Positions 1 through 64,000 of a stretch of 64,000 bases of DNA are shown piece by piece. A program made the position numbers and the translations under genes. Numbering within the stretch: the first letter of the stretch is position 1; every line of letters starts with the position of its first letter. This DNA is from Burkholderia latens (GTDB lineage: Bacteria; Pseudomonadota; Gammaproteobacteria; Burkholderiales; Burkholderiaceae): the NCBI RefSeq assembly GCF_001718795.1, contig NZ_CP013435.1, positions 2,480,001 to 2,544,000 of the forward strand, written 5' to 3'. The notes below the pieces were generated by a model. The model had not been told where the DNA came from, made no database searches, and saw only the letters and a list, made by a program, of their open reading frames with translations.

Positions 1-1
1 C

Positions 2-364
2 CCGCTGCTGAACGTCGTGCCGTTTCTCGGCTACCTGACCGACGGCTGGATCGGCGCGCTGCTCGCAACCGCTGCGCTGTTCATTCCGTCGGGGTGCCTC
101 GTCGTGTTCGCGCAGCACCATCTGTTCCGGCTCAAGCGCCATTCGCGCTTCGAGCACGGGATGCGGCTGTTGCGCGCGGCGACGACCGGCTTCCTCGTCG
201 TCGCCGTGGTGAAGATCCTGCACCGCGAGCCGGCCGATCCGGTTTATTGGCTCACGGGCGCGTTCGCGACGCTGTGTTTCGCGCGCTTCAGGCTGCCCGT
301 GTATGCGGTCTACGGCGCGGTCGCAATCGCGTGCGGCGCGTGGCTGTGGGCGGTCGCGCACTGA
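2..364 (+). CDS. Probable chromate transporter, C-terminal part
   Basis: Only the last 120 or so codons are in the window, and the frame is open from the first bases. The visible part is hydrophobic, with about three to four membrane segments, a FIPSG motif and a short basic cytoplasmic loop (FRLKRH). The FIP/FLP element followed by a hydrophobic run resembles the C-terminal half of ChrA-type chromate transporters, which move chromate across the inner membrane. That is a pattern judgement from a fragment. Another polytopic carrier remains possible. The gene ends in TGA and converges with the PACE gene 76 bp downstream. Confidence 0.45.
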   Translation, partial: PLLNVVPFLGYLTDGWIGALLATAALFIPSGCLVVFAQHHLFRLKRHSRFEHGMRLLRAATTGFLVVAVVKILHREPADPVYWLTGAFATLCFARFRLPVYAVYGAVAIACGAWLWAVAH

Positions 365-440
365 GGCCGGTCGCAGGCGCACGCAGCGGCACAGCCGCGC
401 ACGCCGTCACAGGCCCGCGTTGACCGCGGCCGCATGCTCC

Positions 441-887
441 TTAGCCAGCTTGCACCGCGACGCGGCGCGCGATCCACCGGGCGCGCAGCGCGTCGTACGC
501 GAGGTTGAAGCAGAACGTGTAAGGCAGGAAGAACAGCACGATGCCCAGGTCGAGCAGCAGCGCTTCGACGAGACTCACGTTCAGCCACCACGCGGCGAGC
601 GGCACCACCATCGCGACGAGGCCGAGCTCGAATACGACCGCGTGCGCGATCCGCATGCCGAGCGTGCGCGTGAGGCCCGCGCGCCGTTCAAAGCGATCGA
701 ACAGCGTGTTGAACGTCATGTTCCACGCCATCGCGATCAGCGACACCATCACCGTCAGCACGCCGACGTGCGACACCGGCATGTCGAGCAGCCACGCGCC
801 GATCGGCGCGCACAGCGCGATCGCAAGCAGCTCGAACGTCAGCGCATGGACGAGGCGTTCTGTCACCGTTTTGTTCGCATGTTTCAT
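441..887 (-). CDS. PACE family efflux transporter
   Basis: A 148-residue inner-membrane protein with four predicted helices, built as two related halves (about residues 8-65 and 77-135). This is the 'bacterial transmembrane pair' layout of PACE proteins such as AceI. The WNMTFN..FDRFE motif after helix 2 and the YTFCFNL..D motif near the C-terminus match the family. Glu19 (LTFEL) aligns with the proton-coupling Glu15 of AceI. PACE proteins are proton-driven exporters of biocides such as chlorhexidine and of short-chain diamines. A LysR gene lies divergent 126 bp away, the arrangement known for AceI/AceR, so local control is likely. The substrate cannot be told from sequence. Confidence 0.9.
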   Translation of the reverse strand: MKHANKTVTERLVHALTFELLAIALCAPIGAWLLDMPVSHVGVLTVMVSLIAMAWNMTFNTLFDRFERRAGLTRTLGMRIAHAVVFELGLVAMVVPLAAWWLNVSLVEALLLDLGIVLFFLPYTFCFNLAYDALRARWIARRVAVQAG

Positions 888-970
888 CGTTCCCTCCGAT
901 TCATGTGCAGTTCGCGCTTGACACGAACGATGCCGTCATTCTGATCGGTGTAACTGCGCGCATCCAGTTT

Positions 971-996
971 GTTATCATCGGTTTTACCGATATAAC
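971..996. promoter_or_regulatory. Inverted repeat between PACE and LysR genes, probable LysR operator
   Basis: ATCGGT-TTT-ACCGAT is a perfect inverted repeat at 977-991. The flanks GTTAT and ATAAC extend the symmetry with one inserted base. It lies 18 bp before the LysR ATG and about 85 bp upstream of the PACE start. A TTGACA hexamer on the plus strand begins near 918. LysR regulators bind imperfect dyads of this size in divergent promoters, so this is the best operator candidate. Binding itself is inferred. Confidence 0.6.
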
Positions 997-1013
997 GCGA
1001 TGAGGCTCACCCT

Positions 1014-1898
1014 ATGCGCCATGCTCCGGAAGCGCTGGTTGCATTCGCCGAAGCCGCGCTGCTCGGCTCGTTCACGGCCGCCGCACGCAAGCTGGGCAAG
1101 CGCCAGTCGACGGTGTCCGAGGCGATCGCCAATCTCGAGATCGATCTCGGCGTGCAGTTGTTCGACCGGTCGACGCGCACGCCGACGCTCACCGATGCCG
1201 GCCGCGCGCTGCTGCCGCAGGTGCAGCGCGCGCTCGAGGCCGGCGCCGCGATCGACCGCACGGCCGCACGGCTCGCGCAGGGCGAGGAAGCGCGGCTGAC
1301 GCTGGTGGTGTCCGATACGTACCAGTCGAAGCGTTACGAGGAAACGTTGATGGCGCTCGAGCAGCGCTTTCCGGCGCTCGAGCTCGAATGCCAGATCGCC
1401 GAGCACGAAGACGTGCTCGACCTGATCCAGCAGGGCCGCGCGCAACTCGGGCTGATGGCCGCGCGCGCGGCCTACCCGCCCGATATCGGTGCGGCAACGG
1501 TCGCGGAGGAATCGGAGATCGGCCTGTTCGTGGGCCGCACGCACGCGCTCGCCGAATACGGCGACGCCGAAGTGCCGCATGCGGCGCTGCGCGATGCACG
1601 CGAGTTGCGTCTGATTACGTACGTGAAACCGGAGGACCAGACCGCCGACGACCGGATCGTAGTCGGCACGCAGCGCTGGCTCGCGCCGAGCTATCTGATG
1701 CTGCTGGAGATGGCAGTGCTCGGGTTCGGGTGGGCCGAGTTGCCGCGCTGGATGGTCGAGCACTTCGCGCGCGATCGCCTGAGCGAGCTGCGCGCGCGAG
1801 GCTGGCCGCGCCGCGTGCGCGTGGACGCGGTGTGGTCGCGCAACCGGCCGCTCGGCCCGGCCGGCGCGTGGCTGCTCGACGCGATGCTGGCCGCGTAG
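1014..1898 (+). CDS. LysR family transcriptional regulator, divergent from PACE pump
   Basis: A 294-residue LysR regulator of normal family length. The N-terminal winged helix-turn-helix (about residues 5-62) contains AAARKLGKRQSTVSEAIANL and the usual LTDAGRALL end of the DNA-binding domain. A periplasmic-binding-protein-like effector domain follows to about residue 290. The divergent position next to a PACE transporter mirrors AceR/AceI of Acinetobacter, where the LysR protein activates the pump in response to its substrate. By analogy this protein probably controls the gene at 441-887. The inverted repeat just ahead of its start suggests autoregulation. The effector is unknown. Confidence 0.9.
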   Translation: MRHAPEALVAFAEAALLGSFTAAARKLGKRQSTVSEAIANLEIDLGVQLFDRSTRTPTLTDAGRALLPQVQRALEAGAAIDRTAARLAQGEEARLTLVVSDTYQSKRYEETLMALEQRFPALELECQIAEHEDVLDLIQQGRAQLGLMAARAAYPPDIGAATVAEESEIGLFVGRTHALAEYGDAEVPHAALRDARELRLITYVKPEDQTADDRIVVGTQRWLAPSYLMLLEMAVLGFGWAELPRWMVEHFARDRLSELRARGWPRRVRVDAVWSRNRPLGPAGAWLLDAMLAA

Positions 1899-1962
1899 CG
1901 GCGCGCGACATCGCGCGGGCCGCGGGCGCCGATCGGCGCCGGGCCCCGGAACGAACCGGCGC

Positions 1963-2421
1963 TCAGAAGCCGCGCGACAGCACGGCCGCGCCGATCGTCA
2001 CGACGCCGAGCACGAGATTGACGACCACCAGCAGGCGCACCGTATTCACGGCGCGCGCGCCGTCCGGCCAGTTCTGCGCCTGCACCGCACGGCGGATCCG
2101 CGGGAACAGCGCGAAGCGGATATGACCGAAGATCAGCATCATCACGACACCGAGCCCGGCCATCGCATGCAGCGACCACGTTGCATGCGCGCCGCCGAAC
2201 GCGGTGAGCAGGAACCCGCCGGACAGCAGGATCACGATCACCGCGCCCGACACCCAGTTGAAGAAGCGGCCGAACACGCCCTCGATCAGCGGCAGCCGAA
2301 GCTGTGGCGTCAGGTCCGACAGCGCCGGCCGCAGGCAGAAGTTCGCGAAGACCATCCCGCCCACCCACACGGCGACGGCCAGCAGATGAAGAAACAGCGC
2401 GACGGCAACAGCGTGGGACAT
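1963..2421 (-). CDS. CopD-like small integral membrane protein
   Basis: About 152 residues with four hydrophobic helices. The LHLLAVAVWVGGMVF segment and the HAMAGLGVVMMLIFGHI segment carry His residues inside helices, as in the CopD/YphA-type membrane domain. Larger family members act in copper transfer across the inner membrane. This short version contains only the CopD core, so a copper role is inferred and weak. The ATG at 2421 is chosen over a TTG 30 bp upstream because AGGA precedes it at suitable spacing. It lies alone, convergent with the LysR gene, and does not appear to form an operon with parC. Confidence 0.7.
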   Translation of the reverse strand: MSHAVAVALFLHLLAVAVWVGGMVFANFCLRPALSDLTPQLRLPLIEGVFGRFFNWVSGAVIVILLSGGFLLTAFGGAHATWSLHAMAGLGVVMMLIFGHIRFALFPRIRRAVQAQNWPDGARAVNTVRLLVVVNLVLGVVTIGAAVLSRGF

Positions 2422-2629
2422 GGCGGCAATCCTGTTATGGGTTGAAGGCAACGATCGGCCGCGTCGTGCGCGGTCTCGAGCGACGTTCGACCGACCCGCT
2501 GCCGCTCGGTTCAGGGACCTGGCGGCATTTCACAATATTTTGCAAGTTCCGTACGACGGCGCCACCGTCGCTCGCCGCAATACGTCGCGAGAAAGACGAA
2601 GGCCGCACGCCGCCGAAGCGGACGCGGGG

Positions 2630-4951
2630 TCAGCCGAGGAGCGGACGCAGCTCGTTGACGACCTTCAGCTTCGTTTCCGGCGCACGCCCCTTGCGTGCAC
2701 GCTTGCCGATGTGCGGCGCGAGCCCCGCATACGACAGCGTTTCGTCCTGCACCTTGCCGCCGCGGCCCGTGCCGATCAGCACGACGCCGGCCGGGTCGAT
2801 CGCGAGCGCCTGCACGAGCGTTTCCTTGTCGTCGAGCGCCATCAGGATCACGCCGCGGCCGCCGCCGGACAGCGTCTTCATCTCGTCCATCCCGAACACC
2901 AGCAGGCGGCCGCCGCTCGACAGACACGCGACCTGCGTCGCATTCGGCAGCACCGGCATCGGCGCAAGCGGCACAGCACCCGCATCGATCGTCATGAACG
3001 ACTTGCCGGCCTTCACACGGCTCACCATGTCGCCGACCTTGGCGAGGAACCCGAAGCCGTTGCTCGACGCGAGCAGCAGCTGCTGATCGGCCGGCGCTGC
3101 GTAGTAATGCATCAGGTGCGAGCCCGATTCGAGCTCGATCAGCGACGTGACCGGCACGCCGTCACCGCGGCCGCCCGGCAGCACCGACACGTCGACCGAA
3201 TACACGCGCCCGCTGCTGCCCCACGCGATCAGGCGATCGGGCGTGCGGCACTGGAATGCCGCGTACAGGCTGTCGCCGGCCTTGAACGAGAAGCCGGCCG
3301 GATCAAGGCCGTGGCCCTTCAGCGCGCGCACCCAGCCCTTCTGCGACACGACCACCGTAACCGGCTCGTCGACGACCTTCGCCTCGAAGGTCGCGCGCTT
3401 TTCCTGCTGGATCAGCGTGCGGCGATCGTCGCCGTACTGTTTCGCGTCGGCCTCGATCTCCTTGATCATCAGCCGCTTCATCGCGCTTTCGTTCGCGAGC
3501 AGCTCTTCGAGCTTCGCCTTCTCGTCGCGCAGCGCCTCGAGCTCCTTCTCGATCTTGATCTTCTCGAGCCGCGCGAGCTGGCGCAAACGGATTTCGAGGA
3601 TGTCTTCCGCCTGGCGGTCGGTGAGGCCGAACGCGCCGATCAGCGCGGCTTTCGGCTCGTCGGACTCGCGGATGATGCGGATCACCTCGTCGATGTTCAG
3701 GAAGACGATCATCCGCCCTTCGAGGATATGGATCCGATCGTCGACCTTCGCGAGACGATGGCGGCAGCGGCGCGTCATCGTCAGCTGGCGGTACTTCACC
3801 CACTCGTCGAGAATCGTCAGCAGCCCCTTCTGGCCCGGCCGGCCGTCGGCGCCGATCATCACGAGGTTCAGCGTCGCGTTCGATTCGAGGCTCGTGTACG
3901 CGAGCAGCGTGTTCACGAATTCCGTCTGGTCGATCGTGCGCGACTTCGGCTCGAACACGAGCCGCACCGCCGCTTCCTTGCCCGACTCGTCGCGCACCGC
4001 GTCGAGCAGGTCGAGCATCGCCTTCTTCGTGTTCAGCTGCTCGGGCGTCAGCGTCTTCTTGCCGAGCTTGAGCTTCGGGTTGGTCAGTTCCTCGATTTCC
4101 TCGAGCACCTTCTGGCCCGACGTGTTCGGCGGCAGCTCTGTGACGACCAGCTGCCACTGACCGCGCGCGAGATCCTCGATCTTCCAGCGCGCGCGCACCT
4201 TCAGGCTGCCGCGGCCGGTTTCATAAGCCGCCGCGATTTCAGCGTCGCTCGAGATGATCTGGCCGCCGCCCGGGAAGTCCGGGCCGGGGATCAGGTTCAT
4301 CAGCTCCGCGTGCGTGAGCTTCGGATTGCGGATCAACGCGACTGCCGCCGCCGCGACCTCGCGCAGATTGTGCGACGGGATTTCGGTGGCAAGGCCGACC
4401 GCGATGCCCGACGCGCCGTTCAGCAGCACGAACGGCATGCGGCTCGGCAGCGTCTTCGGCTCCTCGAACGAGCCGTCGTAGTTCGGCATGAAGTCGACCG
4501 TGCCCTGGTCGATCTCGTCGAGCAGCAGCTTCGAGATCGGCGTGAGCCGGGCTTCGGTATACCGCATCGCCGCCGCGCCGTCGCCGTCGCGCGAGCCGAA
4601 GTTGCCCTGCCCGTCGATCAGCGGGTAGCGCAGCGAGAAGTCCTGCGCGAGACGCACGAGCGCGTCGTACGCCGACTGGTCGCCGTGCGGGTGGTATTTA
4701 CCGAGCACGTCGCCGACCACGCGCGCCGACTTCACCGGCTTCGCGTCGGGGCCGAGGCCCATTTCGTTCATCGCGAACAGGATCCGGCGCTGCACCGGCT
4801 TCTGGCCGTCGCACACGTCGGGCAGCGCGCGGCTCTTCACGACGCTGACCGCGTAGCTGAGGTACGCCTGCTCCGCGTAGTTGCCGAGCGTCAGCGCATC
4901 GGTGTCCGGTGCGTCGGAGCCGGCGAAGAGATCGGAAGTATTGTCGTCCAT
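2630..4951 (-). CDS. parC: DNA topoisomerase IV subunit A
   Basis: 773 residues, the normal length for beta-proteobacterial ParC. The subunit cleaves and rejoins DNA and, with ParE, decatenates daughter chromosomes. The breakage-reunion domain occupies about residues 25-490. The catalytic tyrosine is Tyr131 in MRYTEARL, preceded by the [13 protein letters not shown] segment. A coiled tower region follows ([16 protein letters not shown]), then a beta-pinwheel C-terminal domain. The quinolone-resistance region reads [11 protein letters not shown]: the position equal to E. coli Ser80 is Gln92, the next Ser is kept as Ser93, and E. coli Glu84 is Asp96. The gene follows parE with a 69-bp gap on the same strand, so the two are probably cotranscribed. 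Confidence 0.98.
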
Positions 4952-5020
4952 CTGTATTCCGTATTCGTAACTGACATGAGGCCAGGCCGGGCGCGATGCC
5001 CGGCCGCGCGGATTCCCGGC

Positions 5021-7003
5021 TTAGATATCCGCTTCGACGTCGTTGCCCTTTTCCTCGAGCCAGCCGCGCCGCGCGGCCGCCTCGCCCTTGCCCATCAGCA
5101 TCGTCATCCGCGCGACCGTCGCCTCGTAGTCGAGCTCGCCGAGCTTGACCGGCATCAGGCGGCGCGTGTCGGGGTTCATCGTCGTGTCCCACAGCTGCTC
5201 CGCGCTCATTTCGCCGAGCCCCTTGAAGCGGCTGATGCTCCACTGCGTTTCACGCACGCCGTCCTTGCGCAGCTTGTCGAGCGTCGCCTCGAGTTCGCCT
5301 TCGTCGAGCGCGTAGAGCTTCTGCGCGGGCTTCTTGCCGCGCGCGGGCGCGTCGACGCGGAACAGCGGCGGGCGCGCGACGTACACGTGGCCGCGCTCGA
5401 TCAGCTGCGGAAAATGCTTGAAGAACAACGTGAGCAGCAGCACCTGGATGTGCGAGCCGTCGACGTCCGCGTCCGACAAGATGCAGATCTTGCCGTAGCG
5501 GAGATTCGACAGGTCGACGGTGTCGTCCGGGCTGTGCGGATCGACGCCGATCGCGACCGAAATGTCGTGCACCTCGTTGTTTGCGAACAGGCGATCGCGC
5601 TCGGTTTCCCACGTGTTCAACACCTTGCCGCGCAGCGGCAGGATCGCCTGATATTCCTTGTCGCGGCCCATCTTCGCGGAGCCGCCCGCCGAGTCGCCCT
5701 CGACGAGGAACAGTTCGTTGCGCGCGATATCTTCCGTCTCGCAGTCGGTCAGCTTGCCGGGCAGCACCGCGACGCCCGAGCTCTTGCGCTTCTCGACCTT
5801 CTGGCCCGCGCGCGTGCGCGCCTGAGCCTGCTTGATCACGAGTTCCGCGAGCTTCTTGCCGTGCTCGACGTGCTGGTTCAGCCACAGTTCGAGCGCCGGA
5901 CGCGAGAACGACGACACCAGCTTCACCGCGTCGCGGCTGTTCAGGCGTTCCTTGATCTGCCCCTGGAACTGCGGATCGAGCACCTTCGCGGACAGCACGA
6001 ACGACACGCGCGCGAACACGTCTTCCGCGAGCAGCTTCACCCCCTTCGGCTGCAGGTTGTGCAGTTCGACGAAGCTCTTCACCGCCTGGTAGAGACCGTC
6101 GCGCAGGCCCGACTCGTGCGTGCCGCCCGCCGGAGTCGGGATCAGGTTCACGTACGACTCGCGCACGAGCGAGCCTTCCTCGCTCCACGCGACGACCCAC
6201 GACGCGCCCTCGCCTTCGGCGAAGGTTTCGTCGGCCGATCGTGCATCGGCAAAGCGCTCGCCTTCGAACAGCGGAATCAGCAGCTCGCTGCCGTTCATCT
6301 CGTCGAGCAGATAACCACGCAGGCCGTCGTCGTATTTCCACGTCTGGCGCTCGCCGGTCTTCTCGTTGACGAGCACGACTTCCACGCCCGGCAGCAGCAC
6401 GGCCTTCGAGCGCAGCAGCCGTTGCAGTTCGCCAAGCGGCAAGTTCGGCGAGTCGAAGTATTTCGGATTCGGCCACACCTGCACGCGCGTGCCGGATTTC
6501 TTCTCGCCGCGGCCCGCGGCCTGCGTCGCCAGCGGCTTTACGACGTCACCGTCGGCGAAGCCGAGTTCGGCGATCTTGCCGTCGCGCCAGACCGTCACGT
6601 CAAGGCGCGTCGCCAGCGCATTGGTGACCGACACGCCGACGCCATGCAGGCCGCCCGAGAACGTGTACGCGCCGCCGGCCGCCTTGTCGAACTTGCCGCC
6701 CGCATGCAGACGCGTGAATACGATCTCGACGACGGGCACCCCTTCCTCCGGGTGCATCCCGAACGGAATGCCGCGGCCGTCGTCCTCGACCGACACCGAC
6801 TGATCGGCGTGCAGCGTGACCGTGATCTGCTTGCCGTAGCCGCCGAGCGCCTCGTCCGACGCGTTGTCGATGACTTCCTGAATGATGTGCAGCGGGTTTT
6901 CGGTACGGGTGTACATGCCGGGCCGCTGCTTGACCGGCTCGAGACCCTTGAGCACCTTGATCGATGCTTCGCTATAGGCCGCGCTGGGCTTCTTCGTTGA
7001 CAT
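5021..7003 (-). CDS. parE: DNA topoisomerase IV subunit B (ATPase)
   Basis: 660 residues. The N-terminal GHKL ATPase carries IIQEVIDNASDEAL (residues 40-53, with the metal-binding Asn) and DDGRGIP. A transducer domain and a TOPRIM domain follow, with VEGDSAGGSAKMGRD, LPLRGKVLN and SDADVDGSHI, which provides the acidic Mg2+ ligands. ParE drives strand passage by ATP hydrolysis with ParC. The length and the lack of a GyrB-type insertion fit ParE rather than GyrB, and the ParC neighbour settles it. DnaA-box-like sequences lie 30-65 bp upstream of the start. Confidence 0.98.
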   Translation of the reverse strand: MSTKKPSAAYSEASIKVLKGLEPVKQRPGMYTRTENPLHIIQEVIDNASDEALGGYGKQITVTLHADQSVSVEDDGRGIPFGMHPEEGVPVVEIVFTRLHAGGKFDKAAGGAYTFSGGLHGVGVSVTNALATRLDVTVWRDGKIAELGFADGDVVKPLATQAAGRGEKKSGTRVQVWPNPKYFDSPNLPLGELQRLLRSKAVLLPGVEVVLVNEKTGERQTWKYDDGLRGYLLDEMNGSELLIPLFEGERFADARSADETFAEGEGASWVVAWSEEGSLVRESYVNLIPTPAGGTHESGLRDGLYQAVKSFVELHNLQPKGVKLLAEDVFARVSFVLSAKVLDPQFQGQIKERLNSRDAVKLVSSFSRPALELWLNQHVEHGKKLAELVIKQAQARTRAGQKVEKRKSSGVAVLPGKLTDCETEDIARNELFLVEGDSAGGSAKMGRDKEYQAILPLRGKVLNTWETERDRLFANNEVHDISVAIGVDPHSPDDTVDLSNLRYGKICILSDADVDGSHIQVLLLTLFFKHFPQLIERGHVYVARPPLFRVDAPARGKKPAQKLYALDEGELEATLDKLRKDGVRETQWSISRFKGLGEMSAEQLWDTTMNPDTRRLMPVKLGELDYEATVARMTMLMGKGEAAARRGWLEEKGNDVEADI

Positions 7004-7033
7004 AGGCGCTGAATTTCGTCATTCATCGGGACG

Positions 7034-7068
7034 TTTTCCACATCTCGTGTGGATAACGTCGTGGACAA
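7034..7068. promoter_or_regulatory. DnaA-box-like inverted repeat upstream of parE
   Basis: TTTTCCACA (7034-7042) faces TGTGGATAA (7048-7056). Read on the minus strand the second is TTATCCACA, a perfect DnaA box, and the first differs at one base. A third, weaker match (CGTGGACAA, 7060-7068) follows. They sit within 65 bp of the parE start codon, where the promoter or leader must be. This is a sequence match only. DnaA control of parE here is inference. Confidence 0.45.
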
Positions 7069-7288
7069 AACGTTGAGTTCCGTAAAAAAGCGAATCGAAA
7101 CAACGGTGTGCGTGGACTGCTCCGAAAGCGGGCGCGCAGCGTGCGCAGCGCGGCCCGGGACGCGCGGTATTTTACTGGTTCCGCGTGGCGTGCCATCGCA
7201 ACATCGCCGAATCGTCGAGATCGTCGAACGCCGCCCGCCGAGCGGGGCGGCCGAACGGCGCGCCGGCGTGCGCGGCCGGCGCCGGGCG

Positions 7289-9238
7289 TCAGACCGGCTT
7301 GCGCTTCGCCTCGAGCGTTTCCCACCGCTCGAGCGCGGCGAGCAACTCGTCGTCGATTGCCGCGAACCGCTCGGTCAGGCGCGTGCCTTCTTGCGGATCC
7401 TTCGCGAAGATCGAGCCGTCCTCGAGTTGCGCGTTGATCGTTTTCTGTTCTTCCTCGAGCGCGGCAATCTTTTCCGGCAGCGCGTCGAGTTCGCGCTGCT
7501 CGTTGAACGACAGCTTCACCGTGCGCTGCGCATTGCGGCCGGCTGCGCCTTTCGCCGCGTCTTCCTTGACCGGCGCCGCTTCCTTGACTGCGCGCTTCGC
7601 CGCTTCCTGCTGCGCGATCTGCTGCGAACGCTCGCTCTGGATCTGCCAGTCGGTGAAGCCGCCGACGTATTCGCGCCACTTGCCGTCGCCCTCGGCCGCG
7701 ATCACCGACGTGACGACGTTGTCGAGGAACGCGCGATCGTGGCTGACGAGCAGCACCGTGCCGTCGTAGTCGGCCAGCAGCTCTTCGAGCAGTTCGAGCG
7801 TCGGGATGTCGAGGTCGTTGGTCGGTTCGTCGAGCACCAGCACGTTGGCCGGGCGCGCGAACAGGCGCGCGAGCAGCAGCCGGTTGCGTTCGCCCCCCGA
7901 CAGCGACTTCACCGGCGAGCGCGCGCGTTCCGGCGCGAACAGGAAGTCGCCGAGATAGCTCATCACGTGCTTGCGCACGCCGCCGATCTCGACCCATTCG
8001 CTGCCGGGGCTGATCGTATCGGCGAGGCTCTTTTCCTGGTCGAGCTGCGCGCGCATCTGGTCGAAATACGCAACCTGCAGGTTCGTGCCCGTGCGCACCG
8101 TGCCGGCATCGGGCTGCAGCTCGCCGAGGATCAGCTTGAGCAGCGTGGTCTTGCCGGCGCCGTTCGGGCCGACGAATCCGATCTTGTCGCCACGCATGAC
8201 CGTCGTCGAGAACGTATCCACGACCGTGCGGTCGCCATAGCGCTTCGTCACGTCAGTCAGCTCCGCGACGATCTTGCCTGACTTCTCGCCCTGCGCGACG
8301 TCGAGCTTCACGTTGCCTTGCGCGTTGCGGCGCTCCGCGCGCTCGTTGCGCATTTGCACGAGCCGCGCGATGCGGCCCACGCTGCGCGTGCGGCGCGCCT
8401 CGACGCCTTTGCGGATCCACACTTCCTCCTGCGCGAGCAGCTTGTCGAACTTCTCGTTTTCCACGCGTTCGATTTCGAGCTGCTGCGCCTTGCGCGTCTG
8501 GTACGCGGAGAAATTGCCCGGGTACGACAGCAGCCGGCCACGATCGAGTTCGACGATGCGCGTCGCGACGCGATCGAGGAATGCGCGATCGTGGGTGATG
8601 AACAGCAGGCCCGCGCGCTGCGCGACGAGCAGTTCTTCCAGCCAGCGGATACCGTCGAAGTCGAGGTGGTTGGTCGGTTCGTCGAGCAGCAGCACATCCG
8701 GCTGCAGCACCAGCGCGCGCGCCAGCGCGACGCGCTTCTGCATCCCGCCCGACAGCGCGTCGACTTGCGCGTCGCCGTCCGTCAGGCCGATCTGCGCGAG
8801 CGTCATCGACACGCGCGTGCGCCAGTTCCACGCATCGTGCGCGTCGAGCGTCGATTGCAGCGCGTTCATCCGCGCGAGCAGCGCGTCGTGCTCGGCGCCT
8901 TCCGGCGTTTCCGCGAGGCGGTGCGCGATCGAATCGTACTCTTCGAGCACCTCGCGCGTATGCGCGAGCCCAGACGCCACCGCGTCGAACACCGTCGCGC
9001 CTGGTTCGAATTCGGGCTCCTGCGGCACGTAGACGGTCACGAGCTCCTGTTGACGCGTAATCAGCCCGTCATCCGGCTTCGCAAGCCCGGCGACGATCTT
9101 CAGCAGCGACGACTTGCCCGCACCGTTGCGGCCGATCAGGCCGACGCGCTCGCCGGCCTCCAGCGAGAAGTCCGCGTGATCGAGCAACGCGACGTGACCG
9201 AACGCGAGTTGCGCGCCGGTAATGGAATAAAGCGACAT
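7289..9238 (-). CDS. ABC-F family ATP-binding protein (Uup/YheS-like)
   Basis: 649 residues with two ABC ATPase cassettes and no membrane domain. Cassette 1 has GRNGAGKSSL, LSGGMQKRVALARAL and LLLDEPTNHLD. Cassette 2 has GPNGAGKTTL, LSGGERNRLLLARLF and LVLDEPTNDLD. The linker is charged and helical, and a C-terminal Glu/Lys-rich coiled coil of about 80 residues follows. This is the ABC-F layout. Members act on ribosomes or, for Uup, on branched DNA intermediates, and the C-terminal coiled coil points to the Uup branch. The ATG at 9238 (MSLYSIT) starts exactly at the first cassette; an in-frame extension to 9337 looks non-coding. It is monocistronic. Confidence 0.92.
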   Translation of the reverse strand: MSLYSITGAQLAFGHVALLDHADFSLEAGERVGLIGRNGAGKSSLLKIVAGLAKPDDGLITRQQELVTVYVPQEPEFEPGATVFDAVASGLAHTREVLEEYDSIAHRLAETPEGAEHDALLARMNALQSTLDAHDAWNWRTRVSMTLAQIGLTDGDAQVDALSGGMQKRVALARALVLQPDVLLLDEPTNHLDFDGIRWLEELLVAQRAGLLFITHDRAFLDRVATRIVELDRGRLLSYPGNFSAYQTRKAQQLEIERVENEKFDKLLAQEEVWIRKGVEARRTRSVGRIARLVQMRNERAERRNAQGNVKLDVAQGEKSGKIVAELTDVTKRYGDRTVVDTFSTTVMRGDKIGFVGPNGAGKTTLLKLILGELQPDAGTVRTGTNLQVAYFDQMRAQLDQEKSLADTISPGSEWVEIGGVRKHVMSYLGDFLFAPERARSPVKSLSGGERNRLLLARLFARPANVLVLDEPTNDLDIPTLELLEELLADYDGTVLLVSHDRAFLDNVVTSVIAAEGDGKWREYVGGFTDWQIQSERSQQIAQQEAAKRAVKEAAPVKEDAAKGAAGRNAQRTVKLSFNEQRELDALPEKIAALEEEQKTINAQLEDGSIFAKDPQEGTRLTERFAAIDDELLAALERWETLEAKRKPV

Positions 9239-9478
9239 GGGGAGACGGCGAAGAGAGAAATCGGAAGCGCCCATTGTACCGGTGGCGGACGCCTGCGCCG
9301 GGTTGGCCGGATGGGCTAGGCCAGTATGCGCTTCCATTCGTGCCGAGTTGGTGCCCGGCGGGGGCGGCTGCGCGCATGCTGCGGATGGTGTCGGCGCCGC
9401 GCGCGGCGGTGTGGCGCGGTGTCGTGCACGGGCGTCCGGCCGCTGCTTCCGGCTGGGCGCCCGCAGCTGCAGTGGTGC

Positions 9479-9883
9479 TTACTTCACGTTGACCGTGATC
9501 GTCGAACTCAGCTCGGGGCCGTACGAGCGGTGTGCGCCGTCGCCGAGCTGCAGCGTCAGCGTGTGCTGGCCCGGAGGCAGCTTCACGTCCGTTTCGGTTT
9601 GACCCTTGCCGAAGTGCAGCGAGTGTTCGGTGGCGGGGATCACGTCGCCCTTCGGCACCGGCTTGCCGTCGATCAGCAGATGATGGTGGCCGGTGTCCGG
9701 CGCCATGTCGCCGGCCGGCTTCAGCGCCATCCCTTCGAGGCCGAATTTCACGTGAACGGGGCTCGAGACCGTCGCGCCGTCCTGCGGCTCGACGAAGAAC
9801 ACGCGCGCCTCCGCACGCGCGAGCGTCGACACGGCCAGCGCCGCGACACACACCGCACCCGCGATCCACTTCTTGTTGAGCAT
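9479..9883 (-). CDS. Secreted DUF4399-like protein
   Basis: 134 residues with a clear Sec signal peptide (MLNKKWIAGAVCVAALAVST, cleavage after LARAEA). The mature part is a beta-rich domain of about 110 residues with GHHHLLID, LGDGAHRSYGPELSSTITV and a closing beta strand. This matches the DUF4399 family of periplasmic proteins of unknown function. The HHH and the GDGAHRSYGP motif could bind metal, but that is speculation. The start is fixed by GGAG seven bases before the ATG at 9883. It is divergent from the rubredoxin gene. Confidence 0.85.
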   Translation of the reverse strand: MLNKKWIAGAVCVAALAVSTLARAEARVFFVEPQDGATVSSPVHVKFGLEGMALKPAGDMAPDTGHHHLLIDGKPVPKGDVIPATEHSLHFGKGQTETDVKLPPGQHTLTLQLGDGAHRSYGPELSSTITVNVK

Positions 9884-10082
9884 CGTTTTTTCTCCTTCAG
9901 ATTGAAAGGCCCACGAAGCATACACTGCATGCCCTGCGCGCGCGATGGCGGCTGTTGTTCGCGATGCGTACGTTTAAAACGACGTTGCGCAGACGTTGCG
10001 CGAAATTCCGGTAACATTGCGCCTTTCGTCCGGCGGTCACGCGGCGGACGGCATCACCGACTTTCATCATCCCGAGCGCCAC

Positions 10083-10265
10083 ATGAGCGAAGTAACCGAA
10101 TACCAGAGCTGGGTCTGCCTGATTTGCGGGTGGGTCTACAACGAGGCAGAAGGCCTGCCCGACGAAGGCATCCCCGCCGGCACCCGTTTCGCCGACATTC
10201 CCGCCGACTGGCGCTGCCCGCTGTGCGACGTGGGCAAGGAAGATTTCGTCGTCGTCGATTTCTGA
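10083..10265 (+). CDS. Rubredoxin
   Basis: 60 residues. Two iron-binding knuckles are plain: CLICGWVYNEAEGLPDEG and CPLCDVGKEDF, four cysteines in CxxCGxxY...CPxC spacing, with the conserved GxPPGTRF-like and DWRCP segments. Rubredoxins hold one Fe(SCys)4 centre and carry single electrons in the cytoplasm. In aerobic proteobacteria the partners are often alkane hydroxylases or oxidative-stress reductases, but none is encoded nearby. The ATG at 10083 is chosen because upstream in-frame sequence is unlike the family and full-length rubredoxins are 55-60 residues. Confidence 0.96.
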   Translation: MSEVTEYQSWVCLICGWVYNEAEGLPDEGIPAGTRFADIPADWRCPLCDVGKEDFVVVDF

Positions 10266-10343
10266 TCTTGTATTTCTGACGACGGCTGCGCGCCGGGCCG
10301 TGCATCGGCGCGCATTCCGTCCGCCGATGCGCCGCGCGTTTGC

Positions 10344-10349
10344 TATACT
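10344..10349 (+). promoter_or_regulatory. Candidate -10 element of the tRNA-Arg promoter
   Basis: TATACT is a near-consensus -10 box 64 bp before the mature tRNA 5' end. No good -35 hexamer is visible at 16-18 bp, and a GC-rich stretch separates the box from the tRNA. Confidence 0.45.
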
Positions 10350-10412
10350 CTGCGCGCTGTCCACATTGCCGTCCCGTTCGCGTCTTTTGCATGCCGAATC
10401 GCGGACATGGCC

Positions 10413-10487
10413 CTCCCCGTAGTTCAATGGATAGAACAAGCGCCTCCTAAGCGCTAGATACAGGTTCGATTCCTGTCGGGGGGACCA
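10413..10487 (+). tRNA. tRNA-Arg (anticodon CCT)
   Basis: A 75-nt cloverleaf with encoded CCA. The acceptor pairs CTCCCCG with CGGGGGG, including one U-G wobble. The anticodon stem AGCGC/GCGCT encloses loop CTCCTAA, giving CCU at positions 34-36. The T arm is ACAGG-TTCGATT-CCTGT. It reads the rare AGG arginine codon. Its 3' end is the insertion point of an integrative element: a truncated integrase follows 170 bp downstream, and a second, imperfect copy of the tRNA 3' end lies at 11947-11963. The tRNA itself is intact. Confidence 0.97.
10469..10487 (+). other. Attachment site attL (tRNA-Arg 3' end)
   Basis: The last 19 nt of the tRNA (ATTCCTGTCGGGGGGACCA) reappear at 11947-11963 with two single-base deletions. 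Use of a tRNA 3' end as crossover site is usual for tyrosine integrases, and an integrase remnant follows. Assignment as attL is inferred from the repeat and the gene order. Confidence 0.7.
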
Positions 10488-10601
10488 ACCTGGCTCCCAT
10501 CTTCTCCCAAGTTTGCCCAAAAAGTCGCGCACAGCCTTGTGTCGCCTAGACTTTTGCTGCCATCATTGCCCAAGGTTGCCCAGTACAAGCAACCGAACTT
10601 G

Positions 10602-10620
10602 GGGGCATCTTTTGGGACAT
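10602..10620 (+). repeat. GGGGCAT-type motif upstream of the integrase remnant
   Basis: GGGGCATCTTTTGGGACAT lies 35 bp before the integrase start. A 19-nt copy matching at 14 positions occurs at 11881-11899, just inside the other attachment site. Three TTGCCCA heptamers also occur between 10510 and 10580. Such paired direct repeats could be integrase arm-binding sites or part of the integrase promoter. The function is inferred from position only. Confidence 0.4.
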
Positions 10621-10654
10621 GCCTCCATGCCCCCAAACTCGATGCCCCCACGCC

Positions 10655-10801
10655 ATGCCGAAGCGCGCTACTCCGCTGACCGAGATGCAGATCCGCAAGG
10701 CCAAGCCGGCCGACAAGCCCTATCGCCTGGCAGACGGCAAGGGCTTGTATCTCGAGGTCATGCCGAACGGGTCGCCTCCTCTTTCCGGCGAGGGATCGTA
10801 G
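10655..10801 (+). pseudogene. Truncated tyrosine integrase (N-terminal arm-binding part only)
   Basis: The first 40 residues are typical of P4-type tyrosine integrases: LTEMQIRKAKP followed by YRLADGKGLYLEVMPNGS, the start of the DUF4102 arm-DNA-binding domain. Family members continue with a K-Y-W-R motif and run to about 400 residues. Here similarity stops near 10774 and a stop codon follows eight residues later. The core-binding and catalytic (R-H-R-Y) domains are absent, so it cannot recombine. It stands beside tRNA-Arg(CCT), as expected for an island integrase, and marks a decayed insertion. Confidence 0.85.
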
Positions 10802-10834
10802 CACGCTCATGAACCACGCCCGGTCAGAAATGAA

Positions 10835-10857
10835 AAGCCCCGCGTGAGGCGGGGCTT
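10835..10857. terminator. Hairpin terminator between integrase remnant and higA
   Basis: AAGCCCCGC and GCGGGGCTT form a 9-bp GC-rich stem with a short loop. It can serve both directions but lacks a long T run. It lies 34 bp after the integrase remnant and 86 bp beyond the higA stop. Confidence 0.65.
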
Positions 10858-10942
10858 GATGTGATGCGCCCGGGCTCGGGAGGCTGTCGCAGCATGGCTG
10901 CAGCGGGCTTATAACGGCTCGCGCCGTGGACGGTCGAATCAA

Positions 10943-11374
10943 TCAGATCGGCAGGAATACCACTGGGTTCACATTGAATCGACGGCCCAATGCCGCGATC
11001 TGTCGTACATTCAACTCCCGCTTCCCACTGAGGATTTCCGAAACAACCCCCTGACTCCCAATCTCAGGAAGATCAGCCTGTCGGACATCATTCTCCAGCA
11101 TCAGATATCTGAGGACATCAGCGGGAGATGCATCTGGCAGTTGATGATGTCCTTCATCATATTCATTGATAAAGTCGCCCAGCGTGGCGGCGAGTGGCGC
11201 GAGTCTATGCCCTTCGTCAGCTGCGCCTGCGTCAAGCAGCGCATTCAACGCTCGCACAGCGAAGTCGTACTCAATATCCGAGTTGATCGGATGAAGCGGC
11301 ACCTTTTGGGAGATAGCCTCGAAGTGCGCGGCCAGCTCATCGATGTCATTCCGCGTAAGATTCAAGGCTTCCAT
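10943..11374 (-). CDS. higA: HigA-type antitoxin
   Basis: 143 residues. The N-terminal two thirds is helical (LPDASPADVLRYLM leads into the DNA-binding part). A C-terminal XRE helix-turn-helix spans about residues 95-135, with RQADLPEIGSQGVVSEILSGK and LNVRQIAALGRRF, the pattern of HigA antitoxins. HigA neutralises the HigB mRNA interferase and represses its own operon. The reading frame overlaps the end of the toxin gene by 13 bp, so translation is coupled. Toxin-first order is the hallmark of higBA. The operon is the only intact cargo visible in the tRNA-Arg islet and may have favoured its retention. Confidence 0.9.
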   Translation of the reverse strand: MEALNLTRNDIDELAAHFEAISQKVPLHPINSDIEYDFAVRALNALLDAGAADEGHRLAPLAATLGDFINEYDEGHHQLPDASPADVLRYLMLENDVRQADLPEIGSQGVVSEILSGKRELNVRQIAALGRRFNVNPVVFLPI

Positions 11375-11643
11375 TTGCTGTACTCCTTGTGCGTGAATAC
11401 ATGACGCACATATAACGTCTGCACATTAAAGTGCACTGCGGCAATGATCCGGAACTTATTACCGCCGATATCAAACACGTAGAACGCTCCAACCTTGTCT
11501 GTCGCATTGAAAGCTTTCTTCAGGTCCGCAAAGCTGCCGAATGTTCCAGCCTCGACCGTCTTCCTCCATATCTGGAGCGGCACGCCAGCGTCCGGATGCT
11601 TGGCGGCGAAGTCGGTCAAGGCTTTGTTGGAGATGACTCGCAT
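11362..11643 (-). CDS. higB: HigB-type toxin (RelE superfamily mRNA interferase)
   Basis: 93 residues. It aligns well with HigB toxins: ISNKALTDFAAKHPDA at the start, KVGAFYVFDIGGNKFRIIA in the middle and YVRHVFTHKEYSKW at the end. The family cuts mRNA on the ribosome. The conserved basic residues and the THKEY motif are present, and the length is normal, so the toxin looks intact. It is transcribed first and overlaps higA. A 15-bp palindrome lies 12-26 bp before its ATG and is the probable HigA operator. Base composition is lower in GC than the flanking host genes, in keeping with transfer. Confidence 0.92.
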   Translation of the reverse strand: MRVISNKALTDFAAKHPDAGVPLQIWRKTVEAGTFGSFADLKKAFNATDKVGAFYVFDIGGNKFRIIAAVHFNVQTLYVRHVFTHKEYSKWKP

Positions 11644-11654
11644 GAAGCGACAGT

Positions 11655-11669
11655 ATCTCAGCCTGAGAT
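11655..11669. promoter_or_regulatory. Palindrome upstream of higB, probable HigA operator
   Basis: ATCTCAG-C-CTGAGAT is a perfect 7-bp inverted repeat whose edge is 12 bp from the higB start codon. HigA antitoxins repress their own promoter by binding such palindromes. The position, within the expected promoter region, supports that role. Confidence 0.65.
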
Positions 11670-11684
11670 TGCAACCAAGCGTTG

Positions 11685-11864
11685 TTACACATTAGGTGAT
11701 TTAGCTTCCATCCAAGCCATTCCTTGCTGGATGAAGCCTCCCACTACCGCCGGATCTTCCGGCACGTGGGCGCAAGCGATGGCGACTTGCATGTGCTTCG
11801 CGTATTGTCCGAACGAGCTACACGCGAAGGCACCGAATCGGTGCCACGATTCGCCCCCGTTTGT
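11685..11864 (-). pseudogene. Orphan 3' gene fragment, 59 codons, unknown family
   Basis: A minus-strand frame opens after a stop at 11865-11867 and runs 59 codons to TAA at 11685. The end reads PEDPAVVGGFIQQGMAWMEA followed by KSPNV. It has protein-like composition, while the other frames do not. There is no start codon near the 5' edge; the first Met lies well inside (MQVAIACAH). It therefore looks like the C-terminal end of a longer gene whose 5' part was lost, in keeping with a shrunken island. It could instead be a short protein starting at the internal ATG. It lies directly upstream of higB on the same strand. I do not recognise the family. Confidence 0.4.
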
Positions 11865-11880
11865 TTAGCAGCTCCTTTAA

Positions 11881-11899
11881 GGGGCACTTTTAGGGGCAC
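11881..11899 (+). repeat. GGGGCAC-type motif near the right end of the islet
   Basis: GGGGCACTTTTAGGGGCAC is the counterpart of the motif at 10602-10620, with the same length and orientation and 14 of 19 positions identical. It contains two GGGGCAC repeats 12 bp apart. Being inside the second att copy, it may be the other arm site of the lost recombinase. Confidence 0.4.
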
Positions 11900-11925
11900 A
11901 AATCCATTGTATAGCGCACAACCCC

Positions 11926-11941
11926 TTTCCTTATAAGGAAA
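11926..11941. repeat. 16-bp perfect palindrome next to attR
   Basis: TTTCCTTATAAGGAAA is fully self-complementary and ends 5 bp before the second att copy. It is AT-rich, unlike its surroundings. It may belong to the recombination site or be an operator of the lost element. No function can be shown. Confidence 0.45.
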
Positions 11942-11946
11942 CGTGA

Positions 11947-11963
11947 ATTCTGTCGGGGGACCA
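11947..11963 (+). other. Attachment site attR (imperfect copy of tRNA-Arg 3' end)
   Basis: ATTCTGTCGGGGGACCA repeats the tRNA-Arg 3' end (10469-10487) except for one lost C and one lost G. With attL it brackets about 1.48 kb holding the integrase remnant and higBA. The two deletions suggest decay since integration. No tRNA-like fold is present here. Confidence 0.7.
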
Positions 11964-12261
11964 GCCACAAATCTAACCGCCCCTCTTCCGATTCCCCCAC
12001 AGCGAATTCCATCCCGCCGCGCCCCACGCTTGGCACGCCATTGCACACCCTCTCGTTCGATCGAACCGTCAAGCGCCACATCCCGCACCACCTCGCGGCA
12101 TAAAACAACCATTTGCACGACGACTTCCTCCGCACCTGCCAGGGAACGAAGGATGCTATCTCCATCCGGGGCCGATCCGCACGCGCTGCGCCGGCGCCAC
12201 GATTGCCGGCCGGCTAATAACCGCCATATTCCCCGCGTCAACATCCCAACGGAGATAACCC
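11964..12261. other. Non-coding flank between attR and the small hypothetical gene
   Basis: About 300 bp without a convincing frame. Runs such as CAAGCGCCACATCCCGC and stops in all frames argue against a gene. The promoter of the gene at 12262 probably lies here, but no good -35/-10 pair stands out. Confidence 0.4.
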
Positions 12262-12501
12262 ATGACACGCCCGACCGCGGCCGACCAAGCCGACCCCGCC
12301 AACAAGAACCCGCCACAAACCACCGACGAGGTGAGCATCGACCGCAAAGGCAACGTCCGGCAGAAAGGTCACGGCAGCATGGACGACACGATGATTCCGC
12401 AGAAGCCGGAACCCGACAAAGGCCCGTACGAACCGCCGCCCGGCCATCTCGACAATCCGAACGACGTCGAACCGCGCAGCGGCGGCGACCCGGCCGCCTG
12501 A
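12262..12501 (+). CDS. Small disordered hydrophilic protein, unknown function
   Basis: 79 residues with GGAG nine bases ahead of the ATG. It is rich in Pro, Asp, Asn, Lys and Gly, has no hydrophobic stretch, and is probably disordered. The central segment EVSIDRKGNVRQKGHGSMDD is the only part that looks constrained. The C-terminal part carries spaced prolines (PEPDKGPYEPPPGHLDNPND). Lack of a signal peptide suggests a cytoplasmic location. It lies just outside attR and converges with the SDR gene. I do not recognise the family. Its composition resembles small stress-induced proteins, which is only an impression. Confidence 0.65.
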   Translation: MTRPTAADQADPANKNPPQTTDEVSIDRKGNVRQKGHGSMDDTMIPQKPEPDKGPYEPPPGHLDNPNDVEPRSGGDPAA

Positions 12502-12531
12502 CGCGGCCGCGCACGGCGCATCAGCACCCGC

Positions 12532-13302
12532 TCACGCGCCGCCCCATTGCATCGTCAGGCCGCCATCGATCGTCCACGTCTGCCCGGTGACGTAATCGCC
12601 GTCGTCCGATGCAAGAAACAGCGCGACGCGCGCAATTTCCTCCGGCTGCCCGGGCCGGTGCCACGGAATCACCGACATCGACTTGTCCCGCCCGTGCGGG
12701 TCGTCGAGGCGATCGCGCGTCATCGGCGTATCAATGAGCCCCGGTGCGATGTTGTTGACGTTGATCTTGTCCTCTGCCACCTCGCGGGACAGGCTGCGGG
12801 TAAGCGAGCCGAGGCCCGCCTTCGCCATCCCGTACGGCGCGCTTTCCGGGGTCGGCAGATGTTGCGCGACCGACGAGATATTGACGATGCGCCCGCCGCC
12901 GCCAGCCGCACGGCGTTGCCGCACGAACGCGCGACAACAATATAACGGGCCGAGCAAATCGATCCGCAGTACGGTATCGATCTGCGTATCCTCGAGATCG
13001 GCGACCGCCGCACCGGGCGCGCCGACACCTGCGTCGTTTACCAACACTTCAAGCCCGCCGAGCGTGGTTGTCGCGTCGCGAAAGAAAGCGGCAACCGATT
13101 GCGGATCCGATACGTCGCCCTGTATCGCACATGCGCGCCGACCGAGTGCCTCGATACGCTGCACGGTTTCCTGCGCGCCATCGTGGTCCGTGTGATAGAC
13201 GATCGCGACGTCCGCGCCTTCCTGCGCAAACAACGTTGCGATCGCCTGACCGATTCCGGAGTCCGCGCCCGTGACGAGCGCGCGAATGCCTTGCAGTTTC
13301 AT
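12532..13302 (-). CDS. Short-chain dehydrogenase/reductase (glucose-1-dehydrogenase-like)
   Basis: 256 residues, a classical SDR. The NAD(P)-binding TGADSGIGQAIA is at residues 10-21. The catalytic set is Ser in VNISSV and Tyr/Lys in YGMAKAG. A PGLIDTPMTRDRL segment and the usual C-terminal GQTWTIDGG follow. The structural NNAG motif reads NDAG here, a change seen in some active SDRs. The overall pattern is closest to glucose 1-dehydrogenase-like SDRs, but substrate cannot be assigned. AGGA precedes the ATG at 13302. Upstream in-frame sequence to 13581 is not family-like. It is monocistronic. Confidence 0.88.
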   Translation of the reverse strand: MKLQGIRALVTGADSGIGQAIATLFAQEGADVAIVYHTDHDGAQETVQRIEALGRRACAIQGDVSDPQSVAAFFRDATTTLGGLEVLVNDAGVGAPGAAVADLEDTQIDTVLRIDLLGPLYCCRAFVRQRRAAGGGGRIVNISSVAQHLPTPESAPYGMAKAGLGSLTRSLSREVAEDKINVNNIAPGLIDTPMTRDRLDDPHGRDKSMSVIPWHRPGQPEEIARVALFLASDDGDYVTGQTWTIDGGLTMQWGGA

Positions 13303-13654
13303 GTACCTGTTCCTCCGCTTGAGGCTGTTCAGAGTAACGGCGCGCGCCCGCGCGCCGATATCCCGAAGCGACGCATTCCGCGTTCCCTCACCGGGGCGCG
13401 CGATGTTGCACAAGCGGAAACATGCAGGCAGATAACCGATCACGGACCCATTTGAAGAAGCACGACAAATGGCGGAGCGGGAATTCGCGTCGCGCGACAT
13501 GCGCGAGCCGTGCGTGCATCGTGGCGATGCGCACCACGCTGCGCCACCTGATCGTGCCTGCGACGCAGCGGACAACAGCACTCCCGGAACGAAGCGCGAG
13601 AAGCAAATGCGCGGTCGTGCGGCGGCAGGTGCCGCGCACGATCACGTCGGTACG
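13303..13654. other. Intergenic region without a supported gene
   Basis: About 350 bp between the SDR start and the ecotin stop. Frames that cross it have the Arg/Ala/Cys-rich composition of GC-driven shadow frames. The SDR promoter must lie near 13310-13400. I see no convincing hairpin or repeat. Confidence 0.4.
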
Positions 13655-14155
13655 TTACTGCATGACGGCGTGCTGCACGTCCTTCGACGCATGCCACACG
13701 CGGTAGCGCACCTCGAATCCGTCCGGCACGTAGACGACGAGCGGCAGGCGACTGTTGTAACGCAGAAGCTGGCCGTCACCGCGCACCTGCACGAAGCGCT
13801 GCTGCGGCGCCTGGCCCGGGCACGCCATCAGCGTCGATGCCGGCCCCTTCACGTCGGTCAGCCGATAATACGTATAGCCCCAGCCCTTCACGTCCTCTGC
13901 GGTGAGCTCGCCGCCGAACCATTGCTGGTTGCAGTCGGTCTGCAGCGTCTTGCCGATCATCAGCTCGACGCGCGCGTCGCCTTCGTTCTCGAGCGCGGGC
14001 AGCGAAATCACCGCGCGCTGCTGGCCGGCCGCAGGCTGCGGAAACATCTTGATCGACTCGGCCGGCACGACAGGCGCCGACGCGGGTGCCGCCGCGCTGG
14101 CGGCTGCGGCCGTGACACAGAAAGCGGCCAGCGCGGCCCGGATCGCGAATTTCAT
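13655..14155 (-). CDS. eco: Ecotin, periplasmic serine protease inhibitor
   Basis: 166 residues with a Sec signal peptide (MKFAIRAALAAFCVTAAAAS). The mature protein matches ecotin along its length: KMFPQPAAGQQRAVISLP, VELMIGKTLQTDCNQQW, GWGYTYYRLTDVKGPASTL, then MACPG and RYNSRLPLVVYVPDG. The reactive-loop P1 residue is Met, as in E. coli ecotin, and the two cysteines of the loop disulfide (DCN and ACP) are kept. Ecotin is a dimer that blocks trypsin-fold proteases such as neutrophil elastase, and can protect bacteria from host proteases. GGGAG precedes the ATG at 14155. It stands alone. Confidence 0.96.
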   Translation of the reverse strand: MKFAIRAALAAFCVTAAAASAAAPASAPVVPAESIKMFPQPAAGQQRAVISLPALENEGDARVELMIGKTLQTDCNQQWFGGELTAEDVKGWGYTYYRLTDVKGPASTLMACPGQAPQQRFVQVRGDGQLLRYNSRLPLVVYVPDGFEVRYRVWHASKDVQHAVMQ

Positions 14156-14299
14156 CGATGTGCTCCCGATAAACAAAACAGGCCTCGGATGCTAACACTT
14201 TCGTCGCAAACCCTTACGACGCTGTAATTTGGCGACACAATTGCAAACAGCCGGCAATCCCCGTGCGCGGTACTTATACGGAAACCAACGGAGATCATC

Positions 14300-14668
14300 A
14301 TGCTGAAGCTCATTGCTGTCGCCGGCGTCACCGCCCTGCTGGCCGGCTGCGTCGTCGGGCCGGACGCCGGATACGGCTACGGGCCGACCTACTATTCCGA
14401 TCCGGGCTATGCGTACGGCCCGGCCTACGCGCCTTCGCCCGTGTATGGCACGGTCAACATCTGGGGCGGCGGCGGACGCGACTGGGACCGCGACCGTCGC
14501 GGCTGGGATCGCGGACGCGACGGTTGGAATCGCGACCGCGGCGGTTGGGACCGCGACCGCGGCGAGCGCGCGCGTCATGGCGGCTGGGGCCGCGGCGACG
14601 GACGCCGCGCCGACTGGAATGATGGCGGCGGAAACGGCCAGGGCAACGGCGGCGGCCATCGCCACTGA
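14300..14668 (+). CDS. Small lipoprotein with WDRDR-type repeats
   Basis: 122 residues. The signal peptide ends in the lipobox LLAGC (Cys at about residue 17), so it is probably a lipoprotein. After a Tyr/Gly-rich stretch (GPTYYSDPGYAYGPAYAP), residues 60-90 are made of repeats of about 7 residues of the form GWDRDRx: DWDRDRRGWDRGRDGWN and so on. The end is Gly/Asn/His-rich. The function is unknown. The strongly charged repeat is probably extended or disordered. GGAG lies ahead of the ATG. A terminator hairpin follows. Confidence 0.8.
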   Translation: MLKLIAVAGVTALLAGCVVGPDAGYGYGPTYYSDPGYAYGPAYAPSPVYGTVNIWGGGGRDWDRDRRGWDRGRDGWNRDRGGWDRDRGERARHGGWGRGDGRRADWNDGGGNGQGNGGGHRH

Positions 14669-14736
14669 CGCAATTGCAACCGTTTGTATCCGCACACGCA
14701 TCCCACGAGACGGATACGAACCGATCGACGACCGCC

Positions 14737-14773
14737 AAAAGACGAAGGCCTTCGCATCACTGCGAGGGCCTTT
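14737..14773 (+). terminator. Rho-independent terminator after the WDRDR lipoprotein gene
   Basis: AAAAGAC-GAAGGCC pairs with GGGCCTTTTGTC around a loop that itself can pair (TTCGC/GCGA). A-rich and T-rich arms make it usable on both strands. It is the only strong hairpin between the gene and its convergent neighbour. Confidence 0.7.
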
Positions 14774-14844
14774 TGTCGTCCGCCCGCCCTGAGTCACGCA
14801 ACGCCGGCAGAACCGAACCGGCTCAGTCTCAGACGCGTGCCGGC

Positions 14845-15210
14845 TTACCACCCCGCCGGCGGCGCATAGCCGCGCGCCACGGGCGCGCCGCATACGTACG
14901 CCCGCTGATAGCGGTCGTAGCAATAGCCTGCGCCGTCGTCGTCCTGATACTGCGCCTGCTGATAGGCCGGGTAGGCCGGTTGCTGGTAGGCCGGCGCCTG
15001 ATAGTACGTCGGCGGCTGATAGGCTGGCGCCTGATACGCGGGCGCCTGATAGGCAACGGGCGGATTCATCGCCGACGTCACGATCGCGCCGAGCACCGCG
15101 CCGCCGATCAGCGCGCCAAGCACGGCGCCCCCGTCGCGGCCATGCGCGGACGCCGGGCCGGCCGCCGCCAATGAAGCGGCAACGACACATACTGCGGCAA
15201 TCTTCTTCAT
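14845..15210 (-). CDS. Secreted Tyr/Gln/Ala/Pro-repeat protein
   Basis: 121 residues. A signal peptide (MKKIAAVCVVAASLAAAGPA, cleavage after SAHG) is followed by a glycine-zipper-like hydrophobic helix (GAVLGALIGGAVLGAIVTSA). A repeat region of QAPAYQ/QPPTYYQ units fills residues 55-85. The C-terminus holds two cysteines (YCYDRYQRAYVCG). The glycine zipper suggests membrane insertion or oligomerisation, and the repeats suggest a flexible surface-exposed stretch. The function is unknown. GGAG before the ATG at 15210 fixes the start. Confidence 0.8.
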   Translation of the reverse strand: MKKIAAVCVVAASLAAAGPASAHGRDGGAVLGALIGGAVLGAIVTSAMNPPVAYQAPAYQAPAYQPPTYYQAPAYQQPAYPAYQQAQYQDDDGAGYCYDRYQRAYVCGAPVARGYAPPAGW

Positions 15211-15366
15211 GATGGACTCCCACGCGAAGTGGTACTGGATGCGATGCATTGTGGCTGCGCGCGCCCGTAATAGATGCAGCAAGTGGTAACGCGCCATCAC
15301 GCATATCGCGCACACCGGAACGCGGCGCTGCCGTGCTACGATTTTCGGCACACAGGAGACGCCGTC

Positions 15367-15747
15367 ATGCAGCCCGAAACCGCCCGCCGTTTCGATACCG
15401 AATTCGCGCCGCGCATCGCGCGGGCGATCGCCGCCTTCTTCGCCGAGCACGTTCACGCGGACGTCGTCCCGTACGGCGGGCACGGGCACCCGACGTGCGT
15501 GCAGATCCGCAGCGCGCCGCACGAACACGTGAGCGGCTTCGCGCATCCGCTGAACCTCGAACTGACGTGGGACACTGACGAAATCGAACGGCTGATGGAA
15601 CCGGACGGCCCCGCCCGCTTCGAGCACTACCTGAGTGCGCTGCCGCGAAAACTGGACGCATGGCAAGGCGCGCGCGACATCGATCTCGCATCGCGCACCC
15701 AGGCCGATCCGCTCGTGCGACTGGGCGGCCTCGACTTCGAAGGCTGA
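15367..15747 (+). CDS. Conserved hypothetical cytoplasmic protein
   Basis: 126 residues with a strong AGGAG site ahead of the ATG. It has no signal peptide or membrane segment. The predicted fold is alpha/beta: an N-terminal helix (ETARRFDTEFAPRIARAIAA), then strands (ADVVPYGG, TCVQIRS, NLELTWD) and C-terminal helices. Composition and codon pattern are those of a host gene. I do not recognise a named function. It lies 185 bp ahead of the MFS gene on the same strand. Confidence 0.75.
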   Translation: MQPETARRFDTEFAPRIARAIAAFFAEHVHADVVPYGGHGHPTCVQIRSAPHEHVSGFAHPLNLELTWDTDEIERLMEPDGPARFEHYLSALPRKLDAWQGARDIDLASRTQADPLVRLGGLDFEG

Positions 15748-15932
15748 ATGCACGTGCCGGCCGGCGCCCGGTTGCGCAGGCGTCGCGCGATGCGTGCCGG
15801 TGATACACTCGACCGGTCCCGCGCCCGCGCGTCATTGACGGCCGGGCCGTTCATCGCCGCCTCCACCCGCGAGCATGGTTGCGCATGCAACCGCCTTGCA
15901 GGCGCGCGGCCAATCACGCTTTCGCTCCCGCC

Positions 15933-17300
15933 ATGAACGCCGATACCGGCCTGCCGCTTCCCCAACGCTATTGGGCGATCGTCTGCGTCGCCCTGGGCAT
16001 CACGCTCGCCGTGCTCGACGGCGCGATCGCCAACGTCGCGCTGCCGACGATCGCGCACGATCTGCACGCGTCCGACGCCGCATCGATCTGGATCGTCAAC
16101 GCATATCAGCTCGCGGTCACGATCACGCTGCTGCCGCTTGCGTCGCTCGGCGAGCGCATCGGCTATCGACGCGTCTACATCAGCGGACTCGCGCTATTCA
16201 CCGCAGCGTCGCTCGGCTGCGCGCTCGCCGGCTCGCTACCGGCGCTTGCGGTGATGCGCGTGATCCAGGGATTCGGTGCAGCCGGCATCATGAGCGTGAA
16301 CGCGGCGCTGGTGCGGATGATCTACCCGTCGTCGATGCTCGGACGCGGGTTGTCGATCAACGCGATGGTGGTCGCGCTGTCGTCGGCGATCGGCCCGACC
16401 GTCGCATCGGCGATCCTGTCGTTTGCGTCGTGGCCGTGGCTGTTCGCGGTCAACGTGCCGATCGGCATCGCGGCGGTGTTCGGCAGCATGCGGGCGCTGC
16501 CGGCCAATCCGCTGCACGACGCACCGTACGACTTCCCGAGCGCACTGATGAACGCATGCGTGTTCGGCCTGCTGATCATGGCCGTCGACGGGCTCGGTCA
16601 CGGCGAGCGCCATGCGTACGTCGCAGCCGAGCTGGCCGTCGCGTTCGGCGTCGGCTATTTCTTCGTGAAGCGGCAGCTGTCGCAACCGGCACCGCTGCTG
16701 CCGGTCGACCTGATGCGCATTCCGATGTTCGCGCTGTCGATCGGCACGTCGGTCGCATCGTTCACGTCGCAGATGCTCGCGTTCGTCGCGCTGCCGTTCT
16801 GGCTGCAGAATTCGCTCGGGTTCTCGCAGGTCGATACCGGCCTGTACATGACCCCGTGGCCACTCGTGATCGTGTTCGCCGCCCCGCTCGCCGGCGTGCT
16901 GTCGGACCGCTACTCGGCCGGCATCCTCGGCGGCATCGGGCTCGCGCTGTTCGCGGCCGGGCTGCTGTCGCTCGCGACGATCGGCGCGCATCCGGGCACG
17001 GTCGACATCGTGTGGCGCATGGCGCTGTGCGGCGCGGGCTTCGGGCTGTTCCAGTCACCGAACAATCGCGCGATGCTGTCGTCGGCGCCGCGCGAGCGCA
17101 GCGGCGGCGCGGGCGGGATGCTGAGCACCGCTCGGCTCACCGGGCAGACGCTCGGCGCCGCGCTCGTCGCGCTGATTTTCGGGCTCGCGCCCGACCGCGG
17201 TCCGACGATCGCCCTCTATGTCGCCACGGCGTTCGCGGCGGTCGCCGCGGTGGTCAGCATGCTGCGGATCGCTTCGCCGCGGCCCGATGCGGCGAAGTAA
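15933..17300 (+). CDS. MFS transporter, DHA2 (14-helix) drug efflux type
   Basis: 455 residues with about 14 hydrophobic helices. Motif C-like and antiporter features are visible: LDGAIANVALPTIAHDL in helix 1, GERIGYRRVYISGL after helix 2 (the motif A position) and MRVIQGFGAAGIMSVNAALV in helix 4. This pattern is typical of the DHA2 family (EmrB/QacA/SmvA-like), which export toxic organic cations or drugs by proton antiport. The ATG at 15933 is used because residues upstream are not hydrophobic and the family starts just before helix 1. No regulator is adjacent. The substrate is unknown. Confidence 0.9.
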   Translation: MNADTGLPLPQRYWAIVCVALGITLAVLDGAIANVALPTIAHDLHASDAASIWIVNAYQLAVTITLLPLASLGERIGYRRVYISGLALFTAASLGCALAGSLPALAVMRVIQGFGAAGIMSVNAALVRMIYPSSMLGRGLSINAMVVALSSAIGPTVASAILSFASWPWLFAVNVPIGIAAVFGSMRALPANPLHDAPYDFPSALMNACVFGLLIMAVDGLGHGERHAYVAAELAVAFGVGYFFVKRQLSQPAPLLPVDLMRIPMFALSIGTSVASFTSQMLAFVALPFWLQNSLGFSQVDTGLYMTPWPLVIVFAAPLAGVLSDRYSAGILGGIGLALFAAGLLSLATIGAHPGTVDIVWRMALCGAGFGLFQSPNNRAMLSSAPRERSGGAGGMLSTARLTGQTLGAALVALIFGLAPDRGPTIALYVATAFAAVAAVVSMLRIASPRPDAAK

Positions 17301-17362
17301 CGCGACGCGCGCAGCCGCGGCCACCGTGGCCGTCACTGCGCTCACGCTGCAAGCATCAGGCG

Positions 17363-17944
17363 TCACGCGCCGTCGAGCGCGTCCGTCACGAAGCGCACAC
17401 GCGCCTTCACGCTGGCTCGCGGCAGCTCGATCAGCCGATACCCGTACGCCGTATAGCAGTCGACCATCGCTTCGTACGTGCGCACGGCTTCCGCGAAATC
17501 CTGCCGGCGTTCGGTGTCTTGCGCGTAGATCTCGGGCCACGGCGGCGCGATGAACACGCGCCGGTGATAGCGAAAGCGACGCGCGGCGGCCTCCGCATGC
17601 GCAGGCACCGGCAGCCCTGTCAGCCTGAGATAGCCGATCACGTCGGGCACGCCGCGATCGAAGAACACCGGCCCGCGCGCGGCGCCTGCGAGATGGTACG
17701 AGCGCATTTCCCAAGTCAGCATCAGTTCGGCGAACGCGGCGCGGTCGCGCCACGGCAGCGCCGGGCCATCGATCGCCATCTGGTCGCGGATCACGCCGCG
17801 GCCGGCCTCGTGCGAACGCGCGAAGCCGCCGCGCTCCAGCGCATCCACCAACGAGCTCTTGCCCGAGCCGGGGCCGCCCGTGACGACGAAAAAGCGCTGA
17901 CACGCATCGTCCGCGCCGCTGCCGTCGCCCGCGCGCTCAGACAT
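17363..17944 (-). CDS. P-loop AAA_28-type ATPase/kinase overlapping otsA
   Basis: 193 residues. It has Walker A GGPGSGKSSL (residues 23-32), an Asp-Arg in FFDRGVPD (Walker-B-like), and helix RFRYHRRVFIAPPWPEIYAQD followed by T-E-R. This is the AAA_28 pattern of small nucleotide-binding proteins that resemble kinases and are often annotated as predicted ATPases. The start codon lies inside the end of otsA with an 8-bp overlap, so it is cotranscribed and translationally coupled to trehalose-6-phosphate synthase. Whether it acts on trehalose metabolism is unknown. No otsB phosphatase gene is in the window. Confidence 0.85.
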   Translation of the reverse strand: MSERAGDGSGADDACQRFFVVTGGPGSGKSSLVDALERGGFARSHEAGRGVIRDQMAIDGPALPWRDRAAFAELMLTWEMRSYHLAGAARGPVFFDRGVPDVIGYLRLTGLPVPAHAEAAARRFRYHRRVFIAPPWPEIYAQDTERRQDFAEAVRTYEAMVDCYTAYGYRLIELPRASVKARVRFVTDALDGA

Positions 17945-19358
17945 GTGCGGGTCGCCGGCCCGCGCGCTGCGTGACCGATGCGGCCGCCGCGACGCTGCGC
18001 AGGTCGGCGACGAACGTATCGCGCCATACCGATAGATCGTTCTTGCGCAGCTGCGCGAGGTTGTCGCGGTGCCGCGCCTGCCGCTCCGCGAGCGGCATCG
18101 ACAGCGCGCGCTCGAGCGCGTCGGCCATCTGCGACAGATCGTACGGATTCACGAGCAGCGCGCCGCTCAGCTCCGCCGCCGCACCGGCGAACTCGGACAA
18201 CACGAGCACGCCCGGATCGGCCGGGTCCTGCGACGCGACGTACTCCTTCGCGACGAGATTCATCCCGTCGCGCAACGGCGTCACGTAGCCGACCTGCGAC
18301 ATCCGGAAGAACGCCATCAGCAGGTTGCGCTCGTACTTGCGGTTGAGGTACTGGATCGGCGCCCAGTCGAGCTGCGAAAAGCGGCCATTGATGCGGCCCG
18401 CTTCGCGTTCGAGCGTTTCGCGGATGCGTTGGTAGGTCTGCACGTCCGAGCGCGTCGGCGGCGCGATCTGCACGAGCGAGACCCGGCCCTGCCAGCCCGG
18501 CGCGTTCGCAAGCATCCGCTCGAACGACTGGAAGCGCTCGACGAGCCCCTTCGAATAGTCGAGCCGGTCGACGCTCATCACGAGCTTGCGGCCATCGAGC
18601 GCATCGCGCAGCATCTTCACCGGCTTGCGCGAGCCGTACTGCACGGCCGCCTCGGCGATCGCATCGGGGTGCACGCCGATCGGATAGGCGGCGACTTTCA
18701 CGACGCGGCCGTGCGCGTGCAGCATCCCGTCGTCGCTGGCCGCGCCGATTCCCCGCCGCTCGATGTAGTCGGTAAACGCCTGCTTGTCGGCGTCGGTCTG
18801 GAAACCGGCGACGTCGTACGCGCACATGAACTTCACGAGTTCCTCGTGCGGCGGCACGAGCCGCAGCACGTCCGGCGACGGAAACGGAATATGCAGGAAG
18901 AAGCCGATCGGATTTTTCACGCCGAGCTCGCGCAGGCAATGCGCGAACGGCAGCAGATGGTAGTCGTGCACCCAGATCAGGTCATCGGGGCGCAGCAGCG
19001 CGGCAAGCTGCTTCGCGAGCATCGCGTTCACGCGCAGATAGCCCGCATACTCTTGCCGGTCGAAGCGGGCGAGATCGCCGCGGTAGTGGAATACCGGCCA
19101 CAACGTCGCGTTCGAGAAGCCGCGGTAGTACTGGTCGTAGTCGCGTCGGGTCAGCCCGACCGTCGCATACGTGACGTTGCCGTCCCGCTGGATCGCGGGG
19201 GCGGCATCGGGCGCACCGACGATCTCGCCGTTCCAGCCAAACCACACGCCTCCGGTGTCCTTCAGCGCGTCCATCACGCCGACCGCGAGGCCTCCGGCGC
19301 TGGGGCGCGTGTCCTCGCCGACGGCGACACGGTTCGATACCACGATCAATCTGCTCAT
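17937..19358 (-). CDS. otsA: Trehalose-6-phosphate synthase
   Basis: 473 residues, a GT-B retaining glycosyltransferase (GT20) that makes trehalose 6-phosphate from UDP-glucose and glucose 6-phosphate. Visible hallmarks: IVVSNRVAVGE at the start, the GGLAVGV loop, WVHDYHLL with the Asp that binds glucose 6-phosphate, HIPFPSPDVLRLVP, SVDRLDYSKGLVERFQ with the Arg/Lys pair that holds the nucleotide phosphates, and the acidic LRDGMNLVAKEY/ELSGALLVNP end. GAGGAGGG precedes the ATG. It supports osmotic and desiccation tolerance. It is cotranscribed with the P-loop ATPase. Confidence 0.97.
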   Translation of the reverse strand: MSRLIVVSNRVAVGEDTRPSAGGLAVGVMDALKDTGGVWFGWNGEIVGAPDAAPAIQRDGNVTYATVGLTRRDYDQYYRGFSNATLWPVFHYRGDLARFDRQEYAGYLRVNAMLAKQLAALLRPDDLIWVHDYHLLPFAHCLRELGVKNPIGFFLHIPFPSPDVLRLVPPHEELVKFMCAYDVAGFQTDADKQAFTDYIERRGIGAASDDGMLHAHGRVVKVAAYPIGVHPDAIAEAAVQYGSRKPVKMLRDALDGRKLVMSVDRLDYSKGLVERFQSFERMLANAPGWQGRVSLVQIAPPTRSDVQTYQRIRETLEREAGRINGRFSQLDWAPIQYLNRKYERNLLMAFFRMSQVGYVTPLRDGMNLVAKEYVASQDPADPGVLVLSEFAGAAAELSGALLVNPYDLSQMADALERALSMPLAERQARHRDNLAQLRKNDLSVWRDTFVADLRSVAAAASVTQRAGRRPAHV

Positions 19359-19507
19359 GCGGCTTTCCCTCCTCGATTCGATTGGCTGACGCGCGGCGCG
19401 CGCCAGGGCGGCGCGGCGGTCCGGGGACGGCCGCGCGGCGATTCAGATGTGAGCGATGCAACAAAGAGCGCAATGAAATGCGGCAGCGGAATGCCGTGGC
19501 GACGGGC

Positions 19508-19753
19508 TCACGCGTCCTGCTCCTGACCGAGGTCGCGCTGATAATCGAGCCCTTCGGGGCGTGCGCCGCCCTGGTTGTGATCGCCGTCGGACGGCGTGTC
19601 GTCGGGCGTACCGGCAGGCAATGCCCCCGGCGCGTCGGTCTGCGGACGCGCGCGCTCGGCGTCGGCGTCGGGTCGCCGCGGAGCAAGCCGTTTCGGACGG
19701 CGCATGGCTGGGTGTCTCATATGCAGTGCGGCTCGGAGCCGTCGTTGAAACAT
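19508..19753 (-). CDS. Possible small Arg/Pro-rich protein upstream of otsA
   Basis: Up to 81 residues, on the same strand as otsA and 150 bp ahead of it. The N-terminal half is basic (RRPKRLAPRRP). The C-terminal half is acidic and polar (PDDTPSDGDHNQGGARPEGL followed by DYQRDLGQEQDA) and reads like true protein. There is no clear ribosome site for any of the three possible ATGs (19753, 19720, 19705), so both start and reality are uncertain. It would be cytoplasmic and largely disordered. No family is recognised. Confidence 0.4.
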   Translation of the reverse strand: MFQRRLRAALHMRHPAMRRPKRLAPRRPDADAERARPQTDAPGALPAGTPDDTPSDGDHNQGGARPEGLDYQRDLGQEQDA

Positions 19754-19999
19754 TCCATGACAATTGAGTTTAGGGCGCTAACGCGCACTTCAAGGTAACA
19801 ATTACCTTCAATTTGTAACGATTCGACCCCTGCCGCGCGGTCTGTCCGACAATAGCGCCGCGCGTACGCGCGCGAGCCGCACACTGCCGATTTGTCAAAG
19901 CTTTGCAATTTTCTTCCGACGATTGCGAAACAATGACGCGGCAAGGGGGCGCGCATGCGTCGCCGCTCACCCAGACAGGACTTGCACTCAGGGATGAAC
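19754..19999. other. AT-richer intergenic region ahead of the lipoprotein pair
   Basis: About 245 bp including a locally AT-rich stretch with GTAACAATTACC and ATTTGTAAC (19793-19820), which are partly symmetric. It must hold divergent promoters for the otsA side and the lipoproteins. No clear -35/-10 pair was settled. Confidence 0.4.
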
Positions 20000-20545
20000 A
20001 TGCGTTTCGAACCGCCGCGCCGGGCCATGCCGGCGCGCATCGCGCTGGCCGCGCTCGCCGCGGCTGCACTGCTGTCCGGCTGCAACTCGCTGTACAGCGA
20101 AGGCGCAACGGCCGGCGCCGGTATCGCGGGCGCCGCGATCGCTTCCAAGGTCACCAACAACGCAGCCGTCGCAACCGGCATCGGTCTCGGCGCCGTAGCC
20201 GGCGCGCGCGCGGGCGTCCAGTACACGCAGCGCGTCGCGCACCGCTACACGCAGGAACAGATCGCGAAGGCGGCCGGCCCGCTCGACGTCGGCGGTGTCG
20301 CGCCGTGGTCGACGCACCACTCGTTCCCGATCGAGGACGACGAGCAGGGCCGCGTGACGGTCAGCCGGATGATCAGCATCGGGCCGCTCGACTGCAAGGA
20401 AATCGTGTTTGCGGTCGACACGCCGGCGAAGGCCGACAAGGCCGCGCAATCGGCGTTCTACGTCGCGACGATCTGCCGCGACGGTCCGGTGTGGAAATGG
20501 GCGTCGGCGGAGCCCGCAACCGAGCGCTGGGGCGCGCTGCAATGA
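20000..20545 (+). CDS. Glycine-zipper lipoprotein, first of a paralogous pair
   Basis: 181 residues. The signal peptide ends in lipobox LLSGC, then an Ala/Gly-rich segment (GATAGAGIAGAAIASKV, TGIGLGAVAGARAG) forms a glycine-zipper helix. The C-terminal domain of about 110 residues ends with WKWASAEPATERWGALQ. The next gene encodes the same layout and nearly the same ending, so the two arose by duplication. The ATG at 20000 is favoured over 19994 because AGGG sits at better spacing. The last codons overlap the next start (ATGA). It is probably anchored in the outer membrane. The role is unknown. Confidence 0.8.
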   Translation: MRFEPPRRAMPARIALAALAAAALLSGCNSLYSEGATAGAGIAGAAIASKVTNNAAVATGIGLGAVAGARAGVQYTQRVAHRYTQEQIAKAAGPLDVGGVAPWSTHHSFPIEDDEQGRVTVSRMISIGPLDCKEIVFAVDTPAKADKAAQSAFYVATICRDGPVWKWASAEPATERWGALQ

Positions 20546-21036
20546 GCGGCGCGATCCGTCTCGCGGCGCTCGGCGCGCTGTGCGCGGCCAGCGTCGCGCT
20601 GTCGGGCTGCGGCTCGGTCGGCGCGGCAAGCGGCGCGCTCGCCGGCGCGGCGACGGGCCTCGTCACCGCGAACCCGGCTGTCGGCGTCGGTGTCGGCATC
20701 GCCGTGCAGGCGGCGACCGACGAGGCCGTCAACCGCACGATGAAGCAGCTCCATCAGAACCAGCAGGACGCGATCGCGCAGGCGGCGGGCGGCCTGGCTG
20801 TCGGCGAAGCGAAGCCGTGGAAGGTGAAGAACACGCTGCCGCTCGAAAACGGCGAGGGCGAAGTGCGCGTCACGCGCGCTTATTCGACGGCGCTCGCGCT
20901 ATGCAAGGAATTCGCGTTCTCGGTGAAGGACGGCGACAAGGCCGACTGGTATTTCGCGAATGCGTGTCAGCAAGGCACGCACTGGAAGTGGGCATCGGCG
21001 GAACCGGCCGTCGACCGGTGGGGCAGTCTGCAATAA
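20542..21036 (+). CDS. Glycine-zipper lipoprotein, second of a paralogous pair
   Basis: 164 residues starting inside the stop of the preceding gene (ATGA), a sign of translational coupling. The lipobox is ALSGC. A Gly/Ala-rich zipper follows (GALAGAATGLVTANPAVGVG). The C-terminal domain contains KPWKVKNTLPLENGEG, CKEFAFSV and the ending WKWASAEPAVDRWGSLQ. This last segment and the conserved Cys in CKE match the upstream paralogue (CKEIVFAV, WKWASAEPATERWGALQ). The acyl-chain anchor and zipper suggest an envelope role, perhaps as a heteromer with its neighbour. That is inferred only from coupling and similarity. Confidence 0.82.
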   Translation: MSGAIRLAALGALCAASVALSGCGSVGAASGALAGAATGLVTANPAVGVGVGIAVQAATDEAVNRTMKQLHQNQQDAIAQAAGGLAVGEAKPWKVKNTLPLENGEGEVRVTRAYSTALALCKEFAFSVKDGDKADWYFANACQQGTHWKWASAEPAVDRWGSLQ

Positions 21037-21098
21037 CGACGACGGCGCGAGGCGCGGCGCCCGAATACACGCGCTGCGCAGGTGGACGATGACGTATG

Positions 21099-21116
21099 CC
21101 GGGCCTCGCGGCCCGG
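21099..21116. terminator. Hairpin between convergent lipoprotein and ABC genes
   Basis: CCGGGCC-TCGC-GGCCCGG forms a 7-bp GC stem in the 88-bp gap between convergent genes. There is no T run, so its strength is doubtful. Confidence 0.4.
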
Positions 21117-21124
21117 CCCGTCGA

Positions 21125-22471
21125 TCAGGACTCGACGTCCTCGAGGCTGAAGATCTCGGTCTGGTCGTTGTAGGAGAAGATCTCGCCGTAACGGCCCCAG
21201 TCGATCACCGCGTCGAGCGTTTCCTCGGCTGCGCCGTCCGACAGGAAATCCTCCAGCTCCTGCTCGAACCGCACGCGCGGCGCGCGATGGCCCGGCCGTT
21301 CGTTCAGCACCTTCTTGATCCGCGCGGCGAGCGGCACGTGCTTCAGCAGATGATCCGCGAACATCAGCTTGCGTTCCTGCGTGCCGAATTCGGCGAATAC
21401 GCGCCCCGGCGGCGTCAGGAACACGTCGCCTTCGCGTACGTCCGCAAAACCGAGGTACTGCAGCACTTCTGCGATCGGGAACAGGTCGTCCACTTCAAGG
21501 TGCAGGGTACGCGCGATTTCCGGCATGTCCGCGCGGCCGTGGTACGGCGCCATTGCCAGCGTCTCGATCAGGCCGGCCATCAGGTTCGTCGACACTTGCG
21601 GCAGCCAGCTGCCGAGCTCCAGCCCCTTCTTCGTCGTCTCGCCGATCTGGCGCGCGGTCATCTTCGCGTAGATGTCGTCGACGAGCTTGCGGAACGCCGG
21701 ATCCAGCCGGTTGCGCGGATGCTTGAACGGCACCTTGATCTCGGCGATCACGCGGCCCGGGTTCGACGACAGCACGAGAATCCGGTCGCACATGAACACC
21801 GCTTCCTCGATGTTGTGCGTGACGATCAGCACCGACTTGATCGGCATCCGGCCTTGCGTCCACAGGTCGAGCAGGTCGGTACGCAGCGTCTCGGCCGTCA
21901 GCACGTCGAGCGCGGAGAACGGCTCGTCCATCAGCAGGATCGTCGGATCGACGACGAGCGCGCGTGCGAAGCCCACGCGCTGCCGCATCCCGCCCGACAG
22001 TTCGCGCGGATACGCGTTCTCGAAACCGTCGAGGCCGATCAGGTCGATCGCGGCGAGCGCACGCTCGCGCCGTTCGCGCGCGCCGACGCCGAGCGCCTCG
22101 AGCCCGGCTTCGACGTTCTGCAGCACGGTCAGCCACGGGAACAGCGCGAAGGTCTGGAACACCATCGCGACGCCTTCGGCCGGGCCGCGCAGCGGCTTGC
22201 CGAGATACGTGACTTCACCGCCGGTCGGCTCGATCAGCCCCGCGATGATCCGTAGCAGCGTCGATTTGCCCGACCCGGAGCGGCCGAGCAGCCCGACGAT
22301 CTCGCCTTCGCGCAAAGACAGGTTCGCATCGTCGAGCACGAGCAGCTCGCCCTGCGTCTTGTTGAAGCCGCGGCTCACGTGGTCGACGCGCAGGATTTCG
22401 TCGCCGAGGCGCGGCGGCTGAAGCGGCTGGGACGTCTGGACAGGGGCGTTTACAGCATTCGGATTGTGCAT
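21125..22471 (-). CDS. ABC transporter ATP-binding protein, nitrate/sulfonate type with C-terminal extension
   Basis: 448 residues. The ATPase cassette (about 25-260) has LLGRSGSGKSTLLRIIAG, LSGGMRQRVGFARAL and LLMDEPFSALD, with FQTFALFPWLTV as the Q-loop. It is closest to the nitrate/sulfonate/taurine group. The last 170 or so residues form an extra domain, the AAA-associated C-terminal type (MPEIARTLHLEVDDLFPIAE), ending in an acidic tail (YNDQTEIFSLEDVES). The start is 22 bp after the permease stop. No periplasmic binding protein is encoded next to the pair, so the substrate stays open. Confidence 0.9.
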   Translation of the reverse strand: MHNPNAVNAPVQTSQPLQPPRLGDEILRVDHVSRGFNKTQGELLVLDDANLSLREGEIVGLLGRSGSGKSTLLRIIAGLIEPTGGEVTYLGKPLRGPAEGVAMVFQTFALFPWLTVLQNVEAGLEALGVGARERRERALAAIDLIGLDGFENAYPRELSGGMRQRVGFARALVVDPTILLMDEPFSALDVLTAETLRTDLLDLWTQGRMPIKSVLIVTHNIEEAVFMCDRILVLSSNPGRVIAEIKVPFKHPRNRLDPAFRKLVDDIYAKMTARQIGETTKKGLELGSWLPQVSTNLMAGLIETLAMAPYHGRADMPEIARTLHLEVDDLFPIAEVLQYLGFADVREGDVFLTPPGRVFAEFGTQERKLMFADHLLKHVPLAARIKKVLNERPGHRAPRVRFEQELEDFLSDGAAEETLDAVIDWGRYGEIFSYNDQTEIFSLEDVES

Positions 22472-22493
22472 CGCGTTTCGCTCTCAATCGGTC

Positions 22494-24251
22494 TCAGTCG
22501 AGCCGCAGCTTCGCTTCGGCGAAGGCATACAGCGGGCGCCACAACAGGCGGTTGAACAGGGTAACGAACAGGGACATCACGGCGATGCCCAGGATGATCT
22601 TCGGGAAGTCGCCGGCGGCAGTGGTCTGCGCGATATACGCGCCGAGGCCGTGCGCCTCGATCCGGGTCGTGCCCCACTGCACCGCTTCCGACACGATGCT
22701 CGCGTTCCACGCGCCGCCCGACGCGGTAATCGCGCCGGTCACGTAGTACGGGAAGATGCCGGGCAGAATCGCCTGCCGCCACCATTGCCAGCCGCGGATC
22801 CGGAAGTTCGTCGCCGCCTCGCGATAGTCGTTCGGATAGGACGTCGCGCCGGCGATCACGTTGAAAAGGATATACCACTGCGTGCCGAGCACGATCAGCG
22901 GCGACAGCCAGATGTCGGCGTTCAGGTGAAAGCGTGCGATCACGATCACGAACACCGGGAACAGCAGGTTGGCCGGGAATGCGGCGAGGAACTGCGCGAG
23001 CGGCTGCAGCTTCTCGGCGAGCTTCGGGCGCAGCCCGATCCACACGCCGACCGGCACCCAGATCACCGACGCGATCGCAATCAGCACGACCACGCGCAAC
23101 AACGTGATCAGCCCGAGCATGATCACGTGCCCAACCTCGGCCATCGTCACGCCGGTCGCGACGAAGCTGACGACACGCCACACGATGTACGCGGTGCCGG
23201 CCAGCAACAGCGCCGCCCATGCGATGTCGACCGTGCGCGACGCCTTCTTCTCGACTTTCGGCAGCGTAAAGCGCATCGCCCCCGACAGCGGCAGGCGCAG
23301 CGGAACCCGCGCGGCCTTCGCGAAGAACCAGCCGGCTGGCACGAGCAGCTGATGAATCAGCCGCGTGCGGCGCACCAGGTCGAGCAGCCACGATTGCGGC
23401 GCGTCGCCCGACGCGGTGTTCTCCATCCGGAACTTGTCGGCCCACGCGATCAGCGGCCGGAACAGCAACTGATCGTACGCGAGGATCACGACGGTCATCG
23501 TCAGGATCACCCAGCCGATCGCGCCGAGGTTCTTGTCCGAGATCGCCTGCGCGAGATATGCGCCGATGCCCGGCAGCGTGATCGTCTGGTTGCCGACGGT
23601 GATCGCCTCCGACGCGACGACGAAGAACCAGCCGCCCGACATCGACATCATCATGTTCCAGATCAGCCCCGGCATCGAGAACGGCACCTCGAGCTTCCAG
23701 AACCGCTGCCACGACGTCAGATGGAAGCCGCGCGACACTTCGTCCAGATCGCGCGGCACCGTGCGCAGCGACTGGTAGAAGCTGAACGTCATGTTCCATG
23801 CCTGGCTCGTGAAGATCGCGAAGATCGCGGCGAGCTCGGCGCCGAGCACGCGGCTCGGAAACAGCGCGAGGAAAAACGTGACCGTAAACGAGATGAAGCC
23901 GAGCACCGGCACCGATTGCAGGATGTCGAGGACCGGGATCAGCACCATGCCCGCACGGCGGCTCTTGGCCGCGAGCGTGCCGTACACCAGCGTGAACGCG
24001 AGCGACGCGACCATCGCGGCGAGCATCCGCAGCGTGGTGCGCAACGCGTATTCGGGCAGGTTCGCCGGATCGAGCGAAATCCTCTGGGTCTGGAGGGTCC
24101 CGATCGGCGCCATCGTTTCATGGAAGCCGACAACTGCCATCGCGATCAGGCAGATGATCAGCGGGAACGCGATGAAGTCCCATCGGTTCGGCAGGACGCG
24201 CCACGCGGACGCGTTGGCGGTCCGGTTCGGATTGAAGAATCCGACGTCCAT
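22494..24251 (-). CDS. ABC transporter permease, two fused permease domains
   Basis: 585 residues with about 12 membrane helices and two binding-protein-dependent permease domains in one chain. Each has an EAA-type loop: EVSRGFHLTSWQRFWKLEVP in the first half, and EAATNFRIRGWQWWRQAILP in the second. The fused arrangement with the ATPase at 21125-22471 forms a full importer core of the nitrate/sulfonate class. It is the first gene of the two-gene operon. The 490 bp upstream hold a perfect 13-bp tandem duplication (24320-24345). Confidence 0.9.
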   Translation of the reverse strand: MDVGFFNPNRTANASAWRVLPNRWDFIAFPLIICLIAMAVVGFHETMAPIGTLQTQRISLDPANLPEYALRTTLRMLAAMVASLAFTLVYGTLAAKSRRAGMVLIPVLDILQSVPVLGFISFTVTFFLALFPSRVLGAELAAIFAIFTSQAWNMTFSFYQSLRTVPRDLDEVSRGFHLTSWQRFWKLEVPFSMPGLIWNMMMSMSGGWFFVVASEAITVGNQTITLPGIGAYLAQAISDKNLGAIGWVILTMTVVILAYDQLLFRPLIAWADKFRMENTASGDAPQSWLLDLVRRTRLIHQLLVPAGWFFAKAARVPLRLPLSGAMRFTLPKVEKKASRTVDIAWAALLLAGTAYIVWRVVSFVATGVTMAEVGHVIMLGLITLLRVVVLIAIASVIWVPVGVWIGLRPKLAEKLQPLAQFLAAFPANLLFPVFVIVIARFHLNADIWLSPLIVLGTQWYILFNVIAGATSYPNDYREAATNFRIRGWQWWRQAILPGIFPYYVTGAITASGGAWNASIVSEAVQWGTTRIEAHGLGAYIAQTTAAGDFPKIILGIAVMSLFVTLFNRLLWRPLYAFAEAKLRLD

Positions 24252-24744
24252 CAGGCGCCCTCCCCGGTAAGGCCGAACGAAGCCGGCAGACGATGTTGAT
24301 TCATGGCAAAGCGCACGGGCGCGGTAATTCGACGCGGTAATTCGATTGATTCACGATTTCACGCCGGCGCGACGCGCCGTGCGTTCAGGCTGCGCCCCGG
24401 CAGGCCGAGTCGGGCCGCGACGGCACGACACTACACCAACCTGTATTTCAGGTTCAACCGTCCGGGGCCAGGCGCGGCGCCGGGCGGCGCACGGATCGTG
24501 CCCGGCGCGCGTGCGGACGGCGCGCGGCGCGGTGCGGAGCAGCCCGGCCGCAGTCTGTCGGCCGGCATGCAGGCCCCGAATTATGCCGTGATCCGGGCCG
24601 GCCGGGAACCCGGCAGCCGCACATGGGCGCAAACCGGGCCGGCCGTCAGCGGACGGTCAAGCGAAGCAGGTATGATCGGGGCTGGCCCCCGGCATCGGTC
24701 GACCGACCGCCGCCGGGCATCGACCGACCAGCGGGAGGAAGGGA
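24252..24744. other. Intergenic region ahead of the ABC operon
   Basis: About 490 bp. It contains the tandem pair CGCGGTAATTCGA at 24320-24332 and 24333-24345, and a GC-rich half with two CGGGCCGGCCG copies. Frames here are Arg-rich shadows. The promoters of the divergent ABC operon and the 88-residue gene must lie here, but none is clear. Confidence 0.4.
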
Positions 24745-25011
24745 ATGGCAGGAAATTTGGTGATCGTCTGCCGCGATCAGGACGCCGATGCGTTCTACGA
24801 GCTGATGCAGGAATACGGGTCGTTCCAGACCCGGCTGTCGTCGACGGCGTGGTACCTGAACATGAACGTGGTGCCGGAATCGCTGCAGGAGGAAATCCTG
24901 GAGCGCCTCGGCCGCTACACGACCGTCTATATCTTCGAGGCCACGAGCGTGACCTACAACACCATCGACAGCAACGCCGCCGAAACGCTCGGCACACTGT
25001 TCGGCGAATGA
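24745..25011 (+). CDS. Conserved hypothetical protein, 88 aa
   Basis: 88 residues with a strong GGGAGGAAGG site ahead of the ATG. No signal peptide or membrane helix. It looks like a compact alpha/beta fold: strand LVIVCRDQDADAF, helix YELMQEYGSF, strand AWYLNMNVV, helix ESLQEEILERLG, strand TVYIFEATSVTYN, and a C-terminal helix (DSNAAETLGTLFGE). The beta-alpha-beta pattern is reminiscent of small ferredoxin-like proteins. I do not recognise the family. It converges with the histidine kinase gene across a hairpin. Confidence 0.75.
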   Translation: MAGNLVIVCRDQDADAFYELMQEYGSFQTRLSSTAWYLNMNVVPESLQEEILERLGRYTTVYIFEATSVTYNTIDSNAAETLGTLFGE

Positions 25012-25017
25012 TACCGC

Positions 25018-25042
25018 GCGGCGCCTGCCGGGCAGGCGCCGC
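25018..25042. terminator. GC-rich hairpin between convergent genes
   Basis: GCGGCGCCTGC and GCAGGCGCCGC form a perfect 11-bp stem with a 3-nt loop, between the 88-residue gene and the kinase gene. It is probably a bidirectional terminator despite the lack of a T run. Confidence 0.55.
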
Positions 25043-25051
25043 ATTGGCCGC

Positions 25052-26368
25052 TTACGCGGCCTGCGCGTGAGGCTCGTCCTTCGGCACCACGTCGAACGGA
25101 AACGTCATCGCGACGCGCAGGCCGCCCTCGGGACGGTTGCCGATCTCGCAGGTCCCGCCTAGCCGTTGCACGAGCCGCTCGACGATCGCGAGCCCGAGCC
25201 CGCTGTGGCCGTTCCCGCCGCGCGCAGGGTCGAGCCGCACGAACGGCCGCGTCGCGGCCGCCAGGTCGCGCGGCGCGATCCCGCCCCCGCTGTCACTGAC
25301 CGACAGCACATAACCGGCCGGCGTGCGCGCCGTCTCGACCAACACGGGCGGCGCACCATACGCATGCGCGTTGTCGAGCAGGTTCGACAGAATCCGGTCG
25401 AGCGTCGCGGTCGGCAGCCGGAAGGCGCCGTCCGCGGCCAGATGCGTCTCGACCGGCGGCGCGTTCGGCGCGACCGCACGATAGCTGCGCGCAATCCGCT
25501 CGCAGGTCTGGTCGACCGGCACCGGCTCGCTGCGATCGGCTCCGCCGTGCGCGAACACGAGGAACTGGTCGACGATGTGCGACATCGAGTCGACGTCGCG
25601 CACGACGCCATCGCGCAGCCGCGCGTCATCCATCATCTCGGCGCGCAGACGCATCCGCGCGAGCGGCGTGCGCAGGTCGTGCGCGACGCCGGCCAGCATC
25701 ACCGCGCGGTCGTTCTCCGCTTGCGACACCTGCTCGACCATCTGATTGAAGCCGTGCGTGAGCTGGCGCAGCTCGCGCGGCCCGCGCTCGCGCAGCGGCG
25801 GCACCGGCTGGCCGCGGCCGAAGCGCGCGACCGCGCGCGCCAGCGAGCGCAGAGGCTGCTGCAGCTGCCACGCCGCGAACAGAGCGGCGATCACGCCAGC
25901 CGAAAAGATCGTGCCGAGCCACAGCAGCATCCGGTCGAGCGAACGCGGCGGGCGCAGCGGCTGCACCGGCACGACGATCCAGTTCCGGTCGGTCGGCTCC
26001 TTGACCCACAGCACCGGCGGATGGCCCGGCGCGCCGATCGCGACCTGCGTGCCCGGCGGCATCCGGTCGCTCACGTCGTCGCGGAACCGCTTCAGCGGTG
26101 CCGGCAGGTTGGACGCGTCGCCCTTCGGGACGTCGGGGCTGTCCGGCGCCACGAGCCGCACGCGCGACGGCAGCGGCTGGTCCGGCGTGCGCTCGACGTG
26201 CTGGCGCACCGCATCGACGAGGAACGCGGCCTCCTCGACCGCGTAACGCGTCTGCATCTGGTGGCGCTCGAGCCGCATCGCGAAGAACCACGCGAAGTGG
26301 GACAGGAGCAGCACGCCGACGACCAGCAGGGCCAGTCGCCCGAACAGTGAATCAATGGGTTTGCGCAT
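25052..26368 (-). CDS. Sensor histidine kinase, EnvZ-like
   Basis: 438 residues. Two membrane helices (about 9-31 and 148-170) enclose a periplasmic domain of about 115 residues. A HAMP region (QLQQPLRSLARAVARFGRG) is followed by the H-box VAHDLRTPLARM, with the phosphorylated His at residue 230. The ATPase part has an N-box (LDRILSNLLDNAHAYG), SDSGGGI and GLGLAIVERLV. It would phosphorylate the response regulator encoded just upstream, whose frame overlaps its start by 17 bp. The partner chaperone gene next door suggests sensing of envelope stress. The stimulus is unknown. Confidence 0.95.
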   Translation of the reverse strand: MRKPIDSLFGRLALLVVGVLLLSHFAWFFAMRLERHQMQTRYAVEEAAFLVDAVRQHVERTPDQPLPSRVRLVAPDSPDVPKGDASNLPAPLKRFRDDVSDRMPPGTQVAIGAPGHPPVLWVKEPTDRNWIVVPVQPLRPPRSLDRMLLWLGTIFSAGVIAALFAAWQLQQPLRSLARAVARFGRGQPVPPLRERGPRELRQLTHGFNQMVEQVSQAENDRAVMLAGVAHDLRTPLARMRLRAEMMDDARLRDGVVRDVDSMSHIVDQFLVFAHGGADRSEPVPVDQTCERIARSYRAVAPNAPPVETHLAADGAFRLPTATLDRILSNLLDNAHAYGAPPVLVETARTPAGYVLSVSDSGGGIAPRDLAAATRPFVRLDPARGGNGHSGLGLAIVERLVQRLGGTCEIGNRPEGGLRVAMTFPFDVVPKDEPHAQAA

Positions 26369-27077
26369 GGGCCTCGCCGTCGGGCACGAATACGTACCCG
26401 CGCCCGCGCACCGTCTGGATGAAGCGCGGCGTCGACGGATCCGTTTCGAGGATGCGGCGCAGTCGCCACACCTGGACGTCGATGCCGCGATCGGTGCCGT
26501 CGTACTCGGGCCCGTGCAGCAGCTCGAGCAGTCGCTCGCGCGTAAGCGTGCGCAGCGCGTGGTTTACGAAGATTTTCAGCAGCGCGAATTCGCTGCTCGA
26601 CAGGGTTGCCGGCTTGCCGTCGACCGACAGCGTGCGCGCCTGGAAGTCGAGCACGAAGCGGCCGAACGCGAACGGCTCGCGCTGCTCGGGCGCCGCAGCC
26701 GAAGGCGTCGCACGGCGGCGGCGCAGCACGGCCTGCACGCGCGCAAGCAGCTCGCGCGGATTGAACGGCTTGCCGAGGTAGTCGTCCGCGCCGAGTTCGA
26801 GGCCGACGATGCGGTCAACGTCGTCCGCGCGCGCGGTCAGCATGATCACGGGGATGTCGTCGCCGGCCGCGCGCAACTGGCGCAGCGCGGTCAGGCCGTC
26901 CACCCCCGGCATCATCAGGTCCAGCACGATCAGGTCGGGCCGCTCGCGCTCGAGGCGCTTCTCGAGCGACGCCGCGTCGTGCAGCACGGACACTTCCATC
27001 CCCTGGCGCACGAGATAGTCGCGCAGCAGGTCTCGGAGTTCTTGGTCGTCGTCGACGATGAGGATCTGGGTAGTCAT
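26352..27077 (-). CDS. OmpR family response regulator
   Basis: 241 residues. Receiver domain: DDDQELRD at residues 9-16, phospho-acceptor Asp53 in IVLDLMMPG, Thr in MLTARADD and Lys in LGKPFNPREL. A winged-helix OmpR/PhoB output domain follows (LSSSEFALLKIFVNHA, RGIDVQVWRLRRIL, RFIQTVRGRGYVF). It forms an operon with the kinase gene (17-bp overlap). Three GGGTTAC-type boxes lie 55-105 bp upstream of its start, in the gap shared with the Spy-like gene, and are its likely binding sites. It resembles OmpR/RstA/CpxR in outline, and no closer name is justified. Confidence 0.96.
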   Translation of the reverse strand: MTTQILIVDDDQELRDLLRDYLVRQGMEVSVLHDAASLEKRLERERPDLIVLDLMMPGVDGLTALRQLRAAGDDIPVIMLTARADDVDRIVGLELGADDYLGKPFNPRELLARVQAVLRRRRATPSAAAPEQREPFAFGRFVLDFQARTLSVDGKPATLSSSEFALLKIFVNHALRTLTRERLLELLHGPEYDGTDRGIDVQVWRLRRILETDPSTPRFIQTVRGRGYVFVPDGEAHAQTH

Positions 27078-27132
27078 GGCTGGAAGTTTAGCGCGCGAGC
27101 GCGGAGTCGAAGAACGATACAAAGGTGCGAAA

Positions 27133-27180
27133 GGGTTACTGCGGGTTACCGCGCAAGGGAACTGTAATGCTCGGTAACCC
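27133..27180. promoter_or_regulatory. GGGTTAC direct and inverted repeats, probable response-regulator sites
   Basis: GGGTTAC occurs at 27133-27139 and 27143-27149, a 10-bp period. Its inverse GGTAACCC lies at 27173-27180. OmpR/PhoB-type regulators bind tandem direct repeats spaced about one helix turn. The cluster is in the 225-bp divergent gap between the regulator and the Spy-like gene, so both could be controlled from it. Binding is inferred. Confidence 0.6.
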
Positions 27181-27302
27181 GGCGGCGATCCCGCGTAACA
27201 CCGGGCCGGGGGTGCACCGCTAACCTGCGTCTTACCGGATGCGGCATGCGGACCACCCCGCGCACCGTATCGCCGGACCTTTCGATTCAAGGAGTTTCCG
27301 AA

Positions 27303-27854
27303 ATGTATAAGAAGACTTCCCGCGTGGCCATTGCGGCCGCCACCGTGCTCGCACTCGCATTCGGCGCCGCGCATGCCGCGCAGCCCGACGACATGCCGCC
27401 GCCGGGCGGCCCCGGCATGCACCAGATGCACCCCGGCCATGAAGGCGGCCCGTTCGGCGTGCTCATGAAACTGCACGACCAGCTCAAGCTCAACGCGTCG
27501 CAGGAACAGCAGTGGCAGACGGCCGTCAACACGATGAAGCAGAACCATGAAGCGATGCGCAAGAGCCACGAGCAGATGCGCGAGCAATTCAAGGCGCAGC
27601 AGAATCAGCCGATCCTCGACCTGAACGCGATGCATGCGGCCCGCCAGCAGGCCGAGCAGCAGAACGCGCAGCTGCGCGAGCAAAGCGCGGCCGCATGGCT
27701 GGCGTTCTACAACGGGCTGAACGACCAGCAGAAGACGACGGTCAGCACCGCGCTCAAGCAGCAGTTCGCGCAGATGGAGCAGCGTCACGAGAAGATGAAG
27801 CAACGCTGGGAGCAGCACCGCGCGGCCAAGGCCGCGTCGGCACCGGCGCAGTAA
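27303..27854 (+). CDS. Spy/CpxP-like periplasmic chaperone
   Basis: 183 residues. A signal peptide (MYKKTSRVAIAAATVLALAF, cleavage after AAHA) is followed by a Met/His/Pro/Gly-rich stretch (MPPPGGPGMHQMHPGHEGG). The rest is all-helical and Gln/Glu/Lys-rich (LKLNASQEQQWQTAVNTMK to the C-terminus). LNASQEQQW takes the place of the LTxxQ motif of Spy/CpxP proteins, which are cradle-shaped ATP-independent chaperones. The Met/His stretch could bind metal. AAGGAG precedes the ATG. It is divergent from the two-component operon, as spy and cpxP are tied to Cpx/Bae control. Confidence 0.85.
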   Translation: MYKKTSRVAIAAATVLALAFGAAHAAQPDDMPPPGGPGMHQMHPGHEGGPFGVLMKLHDQLKLNASQEQQWQTAVNTMKQNHEAMRKSHEQMREQFKAQQNQPILDLNAMHAARQQAEQQNAQLREQSAAAWLAFYNGLNDQQKTTVSTALKQQFAQMEQRHEKMKQRWEQHRAAKAASAPAQ

Positions 27855-27886
27855 GCCGGCTGGCCGCCTTGCAGGGCGGCTTCGAG

Positions 27887-27918
27887 GGGGACGCGGGCGC
27901 CCGGGCCGCGTCCCCTTT
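27887..27918. terminator. Terminator after the Spy-like gene
   Basis: GGGGACGCGG and CCGCGTCCCC form a 10-bp stem with a 9-nt loop, followed by TTTCATTTC. It lies between convergent genes and can serve both. Confidence 0.65.
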
Positions 27919-27922
27919 CATT

Positions 27923-28621
27923 TCACGCGACGTCGAACAGCAGCACCTCGGCCGCGCGGCCACGTGCGAACGCGACCGTGTCGACGCCCGCGATCCGCAC
28001 ACCGTCGCCGGCGGCCAGCGCATGTCCGTTGACTTCCACGTCGCCGCGCGCGACATGCACGTAGGCCTGGCGCGCGACCGGCACGTCGAATGCGGCTTCC
28101 TCGTCGCCGTCGATCAGCCCGGCGAAGATCCGTGCGTCCGCGCGCAGCGGCAACGCGCCGTCGTCGCCGTCCGACGATGCGACGAGCCGCAAGCGGCCGC
28201 GCTTGGCGGCGTCGGCGAAATGCCGCTGCGCATAGCCCGGCCGCCCGCCGGGTTCGGCCGGCTGCAGCCAGATCTGCAGCAGGTGCAGTGCGCGATCGCG
28301 CGACGCGTTGGTCTCGCTGTGCACGAGGCCCGTGCCCGCACTCACCCGCTGGACGCCGCCGGCGCGTACGATCGCGCCATTGCCAAGGCTGTCGCGATGC
28401 GCAAGTGCGCCATCCAGCACGTACGTGACGATTTCGAAATCCCGGCGCGGCTGCATGCCAAAGCCGCGGGTCGGCGCGATCCGGTCCTCGCACAGCACGC
28501 GCAGCGCGCGGAACGGCGGATGCTGGGTTGCCGCGTGGCCGGCGAGCGGGAAGCTGTGGCTCGATTCGAGCCAGCCCTGACGCGTATGGCAGCGGTCGGC
28601 GGCGCGGCGGATCTGGAACAT
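27923..28621 (-). CDS. Pirin family protein (YhhW-like)
   Basis: 232 residues, a bicupin. The N-terminal cupin carries LRVLCEDRIAPTRGFGMQPR and FEIVTYVLDG, with HRDSLGN, then AGGVQRVSAGTGLVHSETN, which supplies metal-binding His/Glu. This matches bacterial pirins such as E. coli YhhW, which has quercetin 2,3-dioxygenase activity in vitro. The physiological substrate in bacteria is usually unknown. The gene is monocistronic and converges with the Spy-like gene. Confidence 0.9.
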   Translation of the reverse strand: MFQIRRAADRCHTRQGWLESSHSFPLAGHAATQHPPFRALRVLCEDRIAPTRGFGMQPRRDFEIVTYVLDGALAHRDSLGNGAIVRAGGVQRVSAGTGLVHSETNASRDRALHLLQIWLQPAEPGGRPGYAQRHFADAAKRGRLRLVASSDGDDGALPLRADARIFAGLIDGDEEAAFDVPVARQAYVHVARGDVEVNGHALAAGDGVRIAGVDTVAFARGRAAEVLLFDVA

Positions 28622-28981
28622 GGGGCGGCACTCCGGCAGGCGGGTATTCTTGGTTCGGGTTTACCTGCACTCTAGGGGCGCGCCGTGCGCGCCACAATCC
28701 GCCGCCCGCGCACCGCATCGTTGCATTCACGCGCCCAATCGGCGCAATACTCGTTGTGAATACCACCACCGCAGCAACAGCCGGTTCGAGGAATCGATCG
28801 GTTGTGCCGGATTGCCGTTTTCCGGGTATCGCGTTCGGGTAAAATACCGCCCTTTTGGCGTCCGCCCGTCCGGCGGATGCCGTTGCCAGCGCGCCGAAAC
28901 ACGAATTTTGGCCGTCTAGAATACGCCGCGGCGCCCGACACGACCGGCCGCGAGCGCCCCCCGGAAGTGAGCGACAACAGC
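28622..28981. other. Intergenic region ahead of the amino acid ABC operon
   Basis: About 360 bp between divergent genes. A TAAAAT -10-like hexamer stands near 28838-28843, but no matching -35 is convincing. No strong palindrome or gene-like frame was seen. Confidence 0.4.
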
Positions 28982-29764
28982 ATGGAAATGAAGAAGGCCG
29001 CCCTGTGCGCCGCCCTCGCCCTCGTGGCGGGCAGCGCCTTCGCGAAAGAGTGGAAGACCGTGCGAATCGGCGTCGATGCGAGCTACCCGCCGTTCGAGTC
29101 GACCGCGCCTAGCGGCGAGATCGTCGGTTTCGACGTGGATCTCACCAAGGAAATCTGCAAGCGGATCAACCTGAAGTGCGTGTGGGTCGCGCAAGATCTC
29201 GACGGAATCATCCCGGCGCTGAAGGCGAAGAAGTACGACGTCATCGTGTCGTCGCTGACCGTCACGGACAAGCGCCGCGAACAGATCGACTTCTCCGACA
29301 AGGTGTACGACGCCCCCGCGCGGATGATCGCGAAGGCGGGCTCGCCGCTGCTGCCGACGGTCGCGTCGCTCAAGGGCAAGCGCGTCGGCGTCGAGCAGGG
29401 TTCGACGCAGGAATCGTACGCAAAGGCGTACTGGGAACCGCAGGGCGTGACGATCGTGCCCTACCAGAACCAGGACCAGGTCTATGCCGATCTCGGCTCG
29501 GGCCGCCTCGATGCGACGCTGCAGGACGAGCTCCAGGCCGACTACGGCTTTCTGCGCACGCCGCGCGGCAAGGGTTTCGCATTTGCCGGACCGGAAGTGA
29601 AGGATCCGAAAACGATCGGCGACGGCACCGCGATCGGCCTGCGCAAGGAAGACACCGATCTGAAGCTCAAGATCAACAAGGCGCTGGCCGACATGCACAA
29701 GGACGGCACGTACGACCGGCTGTCGCACAAGTATTTCGCGTTCAGCGTCTATTCGGCTCGCTGA
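28982..29764 (+). CDS. hisJ: Basic amino acid ABC transporter, periplasmic binding protein
   Basis: 260 residues. A signal peptide (MKKAALCAALALVAGSAFA) is followed by a type 2 periplasmic binding fold of the lysine/arginine/ornithine/histidine group: VRIGVDASYPPFESTAPSGE, GFDVDLTKEICKRI and DGIIPALKAKKYDVIVSSLT, then LKGKRVGVEQGSTQE. The ligand is probably a cationic amino acid. ArgT and HisJ cannot be told apart from sequence alone. ATGs at 28982 and 28988 are both possible. It is the first gene of a four-gene operon. Confidence 0.92.
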   Translation: MEMKKAALCAALALVAGSAFAKEWKTVRIGVDASYPPFESTAPSGEIVGFDVDLTKEICKRINLKCVWVAQDLDGIIPALKAKKYDVIVSSLTVTDKRREQIDFSDKVYDAPARMIAKAGSPLLPTVASLKGKRVGVEQGSTQESYAKAYWEPQGVTIVPYQNQDQVYADLGSGRLDATLQDELQADYGFLRTPRGKGFAFAGPEVKDPKTIGDGTAIGLRKEDTDLKLKINKALADMHKDGTYDRLSHKYFAFSVYSAR

Positions 29765-29992
29765 GCTGCAACGATGGGAGCGGATGCGGGGGCGGCCCCG
29801 CGTCCGGGCAACACAGGCAGTCAACCGCGCGCCGCCCGCCCGATCGCCCGACGCTTCGCGCGACGGGCCTGACCGGCACCGATGCCGGGGGCGGACGGCG
29901 ATGATACGCACGGGGGCGTTCCGCGCAGCATGGCGGGCGCGTCTTTCCGGGCGCACCGCGTGCGCCCTCCGGGACCACACCAGGGACCACAT

Positions 29993-30682
29993 ATGTTTCT
30001 ACAAGGCTACGGCCCGCTGATCCTCGCCGGCACCTGGCAGACCGTCAAACTGGCGGTGCTTTCGCTCGCGCTGTCGTTCGTGCTGGGCCTGCTCGGCGCG
30101 GGCGCGAAGCTGTCGCGCAACCGCTTCACGAACGGCGTCGGCACCGTCTACACGACGCTGATCCGCGGCGTCCCCGATCTCGTGCTGATGCTGCTGCTGT
30201 TCTACAGCCTGCAGATCTGGCTGAACGTCGCGACCGACGCGCTCGGCTGGGACCAGATCGACATCGACCCGTTCCTCGCGGGCGTGCTCGTGCTGGGGTT
30301 CATCTACGGCGCATATTTCACCGAGACTTTCCGCGGCGCGTTCCTGTCGGTGCCGCGCGGCCAGCTCGAGGCCGGCAGCGCGTACGGGATGACCAACTGG
30401 CAGGTGTTCACGCGCATCATGTTCCCGCAGATGATGCGCTTCGCGCTGCCGGGCATCGGCAACAACTGGCAGGTGCTCGTGAAGTCGACCGCACTCGTGT
30501 CGATCATCGGCCTCGCGGACGTCGTGAAGGCGTCGCAGGACGCCGGCAAAGGCACGCTGCGGTTCTTCTTCTTCACGCTGATCGCCGGCGCCGTCTACCT
30601 CGCGATCACGACGATCTCGAATTTCGTGCTGATGTGGCTCGAAAAGCGCTACTCGACCGGTGTCCGCAAGGCTGACCTATGA
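29993..30682 (+). CDS. hisQ: Basic amino acid ABC transporter permease HisQ
   Basis: 229 residues, five predicted membrane helices. The permease EAA loop reads EAGSAYGMTNWQVFTRIMFP. The N-terminal LAGTWQTVKLAVLSLALSF is typical of the HisM/HisQ family. It pairs with HisM to form the membrane channel. The 228-bp gap after the binding-protein gene is long for an operon and carries only shadow frames. AGGGA precedes the ATG at 29993. The stop overlaps the HisM start by 4 bp (ATGA). Confidence 0.93.
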   Translation: MFLQGYGPLILAGTWQTVKLAVLSLALSFVLGLLGAGAKLSRNRFTNGVGTVYTTLIRGVPDLVLMLLLFYSLQIWLNVATDALGWDQIDIDPFLAGVLVLGFIYGAYFTETFRGAFLSVPRGQLEAGSAYGMTNWQVFTRIMFPQMMRFALPGIGNNWQVLVKSTALVSIIGLADVVKASQDAGKGTLRFFFFTLIAGAVYLAITTISNFVLMWLEKRYSTGVRKADL

Positions 30683-31392
30683 TCGAACTCATTCAAGAAT
30701 ACTGGCGCAACTACCTCTACACCGACGGCTTCCGGATCACCGGCGTCGCGATCACGCTGTGGCTGCTCGTCGTGTCGATCGGCCTCGGCTTCTGCCTGTC
30801 GGTGCCGCTCGCGGTGGCCCGCGTGTCGAAGAAGAAGTGGCTGTCGGGCGCCGTGTGGCTGTACACGTACGTGTTCCGCGGCACGCCGCTCTACGTGCAA
30901 TTGCTGCTCTGCTACACCGGCCTCTACAGCCTGCAGATCGTACGCGGCACGCCGTTGCTCGATGCGTTCTTCCGCGACGGCATGCACTGCACGCTGCTCG
31001 CGTTTACGCTGAACACCTGCGCATACACCACCGAGATCTTCGCGGGCGCGATCAAGGCGACGTCGTACGGCGAGATCGAGGCCGCCCGCGCGTACGGGAT
31101 GTCGACCTTCACGATGTATCGCCGAGTGATCCTGCCGTCCGCGTTGCGCCGTTCGCTGCCGCTGTACAGCAACGAAGTGATCCTGATGCTGCACGCGACG
31201 ACCGTCGCGTTCACCGCCACCGTGCCCGACATCCTGAAGATCGCGCGCGACGTCAACTCGGCGACGTACATGTCGTTCCACGCATTCGGCATCGCCGCCC
31301 TGCTCTATCTCGTGATCTCGTTCACGCTCGTGTGGCTGTTCCGCCAGGCCGAGCGTCGCTGGCTCGCGTATCTGCGCCCGCAAGGCAAGTAA
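30679..31392 (+). CDS. hisM: Basic amino acid ABC transporter permease HisM
   Basis: 237 residues with five to six membrane helices. FRITGVAITLWLLVVSIGLG opens the permease domain, and EAARAYGMSTFTMYRRVILP is the EAA loop that docks on HisP. YTYVFRGTPLYVQLLL is the family motif before helix 3. It overlaps hisQ by ATGA and precedes hisP by 18 bp, so the three are translated together. It forms the HisQM heterodimer. Confidence 0.94.
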   Translation: MIELIQEYWRNYLYTDGFRITGVAITLWLLVVSIGLGFCLSVPLAVARVSKKKWLSGAVWLYTYVFRGTPLYVQLLLCYTGLYSLQIVRGTPLLDAFFRDGMHCTLLAFTLNTCAYTTEIFAGAIKATSYGEIEAARAYGMSTFTMYRRVILPSALRRSLPLYSNEVILMLHATTVAFTATVPDILKIARDVNSATYMSFHAFGIAALLYLVISFTLVWLFRQAERRWLAYLRPQGK

Positions 31393-31410
31393 GTTTCCGC
31401 AGGAATATTG

Positions 31411-32190
31411 ATGAATTCCCAGACTCAAAAGCTTTTCGTCGACGATCTCCACAAGCGGTACGGCGACAACGAGGTGCTCAAGGGCGTGTCGCTGAAGGCG
31501 AACTCGGGCGACGTGATCAGCGTGATCGGCTCGTCCGGTTCCGGCAAGAGCACGATGCTCCGCTGCATCAACTTCCTCGAGCAGCCGAACGCGGGCCGCA
31601 TCTTCGTCGACGGCGAGGAAGTCCGGACCGCGCTCGACAAGACGGGCGCGCTGCGCGCGGCCGATCCGAAGCAACTGCAGCGCGTGCGCACGAAGCTGTC
31701 GATGGTGTTCCAGCACTTCAATCTGTGGTCGCACATGAACGTGATCGAGAACGTGATGGAAGCGCCCGTCAACGTGCTCGGAATCCCGAAGAAGGAAGCC
31801 GAGGATCGCGCGCGCGAGTATCTCGAGAAAGTCGGCCTCGCGCCGCGCGTCGAAAAGCAGTATCCGTCGCACCTGTCGGGCGGCCAGCAGCAGCGCGTCG
31901 CGATCGCGCGCGCGCTCGCAATGCATCCGGACGTGATGCTGTTCGACGAACCGACTTCCGCACTCGATCCGGAACTCGTCGGTGAAGTGCTGAAGGTGAT
32001 GCAAAAGCTCGCCGAGGAAGGCCGCACGATGATCGTCGTCACGCACGAGATGGGCTTCGCGCGCAACGTGTCGAACCACGTGATGTTCCTGCACCAGGGG
32101 CGCGTGGAAGAAGAAGGCGTACCGTCCGAGGTGTTCGCGAATCCGAAGAGCGAGCGCCTGCGCGCGTTCCTGTCGGGCAGCCTGAAGTAA
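31411..32190 (+). CDS. hisP: Basic amino acid ABC transporter ATP-binding protein HisP
   Basis: 259 residues, a single ABC ATPase cassette: [20 protein letters not shown] (Walker A and HisP/GlnQ signature), [16 protein letters not shown] (Q-loop), [30 protein letters not shown] and [10 protein letters not shown] (H-loop His). The long insert [20 protein letters not shown] before the Q-loop is typical of HisP. The ATG at 31411 is used, with AGGA ahead, rather than the TTG three bases upstream. It powers uptake by the HisJQMP system. Confidence 0.95.
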
Positions 32191-32213
32191 CGCGCCGCGC
32201 GTTACGCAGCACG

Positions 32214-32237
32214 AGCGGGCGCCATCCGGCGCCCGCT
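32214..32237. terminator. Terminator after hisP
   Basis: AGCGGGCGCC-ATCC-GGCGCCCGCT is a perfect 10-bp stem with a 4-nt loop, followed by TTGCGTTT. It lies between convergent hisP and the GNAT gene. Confidence 0.75.
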
Positions 32238-32243
32238 TTGCGT

Positions 32244-32741
32244 TTACGCGGCGTCGACCGGCGCGGCGTGGGCGAACGCGCGCAGCGCGTCGCCCGCGAG
32301 CCGGTAGCGTACCCATTCGCTCTGCGGCGCCGCGCCGACGCTTTCGTAGAAGCGGATCGCGGGCTCGTTCCAGTCGAGCACGCTCCATTCGAAGCGCCCG
32401 CAGCCGGTGTCCACCGCGATGCGCGCGAGCGCCTTCAGCAGCCGCAGCCCGGCGCCCGCGCCGCGAAAGCGCGGCGATACGTACAGATCCTCGAGATACA
32501 GCCCCTGGCGGCCGAGCCACGTCGAATAAGAGAAGAAATACACGGCGAAGCCGGCCGGTTCGCCGTCGACCTCGCAAATCAGCGCGCGCGCCGGCGTGTC
32601 CTCGCCGAACAGGCTGCGCTCGAGCGATGCGTGCGTTGCGATCACTTCATGCTCGGCCTTCTCGTAGATGGCCAGCTCGGTGATGAAACGCAGGATTTGC
32701 GGCACGTCGGCGACGGTAGCGGAACGGATGTCGATTTGCAC
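32244..32741 (-). CDS. GNAT family N-acetyltransferase
   Basis: 165 residues from a GTG start. A GNAT fold is clear: IRSATVADVPQILRFITELA at the start, GEPAGFAVYFFSYSTWLGRQ, then LYLEDLYVSPRFRGAGAGLR, which contains the acetyl-CoA-binding R-x-x-G-x-G/A loop, and VLDWNEPAIRFYESVGA. It is close to the diamine/spermidine acetyltransferase-like GNATs, though the substrate is not proven. The GTG at 32741 is chosen because GGGAGGG precedes it and no ATG fits the family start. It is divergent from a LysR gene. Confidence 0.88.
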   Translation of the reverse strand: MQIDIRSATVADVPQILRFITELAIYEKAEHEVIATHASLERSLFGEDTPARALICEVDGEPAGFAVYFFSYSTWLGRQGLYLEDLYVSPRFRGAGAGLRLLKALARIAVDTGCGRFEWSVLDWNEPAIRFYESVGAAPQSEWVRYRLAGDALRAFAHAAPVDAA

Positions 32742-32835
32742 GATTGGGGCCCTCCCCGGCCCGGGCTGAATACGGAATGCGGCGCCCGCGATCGCGGGTG
32801 GCGCAGGCCAAGTCGACATGCTACGGTCACGCCTG

Positions 32836-32854
32836 AACTGCAGGAAGTGCAGTT
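32836..32854. promoter_or_regulatory. Perfect palindrome between GNAT and LysR genes
   Basis: AACTGCA-GGAAG-TGCAGTT, 7-bp arms around 5 bp. It lies 13 bp before the LysR start and 94 bp upstream of the GNAT start. Its size fits a LysR dimer half-operator and its place fits autoregulation. Confidence 0.6.
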
Positions 32855-32867
32855 TCTTCATCGAGAC

Positions 32868-33800
32868 ATGAACATGATGCATCCCGACCTGCGCCGGCTC
32901 GACCTGAACCTGCTGCTTGCGTTCAACGCGCTGTACCGCCACCGGTCGGTCGCCGCGGCCGCCCACGAGCTGGCGATGAGCCCGTCCGCGCTGAGCCATG
33001 CGCTCGCGCGGCTGCGCGATGCGATCGGCGACGCTCTGTTCGTGCGGCTCGGCAACGAGATGCAGCCGACCGTGCGCGCCGACGACATTGCCAGCTGGGC
33101 CGGCGACGCGCTCGACACGATGTCGAAAGGGCTTGCCCGCGCACGCCGCTTCGATGCGGCGCAAAGCGACCGCACGTTCGTGTTCGCCGCGACGGACTAC
33201 ACGGCATTCGCCGTGCTGCCCGCATTGCTCGCGCGCATCGAGCAGGTCGCGCCGCGGCTGAAGATCCGCGTCGTTCATTCGGACCGAAAGATCTCGATCG
33301 ACGAGCTCGCGGCCGGCCGGATCGATTTCGCGCTCGGATACCACGAGGAATCGGCCGCCGACGCGCCTGGCATCGAGGATTTCGACTGGTTCTCTGACGA
33401 CTACGTGGTCATTGCGAGCGCCACGCACCCGGACATCCGCCGGCGGCTGACGCTCGACCAGTATCTGGCCGCGCGACACGCGGTCGTCACGCCGTGGAAC
33501 GAGCCGCGCGGCGTAGTCGACTACGTGCTGGACCGGCTCGGTCTCGCGCGGCAGGTCGCCGTGCAACTGCCGACCGTGCTCGCCGCCCCGTTCGTGATCG
33601 CGGAATCTGCGCTGCTGATGACGGTGCCGAACCGCGCCGCACAGACGCTGCGCGGTGCGGCGCCGATCCGCATTTTCCCGGCGCCGTTCGAGATTCCGCG
33701 CTACACGATCAAGGTGTACTCGCACGCGAAGCATGCGCGCACCGACGCGCACCGCTGGCTGCGCGCGCAGTTGCTCGCTGCACGGCCGGCGCTCGATTGA
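32868..33800 (+). CDS. LysR family transcriptional regulator (NodD/LinR-like)
   Basis: 310 residues. The start MNMMHPDLRRLDLNLLLAFN and the helix-turn-helix AAAHELAMSPSALSHALARL match the NodD/NahR/LinR branch, whose members typically begin with R-x-L-D-L-N-L-L. The effector domain contains SDDYVVIASATHPDI and LPTVLAAPFVIAESALLMT. Three Met codons occur in the first four residues, and the first (32868) is used. It is divergent from the GNAT gene and may control it, itself, or a distant target. Confidence 0.88.
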   Translation: MNMMHPDLRRLDLNLLLAFNALYRHRSVAAAAHELAMSPSALSHALARLRDAIGDALFVRLGNEMQPTVRADDIASWAGDALDTMSKGLARARRFDAAQSDRTFVFAATDYTAFAVLPALLARIEQVAPRLKIRVVHSDRKISIDELAAGRIDFALGYHEESAADAPGIEDFDWFSDDYVVIASATHPDIRRRLTLDQYLAARHAVVTPWNEPRGVVDYVLDRLGLARQVAVQLPTVLAAPFVIAESALLMTVPNRAAQTLRGAAPIRIFPAPFEIPRYTIKVYSHAKHARTDAHRWLRAQLLAARPALD

Positions 33801-34378
33801 GGCCGGGACGCTCGTGCAGCAGCCGGCGGCACCCCTGAGCCACTCGCGTTCAGCGCGCCGCACGGCGCCTCCGAAGCGTCGTCAATTTATTACGAAATAC
33901 TTACCAATTCGCACCGAGACGCGCTTACGCTGGCAGCCGCCACGTCGTCAATAGTGGCAATCCTTGACCCACGCTCGCCGAAACCGTGTCTGCCTTGTCG
34001 GACAAGGGTTTTCCTGCCCCCGACGCCCCGTCCGGCGCCCACCGCGCACCGTGTTGCATGGCAAATTGGCGACACGTGTTAGTCAAACAACGATTTCCGT
34101 CGCCACAAAATTGTATTTTTGCTAAATTAGTAACCAAAGTAGCAAAACGAAAGTCGTGAAATGTAGTTTAGCTTCACGACACAACAAGGAGACCCCGCAA
34201 GCCGACCCGGCCGCGCGGGACCGCTCAACGGTTTTCCGTCCGCTTGCCCGCGTGCCGCGCTTACCGGCCCTGCACGAGGTCTCCCTGGTTATCCCGCTTT
34301 TCGCTTTTGCCCGACGTTCGCTGCGCCGGGCATCTCGTGCAGTCTGGGTTGACTTTTTGACAGGGTATGGAGGAGATG
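33801..34378. other. Long porin upstream region with structured leader
   Basis: About 580 bp without a protein gene. The first part is mixed. From 34075 to 34150 it is AT-rich (TTGTATTTTTGCTAAATTAG) and is the probable promoter area. The part from 34153 to 34342 is rich in inverted repeats and would form the 5' leader of the porin mRNA. No riboswitch class was recognised. Confidence 0.5.
34153..34342 (+). promoter_or_regulatory. Structured 5' leader of the porin gene
   Basis: Two elements are visible. Hairpin 1: GTCGTGAA (34153-34160) and TTCACGAC (34173-34180), a perfect 8-bp stem whose 12-nt loop begins ATGTAG, a start codon followed at once by stop. Element 2: CTGCACGAG (34270-34278) pairs with CTCGTGCAG (34334-34342), and inside it TGCCCG (34308-34313) pairs with CGGGCA (34327-34332). 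An AAGGAG lies between them at 34186-34191. The closing stem ends about 35 nt before the start codon. The pairing is plain in sequence. Regulation by structure or small RNA is inferred from known control of porin mRNAs. Confidence 0.5.
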
Positions 34379-35455
34379 ATGAAGAAAGCTTTGGTCGCGG
34401 CCGCGCTGATGGCTGCTGGGGTGGTTACGGCGCACGCGCAGAGCAGCGTGACGCTGTATGGTCGCCTGGATGCCGGCCTTGAGTACCTGAACGGCCTGCA
34501 GAACGGCCACCAAGTGCGCGCGGAAAGCGGCGACTGGGGCACGAGCCTGTGGGGCTTGAAGGGCAGCGAAGACATCGGTGGCGGCAACAAGATCCTGTTC
34601 CACCTCGAAGGCGCGTTCAACACGATGACGGGCGGCTTCAGCGGCTCGATCTGGGATCGTTTCGCGACCGTCGGCATCTCCAACGACCGCTACGGTACGC
34701 TGCTGCTGGGTCGCGAACTCGCGATCGCGAACGGCGTGTGGGACTTCGATCCGTTCGGTCAGTCGGCATGGTCGACGGCATCGCTCGTGCGCGGCCGCAA
34801 CTGGAACAAGACCAGCAACAACGTGTCGTACCAGTCGCCGTCGCTGTATGGCCTCGACTTCTACGGCCAGTTCTCGTTCTCGAACTCGACCAGCTTCAAC
34901 GGCAATACGACGGCCGGCCAACCAGGCCGCGCCATGGGCGGTCAGGTCACCTATACGAATTCGCTGTTCCAGTTGCGCGGCATCTACGACGAAACGCGCG
35001 ACAGCAACGGCCGCTTCTCGGACGTGTTCAACTACTCGCGCGAATACTTCGCCGGCGTGAACGTGTTCCTCGGCCAGTTCAAGCTTCAGGCGGCTTACCA
35101 GGCATCGCACGCCGACGGCAGCGGCGGCCCGGCGGTCAACGCCGGCGTGACGGGCACGCAACAGGTCTGGGGCGGCGTGACGTGGCAGGCAACGCCGGCC
35201 GCAGCGCTGATCGCGGCGGTGTACCACGTGAACGCGAACCACGGCGGCGGCAACGCGAACATCTACACGGTCGGCGGTTCGTACAACATCTCGAAGCGCA
35301 CGCTGTTCGACGTCCAGGTCGCGACGGTGCGCAACAGCTCGACGGCCAACTTCGGCCTGAACGCGAACGGTGCAGGCACCGCCGTGTCGACCGGCAACCC
35401 GCATCCGGGCGGCAGCCAGACCGGCGTCTACGCCGGCATCCAGCACCTGTTCTGA
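34379..35455 (+). CDS. Outer membrane porin (OmpC-like, Gram-negative porin family)
   Basis: 358 residues. The signal peptide MKKALVAAALMAAGVVTAHA is followed by SSVTLYGRLDAGLEYLNG, the standard first strand of beta-proteobacterial trimeric porins. Next come WGLKGSEDIGGGNKILFHLE and RFATVGISNDRYGTLLLGRE, and the chain ends in the C-terminal Phe (GVYAGIQHLF) needed for outer-membrane assembly. It is a 16-stranded general diffusion pore. The ATG at 34379 is used because GGAGG lies five bases ahead. In-frame ATGs at 34376 and 34367 are alternatives. A good terminator follows. Confidence 0.96.
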   Translation: MKKALVAAALMAAGVVTAHAQSSVTLYGRLDAGLEYLNGLQNGHQVRAESGDWGTSLWGLKGSEDIGGGNKILFHLEGAFNTMTGGFSGSIWDRFATVGISNDRYGTLLLGRELAIANGVWDFDPFGQSAWSTASLVRGRNWNKTSNNVSYQSPSLYGLDFYGQFSFSNSTSFNGNTTAGQPGRAMGGQVTYTNSLFQLRGIYDETRDSNGRFSDVFNYSREYFAGVNVFLGQFKLQAAYQASHADGSGGPAVNAGVTGTQQVWGGVTWQATPAAALIAAVYHVNANHGGGNANIYTVGGSYNISKRTLFDVQVATVRNSSTANFGLNANGAGTAVSTGNPHPGGSQTGVYAGIQHLF

Positions 35456-35517
35456 TCAGGCGCCGTTCAGAGAACGAATCGACAACACTTTCCACGCTGC
35501 TGCGAGAGGCGCGTATC

Positions 35518-35553
35518 GGTGCGGTACCCACCCGGGTATCGCACCTTTTTTTA
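35518..35553 (+). terminator. Rho-independent terminator after the porin gene
   Basis: GGTGCGGTACCC and GGGTATCGCACC form a 12-bp stem with one G-T wobble and a 4-nt loop, followed by seven Ts. It lies 62 bp after the porin stop. Confidence 0.88.
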
Positions 35554-35661
35554 TTGGCGGGCCATGCTCGCGCATCCCGCGGCCCGCGGCCCGCGCGATT
35601 CAAGCCGCTGGAAAGCGGCCAGGAAGCGAGCGCCGCGCAACCGAATGAACGGGCGCGATCC

Positions 35662-36012
<351 letters not shown>

Positions 36013-36098
36013 TCAATGCTCGTTTGGATGGAAAATCGCGGTCCCGATTGTAAGCCGTAAGTGTAAGCCCGAGCCGGCCGCGGACGGCGCGTCTCGAC

Positions 36099-37805
<1,707 letters not shown>

Positions 37806-37839
37806 GACGGGATCGGCGCAGCCCCGCGGCGCGCCTCGA

Positions 37840-39093
37840 ATGGCTGACGAAATCGTCCCGGATGCGAGCCAAGGCGGCACGCATCCGGCGGCATCCAACG
37901 GTACGGATTCACGCTTGAAACACGAACGCATCGATTATCGCACGGGCATCCTGTCGTCCCCCGCCGAGGTGCCGGCCGACGAATGGAACGCGCTGCTCGA
38001 GCAGGACGCGCAGCCAACGCCGTTCCTGCGCCACGAGTTCCTCGACGCGCTGCACGTCGCACGCTGCGCGGTCGACGACACCGGCTGGTCGCCGCACTTC
38101 GTCACGCTCACCGACGCGCACACGGGCCGGCTCGCGGCTGCGGCGCCCGTCTACGCGAAGCAGCATTCGTACGGCGAATACGTGTTCGACTGGGCGTGGG
38201 CCGATGCGTACCAGCGCAACGACTTGCCCTATTACCCGAAACTGCTGTGCGCGGTGCCGTTTACGCCCGTGCAAGGCACGCGCCTGCTCGCGGCCGACGA
38301 CGACGCGCGGCGCCGGCTCGCGGCCACGCTGCTCGCGTTCGCGGAGCAGAGCGACGTATCGTCGCTGCACGTGCTGTTCCCGACCGGCGACGAAGCGCGG
38401 CTGCTCGAATCGATGGGGATGATGCTGCGCGAAGGCGTGCAGTTCCACTGGCTCAACGACGGCTATCGCGACTTCGACGACTTCCTCGGCACGCTCGAAC
38501 AGAAGAAGCGCAAGAACATCCGTGCAGAACGGCGCAAGGTGCGCGACGCGGGCGTCACGTTCCGGCAGCTCACCGGCGATCGAATCACCGATGCCGACTG
38601 GCGCTTCTTCTCGCGCTGCTATCGGCAAACGTACCGCGAACACTATTCCAGCCCGTATCTGAATCTCGACTTCTTCCGCGCGATCGGCGCAACGATGCCC
38701 GAGAACCTGCTGCTCGTCATCGCTGAAGCCGACGGCCAGCCGATCGCAAGTTCGCTCGCCGTCTACCGCCGCGGCGCGAACGGCCGCGGCGGCACGCTGT
38801 ATGGCCGCTACTGGGGTGCGCTCGGGCACGTGCCCTGCCTGCATTTCGAAACGGCGTATTACCAGTTGCTCGAATTCTGCATCGAGGCCGGGATCGACAC
38901 GTTCGAAGGCGGCGCGCAGGGCGAGCACAAGCTCGCGCGCGGCTTTCTGCCGACCGTCACGCATTCCGCGCACTGGCTTGCGCATCCGGCATTTTCCGAT
39001 GCGGTCGCGCGCTTTCTCGAACGCGAGACCGAGCATATCCACGCGTACGTCGACGAACTGCGCGAACACGATCCGTTTCGGCGCGGCCGGTGA
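37840..39093 (+). CDS. FemAB/GNAT-like protein (DUF482 type)
   Basis: 417 residues. It resembles the FemAB_like (DUF482/COG3146) family: TPFLRHEFLDALH near the start, SYGEYVFDWAWADAY, YYPKLLCAVPFTPVQGTRLL, LEQKKRKNIRAERRKV in the centre, and HFETAYYQLLEFCIEAGI near the end, followed by GGAQGEHKLARGFLP. Members are predicted aminoacyl- or acyl-transferases with a GNAT-like fold, and the substrate is not established. The start is uncertain: ATG at 37840 or at 37804, neither with a good ribosome site. It is divergent from nadE with only 34 bp between, so promoters overlap coding sequence. Confidence 0.85.
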   Translation: MADEIVPDASQGGTHPAASNGTDSRLKHERIDYRTGILSSPAEVPADEWNALLEQDAQPTPFLRHEFLDALHVARCAVDDTGWSPHFVTLTDAHTGRLAAAAPVYAKQHSYGEYVFDWAWADAYQRNDLPYYPKLLCAVPFTPVQGTRLLAADDDARRRLAATLLAFAEQSDVSSLHVLFPTGDEARLLESMGMMLREGVQFHWLNDGYRDFDDFLGTLEQKKRKNIRAERRKVRDAGVTFRQLTGDRITDADWRFFSRCYRQTYREHYSSPYLNLDFFRAIGATMPENLLLVIAEADGQPIASSLAVYRRGANGRGGTLYGRYWGALGHVPCLHFETAYYQLLEFCIEAGIDTFEGGAQGEHKLARGFLPTVTHSAHWLAHPAFSDAVARFLERETEHIHAYVDELREHDPFRRGR

Positions 39094-39163
39094 CGGTCGC
39101 CAATCGCATCGCGCGCGGCGTGAATTCTGAGACACTGGCGGCTTCGCATCCCGCCACCTCGCC

Positions 39164-40069
39164 ATGTCCTGGTTCCTGTATCTGATCGAGTGCGCCGACG
39201 ACAGCGTCTACACGGGCATCACGACCGACGTCTCCGCGCGCTTCGACGAGCATGCGTCCGGCAAGGGCGCGCGCTACACGCGCTCGCGCAAGCCGCGCGC
39301 GGTGCTCGCGTCGTTTCCGCTGCCCGACCGCTCGATCGCGTCGCGCGCCGAGTACTGGGTGAAGCGGCTCACGGCCGCGCAGAAGCGCGAGCTGGCGGCC
39401 GGGATACGCACGCTCGATTCGGTGTTGCCGGTCGGGATGTCGATCGCCGCGCACATCGACGCGAGCGGTTTGCCAGCCGGCCCGCGCGCGCGGAAAGCGC
39501 AGGCGAAGCCAATGCAGGCCGGCGACGTCGCGGCCCAGGCGGCCGAAACGAAACGGACGGCGAAGAACACGGCAAAGGCGGCAAAGACGGGCGATGAGCG
39601 AACAACGTCCGGGTCCGCACCGACAAAGGCCGCCAAACGCGTGCAATCGGCACCGGCTCCCGCAAAGGCCAAGGGCGCAACAGCGGCGCCACGAGCGAAC
39701 ACCGGCGACGACGCCGAAGCCAGGAAAACCGCGTCGCGCCGGACCGCGGCGAAGCAAGACAAGCCGGCCGCGCGCGCAGCGTCGAAACGAACGATGCAGG
39801 CGACCGGCGGCAAGCCCGCAGGCAACGAACATGCCGGCGCCACGCCCGCGCCGGCGCGCCGCCGCACGTCGCCGCGAGCGACTCGTGCCGAAACCGTCGA
39901 AGCCGGTGGTCCTGTCGCCGCCACGCGCGGCGCAACGCGTGCGCCGCGCACGAAAGCCGCACCCGATTCCACATCGGACGCCGCCGCCGTGCGTGCGCCC
40001 GTCCGCGCTCGCAAGAAAGCCGCCGCACGGGCGGCTGCACGCACAAAACAAAACCGCGCGGCCTCCTGA
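39164..40069 (+). CDS. GIY-YIG domain protein with long histone H1-like tail
   Basis: 301 residues. Residues 1-85 are a compact GIY-YIG domain: YLIEC (GIY position), VYTGITTD (YIG position), Arg26, and Glu63 in RAEYWVKRL as the metal ligand. It matches the UPF0213/YhbQ group of single-domain GIY-YIG proteins. Residues from about 105 to 301 are made almost wholly of Ala, Lys, Arg, Thr and Pro (AKPMQAGD, KRTAKNTAKAAK, ARKKAAARAAARTKQ) and resemble bacterial histone H1-like tails. The tail would bind DNA without specificity. UPF0213 proteins are usually about 90 residues, so the tail is extra. The frame is kept to the stop, against a mere run-on. Confidence 0.85.
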   Translation: MSWFLYLIECADDSVYTGITTDVSARFDEHASGKGARYTRSRKPRAVLASFPLPDRSIASRAEYWVKRLTAAQKRELAAGIRTLDSVLPVGMSIAAHIDASGLPAGPRARKAQAKPMQAGDVAAQAAETKRTAKNTAKAAKTGDERTTSGSAPTKAAKRVQSAPAPAKAKGATAAPRANTGDDAEARKTASRRTAAKQDKPAARAASKRTMQATGGKPAGNEHAGATPAPARRRTSPRATRAETVEAGGPVAATRGATRAPRTKAAPDSTSDAAAVRAPVRARKKAAARAAARTKQNRAAS

Positions 40070-40126
40070 CGAGACACGCGCGGTCTTGCGTTGCCAACGA
40101 ACCGGCCGCGAGGCCGGCCAGCCGGC

Positions 40127-40654
40127 TTACTTCTTGTAGTTCGCAGCGCCGTCGGCGATTTCCTTGTGCGCGGCGTCGATGCCGGCCCAGCCTTCGACCT
40201 TCACCCACTTGCCCTTTTCGAGCGCCTTGTATTGCTCGAAGAAGTGCTTGATCTGATCCTTCAGGTATTCGGGCACGTCGTCGATCGACTTCAGGTTCGC
40301 CGTCATCGGGCAGACCTTGTCGTGCGGCACGGCGACGAGCTTCGCGTCGACGCCCGATTCGTCCGTCATTTGCAGCATCCCGAGCACGCGCGAACGCACG
40401 ATCGAGCCGGCCAGCAGCGGGAACGGCGTGATCACCAGCACGTCGACCGGATCGCCGTCGCCCGACAGCGTCTGCGGGATGTAGCCGTAGTTCACCGGAT
40501 AGCGCATGCCGGTACCGATGAAGCGGTCGACGACGAGGAGACCCAGCTCCTTGTCCGCCTCGTACTTCACCGGATCGCTTTGGGCGGGAATCTCGATGAT
40601 CACGTTGAAATCGTGCGGCAGGTCCTTGCCGGCCGGAACATGATTGAAGCTCAT
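40127..40654 (-). CDS. ppa: Inorganic pyrophosphatase
   Basis: 175 residues, the size of family I pyrophosphatases. Active-site residues are visible: [15 protein letters not shown] (Lys/Glu), [24 protein letters not shown] (three Asp for Mg2+) and VPHDKV. It hydrolyses pyrophosphate to drive biosynthesis. The gene is monocistronic. Its upstream region faces the 49-bp repeat array starting 190 bp away. Confidence 0.97.
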
Positions 40655-40843
40655 AGCGCTCTCTGTTGGTCGATGGGAATTCGGGACGAGGCGCCGCGGC
40701 CGATGCACCGCCGCGGGCGTCCCCGCAGGGAATGCGCCATTATAGCCAATCGACCGGTGGCGTCCGGATGACGATCGGCGCGATAATCGTTCCGGATGTC
40801 CGGGCAACGACGCGTGGGCGGCATCGTGAATCCGGCGTCGAGC
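40655..40843. other. Gap between ppa and the repeat array
   Basis: About 190 bp with the ppa promoter region. No gene-like frame and no strong inverted repeat was seen apart from the array that follows. Confidence 0.4.
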
Positions 40844-41080
40844 ATGGAACCCGGGTATCCGCTAAAGCGCTGACTCGGGTCGACCGCGAAGCATGGGACC
40901 CGGGTATCCGCTCAAGCGCTAACTCGGGTCGACCGCGAAGCATGGGACCCGGGTATCCGCTAAAGCGCTAACTCGGGTCGACCGCGAAGCATGGGACCCG
41001 GGTATCCGCTAAAGCGCTAACTCGGGTCGACCGCGAAGCATGGGACCCGAGTAAGCGCTAAAGCGCTAACTCGGGTCGAC
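40844..41080 (+). repeat. Tandem array of five 49-bp repeats before the aldehyde dehydrogenase gene
   Basis: Units start at 40844, 40893, 40942, 40991 and 41040. Units 1 to 4 are 49 bp and differ at only a few positions; the fifth is 41 bp and leads straight into AGGAGCAGGC and the ATG at 41091. Each unit begins ATGGGACCC and ends TCGGGTCGACCGCGAAGC. Each holds GACCCG and CGGGTC as outer inverted arms and an AGCGCT/AAGCGC core. There are no spacers. Each unit also contains in-frame-looking ATGs, but 49 is not a multiple of three, so it does not encode a repeat protein. It is either an operator array or the result of slippage duplication of one operator. Confidence 0.9.
41044..41077 (+). promoter_or_regulatory. 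34-bp near-perfect palindrome in the last repeat unit
   Basis: The arms GACCCGAGTAAGCGCT and AGCGCTAACTCGGGTC match at 15 of 16 positions around a 2-bp centre (AA). The palindrome ends 4 bp before the Shine-Dalgarno sequence AGGAG of the aldehyde dehydrogenase gene. The same symmetry is present but weaker in units 1-4. It could be a repressor operator or an mRNA hairpin that controls ribosome access. Confidence 0.7.
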
Positions 41081-41090
41081 AGGAGCAGGC

Positions 41091-42530
41091 ATGGAAGAAG
41101 CGAAGCACTTCATTGCGGGCGAATGGACACTGCCCGCGCAACTGGAGACAATCCCGGTCGTCGACCCGTCCGACGGCCAACCGTTCGCGACGATCGCGCG
41201 CGGCACCGCACCCGATATCGAGCGCGCCGTCGCCGCCGCCCGCGATGCATTCGCCGGCCCGTGGGGCGCCGCGAGCGCCGCCGAGCGCGGCCGCGTGCTG
41301 ATGCGCCTGTCAGCGCGCGTCGCCGATCACCTAGAGGAGCTTGCCGCAATCGAAGCCCGCGATACCGGCAAGCCGCTGAAGCAGGCACGCGCCGACGCGG
41401 CCGCACTCGCGCGCTACTTCGAATTCTACGCAGGGGCCGCCGACAAGCTGCACGGCGAAACGCTCCCCTATCACGCCGGCTACACGGTGCTGACAGTGCG
41501 CGAACCGCATGGCGTCACCGCCCACATCGTGCCGTGGAACTATCCGATGCAGATCTTCGGCCGCAGCGTCGGCGCCGCGCTTGCGGCCGGCAACGCGTGC
41601 GTCGTGAAGCCGGCCGAAGATGCATGCCTGTCGGTGCTGCGCGTGGCGGAACTCGCCGCCGAAGCCGGCTTGCCGGCCGGTGCGCTCAACGTCGTCACCG
41701 GCTACGGTCATGAAGCAGGCGCCGCGCTCGCACGCCATCCCGGCATCGACCACATCTCGTTTACCGGCTCGCCGGCAACCGGCAAGCTCGTCACGCAGAT
41801 GGCGGCCGAGAACCACGTGCCGGTCACGCTCGAACTCGGCGGCAAGTCGCCGCAGATCGTGTTCGCCGACGCCGATCTCGAAGCGGCGCTGCCCGTGCTC
41901 GTGTCGGCGATCGTGCAAAACGGCGGGCAGACCTGCTCGGCCGGCAGCCGCGTGCTGATCGAGCGCGCGGTGTACGAGCCGCTCGTCGAACGGCTCGCGA
42001 CCGCGTTCAACGGATTGCGCGTCGGCCCGAGCCGCGCCGATCTCGACTGCGGCCCGCTGATCAACGCAAAGCAGCAGCAGCGCGTGTGGGATTTCCTGTC
42101 CGACGCGCAGCACGACGGCATTCCAATGGCCGCGCACGGCCAGGTCGTCGCCGATGCTCCTGAAAGCGGCTTTTACCAGGCGCCCGCGCTGCTGCGCGAC
42201 GTGCCGGCGTCGCACCGGCTCGCGCAGGAAGAAGTGTTCGGCCCCGTGCTCGCCGCGATGCGGTTCGTCGACGAGGACGAAGCGGTCGCGCTCGCGAACG
42301 GCACACCGTACGGCCTCGTCGCCGGCATCTGGACGCGCGACGGCGCGCGGCAGTTGCGTCTCGCGCGACGCCTGCGTGCGGGCCAGGTGTTCATCAACAA
42401 CTACGGCGCGGGCGGCGGCGTCGAATTGCCGTTCGGCGGCGTCGGCCACTCGGGCCACGGCCGCGAAAAAGGCTTCGAGGCACTTTACGGATTCACCGCG
42501 CTGAAGACGATCGCGATCCGGCACGGCTGA
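41091..42530 (+). CDS. NAD(P)-dependent aldehyde dehydrogenase
   Basis: 479 residues, a standard ALDH. Asn150 is in VPWNYPMQ, the general base Glu248 in LELGGKSPQ, and the catalytic Cys282 in GGQTCSAGSRV. The coenzyme loop reads FTGSPATGKL, and EEVFGPVLAAMRF marks the catalytic domain end. It oxidises an aldehyde to an acid. It heads a likely operon with an SDR (73 bp downstream) and an MFS carrier, so it may act after the SDR in oxidation of a sugar, diol or aromatic alcohol. AGGAG sits seven bases ahead of the ATG, directly after a tandem repeat array. Confidence 0.95.
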   Translation: MEEAKHFIAGEWTLPAQLETIPVVDPSDGQPFATIARGTAPDIERAVAAARDAFAGPWGAASAAERGRVLMRLSARVADHLEELAAIEARDTGKPLKQARADAAALARYFEFYAGAADKLHGETLPYHAGYTVLTVREPHGVTAHIVPWNYPMQIFGRSVGAALAAGNACVVKPAEDACLSVLRVAELAAEAGLPAGALNVVTGYGHEAGAALARHPGIDHISFTGSPATGKLVTQMAAENHVPVTLELGGKSPQIVFADADLEAALPVLVSAIVQNGGQTCSAGSRVLIERAVYEPLVERLATAFNGLRVGPSRADLDCGPLINAKQQQRVWDFLSDAQHDGIPMAAHGQVVADAPESGFYQAPALLRDVPASHRLAQEEVFGPVLAAMRFVDEDEAVALANGTPYGLVAGIWTRDGARQLRLARRLRAGQVFINNYGAGGGVELPFGGVGHSGHGREKGFEALYGFTALKTIAIRHG

Positions 42531-42603
42531 TCGGGCGCCCGGGCCGGGACCGACGGCCACGCCACCGCCACACCATGCACTCGTCCAAAACAGGAGACAC
42601 ACC

Positions 42604-43362
42604 ATGCGGTTGAGCGGCAAGACGGCCATCGTCACCGGCGGCGGCTCGGGTTTCGGCGAAGGTATCGCAAAGACGTACGCGCGCGAAGGCGCGAACGTGG
42701 TCGTCAACGACCTGAACGGCGCGGCGGCCGAGCGCGTCGCGAGCGAGATCGCGCTGGCTGGCGGCAAGGCGATCGCGGTCGCGGGCGACGTGTCGAAGGA
42801 CGCCGACTGGCGCGCGCTGCTCGAAGCCGCGCTCGACGACTTCCATTCGGTGCAGGTCGTCGTGAACAACGCCGGCACCACCCACCGCAACAAGCCGGTG
42901 CTCGACGTAACGGAAGCCGAGTTCGACCGCGTGTACGCGGTCAACATGAAGAGCCTGTTCTGGAGCGTGCAGACCTTCGTCCCCTACTTCCGCGCGCAAG
43001 GCGGCGGCGTGTTCGTGAACGTCGCGTCCACGGCCGGCGTGCGGCCTCGCCCGGGCCTCGTCTGGTACAACAGCACGAAGGGCGCGATGATTACCGCGAG
43101 CAAGTCGCTCGCGGCAGAACTCGGCGCCGACCGCATCCGCGTGAACTGCATCAACCCGGTGCTCGGCGAGACGGGCCTGATGACCGAGTTCATGGGCTGC
43201 GAGGATACGCCCGAGAATCGCCGCCGGTTCCTCGCGACGATTCCGCTCGGCCGCTTCTCGACCCCGCAGGACATCGCGAACGCGGCCCTTTACCTCGCAT
43301 CGGACGAAGCCGAGTTCATCACCGGCGTCTGTCTCGAAGTCGACGGCGGCCGCTGCATCTAG
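42604..43362 (+). CDS. Short-chain dehydrogenase/reductase
   Basis: 252 residues, a classical SDR. It carries TGGGSGFGEGIA for the nucleotide, NNAGTTHRNKP, the catalytic Ser in NVASTAG and Tyr/Lys in YNSTKGA, and a C-terminal GVCLEVDGG. An Asp or Asn (VVNDLNG) at the end of strand 2 suggests NAD preference. AGGAGACACACC precedes the ATG. It follows the aldehyde dehydrogenase gene on the same strand, and an MFS carrier follows, so it is probably a catabolic alcohol dehydrogenase rather than FabG. Substrate unknown. Confidence 0.92.
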   Translation: MRLSGKTAIVTGGGSGFGEGIAKTYAREGANVVVNDLNGAAAERVASEIALAGGKAIAVAGDVSKDADWRALLEAALDDFHSVQVVVNNAGTTHRNKPVLDVTEAEFDRVYAVNMKSLFWSVQTFVPYFRAQGGGVFVNVASTAGVRPRPGLVWYNSTKGAMITASKSLAAELGADRIRVNCINPVLGETGLMTEFMGCEDTPENRRRFLATIPLGRFSTPQDIANAALYLASDEAEFITGVCLEVDGGRCI

Positions 43363-43495
43363 CCGCACGACCGTGTTCGCGCCGCGCCGGCTGCGCCGGG
43401 CGGCACCGTATTCGCGCGGAGTCGGTGCTTTGCGCGACACCGGATCGGGCGCATTGCGCCTGCTCCGGCCACCACAAGAAAGGACAGGAGACAAC

Positions 43496-44800
43496 ATGGC
43501 AACATCGACGCATTCGCTGCCGGGCTCGTCCGGCGCATTCGAGGAAGCAACCTACCGCAAGGTGTCGTGGCGGCTCACTCCGCTACTGCTGCTGTGCTAC
43601 GTGGTCGCGTATCTCGACCGCGTCAACGTCGGTTTCGCGAAGCTGCAGATGGCGAGCGACCTGAATCTGAGCGATACCGTCTACGGGCTCGGTGCCGGGA
43701 TTTTCTTCTTCGGCTACTTTCTGTTCGAAGTGCCGAGCAACATCATCCTGCACAAGGTCGGCGCGCGCGTATGGATCGCGCGGATCATGGCGACGTGGGG
43801 CGTGATCTCGATCCTGACGATGTTCGTCACGACGCCCGCGATGTTCTACGTCATGCGCTTTCTGCTCGGCGTCGCCGAGGCCGGCTTCTTCCCCGGCGTG
43901 ATCCTGTATCTCACCTACTGGTATCCGGCCCATCGACGCGGACGGATGACGACGTTCTTCATGACGGCCGTCGCGCTGTCCGGCGTGATCGGCGGCCCGA
44001 TCTCCGGGTTCATCCTGAAGGCGTTCAACGGTGTGAGCGGCTGGCACGGCTGGCAGTGGCTGTTCCTGCTCGAAGGGATTCCGTCGGTGCTGGCCGGCGT
44101 GCTGGTGTTCTTTGCGCTCGACGACCGGATCGCGAAGGCGAAATGGCTGACCGACGACGAGAAGGCGCTGCTCGCACGCAACGTCGACGCGGAGGAAGCG
44201 ACGAAGGAAGACCTGCCGCTCGGCATGGTGATGTCGAGCCCGCGCGTGTGGCTGATGGCCCTGATCTACTTCTCGTTCGTGATGGGGTTGTACGGCGTCG
44301 GCTTCTGGCTGCCGACGATCATCAAGGCGACCGGCGTGACCGACACGGTCATGATCGGGCTGCTGTCGGCGGTGCCGTACGCGGCGGCGGTGGTCGCGAT
44401 GATCCTGATCGCGCGCAGCGCGGACAAGCGCCGCGAACGGCGCTGGCACCTGGCGATTCCGGCCGCGTTCGGCGCGGTGGGGCTCGTGCTGTCGGTTATC
44501 TGGGCGCACGAAACGTCGCTCGCGATGCTCGGCCTCACGCTGGCGACGATGGGCATCCTGACGACGCTGCCGCTGTTCTGGAGCCTGCCGACCGCGTTCC
44601 TCGGCGGCGCCGCGGCCGCTGCCGGCATCGCGATGATCAACTCGATCGGCAACCTCGCGGGTTTTCTGAGCCCGTACCTGATGGGCTGGCTCAAGCAGGC
44701 GACGGGCACCAACGACGCGGGCATGTACATGCTCGCCGGCTTCCTTGTGCTCGGCGGCCTGCTCGCGCTGTCGGTGCCGAAGCGGCTCGTCGACAAGTAA
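43496..44800 (+). CDS. MFS transporter, anion:cation symporter (phthalate/tartrate permease-like)
   Basis: 434 residues with 12 membrane helices. The start YRKVSWRLTPLLLLCYVVAYLDRVNVGFAK is typical of the ACS family (phthalate, tartrate, 4-hydroxyphenylacetate, hexuronate permeases), with GVAEAGFFPGVILYLTYWYP in helix 4-5 and the loop HRRGRMTTFFMT. ACS proteins import organic anions with protons. It is the last gene of the ALDH-SDR-MFS set and is followed by a terminator. GGACAGGAG before the ATG at 43496 fixes the start. Confidence 0.92.
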   Translation: MATSTHSLPGSSGAFEEATYRKVSWRLTPLLLLCYVVAYLDRVNVGFAKLQMASDLNLSDTVYGLGAGIFFFGYFLFEVPSNIILHKVGARVWIARIMATWGVISILTMFVTTPAMFYVMRFLLGVAEAGFFPGVILYLTYWYPAHRRGRMTTFFMTAVALSGVIGGPISGFILKAFNGVSGWHGWQWLFLLEGIPSVLAGVLVFFALDDRIAKAKWLTDDEKALLARNVDAEEATKEDLPLGMVMSSPRVWLMALIYFSFVMGLYGVGFWLPTIIKATGVTDTVMIGLLSAVPYAAAVVAMILIARSADKRRERRWHLAIPAAFGAVGLVLSVIWAHETSLAMLGLTLATMGILTTLPLFWSLPTAFLGGAAAAAGIAMINSIGNLAGFLSPYLMGWLKQATGTNDAGMYMLAGFLVLGGLLALSVPKRLVDK

Positions 44801-44862
44801 TCCGGCAAACGGCGCGTGCAGCGCGACGGTGCGGCGGCCGCGCCGATCGTCGATGAACAAAA

Positions 44863-44896
44863 AATGCCCCGAAGGCCTGACGGCGTTCGGGGCATT
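44863..44896. terminator. Bidirectional terminator between MFS and hemY
   Basis: AATGCCCCGAA and TTCGGGGCATT form a perfect 11-bp stem with a 12-nt loop, with A-run before and TTG after. It lies between convergent genes, so it can end both transcripts. Confidence 0.85.
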
Positions 44897-44925
44897 GTTA
44901 CGTGCGGCGGCGCACCGCCGCCGCG

Positions 44926-46113
44926 TCAGACCACGGTGATCGCGAGCGCGCTTTCGCGGTAGTGCTTCGCCGCCTTGTCGGATTCGCCAAGATGCTCGAA
45001 CAGGCGCGCGAGCGCGCGGTGCGCGCGCACCTTCAGCGCCTCGTTGTCGGCCAGCTTCAGCGCCGCCTCGAGGAACGATTGCGCCTTGCCCCACAGTTGC
45101 TGCTGCTGGCACAGACGACCAAGCGCGAACAGCAGGTCGGCATCTTCCGGATGATCCTTCTTCCAGCCTTCGGCCTTCTGGATCAGCGGCAGCGCATCGC
45201 CGCCGGCCGTGTCCGGATAGCGGCGCAGCAACCGCGCATCCCAGTTGTGCGCAAGCGCCTCCTCGACGATGCGGCGCGCTTCCGGGCGACGCTCGAGCGC
45301 AACCAGCAACTCGGCCGCCAGATCGGCGAGACGCGGCGACTGGCGCTCGAGCGGCGACAGCGATTGCCACACCTCGAGCAGCGCGTCCGGATCATGCCGA
45401 CGCTCGCGCAGCAGATTCTCCGCCGCCTGCTGGCGCAGCCGCACGGCAGCAGCCGGGTGCAGCGCCTCGCGCTTTTCGAGCGCCTTCGCGAGCTTCAGCA
45501 CCTCGGCCCAGTTCTTCAACTGCTGCTGCGCGCGCAGCGCGACCTGTTGTGCATGGATGCGCTTGCCGCCCGCCTGCATGTCGGCCAGCGCGGCGAGCGC
45601 GCCGTCGGCATCGCGCGCATCGGCGCGCATGTCGGCCGCGGCGAGCAGCCGCGCGTCCTGCCACTCGGGCGCGTCGACCTTCGACAACCAGTCGTCGCGG
45701 CGCGCGTATTCGTGCATCCGGTGCGCGGCGGTCGCCGCGACGAGACTCGCGGCGCCCTGGTTCGCGTCGACCGCAAGCGCGTCGCGCGCCGCCTTCTCGG
45801 CGCGCGAGAAGCGGCCCGCGTACAGGTTCGCGATCGCATCGCGCAGCGACGCCGACGCCTTTTCGTTACGCGAACGCGCACGATATGCGGCGACCCGCTG
45901 CGGCATGCGCCAAATGTTGCGCACGATGCGCAACAGCGCATACAGGACGATGAACAGCACCACGATGGCGATCACGAACAGGTTCAGCGACACGTCGACC
46001 CGGTACGGCGGATAGACGAGCAGCACCTGCCCCGCATCGAAACGGCCGACGGTGGCGAGTGCCGCGGCGATCGCGAACAGGATCGCGAGCCAGACGATTC
46101 CTCGAAGCGTCAT
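44926..46113 (-). CDS. hemY: HemY-type protein, heme biosynthesis associated
   Basis: 395 residues. Two N-terminal membrane helices (about 7-25 and 42-64) precede a cytoplasmic TPR-rich domain (ANLYAGRFSRAEKAARDALA, LLFALGRLCQQQQLWGKAQS and others). This is the HemY of proteobacterial hemCDXY operons, not the Bacillus protoporphyrinogen oxidase of the same name. Its exact role is not settled; it is thought to help the late tetrapyrrole pathway. It starts 2 bp after hemDX, so it is translationally coupled. Confidence 0.92.
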   Translation of the reverse strand: MTLRGIVWLAILFAIAAALATVGRFDAGQVLLVYPPYRVDVSLNLFVIAIVVLFIVLYALLRIVRNIWRMPQRVAAYRARSRNEKASASLRDAIANLYAGRFSRAEKAARDALAVDANQGAASLVAATAAHRMHEYARRDDWLSKVDAPEWQDARLLAAADMRADARDADGALAALADMQAGGKRIHAQQVALRAQQQLKNWAEVLKLAKALEKREALHPAAAVRLRQQAAENLLRERRHDPDALLEVWQSLSPLERQSPRLADLAAELLVALERRPEARRIVEEALAHNWDARLLRRYPDTAGGDALPLIQKAEGWKKDHPEDADLLFALGRLCQQQQLWGKAQSFLEAALKLADNEALKVRAHRALARLFEHLGESDKAAKHYRESALAITVV

Positions 46114-46115
46114 CG

Positions 46116-48092
46116 TTACCCCCGGCTCTTGAACTGCTGAACGGCGTTCAGGCTCGTGTTCAGATTCGGCACCGCGACCGTCAGCGATGCGCCGTCCACC
46201 TGCCTGAGCAGATCCTCGACGGACTGCGTGTCCTTCGATGCCTGGTCGAAATACTTGCCGAGCGACGCCTGCGCGGCGTGCAGATCGGCCTTCATCGCGG
46301 TGTCGTTGCGCGCAAGCAGCGACAGCCGCGCGGTGAGCAGGCGAAGTTTCACGTTCTCGCGCACGAAGTAGCCCTGATCGGGCGACGCGAGCATCGCGTC
46401 CGCGTTGTCGATCCGGCGCACCTGCACGAGCCCCTTCAGCTGCTGGCCGAGGCCGGCCGAGAAGTCATGCCACCACACCTTCCAGCGCGGCTCGCCGGGC
46501 GTGGCCGCGGCCGACGACGCGGCGACGGCCGGCTCGGCCTTCGGCGCCGTGTGCGGGACGATCGCCTCGCCCGACAGCGGCAGTGCGTCGATCTTCGCGA
46601 TCGCATCGTCGAGCTTGATCGCGAGACCCGTGAGGTCGGCCGACGGCGCGGCCTTCAGCTTTTCGATGTCCTGCGCGAGCGCCTTGCGCACCGTGACGGC
46701 CTGCGCGCTTTGCGACGTCGCGAGGCGTGCGTCGGCATTCTGCAGCGCGATCAGCGCGAGTTGCGTGTTGCCGGTCAGCTGCAGCTGCTGGCTCGCGCTC
46801 GACAGCATCTGGTCGACTTCCTCGAGCATCCACGCGTCGCGGTTGCGCGACAGATCCTGATACTGCTGCTGCAGCGCCTGCTGTGCGCTCTGCGCGTCGG
46901 CGAGCTTGCCGTCGAGCTGCGCGAGCTGCGTGTCGACCTGATGCGTGCTCGCGAGCGCCTGCTCGGTCTTCATGCGGATCTCGGCCGTCTGCGCATCGAG
47001 CGCCTTCTGGCGGGCGACGAACGAATCGTCGAGCCGGTCGACCTTGCGGTTCAGCGCATAGCCGCCGACGCCTGCCGCGCAGCCAAGCACGACGACGACG
47101 AACCACAGCGCCGCGCTGCCGCCGCGGCGTGCGGGCGGTTCGGACGCGATATAACGGGGGCTGGACGGCGGTGCGGATGCAGCGGCCGGCTGGGAAGCGA
47201 CGCTTTTGGAATCGTTGGTATCTGTCATGCGTTTAGTCACCGGTGCGGCTGTCGCCGGTTGGACGGCCTCGTCGGCCATCGTTCGAAACGCGCGGACGAT
47301 GCGCTCATCGCCCGCGCCGGTCAGCGTAATCCTATCAAAACCGAGTGCGCGCGCGGTCTGCTCGATGCGCGGGTGCGGCGTCACGAGCCGCGCATGCTTC
47401 AGTGCGTCGATCTCGGCGTCGTTCAGATGCGTACGCGCGAGTTCGTGCAGGTTGCGTACGCCTTCCGAGCTCGTGACGAGCCATGCGTGCGGCGCGCCGG
47501 CGAGCAGCGCGTGCACGCGCTCCCATGCGCCGATGCGCGGCTCGGGCACGACGCGCCGGTATGCGGCGACGAGCGTGACGTCGGCGCCCGCTTCGCGCAG
47601 CCGCTCGGCGAGCCATTCGCGGCCGCCGTCGCCGCGCACGATCAGCACGCGCTTGCCTGCGAGCGCCTGCGCGCCGCCGAACTCGGCCTCGATGCGCGCG
47701 AACAGGCTTTCGGAGTCGTAGTGCGGCACGCCGCCGTCCGCTGGCGCGTGCGGTGCGATCACGCGATGCGCGGGCGCCGCGATCCCGTGGCGCTCGAGCG
47801 CCGCGACGCTGCCGGGGCCGACGACGCCGACCGGCAGCGCATTCGGCCAGATCGCGCCGTACTGTCCAAGCGCGCGCTCGATCGCGTTAGGCGACACGAA
47901 GATCACCAATGCGTAGTCGGCAAGCGCCGCGAACGCAGCATCGAGGGGCGCCGGATCGTCGACCGGTGCGATATCGATCAGCGGAAATTCGAGCACGTCG
48001 CAGCCGGCGGCAGCCAGTTCGGCCGCGAGTGCGGCGGACTGGCCGTCCGGGCGCGTCAGGACGGCTGTGAACGCGCGCGCGCCGCCCGCCAT
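46116..48092 (-). CDS. hemDX: Fused uroporphyrinogen-III synthase / HemX membrane protein
   Basis: 658 residues. The N-terminal part (about 1-265) is HemD: TAVLTRPDGQSAALAAELAA, VIFVSPNAIERAL, YRRVVPEPRIGAWERV and VTSSEGVRNL. A linker with MTDTNDSKS follows. The C-terminal part is HemX: one membrane helix (ALWFVVVVLGCAAGVGGYAL) and a long coiled coil (ARQKALDAQTAEIRMKTEQA onward). Both halves are separate genes in enterics. Here they are one open frame with no frameshift. HemD closes and inverts ring D to give uroporphyrinogen III. Its start overlaps the hemC stop by one base (TGATG). Confidence 0.95.
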   Translation of the reverse strand: MAGGARAFTAVLTRPDGQSAALAAELAAAGCDVLEFPLIDIAPVDDPAPLDAAFAALADYALVIFVSPNAIERALGQYGAIWPNALPVGVVGPGSVAALERHGIAAPAHRVIAPHAPADGGVPHYDSESLFARIEAEFGGAQALAGKRVLIVRGDGGREWLAERLREAGADVTLVAAYRRVVPEPRIGAWERVHALLAGAPHAWLVTSSEGVRNLHELARTHLNDAEIDALKHARLVTPHPRIEQTARALGFDRITLTGAGDERIVRAFRTMADEAVQPATAAPVTKRMTDTNDSKSVASQPAAASAPPSSPRYIASEPPARRGGSAALWFVVVVLGCAAGVGGYALNRKVDRLDDSFVARQKALDAQTAEIRMKTEQALASTHQVDTQLAQLDGKLADAQSAQQALQQQYQDLSRNRDAWMLEEVDQMLSSASQQLQLTGNTQLALIALQNADARLATSQSAQAVTVRKALAQDIEKLKAAPSADLTGLAIKLDDAIAKIDALPLSGEAIVPHTAPKAEPAVAASSAAATPGEPRWKVWWHDFSAGLGQQLKGLVQVRRIDNADAMLASPDQGYFVRENVKLRLLTARLSLLARNDTAMKADLHAAQASLGKYFDQASKDTQSVEDLLRQVDGASLTVAVPNLNTSLNAVQQFKSRG

Positions 48093-49078
48093 CAGGCGTC
48101 GCCCTTGCCGGCCTGCGAGCCGGCGAGCAACGCGTTGACGATGTCGCGCGCGCCTTGCGCCTCGAGTTCGTCGGATACCGCGCGGCCGAGCGCAAGCGCA
48201 TCGGCGACGTTCATCACGGCGCCGCACTCGTCGGCGGTCAGCACGCGGCGGCCGTCGGTCGTCGACACGCGGCCCGTCAGGTAAAGCTCGCCTGCCCGCC
48301 ACACCGCATGCGCCGCGAGCGGCACCTCGCAGCTGCCGCCGAGCGCGCGCGACACCATCCGCTCGGCCTCGACCGCGAGCGCAGTCCGCGAGTCGTGCAG
48401 CGGCGCGAGCCATGCGGCGACGTCGGTACGGTGCGCGGCGATCTCGATCCCGAGCGCGCCCTGGCCGGCGGCCGGCGGGCTGGCCTCGACGTCGATCAGT
48501 GCACGGATTCGCGCGTCGAGGCCCAAGCGTTTCAGGCCCGCGGCCGCAAGGATGATCGCCGCATAGTCTCCGCGATCGAGCTTGGCCAGCCGCGTGTCGA
48601 GGTTGCCGCGCAGAGGCAGCACGTTCAGGTGCGGATAGCGCGCGCGCAGCATCGCCTCGCGGCGCAGGCTCGACGTGCCGACGACGGCACCGGCCGGCAG
48701 CGCGTCGAGCGACGCGTAGTCGTTCGACACGAATGCGTCGCGCGGATCCTCGCGCTCCATGATGGCGGTCAGCGCGAAGCCGTCGGGCAGCGCCATCGGC
48801 ACGTCCTTCAGCGAATGCACGGCCAGGTCGGCGCGGCCGTCGGCCAGCGCATTCTCCAGCTCTTTCACGAACAGGCCCTTGCCACCGACCTTCGACAGCG
48901 TGCGATCGAGAATCTGATCGCCGCGGGTCGTCATCCCGAGGATTTTCACGTCACAAGCTGGATATAATTTGCGCAGCGCATCACGCACATGTTCGGCTTG
49001 CCACATCGCGAGGCGGCTCTCGCGCGAGGCGATCGTCAGCGTCGCCGGAGCGGGCACCGAAAGGGTCTCGGAATTCAT
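48092..49078 (-). CDS. hemC: Porphobilinogen deaminase (hydroxymethylbilane synthase)
   Basis: 328 residues. [15 protein letters not shown] at the start, [39 protein letters not shown] and [12 protein letters not shown], whose Cys anchors the dipyrromethane cofactor. It polymerises four porphobilinogen units. The ATG at 49078 is the family start. It is first of the hemC-hemDX-hemY operon and divergent from ppc with 217 bp between. Confidence 0.97.
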
Positions 49079-49295
49079 TGCTGGAACATCGAAGGACGGG
49101 ATTGAAGACCGAACAATGGTAGCACGCACGTCTTGGGCCGCCCGGGCCCGGAGGCTGCGTGCGCCGCGCCTTTGCGCGCGCCGTGATACCGATGCGCGGA
49201 TGTGCCGCACGTAACTGGTTGCTTGAATGCAGTTCCCGTAGTTTCCGCAGTTCCCGCAGTCCCTTTTGACTCGAGCTTTCCCAAGGAAACCCATC

Positions 49296-52292
49296 GTGAA
49301 GTCTTCCGGATCGGCGCGTACGGTGCGCCGCAATGCTGCCCTGCCCTCCTCCGACGCCCAGACGGGCACCCTCGCCACCGCCGCGAACGGCCGTGCGAAA
49401 CCGGCAACGAAACCGAAAGACCCGATACGTCAGACAAAACGCGCGATCGACGCAGCCGACACCGCTGCCGGCACGGCGAAGCGCGGCACGCGCACGCGCG
49501 ACGACAAGGACCGCCCGCTGTTCGAGGACATCCGCTTCCTCGGCCGCCTGCTCGGCGACGTCGTGCGCGAACAGGAAGGCGATACGGTGTTCGACGTCGT
49601 CGAGACGATTCGCCAGACGGCGGTGAAGTTTCGCCGCGAGGACGACAGCGAAGCCGCGCAAACGCTGGAGAAAAAGCTGCGCAAGCTGACGCCGGAGCAA
49701 ACGGTGAGCGTCGTGCGCGCGTTCAGCTATTTCTCGCATCTCGCGAACATCGCGGAAGACCGCCACCACAACCGGCGCCGCCGCATCCACGCGCTGGCAG
49801 GCTCCGCGCCGCAGCCGGGCACCGTCGCGTACGCGCTCGAACAGCTGAAAACGACCGGCAACGCATCGAAGCGGCTGCTGCAGCGCTTCTTCGACGATGC
49901 GCTGATCGTGCCGGTGCTGACCGCGCACCCGACCGAAGTGCAGCGCAAGAGCATTCTCGACGCGCAGCACGACATCGCCCGCCTGCTCGCCGAACGCGAC
50001 CAGCCGCTGACCGCGCGCGAACGCGCGTACAACGAGTCGATGCTGCGCGCGCGCGTGACCGCGCTGTGGCAGACCCGCATGCTGCGCGACGCGCGCCTGA
50101 CGGTCGGCGACGAGATCGAGAACGCGCTGTCGTACTACCGCGCGACGTTCCTCGACGAACTGCCCGCGCTGTACGGCGACATCGAGGCTGCGCTCGCCGA
50201 GCACGGCCTGCAGGCGCGCGTGCCTGCATTCTTCCAGATGGGCAGCTGGATCGGCGGCGATCGCGACGGCAATCCGAACGTGACGGCCGCAACGCTCGAC
50301 GAAGCGATCAACCGCCAGGCCGCGGTGATCCTCGAACACTATCTGGAACAGGTGCACAAGCTCGGCGCCGAGTTGTCGGTGTCGAACCTGCTGGTCGGCG
50401 CGAGCGACGCAGTGAAGGCACTTGCGGCGGCGTCGCCCGACCAGTCGCCGCATCGCGTCGACGAACCGTACCGCCGTGCGCTGATCGGCATCTACACGCG
50501 GCTCGCGGCGAGCGCGCGCGTGCGCGTCGGCGAGGGCACGGTCCCGGTGCGCAGCGCCGGCCGCGGCGCGCCGCCGGTTCGCGCGGTTCCGTATGCGGAC
50601 TCCGACGCATTCGTCGCCGACCTGAAGGTGCTGACGGCGTCGCTCGACGAACATCACGGCGCGTCGCTGGCCGCGCCGCGGCTCGCGCCGCTCGTGCGCG
50701 CGGCAGAAGTGTTCGGCTTCCATCTCGCGAGCATCGACCTGCGCCAGAGCTCCGACATTCACGAAGCCGTGGTCGCCGAGCTGTTCGCGCGTGCAGGCGT
50801 CGAAGCCGACTACGCGGCGCTCGCCGAGGAAGACAAGCTTCGCGTACTGCTCGCCGCGCTCGCCGATCCGCGCCCGCTGCGCTCGCCATACCTCGAGTAT
50901 TCGGCGCTCGCGCAGAGCGAACTCGGCGTGTTCGAGAAGGCGCGCGAAGTGCGCGCGCAGTTCGGCGCGCGCGCGGTGCGCAACTACATCATTTCGCATA
51001 CGGAAAGCGTCAGCGACCTTGTCGAGGTGCTGCTGCTGCAGAAGGAAACCGGCCTGCTCGAAGGCACGCTCGGCAGTCATGCGAAGAACGGGCTGATGGT
51101 GATCCCGCTGTTCGAGACGATCCCCGACCTGCGCGACGCCGCGCGCATCATGCGCGATTACTTCGCACTGCCGGGCATCGATGCGCTCATCGCGCACCAG
51201 GGCGCCGAGCAGGAAGTGATGCTCGGCTACTCCGACAGCAACAAGGACGGCGGCTTCCTGACGTCGAACTGGGAACTGTATCGCGCCGAACTCGCGCTCG
51301 TCGACCTGTTCCGCGAACGCAAGATCACGCTGCGCCTGTTCCATGGTCGAGGCGGCACGGTCGGCCGCGGAGGCGGCCCGACCTACCAGGCAATCCTGTC
51401 GCAGCCGCCGGGCACCGTGAACGGCCAGATCCGCCTGACCGAGCAGGGCGAAGTGATCGCGAGCAAGTTCGCGAACCCGGAGATCGGCCGGCGCAACCTC
51501 GAGACGGTCGTTGCCGCGACGCTCGAGGCGTCGCTGCTGCCGCAGTCGAACGCGCCCGCGCAGCTGCCCGCGTTCGAGGCCGCGATGCAGACGCTGTCCG
51601 ATACCGCGATGGCGTCGTATCGCGAGCTCGTTTATGAAACCCCGGGCTTCACCGACTACTTCTTCTCGTCGACGCCGATCACCGAAATCGCGGAGCTGAA
51701 CATCGGCAGCCGTCCGGCGTCGCGCAAGCTGCAGGATCCGAAGAACCGCAAGATCGAAGACCTGCGCGCGATTCCGTGGGGCTTCTCGTGGGGGCAGTGC
51801 CGGCTGCTGCTGACCGGCTGGTACGGCTTCGGCAGCGCGGTGAGCGCGTATCTCGACGGCGCGCCCGACGCGGCCGAGCGCACGAAGCGGTTGGCGCTGC
51901 TCAAGAAGATGAACAAGACGTGGCCGTTCTTCGCGAACCTGCTGTCGAACATGGACATGGTGCTCGCAAAGACCGATCTCGCCGTTGCGTCGCGCTACGC
52001 GCAACTGGTCGCCGACCGCAAGCTGCGCAAGCACGTGTTCGAGCGGATCGTCGCCGAATGGGAGCGCACGTCGCACGCGCTCGCCGAAATCACCGGGCAT
52101 GAAGGGCGTCTCGCGACCAACCCGCTGCTCGCGCGCTCGATCAAGAACCGCTTCCCGTACCTCGATCCGCTAAACCACCTGCAGGTCGAGCTGATCAAGC
52201 GTCACCGCGCGGGCGACACGAACGCGCGGCTGCGTCGCGGGATTCACCTGACCATCAACGGGATCGCGGCCGGCCTGCGCAATACCGGCTGA
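49296..52292 (+). CDS. ppc: Phosphoenolpyruvate carboxylase
   Basis: 998 residues from a GTG. Hallmarks: His211 in [12 protein letters not shown], Lys650 in [16 protein letters not shown], the glycine loop [20 protein letters not shown] and the C-terminal ...GLRNTG. It adds bicarbonate to phosphoenolpyruvate to make oxaloacetate and refill the TCA cycle. The first 75 or so residues are low-complexity and basic ([14 protein letters not shown]), longer than in enteric PPC. GTG at 49296 is preferred because AAGGA lies eight bases ahead. A terminator follows 60 bp after the stop. Confidence 0.97.
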
Positions 52293-52351
52293 ACCGCGCG
52301 CGGCGCGGGCGTGGGCCACGCCACGCCGCGCCACGCCGGCATCGCAAAACG

Positions 52352-52391
52352 AAAGCCGCGATACGCGCTCACGCGTGTCGCGGCTTTTTTT
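52352..52391 (+). terminator. Rho-independent terminator after ppc
   Basis: AAAGCCGCGATACGCG and CGCGTGTCGCGGCTTT form a 16-bp stem with one wobble and a 4-nt loop, then a T run. It can also serve the convergent methyltransferase gene. Confidence 0.85.
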
Positions 52392-52431
52392 CGTCGGACG
52401 GCACGACCGCGTCGGCCGCCGTCCCGTGCGC

Positions 52432-53184
52432 TCATTGCGCGGCGATCAGCAACGCATCGTGCTCGAACGAACCGTCCGGCTGCACCGCGTAGTAGCCGCG
52501 CACCTCGTCGGGCGCATGCGCCCACAATGCGCGGATGCCCGCGACGCTGTCGGCCGGCGTGCGGATTCGCTCGACCCACGTGTCGAAGTCGATCGGCAAG
52601 CGCCACCGGCGCTGCACGTGCGCATCGAACCCGGCGTCGCGGAACATCGCGAGCCATTCGTCGGCACGGTAGTCGCGCACGTGCGACGCATCGCGCAGCA
52701 CTTCCGCGGCCTGCAGATACGTGTCGAGCAGCGGATGGTCGTTGCCGGCGATGTCGATCATCAGCACGCGGCCGCCCGGCTTCAGCACGCGGCGGACTTC
52801 GCCGAGCGCCGCGCGCACGTCGTGCCAGTGATGGGCGCTCATCCGGCTGATCACCCAGTCGAACGTGCCCGCGCTGAACGGCAGCCGCTCGGCCGGCCCC
52901 TGCTGCGTGCGGATGTTCGCGAACCCGCGCTCGCGCGCAGCGGCGTCGACGGTCGCGAGCATCGGCGCGGCGAGATCGTACGCCACCACGTCGCGTACGT
53001 GCGGCGCGACCGCGAAACTCGCGTGGCCCGCTCCGCAGCCGAGATCGAGCACGGCGGCTGCGGGCGTCGTACGCACCGCATCGGCCAGCGCCGCCAGGTC
53101 GGCGCCCGTCGCATGGACCGCGCTCGTCAGGTATGCGGCGGCCGTCGTGCCGAATGCGTCGGCGACCTGATCGTGGTGTTTCAT
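52432..53184 (-). CDS. Class I SAM-dependent methyltransferase
   Basis: 250 residues. SAM-binding motif I is VLDLGCGAGHASFAVAP, then YDLAAPML (motif II acid), LPFSAGTFDWVISRMSAHHW and VRRVLKPGGRVLMIDIAG. This is the UbiE/MenG-like layout, but with no link to quinone genes here, so the substrate is open. AAGGAG precedes the ATG. It is divergent from an XRE regulator, and a palindrome in the gap overlaps its predicted -35 box, so the regulator probably represses it. Confidence 0.9.
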   Translation of the reverse strand: MKHHDQVADAFGTTAAAYLTSAVHATGADLAALADAVRTTPAAAVLDLGCGAGHASFAVAPHVRDVVAYDLAAPMLATVDAAARERGFANIRTQQGPAERLPFSAGTFDWVISRMSAHHWHDVRAALGEVRRVLKPGGRVLMIDIAGNDHPLLDTYLQAAEVLRDASHVRDYRADEWLAMFRDAGFDAHVQRRWRLPIDFDTWVERIRTPADSVAGIRALWAHAPDEVRGYYAVQPDGSFEHDALLIAAQ

Positions 53185-53239
53185 CGTTCGCTCCTTCTTC
53201 TGAATGGGGCGCCTGCTGCCTGCCAGCGCGCGAATCGCT

Positions 53240-53268
53240 ACAATAGGGCCGCGCTTGTACCAGTACAA
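53240..53268 (-). promoter_or_regulatory. Predicted promoter of the methyltransferase gene
   Basis: On the minus strand, TTGTAC (53268-53263) is followed after exactly 17 bp by TATTGT (53245-53240). Both are reasonable sigma-70 hexamers, and the -10 box lies 56 bp ahead of the ATG. The palindrome at 53254-53269 covers the -35 hexamer, so a bound repressor would block RNA polymerase. Confidence 0.55.
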
Positions 53269-53269
53269 G
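53254..53269. promoter_or_regulatory. Palindromic operator between methyltransferase and XRE regulator
   Basis: CTTGTAC-CA-GTACAAG, 7-bp perfect arms around 2 bp. It is the only strong dyad in the 182-bp divergent gap, and overlaps the predicted methyltransferase -35 box. Similar 16-bp dyads serve helix-turn-helix repressors. Confidence 0.65.
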
Positions 53270-53366
53270 TTAAGCAGTTATTCTGGTATTCGTTACACCT
53301 GCCTGATCGTTGCCGCGCCGCCGAGCGCGCATTTTTCGTCCATTCAGTCGTTTCAGCCGTTTCCGC

Positions 53367-54176
53367 ATGAATCAGCCGTCCTCCGCCCCGCCCCCGCCGC
53401 TCGACGCCACGCCTGCCCGCGCGCTTGGCGAATTCATCCGCGCGCACCGCGAACGGCTGTCGCCGCAGGCCGTCGGCCTGCCGCCCGGGCCGCGCCGGCG
53501 CACGCCGGGGCTGCGGCGCGAGGAAGTCGCGCAGCTGTGCGACGTCAGTCCGACCTGGTACACGTGGATCGAGCAGGGCCGCCCGGTGTCGGCGTCGGCC
53601 GATGCGCTCGCGCGGATCGCCGTCGCATTGCAATTGTCGAAAGCCGAACGCGCGTACCTGTTCGAACTGGCCGCGCAGCGCGATCCGGCCGAGCCCGACG
53701 TCGCGGCCGGCGGCCTGCCGCCGACGCTCGCGGCGACCGTCGCCGCGATCGCGACGCCCGCGTATGTGCTCGACCGGCAATGGAACGCGCTCGCATGGAA
53801 CGCGCCGGCCGCCGCATTGTTCACCGGCTGGCTCGACGGCGACCACGACCGCAACCTGCTGCGTTTCACGTTCATGGCGCCGGCCGCGCGCACGCTGATC
53901 GTCGATTGGGAAAGCCGCGCGCGGCGGCTCGCGGCCGAGTTCCGCGCAGACTCGATCCGGCATCTCGCCGATGCGCCGACGCGCGCGCTCATCGACGCGC
54001 TGACGGCCGGCAGCGATGCGTTCGCGCAGTACTGGGCATCGCAGGACGTGTTCGAGCGCGAAGGCGGCCTGCGCGAGTTCGACCATCCGGCCGAAGGCCG
54101 CGTCGTGTATCAGCAGATCACGCTGAAGCCCGCGCATCGCGAGGACCTGAAGCTCGTCGTGCTGGTGCGTGACTGA
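53367..54176 (+). CDS. XRE family regulator with MmyB-like ligand domain
   Basis: 269 residues. An N-terminal helix-turn-helix (about 20-95) contains RRRTPGLRREEVAQLCDVSP and TWYTWIEQGRPVSAS, the typical R-x-P-G-L-R-R-E-E-V-A start of this family. A C-terminal MmyB-like domain of about 150 residues follows (YVLDRQWNALAWNAPAAALF, LRFTFMAPAARTLIVDWE), which in related proteins binds fatty acids or other lipids. The ATG at 53367 is chosen because the upstream extension is basic and unlike the family. It is divergent from the methyltransferase and probably controls it. Confidence 0.9.
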   Translation: MNQPSSAPPPPLDATPARALGEFIRAHRERLSPQAVGLPPGPRRRTPGLRREEVAQLCDVSPTWYTWIEQGRPVSASADALARIAVALQLSKAERAYLFELAAQRDPAEPDVAAGGLPPTLAATVAAIATPAYVLDRQWNALAWNAPAAALFTGWLDGDHDRNLLRFTFMAPAARTLIVDWESRARRLAAEFRADSIRHLADAPTRALIDALTAGSDAFAQYWASQDVFEREGGLREFDHPAEGRVVYQQITLKPAHREDLKLVVLVRD

Positions 54177-54182
54177 CGCGGC

Positions 54183-55184
54183 TCAGAAACTGATCGTCGC
54201 GGTAATGGTGTCGCTGTAGTTGCCCGGCGCCGGCGTCGCCTGCGCGGGTACGAGCCCGTACACGGGAATCGTCTGGTTGAAGCCGGTGCCCGCCCCCGTC
54301 GCCATCGACGTACCGGCAGTGCCGTCGCCCCACGGGTTCGCATGACCGCTATCCTGATACAGCTGATAGCGGACCGAACCGCCGCCGCCCGCCCGCGGCA
54401 TTGCGCGCGCGGCGACGTTGCCGCTGCCGCCGCCGTTCAGCGCGATCTGAAACGCGTCGCCGTTCGTGCATCGCGCGCTGATCGATCCGGCTGCCGACAG
54501 TGCCGACGTCAGTACGCCGGTGGCCGGAAACGCCACGCCGGTCGCGGTGATGATGCAATCGGCGATGACGGTCGCCGTCGCGGAAAAACTCATCGTGCCG
54601 GCCGTCGGCTGCGACGCGCACGACAGCGTCGGCAGGATGCTCAGCAGCGAAAAACTCTGGCTGTACGTTGCCTGGGTGCCGCTGAAACTTTGCGTATAGA
54701 CGGTACTGCTGTTGTTCGCGGTCGGCACCGCAGGCTGGTTCGCCGCGACGCGGCCGTAGACGGTGACGTTCGCGCTCGCGCTCGTGCCGAGCAGCGGCTT
54801 CGTCAACGTGACCGAAATCGGTGTCGTTCCGGCGCTGACCGCTCCCCATGGCTGCGAGTACCCGGCATCCTGATACAGGTCGTACTGCATCTGGTTCGCA
54901 CCGTTGCTCAGGTAGCGCGGGCTCGTGCCGCCGAGATTCACGCAGACGAGCACGCCCGTATTCAGACTTAGCGCGTCCCACGTGCAGTTGACGATCATCG
55001 TGCTGGTCGTCGTGACGGCCGCCAGCCGGATCGGGCTGACCGAGCCGAAGTTCGGGGCGGGCGGCGTCACCGTGCACGAATCCGCGCGCGCCGGCGTCCA
55101 GCCCGCGCCAAGCACCGCGGCCAGCAACAGGCACGACAGCATGTGCAGCCAGCCCCGCGCCGCGTTGAACCGCTCGTCCGCCAT
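54183..55184 (-). CDS. Two-domain spore coat U (SCPU) protein, probable pilus tip adhesin
   Basis: 333 residues. A signal peptide (HMLSCLLLAAVLGAGWTPA, cleavage after RADS) is followed by two SCPU domains: about 36-165 (CTVTPPAPNFGSVSPI, VTVYGRV) and 200-333 (TATVIADCIITATGVAFPAT, VRYQLYQDSGHANPWG, TIPVYGLVPAQ, ending in TITATISF). The closing strand pattern is that of pilin-like subunits. It resembles CsuE-type tip adhesins of archaic chaperone-usher pili. Unlike csu operons it is transcribed away from the chaperone, usher and other subunit, which lie on the opposite strand. GGGGAGG precedes the ATG at 55184. Confidence 0.85.
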   Translation of the reverse strand: MADERFNAARGWLHMLSCLLLAAVLGAGWTPARADSCTVTPPAPNFGSVSPIRLAAVTTTSTMIVNCTWDALSLNTGVLVCVNLGGTSPRYLSNGANQMQYDLYQDAGYSQPWGAVSAGTTPISVTLTKPLLGTSASANVTVYGRVAANQPAVPTANNSSTVYTQSFSGTQATYSQSFSLLSILPTLSCASQPTAGTMSFSATATVIADCIITATGVAFPATGVLTSALSAAGSISARCTNGDAFQIALNGGGSGNVAARAMPRAGGGGSVRYQLYQDSGHANPWGDGTAGTSMATGAGTGFNQTIPVYGLVPAQATPAPGNYSDTITATISF

Positions 55185-55280
55185 GGTCCTCCCCGAAAGC
55201 CCGTCACCGCGCGACGACTGCCGTGCGCCATCGCGTTTTTCCGATGGTATCCGGATGCGCCCCGGAGTTTCACCCGGATT

Positions 55281-55296
55281 TTTGATCCAGATCAAA
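55281..55296. promoter_or_regulatory. FNR/Anr-like box in the pilus control region
   Basis: TTTGATCCAGATCAAA contains TTGAT-CCAG-ATCAA, an exact match to the FNR/Anr consensus TTGAT-N4-ATCAA. It is centred 104 bp upstream of the two-domain SCPU gene and 198 bp upstream of the other SCPU gene. FNR-type proteins activate at low oxygen. Oxygen control of this pilus is inferred. Confidence 0.65.
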
Positions 55297-55312
55297 CGTG
55301 CCGACGGTGATC

Positions 55313-55330
55313 CGTCAGGAATCCCTGACG
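55313..55330. promoter_or_regulatory. Second palindrome in the pilus control region
   Basis: CGTCAGG-AATC-CCTGACG, 7-bp perfect arms, 16 bp beyond the FNR-like box. It may be an operator for another regulator. Its sequence matches no site I know. Confidence 0.5.
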
Positions 55331-55485
55331 TTATCCGCCGTTTCGGCGTTTTCACCCTTGCGGGCGCGCAACGGCGTGGAGTAGGCTTTCACGAACGACA
55401 GCGCTGTTCCGTCGCACGGCAGGCACATCGCGGAGGGCCACACGCGAGCCGGGCGACACCCGTTGAACGGCAGGAGAAAATCACA

Positions 55486-56022
55486 ATGAACGCTACCCGA
55501 CGTCGTGTCCTTTCAGCCGCACTGGCAACCGCTCTCGCATTCGCACCGGCACTGCAACCCGTCACGGTCGCCGCGACCTATCTGAACGGCACCGCCACAG
55601 CCCAGTTCAACGTCACGCTGACGATCCAGGCGAATTGCACGATCGCCGCGAACCCGCTCGCATTCGGCACGACCGGCGTGCTGGCGTCGGCGCTCGACCA
55701 GCAGACCACCCTGTCCGTCACCTGCACGAACACGACGCCGTACAACGTCGGCCTCGACGCCGGCGCCGTCACCGGCTCCACGGTCGCCAGCCGGCTGATG
55801 GCCGGCACCACGACCGGCAACACCGGCACGACGGTCGGCTACCAGATCTACCAGGACTCGGGCCACGCCACCATCTGGGGCAACACGCAAGGCACCGACA
55901 CGGTTGGCGGCACGGGCACCGGTTCCGCCCAGGCGCTGAACGTCTACGGCCACGTGCCGGCGCAAGCGACGCCGAAACCCGACACGTACCAGGCTACCGT
56001 CACCGCGACCGTCTACTTCTGA
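55486..56022 (+). CDS. Spore coat U (SCPU) domain protein, probable major pilus subunit
   Basis: 178 residues. A signal peptide (LSAALATALAFAPALQPVTV, cleavage near VAA) is followed by one SCPU domain: QFNVTLTIQANCTIAANPLA, LSVTCTNTTPYNVGLDAGAV, VGYQIYQDSGHATIWGN and QALNVYGHVPAQATPKPDTY, ending TVTATVYF. Two Cys (NCT, VTCT) probably form a disulfide. This is the CsuA/B-type subunit of archaic pili. It heads the SCPU-chaperone-usher operon. CAGGAG precedes the ATG. Confidence 0.88.
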   Translation: MNATRRRVLSAALATALAFAPALQPVTVAATYLNGTATAQFNVTLTIQANCTIAANPLAFGTTGVLASALDQQTTLSVTCTNTTPYNVGLDAGAVTGSTVASRLMAGTTTGNTGTTVGYQIYQDSGHATIWGNTQGTDTVGGTGTGSAQALNVYGHVPAQATPKPDTYQATVTATVYF

Positions 56023-56028
56023 CGCGCC

Positions 56029-56739
56029 GTGACGATTCTCCTGCGCGCTTTCGGCGCTCTGTGGGCGGCGTCGGCAGCCGTCGCGTCCGCGGCCACGCTG
56101 CAGATCACGCCCGTGACGCTCGAGCTGCCGCCGTCGGCCGCCGCGGCCGGCATCACGCTCGCCAATGCGGGCGGGCGGCCGATCTACGGCCAGGTCCGCA
56201 CCTATCGATGGACGCAGGAAAACGGCGACGACGTCTTGACGCCGACCGACGCGCTCGCCGCGTCGCCGCCGCTGCTGCAGATCGGCGCGAACGCGGATCA
56301 GTTGATCCGGCTCGTGCGCACGGGTCGCGGCGCGCCGGCCGCCGAGGAGAGCTTTCGCGTGCTGATCGACGAGTTGCCTGCGCCCGGCACCCCGGTCGAG
56401 AACGGCATCACGATCCGGCTGCGCTATTCCGTGCCCGTGTTCGTCGAACCCGATGCGGCGACGGCACCGCCCCGGCTCGACTGGCGCATCGAGCGCGACG
56501 CGGCCGGCATGCGGCTCGCGGTCGACAACCATGGCGGCCGGCGCGCGCAGATTTCGGCCGTGCGGCTCGTGGATACGCGAGGCGGCGTCCATGAACTCAC
56601 GCGCGGCCTGTTCGGCTATGCGCTCGCGGGCAGTACACGGCGCTGGCCGCTCAAGCTCGATCCGGGCGCGGCCGCGTTCGTCAAGATCCAGGCGGTCGTC
56701 AACGCGCAGCCGGTCGAAGCCCGGCTGACGACGCCCTGA
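56029..56739 (+). CDS. Periplasmic pilus chaperone
   Basis: 236 residues from GTG, six bases after the subunit stop. A signal peptide (LLRAFGALWAASAAVASAA) is followed by the PapD-like fold: LQITPVTLELPPSAAAAGIT, LIRLVRTGRGAPAAEESFRV (with the conserved Arg/Lys strand) and LIDELPAPG. The second domain carries RRWPLKLDPGAAAFVKIQAV. It would donate a strand to SCPU subunits and bring them to the usher. The short stop-to-start distance implies translational coupling. Confidence 0.9.
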   Translation: MTILLRAFGALWAASAAVASAATLQITPVTLELPPSAAAAGITLANAGGRPIYGQVRTYRWTQENGDDVLTPTDALAASPPLLQIGANADQLIRLVRTGRGAPAAEESFRVLIDELPAPGTPVENGITIRLRYSVPVFVEPDAATAPPRLDWRIERDAAGMRLAVDNHGGRRAQISAVRLVDTRGGVHELTRGLFGYALAGSTRRWPLKLDPGAAAFVKIQAVVNAQPVEARLTTP

Positions 56740-56764
56740 TCGATCCGGGCAGGATGCCGCGACG

Positions 56765-59125
56765 GTGCCCGTGACGACGCCGAGCACGATCCGCCGCGCC
56801 GGCGCCACCGCGCTGCTCGCGCACGCGCTGGCACTGCGTGCGGTCACAGGCTGCGCGCAACCGGCGCCGATCCCGCCCGCCGCCGTGGCCGCGCCCTCGC
56901 CGGAGGGCGACGGCCTGTATCTCGACGTGTCGCTCAATGGCGAACCGACGCACCGGATCGCCCGCTTCCGGCAAATCGACGGACGGCTGTACGCGGCGTC
57001 CGCCGATCTGGCCGACCTGGGCATCGCGACAGAGGCGCCGGGACGCATGCCGTCGAACGTCCCGTCGAACGCCCTCGTCGCGCTCGATACGCTTGCGGGG
57101 CTGCGCTACGACTACGACGCAGGCCGGCAGACGCTCGACCTGCGCGTGCCCGATTCGCTGCGCATTCCGCACACGTTCGATACACGCGCGCTCGCCGCCG
57201 CGCCGCCCGCGACATCCGGCCGCGGTTTCGTGCTGAACTACGACGCGTATGCGCAGACCTTCGCGCGTGCGCCGCTCGCCGTCTGGAGCGAGGCGCGCTA
57301 CTTCGATCCGGCCGGTGTATTCAGCAGCACCGGCATCGCATACCTGTACGACGACCGCAGGCGCTACGTGCGCTATGACACGTCGTGGACCCGCTCGAAC
57401 CCCGGCACGCTCACGACGACGCAGGTCGGCGACACGATTTCGTCGTCGCTGTCGTGGACCCGTTCGCTGCGTCTCGGCGGCGTTCAGTGGCGCAGCAACT
57501 TCGGCCTGCGCCCGGACCTCGTCACGTTTCCGGTGCCCGCACTGTCCGGCAACGCGGTTGTGCCGACCTCGGTCGACCTGTACGTGAACAACGTGCGCCA
57601 GTTCACCGGCGACGTGCCGAGCGGGCCGTTCGTGATCAACAGCGTGCCCGGCATCACCGGCGCCGGCAGCGCGACGGTCGTGACGCGCGATGCGCTCGGC
57701 CGTTCGATCGCAACGTCGATTCCGCTGTACGTCGACACGCGCCTGCTCGCGCCGGGGCTCGCGAGCTATTCGGCCGAAGCCGGCTTCCTGCGGCGCGCGT
57801 ACGGCAGCAATTCGTTCGACTACGCGCGCACGCCGGCAGCGAGCGGCTCGCTGCGCTACGGGATCAGCGAGCGCCTGACCGCCGAGGCGCACGCGGAAGC
57901 GACGGCCGGCGTGTACAACGTCGGCGCCGGCGCGCTCGCGCGGCTCGGCGAGCGCGGCGTGGCGAACGCGTCGCTGGCGCTCAGTGCGCCGGGCCGCACC
58001 GGCGTGCAGGCCGGCGCCGGCTACCAGTACGTGACGCCGCGCTTCTCGATCGACGCGCAGACGCTGCGCGCGTTCGGCGACTACGGCGACCTCGGCAGCC
58101 GCGAAGGCGCGCCCGTATCGCGCGCGACCGATCGCGTCACCGTATCGTTTCCGTTCCTGCGCGCGCAGACGCTGTCGTTCAGTTATCTCGCACTCAAATA
58201 TCCGGGCGTTGCCGCGTCGCGGATTGGCTCGATCGCGTATCTCGTCAATCTCGGCGGCCTGATATCGATCACGTTCAGCGGCTTCCAGGACTTCAGCCAA
58301 CACGACGCGCGCGGCTTCTTCGTCAGCATGAGCGTCGGGCTGGGCGGCAACGCGTCCGTGTCGGCGAACGCCGGCCGGCAGAACGGCGAATCGACCTACA
58401 CCCTCAACGCGTCGCGCCCGCCCGACTACGGCGGCGGCTTCGGCTGGAACGTGCAGGCCGGGACGAGTGCGGGCATGCGCTACGGGCAGGGCCAGGTGCA
58501 GTATCTCGGCCGCGCCGGCCAGGTGACGGTGCTCGCGCAGTCGTTCGACGGGCGCAGCAACGCGTCGGTCGACGTCACGGGCGCGTTCGTACTGATGGAC
58601 GGCAGGTTGATGACCGCGCGCCGTATCGACGACGGCTTTGCCCTGGTATCGACCGACACGGGCCGCGTGCCCGTGCTGCACCAGAATCGCCTGATCGGCG
58701 AGACCGACCGCGCGGGCTATTTGCTCGTGCCCGACCTGAATGCGTACCAGCGCAATCGCGTCGCGATCGACAGCACCGGGCTGCCCGCCGATGCGCGGCT
58801 CACCGACACGACGCTCGACGTCGTGCCGCAGGCGCGCTCCGGCGTGCTCGCCCGCTTCGCCGTCACGCGCTACAGCGCCGCATCGATCGTGCTGCGCGCG
58901 CCCGACGGCGCGCCGCTGCCGGCCGGGCTCGAAGTACGCCACGTCGAAAGCGGCCACCGCACGATCGTCGGCTACGACGGCCTGACCTTCGTCGACGGCC
59001 TCGTCGCCGACAATCACCTCGAAATCTCCGGCAGCGCCGGCGCGTGCTCGGTCGCGTTCGCATACCGGCGCCCGGACAACGGCACGCTGCCGACGATCGG
59101 GCCCCTCACCTGCGGCCTGCGATAG
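56765..59125 (+). CDS. Outer membrane usher (FimD/PapC family)
   Basis: 786 residues from GTG. Family features in order: N-terminal chaperone-binding domain (LDVSLNGEPTHRIARFRQID), beta-barrel strands (SEARYFDPAGVFSSTGIAYL), the plug motif region (GDVPSGPFVINSVPGITGAG), and a C-terminal domain with a Cys pair (AGACSVAFAYRR and LTCGLR). It secretes and assembles the SCPU pilus. It is a little shorter than enteric ushers (about 830), as is common for archaic CsuD-type ushers. It ends the operon. Confidence 0.92.
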   Translation: MPVTTPSTIRRAGATALLAHALALRAVTGCAQPAPIPPAAVAAPSPEGDGLYLDVSLNGEPTHRIARFRQIDGRLYAASADLADLGIATEAPGRMPSNVPSNALVALDTLAGLRYDYDAGRQTLDLRVPDSLRIPHTFDTRALAAAPPATSGRGFVLNYDAYAQTFARAPLAVWSEARYFDPAGVFSSTGIAYLYDDRRRYVRYDTSWTRSNPGTLTTTQVGDTISSSLSWTRSLRLGGVQWRSNFGLRPDLVTFPVPALSGNAVVPTSVDLYVNNVRQFTGDVPSGPFVINSVPGITGAGSATVVTRDALGRSIATSIPLYVDTRLLAPGLASYSAEAGFLRRAYGSNSFDYARTPAASGSLRYGISERLTAEAHAEATAGVYNVGAGALARLGERGVANASLALSAPGRTGVQAGAGYQYVTPRFSIDAQTLRAFGDYGDLGSREGAPVSRATDRVTVSFPFLRAQTLSFSYLALKYPGVAASRIGSIAYLVNLGGLISITFSGFQDFSQHDARGFFVSMSVGLGGNASVSANAGRQNGESTYTLNASRPPDYGGGFGWNVQAGTSAGMRYGQGQVQYLGRAGQVTVLAQSFDGRSNASVDVTGAFVLMDGRLMTARRIDDGFALVSTDTGRVPVLHQNRLIGETDRAGYLLVPDLNAYQRNRVAIDSTGLPADARLTDTTLDVVPQARSGVLARFAVTRYSAASIVLRAPDGAPLPAGLEVRHVESGHRTIVGYDGLTFVDGLVADNHLEISGSAGACSVAFAYRRPDNGTLPTIGPLTCGLR

Positions 59126-59160
59126 GCGTGGCGGCTCCCGGCCGCGCGCCGCGCGAATGT

Positions 59161-59166
59161 TAGAAT
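59161..59166 (+). promoter_or_regulatory. Candidate -10 box of argH
   Basis: TAGAAT lies 55 bp before the argH ATG in an otherwise GC-rich gap of 95 bp. A matching -35 is weak. It is the only AT-rich hexamer in the gap. Confidence 0.45.
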
Positions 59167-59220
59167 CGCGGGATTCCTCCGGCGGCGCACGGCCGCCCAA
59201 CCCCCGTTCGAAGAATCGCC

Positions 59221-60630
59221 ATGACGTCCCAACTGCACAAAAAGGGCGAGGCCTGGTCGGCCCGCTTCTCGGAACCGATGTCGGAGCTGGTCAAGCGCTA
59301 CACGTCGTCGGTGTTTTTCGACAAGCGCCTCGCGCTCGTCGACATCGCCGGCTCGCTCGCGCATGCCAGCATGCTCGCGGCGCAGAAGATCATCAGCGCC
59401 GACGACCTCGCCGCGATCGAGCGTGGGATGACGCAGATCAAGGGCGAGATCGAGCGCGGCGAATTCGAATGGCAGCTGGATCTCGAGGACGTCCACCTGA
59501 ACATCGAAGCGCGCCTGACCGCGCTGATCGGCGATGCCGGCAAGCGGCTGCACACCGGCCGCTCGCGCAACGACCAGGTCGCGACCGACATCCGCCTGTG
59601 GCTGCGCGGCGAGATCGACCGCATCGGCGGGCTGCTGAACGACCTGCGCGGCGCGCTGGTCGACCTCGCGGAAAAGAACGCGGACACGATCATGCCGGGC
59701 TTCACGCACCTGCAGGTCGCGCAGCCGGTCACGTTCGGCCATCACCTGCTCGCGTACGTCGAGATGTTTACGCGCGATGCGGAACGCATGCGCGACTGCC
59801 GCACCCGCGTGAACCGCCTGCCGCTCGGCGCGGCCGCGCTCGCCGGCACCAGCTATCCGATCGACCGTCATGCGGTCGCGAAAACGCTCGGCTTCGACGG
59901 CATCTGCGCGAACTCGCTCGACGCCGTGTCGGATCGCGACTTCGCGATCGAATTCACGGCGGCGTCCGCGCTGGTGATGACGCACGTGTCGCGTTTCTCG
60001 GAAGAACTCGTGCTGTGGATGAGCCCGCGCGTCGGCTTCATCGACATCGCCGACCGCTTCTGCACGGGCAGTTCCATCATGCCGCAGAAGAAAAACCCTG
60101 ACGTGCCGGAACTCGCGCGCGGCAAGACGGGCCGCGTGAACGGCCATCTGATGGCGCTGCTCACGCTGATGAAGGGCCAGCCGCTCGCGTACAACAAGGA
60201 CAACCAGGAAGACAAGGAACCGCTGTTCGACACGGTCGACACCGTCGCCGACACGCTGCGGATCTTCGCGGAGATGGTCGCGGGCATCACCGTGAAGCCG
60301 GACGCGATGCGCGCGGCCGCGCTGCAGGGCTTCTCGACCGCCACCGACCTCGCCGACTACCTTGTGAAGCGCGGGTTGCCGTTCCGCGACGCGCACGAAG
60401 CGGTCGCGCACGCAGTGAAGATCTGCGACGACCGCGGGATCGATCTCGCCGACCTGACGCTCGACGAAATGAAGCAGGAACTGCCGAACGTCGCGCACCT
60501 GATCGGCGACGACGTGTTCGACTACCTGACGCTCGAAGGCTCGGTCGCGAGCCGCAATCACCCGGGCGGCACCGCGCCCGACCAGGTGCGTGCGGCAGTC
60601 AAGGCCGCGCGCGCCGCGCTCGGCAAGTAA
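59221..60630 (+). CDS. argH: Argininosuccinate lyase
   Basis: 469 residues. Family signature [12 protein letters not shown] with the catalytic Ser loop. Other features are [28 protein letters not shown], and the mid-domain [20 protein letters not shown]. It cleaves argininosuccinate to arginine and fumarate. The ribosome site is weak (GAAG). A hairpin ends the gene. An HAD gene follows on the same strand 103 bp later. Confidence 0.97.
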
Positions 60631-60645
60631 GCACGCTGTCACGAG

Positions 60646-60665
60646 CGGACGCCGCCCGGCGTCCG
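60646..60665 (+). terminator. Hairpin after argH
   Basis: CGGACGCC-GCCC-GGCGTCCG, an 8-bp stem with a 4-nt loop, then TGTTCC. It may partly end argH transcripts. Confidence 0.5.
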
Positions 60666-60733
60666 TGTTCCATTCGGGCGGCCGGCGCGCCGCCTGTCCC
60701 GCTTCCCGGCTTCACCGCTTTTCGGACCCGCCG

Positions 60734-61417
60734 ATGACCTTCTCCGCCGCGCTCTTCGACATGGACGGCCTGCTCGTCGATTCCGAGCGGACCATCATGA
60801 ACACGTGGATCGACGTGTCGCACGCGCACGGCGTCGTGCTGACCGAGATCGATTATCTGCAGATCGTCGGCCGCTCGTTCGCCGAGGGCCAGGTGATCCT
60901 CGCGCGCCTGATCGGCAACCCCGACACGTTCGACGCGGTGCGCATTCGCGTGCGCGAACGGTTGGCCGCACCCGAGCCCAACCCGAAGTTTCCGCTGAAG
61001 CGGGGCGCGCTGGCGCTGCTCGAAACGCTCGCGCAAGCGGGCATTCCGTGCGCGGTCGCGTCGTCGTCCGCGCGCGACGTGATCCGGGCGCGGCTCGATG
61101 CGGTCGGCGTGCTGCCGTTCTTCCACGCGATCGCGGGTGGCGACGAAGTCGCGCGCGGCAAACCCGATCCGGCCGTGTACCGGCTCGCGGCCGAACGCCT
61201 CGGCGTGCCGGCGCACGCGTGCGTCGCGTTCGAGGACAGCGACTTCGGTGCGCTGTCGGCCGCCGGCGCCGGCGCATCGGTGATCACCGTGCCCGACCTG
61301 AAGGCGCCGACGCCCGAGATCGTCGCGCTGAGCCTGCACGTGCTCGCGTCGCTCGACGATGCGGTCGAGCTCGTGCCGTCGTGGTTCGGCCGCCTGGATA
61401 CGCAGCAACCCGCGTAA
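60734..61417 (+). CDS. HAD family hydrolase (beta-phosphoglucomutase/YcjU-like)
   Basis: 227 residues. Motif I FDMDGLLVDSE (Asp nucleophile at residue 9), Ser/Thr of motif II in VASSSARDVI, Lys in ARGKPDPAVY and the acid pair in AFEDSDFGALSA. A helical cap lies between motifs I and II. It is close to the PGMB/YniC sugar phosphatase group. The substrate is unknown. A terminator follows, between it and the convergent LprI-like gene. Confidence 0.9.
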   Translation: MTFSAALFDMDGLLVDSERTIMNTWIDVSHAHGVVLTEIDYLQIVGRSFAEGQVILARLIGNPDTFDAVRIRVRERLAAPEPNPKFPLKRGALALLETLAQAGIPCAVASSSARDVIRARLDAVGVLPFFHAIAGGDEVARGKPDPAVYRLAAERLGVPAHACVAFEDSDFGALSAAGAGASVITVPDLKAPTPEIVALSLHVLASLDDAVELVPSWFGRLDTQQPA

Positions 61418-61445
61418 GCGCGCACGTAGCAGGCGCCGAAACGGC

Positions 61446-61469
61446 AACGGGCACCCTCGGGTGCCCGTT
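61446..61469. terminator. Bidirectional hairpin after the HAD gene
   Basis: AACGGGCACCC and GGGTGCCCGTT form an 11-bp perfect stem with almost no loop (in practice a 4-nt loop after the last pair opens). It lies between convergent genes. Confidence 0.65.
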
Positions 61470-61514
61470 CTGCATTACCGCGCCGGATCGCCGGCATCGC
61501 GGCCGCGGCGATTC

Positions 61515-62348
61515 CTACTGGTTGCCCGCGGTCTCCGACAGCCGCTTCATCGTCGCGATGCGGGCGCCGATCAGGTCGACGCGCCCGTCCTCGCCGACGA
61601 GCGGCGCCGTCGCATCGCGGAACGCGACCCACGCGCGCTGCGCGCGCACGAGCGTCGCAGCCGAATGCGCGGGCATTTTCCGGCGCAGCTTCTGGTAATA
61701 GCGGTTCAGGTCGAACAGCGCATGTTCGCACGCGGCGTCCTGCACGCACGGCCGCACGCGCCCGATCGGCGGATCGCGCGGCGCAGCGTTCGCCGGCTTG
61801 CCGGCAGCTGCCGCGGCGGCCGGCGCCGCGCCCGGGACAACGCCCCGCGCGCCGCTCGCGGCCGCGACCGGCAACGCAGCCGGCGGTGGCGCATAGCGAT
61901 CGGCCGCCGCGCGCAGCGCGAGCGCGCGATCGCGCACCGGCTGCAGCTGCATGTCGGCGCTCGACATCGCGTACGACGTGCCGCGTGTCGTGTCGTACAC
62001 GGCCTTCAGCAGCTGGAGTTCATCCTTGCGCCATGTGACCCAGCGGCGCTGGCTGTCCTGCCAGCCGCGCTTCGCGTCGGCCGGCGCATCGCTCGACAGT
62101 CGCTGGTACGCGCGGTCCATCACCGTCTGCCACTGCTGCTGCGCCTCGCCCATGCACTGGATCTGGCCGGCCGTGGACGACCGGTCGCGCCGTGCGAGAC
62201 ACTGCCGCATCGCGACGTCGATCGGATCGGCCGCGGCAACTTCCGCACGAGCGACGCCCGCGCCCGCGAGCCCCGTCAATCCTGCCGTCCAGACGACGAG
62301 CGCGGCAAGCGCCGCACGCATCGTCCGGATTCGTCCCTGCGCCGCCAT
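61515..62348 (-). CDS. Secreted LprI-like protein (DUF1311 type)
   Basis: 277 residues. A signal peptide (MRAALAALVVWTAGLTGLAG, after a nine-residue extension) is followed by an LprI-type domain: MRQCLARRDRSSTAGQIQCM, WRKDELQLLKAVYD. A Pro/Ala linker of about 50 residues leads to a second, more divergent copy (CVQDAACEHALFDLNRYYQK, RAQRAWVAFRDA). LprI-type proteins inhibit lysozyme in some bacteria. The tandem form is unusual. Its start overlaps the decarboxylase stop by one base (TGATG), so the two are coupled, an odd pairing. Confidence 0.8.
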   Translation of the reverse strand: MAAQGRIRTMRAALAALVVWTAGLTGLAGAGVARAEVAAADPIDVAMRQCLARRDRSSTAGQIQCMGEAQQQWQTVMDRAYQRLSSDAPADAKRGWQDSQRRWVTWRKDELQLLKAVYDTTRGTSYAMSSADMQLQPVRDRALALRAAADRYAPPPAALPVAAASGARGVVPGAAPAAAAAAGKPANAAPRDPPIGRVRPCVQDAACEHALFDLNRYYQKLRRKMPAHSAATLVRAQRAWVAFRDATAPLVGEDGRVDLIGARIATMKRLSETAGNQ

Positions 62349-64000
62349 CAGTCGCGCACGCAGTCGACGAAGTACTCGACGCGGCCGTTGACTTCTTCCG
62401 CGACGAGGCCGTGGATATCCGTATGGAAACCCGGGAAGCGCTCGTTGAAGTCGCGCGCGAACCGCAGGTAGTTCACGATCGTCTTGTTGAAGCGCTCGCC
62501 CGGAATCAGCAGCGGAATACCCGGCGGGTACGGCGTGAGCAGGATGCTCGTCACGCGGCCTTCGAGCTCGTCGAGCGGCACGCGGTCGATCTTGCGGTGC
62601 GCGAGCTTCGCGAACGCATCCGACGGCTTCATCGCCGGCTCCATGTCCGACAGGTACATCTCCGTCGTCAGGCGTGCGATGTCGTTCGCACGGTATACGT
62701 CGTGAATCTGCGTGCACAGGTCGCGCAGCCCGACGCGCTCGTAGCGCGGATGCTGCGCAACGAATTCCGGCAGCACGCGCCACAGCGGCTGGTTGTTGTC
62801 GTAGTCGTCCTTGAACTGCTGCAGCTCGGTCACCATCGAGTTCCAGCGGCCCTTCGTGATGCCGATCGTGAACATGATGAAAAACGAGTACAGGCCCGTC
62901 TTCTCGACGATGATCCCGTGCTCGGCCAGGTACTTCGTGACGATCGCGGCCGGAATGCCCGTCTCGCCGAACTCGCCGTCGACGTCGAGACCCGGCGTGA
63001 TGATCGTCGCCTTGATCGGGTCGAGCATGTTGAAGCCTTCCGCGAGCGGGCCGAAGCCGTGCCAGTGGTCGTTCGGCTTCAGCATCCAGTCGTCGCGCGA
63101 GCCGATGCCCTCTTCCGACAGGTCGTCCGGGCCCCACACGCTGAAGAACCAGTCGTCGCCGTATTCGGCATCGACCTTGCGCATCGCGCGACGGAAGTCG
63201 ATCGCCTCGGCGATCGATTCCTCGACGAGCGCGGTGCCGCCCGGCGGCTCCATCATCGCGGCCGCGACGTCGCACGACGCGATGATCGCGTACTGCGGGC
63301 TCGTCGACGTGTGCATCAGGTACGCCTCGTTGAAGCGGTGCTTGTCGAACGTGCGGTTCTCCGAATCCTGCACGACGATCTGCGAGGCCTGCGAGATGCC
63401 CGCGAGCAGCTTGTGCGTCGAGTGCGTCGCGAACACGAGCGCGCCCGTGCGCGGGCGGCCGTCGCCGATCGCATGCATGTCGCGGTAGAACGGGTGGAAC
63501 GTGGCGTGCGGCAGCCACGCTTCGTCGAAGTGCAGCGTGTCGAGCAGGTCGCCGAGCAGGTCCTTGATCATCTCGACGTTGTAGACGACGCCGTCGTACG
63601 TGCTCTGCGTGATCGTCAGGATGCGCGGCTTCAGGTCCGGATTCTGGCGCATCGCCTCGCGCGCGAACGGGTTCGCGTCGATCTTCTTGCGGATGTTCTC
63701 CGGCTTGAATTCGTCGCGCGGAATCGGCCCGATGATGCCGAAGTGGTTGCGCGTCGGCGTGAGGAACACCGGAATCGCGCCGGTCATCGTGATCGCGTGC
63801 AGGATCGACTTGTGGCAGTTGCGGTCGACCAGCACGATGTCGCCGGGAGCGACCGTCGCGTGCCAGACGATCTTGTTCGACGTCGACGTGCCGTTGGTCA
63901 CGAAGAACAGGTGGTCCGCGCTGAAAATCCGCGCGGCGTTGCGCTCGGACGCCGCGACCGGCCCCGTGTGATCGAGCAGCTGGCCGAGTTCGTCGACCGC
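62348..64000 (-). CDS. Orn/Lys/Arg decarboxylase, 5' part beyond the window
   Basis: 551 residues are visible and the frame is open to the window edge. PLP-dependent fold type I: VTNGTSTSNKIVWHA, then VLVDRNCHKSILHAI and the PLP-binding Lys in ATHSTHKLLAG. The C-terminal domain has LTPYPPGIPLLIPGE. It decarboxylates a basic amino acid; arginine is most likely because the beta-proteobacterial enzyme of this kind is usually arginine decarboxylase. That choice is inferred. Such enzymes supply agmatine or help resist acid. It overlaps the LprI-like gene by one base. Confidence 0.9.
   Translation of the reverse strand, partial: AVDELGQLLDHTGPVAASERNAARIFSADHLFFVTNGTSTSNKIVWHATVAPGDIVLVDRNCHKSILHAITMTGAIPVFLTPTRNHFGIIGPIPRDEFKPENIRKKIDANPFAREAMRQNPDLKPRILTITQSTYDGVVYNVEMIKDLLGDLLDTLHFDEAWLPHATFHPFYRDMHAIGDGRPRTGALVFATHSTHKLLAGISQASQIVVQDSENRTFDKHRFNEAYLMHTSTSPQYAIIASCDVAAAMMEPPGGTALVEESIAEAIDFRRAMRKVDAEYGDDWFFSVWGPDDLSEEGIGSRDDWMLKPNDHWHGFGPLAEGFNMLDPIKATIITPGLDVDGEFGETGIPAAIVTKYLAEHGIIVEKTGLYSFFIMFTIGITKGRWNSMVTELQQFKDDYDNNQPLWRVLPEFVAQHPRYERVGLRDLCTQIHDVYRANDIARLTTEMYLSDMEPAMKPSDAFAKLAHRKIDRVPLDELEGRVTSILLTPYPPGIPLLIPGERFNKTIVNYLRFARDFNERFPGFHTDIHGLVAEEVNGRVEYFVDCVRD

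What the first reader, a model, noticed from the sequence alone, without database searches (positions are those of the whole stretch)
40844..41080. Five 49-bp tandem repeats with internal dyad symmetry abut the start of a catabolic operon
The repeats run without spacers up to the Shine-Dalgarno sequence of the aldehyde dehydrogenase gene. Units 1-4 are nearly identical, while the last is shorter and carries a 34-bp palindrome with one mismatch. Because 49 is not a multiple of 3, no repeat protein is encoded. Copy number could change by slippage and tune the ALDH-SDR-MFS operon, or the array may titrate a regulator. No regulator is encoded next to the operon.
Basis: seen in the sequence. Interest (0 to 1): 0.7.

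Follow-up and report, generated by a model that had tools for sequence, protein, structure and literature searches.

The report
Dispersed hairpin repeats docked at ribosome-binding sites
The five repeats in front of this gene belong to a large family of small hairpin-forming DNA elements scattered through Burkholderia and related bacteria, which often sit directly in front of the ribosome-binding site of a gene and come, go and multiply between species.

Summary
The array is real (TRF 40841-41080, period 49, 4.9 copies) but not peculiar to this operon. Its unit is a 34-nt hairpin: 9-bp arm, A·A mismatch, AGCGC-UNAA-GCGCU apex, flanked by GCATGG and GAC. Matches occur in 37 of 37 same-genus genomes and in 83 of 200 family genomes, 8 of 25 genera (in one genus the copies read lie in rRNA spacers). 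Arms differ between arrays but stay complementary (19 distinct perfect arm pairs).

In five genomes, 63 of 89 clusters end with a hairpin 5-32 nt before the start of a same-strand gene, with a Shine-Dalgarno (SD)-like site between; background 219 of 2700, antisense 1 of 89. The gene-proximal hairpin is the most intact; copies decay upstream. Orthologous sites are occupied or empty between relatives. A few units sit inside another unit's loop.

Best reading: a mobile-like, SD-docking hairpin element that expands in tandem within mRNA leaders. Any effect on expression is inferred; computed SD exposure does not change without the hairpin. Factor and mobilising enzyme are unknown. Ten searches of open-licence papers showed no description.

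The parts
40841..41080 (+). tandem array, period 49, 4.9 copies
40792..40840 (+). decayed unit upstream of the clean array
   Evidence: the repeat finder family D1, 62% identity over its 98-nt register
40848..40881 (+). hairpin of unit 1, lowest-scoring of the five (46.8 bits)
   Evidence: model R1 match 40840-40884
40897..40930 (+). hairpin of unit 2
40946..40979 (+). hairpin of unit 3
40995..41028 (+). hairpin of unit 4
41044..41077 (+). SD-proximal hairpin of unit 5, perfect arms, A·A mismatch, UAAA loop (76.7 bits, shares the top score; it is one of the sequences behind the model)
41081..41085 (+). Shine-Dalgarno AGGAG of the ALDH gene
   Evidence: sequence
40782..40787 (+). GATAAT, putative -10 box conserved in 16 occupied or empty orthologous regions; would put the array in the 5' UTR (inference; the sigma-70 scan did not flag it)
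41091..42530 (+). aldehyde dehydrogenase gene (PF00171)
42604..43362 (+). short-chain dehydrogenase gene (PF13561)
43496..44800 (+). MFS transporter gene (PF07690)
40127..40654 (-). divergent ppa, inorganic pyrophosphatase (PF00719)

Best explanation
The array is a locally amplified copy of a ~49-nt mobile-like hairpin element dispersed in Burkholderia and related genera. Shown by comparison: the element occurs mostly directly 5' of Shine-Dalgarno-like sites in one orientation, is present or absent at the same site in relatives, and forms head-to-tail arrays there. Inferred: it lies within the transcribed leader or intercistronic spacer (here downstream of a conserved GATAAT box), so the mRNA carries one to many hairpins ending at the SD; the SD-proximal hairpin is the copy that matters, and older copies lie upstream and decay; a hairpin-recognising factor (RNA-binding protein, RNase or ribosome-linked factor) acts on the conserved apex and A·A mismatch and changes translation or stability of the downstream cistron. 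Neither the factor nor the mobilising enzyme is identified, and no effect on expression is shown.
For: Family: 37 of 37 same-genus genomes, 0 of 24 from other families of the order; 83 of 200 family genomes, 8 of 25 genera; 17 records of Burkholderia, Paraburkholderia and Caballeronia in the plasmid collection. Structure: 14 pairs, 96.1% of cells paired, 52 cells changed on both sides, 0 of 500 shuffles (rows preselected for at least 7 of 9 arm pairs). Without that selection, 165 contexts found by the apex sequence alone give 8.25 Watson-Crick pairs of 9 against 6.63 shuffled (maximum 6.85), with 19 distinct perfect arm pairs. Position: 63 of 89 clusters SD-adjacent in sense; 219 of 2700 random non-coding slots; 1 of 89 antisense. 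Mobility: occupied and empty sites at ALDH, trpA and moaE, exbD and a thiolase gene; 6 of 363 units nested in another unit's loop, control mean 0.61, maximum 4. Polarity: perfect arms in 36 of 42 SD-proximal units, then 20 of 42, 8 of 41 and 4 of 27 further up; proximal better than most distal in 34 of 41, equal in 7, worse in 0.
Against: No transcript data: leader location rests on the conserved box, which the promoter scan did not flag, and on intercistronic cases. Computed SD exposure is the same with the hairpin, without it, or shuffled (0.493, 0.503, 0.502; 63 loci). One of the five covariation measures, further pair types, is not above shuffles (14 against 13.0; 183 of 500). G·U cells (34) are not in excess over A·C-type cells (42 in the printed lists, my addition), so pairing selection specific to RNA is not shown; palindrome-correcting mutation could also keep arms complementary. 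Many orthologous sites are empty, against an important function. Outside the window's genus the docking rule weakens (G183 8 of 19, G100 19 of 29), and of 20 G094 loci chosen for near-identical top scores only 3 are SD-adjacent in sense. The polarity test is partly built in, since the walk up an array stops at poor units. Whether empty sites are ancestral or deletions was not resolved.
Confidence: 0.6

Rival explanations
1. A dedicated post-transcriptional regulon: the hairpin is primarily a regulatory site for one trans-acting factor, spread and kept by selection on catabolic and bioenergetic genes.
For: Of 27 SD-docked genes in G018 and G007, 25 were scanned; they include a FadD-like ligase, two acyl-CoA dehydrogenases, a thiolase, PcaJ/ScoB, 3-hydroxyisobutyrate dehydrogenase, lactate permease, amino-acid permease, PrpD family, GcvP, SoxD, PDH E2, an FAD monooxygenase-type and a Rieske ring-hydroxylating protein. 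Orthologues carry it in different genera: exbD and thiolase; PDH E2 in G007 and, by its first residues, G183. Sense orientation. Conserved apex and A·A mismatch.
Against: No enrichment against a gene background was computed. Targets also include NadA, TrpA, ATP synthase epsilon and DUF2164. Sites are patchy between close species.
Confidence: 0.2
2. Purely selfish element: an insertion mechanism that targets purine-rich SD-like sequence in a fixed orientation, with no regulatory role; tandem growth is slippage.
For: Empty and occupied sites; in G012 the thiolase copy is followed by AGGCCAAGGAG, i.e. it lies 5' of an AGG a little upstream of the SD; nested units; four units next to an A-run, terminator-like on the other strand; composite repeats in G094.
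Against: Conserved A·A and apex across genera; occupation of the same genes in different genera; the gene-proximal copy is the best preserved.
Confidence: 0.3
3. DNA-level operator or titration array for a transcription factor.
For: Dyad symmetry and conserved AGCGCT half-sites; location between promoter-like box and gene here.
Against: Outer arms vary but remain self-complementary; fixed strand polarity; several sites lie close behind a same-strand gene, e.g. 11 nt in L021 and L089 (read by me as moaD-moaE).
Confidence: 0.07
4. A REP family moved or bound by the RAYT-like protein encoded next to a gene that I read as gltB.
For: Imperfect palindrome with a conserved head; enterobacterial REPs listed in PMC2817692 (passages) show a TAAGCG..AGCGC apex; a RAYT-like gene (NF047646, 50 bits against cut-off 80) lies beside the same neighbour in 8 of 8 genomes.
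Against: No hairpin of this family in the 3.3 kb around the gene, 8 of 8 loci. The protein is in 184 of 200 family genomes, hairpins in 83. Of 12 further proteins sampled, the HUH motif reads intact in 5 (genera g35, g27, g48), altered in 5, unread in 2; the altered ones include g32, where G106 has no hairpin match up to E = 1, and one search shows alteration also in g39 and apparently g31.
Confidence: 0.06
5. Neutral local tandem duplication without wider meaning.
For: Upstream units decay.
Against: Family-wide distribution, position and orientation.
Confidence: 0.02

Closest known systems
BOX, RUP and SPRITE repeats of Streptococcus pneumoniae (PMC3049150, passages read)
   Same: small dispersed intergenic repeats with strong folding; BOX contains a variable tandem array; mobile origin proposed; no clear functional class of flanking genes
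   Different: that paper reports over-representation between convergent genes; here most sites are gene-proximal, sense-oriented and SD-docked. An IS with matching ends was not sought here
REP/BIME elements and RAYT transposases (PMC2817692, passages read)
   Same: palindrome with a non-complementary part and a conserved head; dispersed; clustered
   Different: head GCATGG, not GT(A/G)G; head-to-tail copies, not alternating; not flanking the RAYT-like gene; SD-proximal
TAACTGA direct repeats of marine Beggiatoaceae (PMC4679880, passages read)
   Same: direct repeats mostly in forward orientation just upstream of start codons of many unrelated genes; suggested post-transcriptional sites; variable copy number
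   Different: 7-nt unit without predicted secondary structure, canonical SD rare; here a 49-nt hairpin unit followed by an SD
Rickettsia palindromic elements, dRS3/NIME, Correia elements (recalled, not compared here)
   Same: small palindromic dispersed elements
   Different: not compared by any search
Betaproteobacterial toxic small RNA RF02278 (PMC5688073, passages read)
   Same: multicopy structured RNA in Burkholderia
   Different: two hairpins, CU-rich, free-standing, not in tandem; no Rfam match at 40400-41300 up to E = 1

Membership tests
REP/RAYT | conserved GT(A/G)G head 5' of the palindrome | tested here: not met
   the six bases before the arm are GCATGG in 136 of 165 contexts
REP/RAYT | REPs flank the RAYT gene | tested here: not met
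   no family hairpin in 3.3 kb around the RAYT-like gene, 8 of 8 loci; the gene was called in 8 of 20 further loci, with no family hairpin listed there
REP/RAYT | alternating orientation in clusters | tested here: not met
   head-to-tail 49-nt steps
REP/RAYT | imperfect palindrome of 20-40 nt | tested here: met
   34 nt with A·A mismatch
REP/RAYT | more than 100 copies per genome | tested here: inconclusive
   64 and 30 matches in G007 and G018, with only 150 of 2120 and 2205 candidates scored
MITE (non-autonomous IS derivative) | terminal inverted repeats shared with a resident IS | not tested
   no IS ends were compared
MITE (non-autonomous IS derivative) | target-site duplication | tested here: inconclusive
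   occupied and empty sites read by eye show no clear duplication; junctions are ambiguous
small dispersed palindromic repeat | many similar copies at unrelated loci | tested here: met
cis-regulatory RNA | covarying structure | tested here: met
   but no G·U excess
cis-regulatory RNA | transcribed, alters expression | not testable with these tools
   no transcript data held
Rfam families | match to a covariance model | tested here: not met
   0 matches with E up to 1 at 40400-41300

The most novel reading that the evidence does not exclude
A portable leader module: a 49-nt mobile hairpin that docks 5' of Shine-Dalgarno sites and so brings unrelated cistrons, often inside operons, under one post-transcriptional factor; gene by gene it is gained, amplified in tandem and lost, so each species rewires its own set. 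The factor may be a domesticated, catalytically altered relative of a hairpin-recognising transposase, though no evidence ties the one found here to the hairpin.
Probability: 0.2. Interest if true: 0.88.

Novelty: new variant of a known kind. Interest (0 to 1): 0.72.

Why it matters
If the docking is by insertion, this is a mobile element whose target is the region just before the ribosome-binding site, unlike the convergent-gene positions over-represented for BOX, RUP and SPRITE (PMC3049150, passages). If it is kept by function, Burkholderia and allies share a post-transcriptional control layer over many operons that I did not find described. Either way the occupied and empty orthologous sites, the length series at the ALDH leader and the covarying arms make both questions directly testable.

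Tried and rejected
Minimal upstream ORF (ATG GGN NNN NNN TAA in the unit): rejected, since the proximal units of L071, L078 and L099 lack the in-frame TAA (read from the sequences).

RBS insulation by folding: no difference in computed SD exposure, 63 loci.

RAYT link: see the rival; no hairpin beside the gene, wider distribution than the hairpins, catalytic motifs altered also in a hairpin-less genus.

Exact 49-nt quantisation of the ALDH leader length: only suggestive (mean distance from an integer 0.20, P 0.09).

First nested-unit test had an unsuitable control (7 observed, control mean 9.5); the stricter test limits the gaps and gives 6 against 0.61. Some hairpins may be counted on both strands in these two calls.

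A B. multivorans locus (L031) was compared with three other species: B. arboris reads empty; B. stagnalis and B. cenocepacia were not read, because the script's anchor did not match.

Toxic small RNA RF02278: different structure (passages). The sigma-70 scan of 40600-41200 found one site, inside the ALDH gene, and none upstream of the array.

Paper searches for a description; no listing reports these elements. They cover open-licence papers only. The B. cenocepacia TSS paper PMC4603805 was searched for passages: one occurrence of 'repeat', none of 'hairpin' or 'palindrom'.

Full report
Observation. The array at 40841-41080 is real: TRF period 49, 4.9 copies, 96% matches. Its last unit (41044-41077) is a 34-nt palindrome with a single A·A mismatch, followed by GACAGGAG and the ATG of the aldehyde dehydrogenase gene at 41091. 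A decayed unit lies further upstream. Clean and decayed units lie between a GATAAT box at 40782 and the SD. The window is taken to come from the Burkholderia cepacia complex, because its ALDH is 98% identical to those of B. cenocepacia NCTC13227, B. cepacia LK29 and B. aenigmatica.

Distribution. A search with the array DNA found matches in 37 of 61 genomes: all 37 of the nearest held genus (g1) and none of 24 from other families of the order (at most 12 candidates scored per genome). In the plasmid and chromid collection 17 records match, in Burkholderia, Paraburkholderia and Caballeronia; no phage record does. A covariance model R1 built from 39 gene-proximal units matched 83 of 200 genomes of the family, 8 of 25 genera, including all 23 g1 genomes of that sample (counts are floors, 31 candidates scored per genome). 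With 150 candidates scored it gave 64 matches in G007 and 30 in G018, and 50, 32 and 15 in G100, G183 and G157. In genus g35, four of the five matches up to E = 1 in two genomes were read (L426-L429); by their flanks they lie in the 16S-23S rRNA spacer (recognised from memory of 23S sequence). So dispersed copies are shown for fewer than the eight genera.

Anatomy. Each unit reads GCATGG, a 9-nt arm, A, AGCGC, UNAA, GCGCU, A, the complementary arm, GAC. The arms differ between arrays and stay complementary: of 14 pairs, 9 show changes on both sides, 52 cells in all, with 0 of 500 shuffles reaching this; a fifth measure, further pair types, is not above shuffles (183 of 500). Those rows had been filtered for at least 7 of 9 paired arm positions (L038 fell out). 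I therefore repeated the test on 165 distinct contexts found by the apex sequence alone: mean 8.25 of 9 Watson-Crick pairs against 6.63 for shuffled partners, maximum 6.85, with 19 distinct perfect arm pairs. Orthologous loci are repeated in that set, so contexts are not independent. Departures are G·U in 34 cells, other in 89; G·U is not in excess of its mirror A·C, so the data do not say on which strand pairing matters.

Position. For five genomes I took the 3'-most model match of each cluster and asked whether a same-strand called gene has a start codon 5-32 nt further on with an SD-like triplet between. Yes in G018 12 of 12, G007 15 of 18, G100 19 of 29, G157 9 of 11, G183 8 of 19: 63 of 89. 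Left out beforehand: eight G007 matches that I take to be in four rRNA operons (one operon, L084, was read) and two weak G100 clusters that were not fetched. The same test on the other strand gives 1 of 89, and random 30-nt non-coding slots in the same loci give 219 of 2700. Most distances lie at 10-17 nt. The genes come from a simple caller of my own. Upstream neighbours are divergent genes or the preceding gene of the same strand, sometimes a few nucleotides away, as in L021 and L089, 11 nt behind a gene read as moaD. G094 was kept out because its 20 loci were chosen for near-identical high scores: there only L197, L199 and L200 are SD-docked in sense; L186, L198 and L201 lie next to an A-run, terminator-like on the other strand, and the others are part of a larger composite repeat.

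Dynamics. At the orthologous ALDH site, among 80 fetched loci, the script finds hairpins in six (B. cenocepacia NCTC13227, with two mismatched arm positions, IMCC1007, B. cepacia LK29, B. aenigmatica, Nafp2/4-1b, Bp8963), each ending 13 nt before the ATG; by eye they are decayed in B. seminalis, SRS-46 and B. stagnalis; D-99 and the Paraburkholderia, Caballeronia, Trinickia and Pandoraea orthologues printed have none. The GATAAT box is conserved in 16 sequences while its distance to the ATG runs from 44 to 441 nt. In 30 genomes, trpA has hairpins in 4 of 15 g1 genomes, decayed ones by eye in 4 more, and none in 15 genomes of other genera; moaE has them in 2 of 15 g1 genomes, a collapsed remnant in one, and none in the 15 others. 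Close exbD orthologues (15 loci) are occupied in g1, g44 and g49 and empty or remnant in others; the thiolase gene (30 loci) is occupied in g1, g44 and g37 and empty in others. In other genera some units sit inside the loop of another unit: 6 of 363 by a strict test, in five loci, control mean 0.61, maximum 4 in 200. Within 42 arrays the SD-proximal unit has perfect arms in 36; the next ones in 20 of 42, 8 of 41, 4 of 27. Whether the empty sites are ancestral or deletions was not resolved.

Mechanism. Orientation, distance to the SD, occupied and empty sites and nested copies fit a mobile-like hairpin element that docks 5' of SD sites and expands head to tail. Since the sites lie between a promoter-like box and the SD or between cistrons, the mRNA should carry the hairpins; this is inferred. 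A passive effect on SD exposure is not supported: mean unpaired probability 0.493 native, 0.503 deleted, 0.502 with shuffled hairpin, 63 loci. What remains is recognition of the conserved apex and A·A mismatch by a factor, or no function at all. Of 27 SD-docked genes in G018 and G007, 25 were scanned; many are of catabolism, but NadA, TrpA and ATP synthase epsilon are among them. No background was tested.

Candidates for the agent. A RAYT-like protein is conserved next to a gene read as gltB; NCBIfam NF047646 scores it at 50 bits, below its cut-off of 80. In the hairpin-bearing genomes its HUH motif reads altered. Of 12 further proteins, 5 read intact (g35, g27, g48), 5 altered (g32, g40, g41, g34, g37), 2 were not matched by the script. 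The altered g32 genome has no hairpin match up to E = 1, and adds g39 and apparently g31, also hairpin-less. No hairpin flanks the gene in 8 loci, and the gene is in 184 of 200 genomes. It stays a lead only.

Known relatives. BOX, RUP and SPRITE (PMC3049150, passages), REPs with RAYTs (PMC2817692, passages) and the TAACTGA repeats of Beggiatoaceae (PMC4679880, passages) each share part of this. In the passages seen, none combines a covarying hairpin, head-to-tail arrays, sense polarity and SD docking. Ten library searches listed no report of the family.

Noticed in passing
L182-L185, L187-L196, L201 (genome G094), L315 (G183): Composite dispersed repeat that embeds the hairpin on the opposite strand of what reads as a small ORF (ATGAAC.ACCCCCACGCTCAC...GTTCGCTGTC-hairpin-CCATGCAAAGC); more than ten similar copies in G094, several in front of genes.
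   Followed up: partly
L084 (G007), L426-L429 (g35 genomes): Hairpins of the same family in what I recognise as the 16S-23S rRNA spacer just before the 23S gene, and in G007 a second one after it; in genus g35 the matches read are all of this kind.
   Followed up: partly
L204-L211, L394-L405: A RAYT-like protein next to a gltB-like gene has altered HUH and tyrosine motifs in Burkholderia-clade genomes and intact ones in several other genera; looks like a domesticated transposase.
   Followed up: partly
L186, L198, L201, L320: Four hairpin copies abut an A-run (GACAAAAA on the A·A strand), terminator-like on the other strand.
   Followed up: no
L082 (G007 C1:127438-128034): Array before the ATP synthase epsilon gene with 13 model matches at steps of mostly 45 and 47 nt.
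   Followed up: no
L253 upstream of moaE (G022): Remnant GCTTTGCATGGGACCGGT: looks like a hairpin element collapsed to its outer base pairs.
   Followed up: no
window 14483-14564: 21-bp tandem repeat, 3.9 copies, unit a multiple of 3.
   Followed up: no
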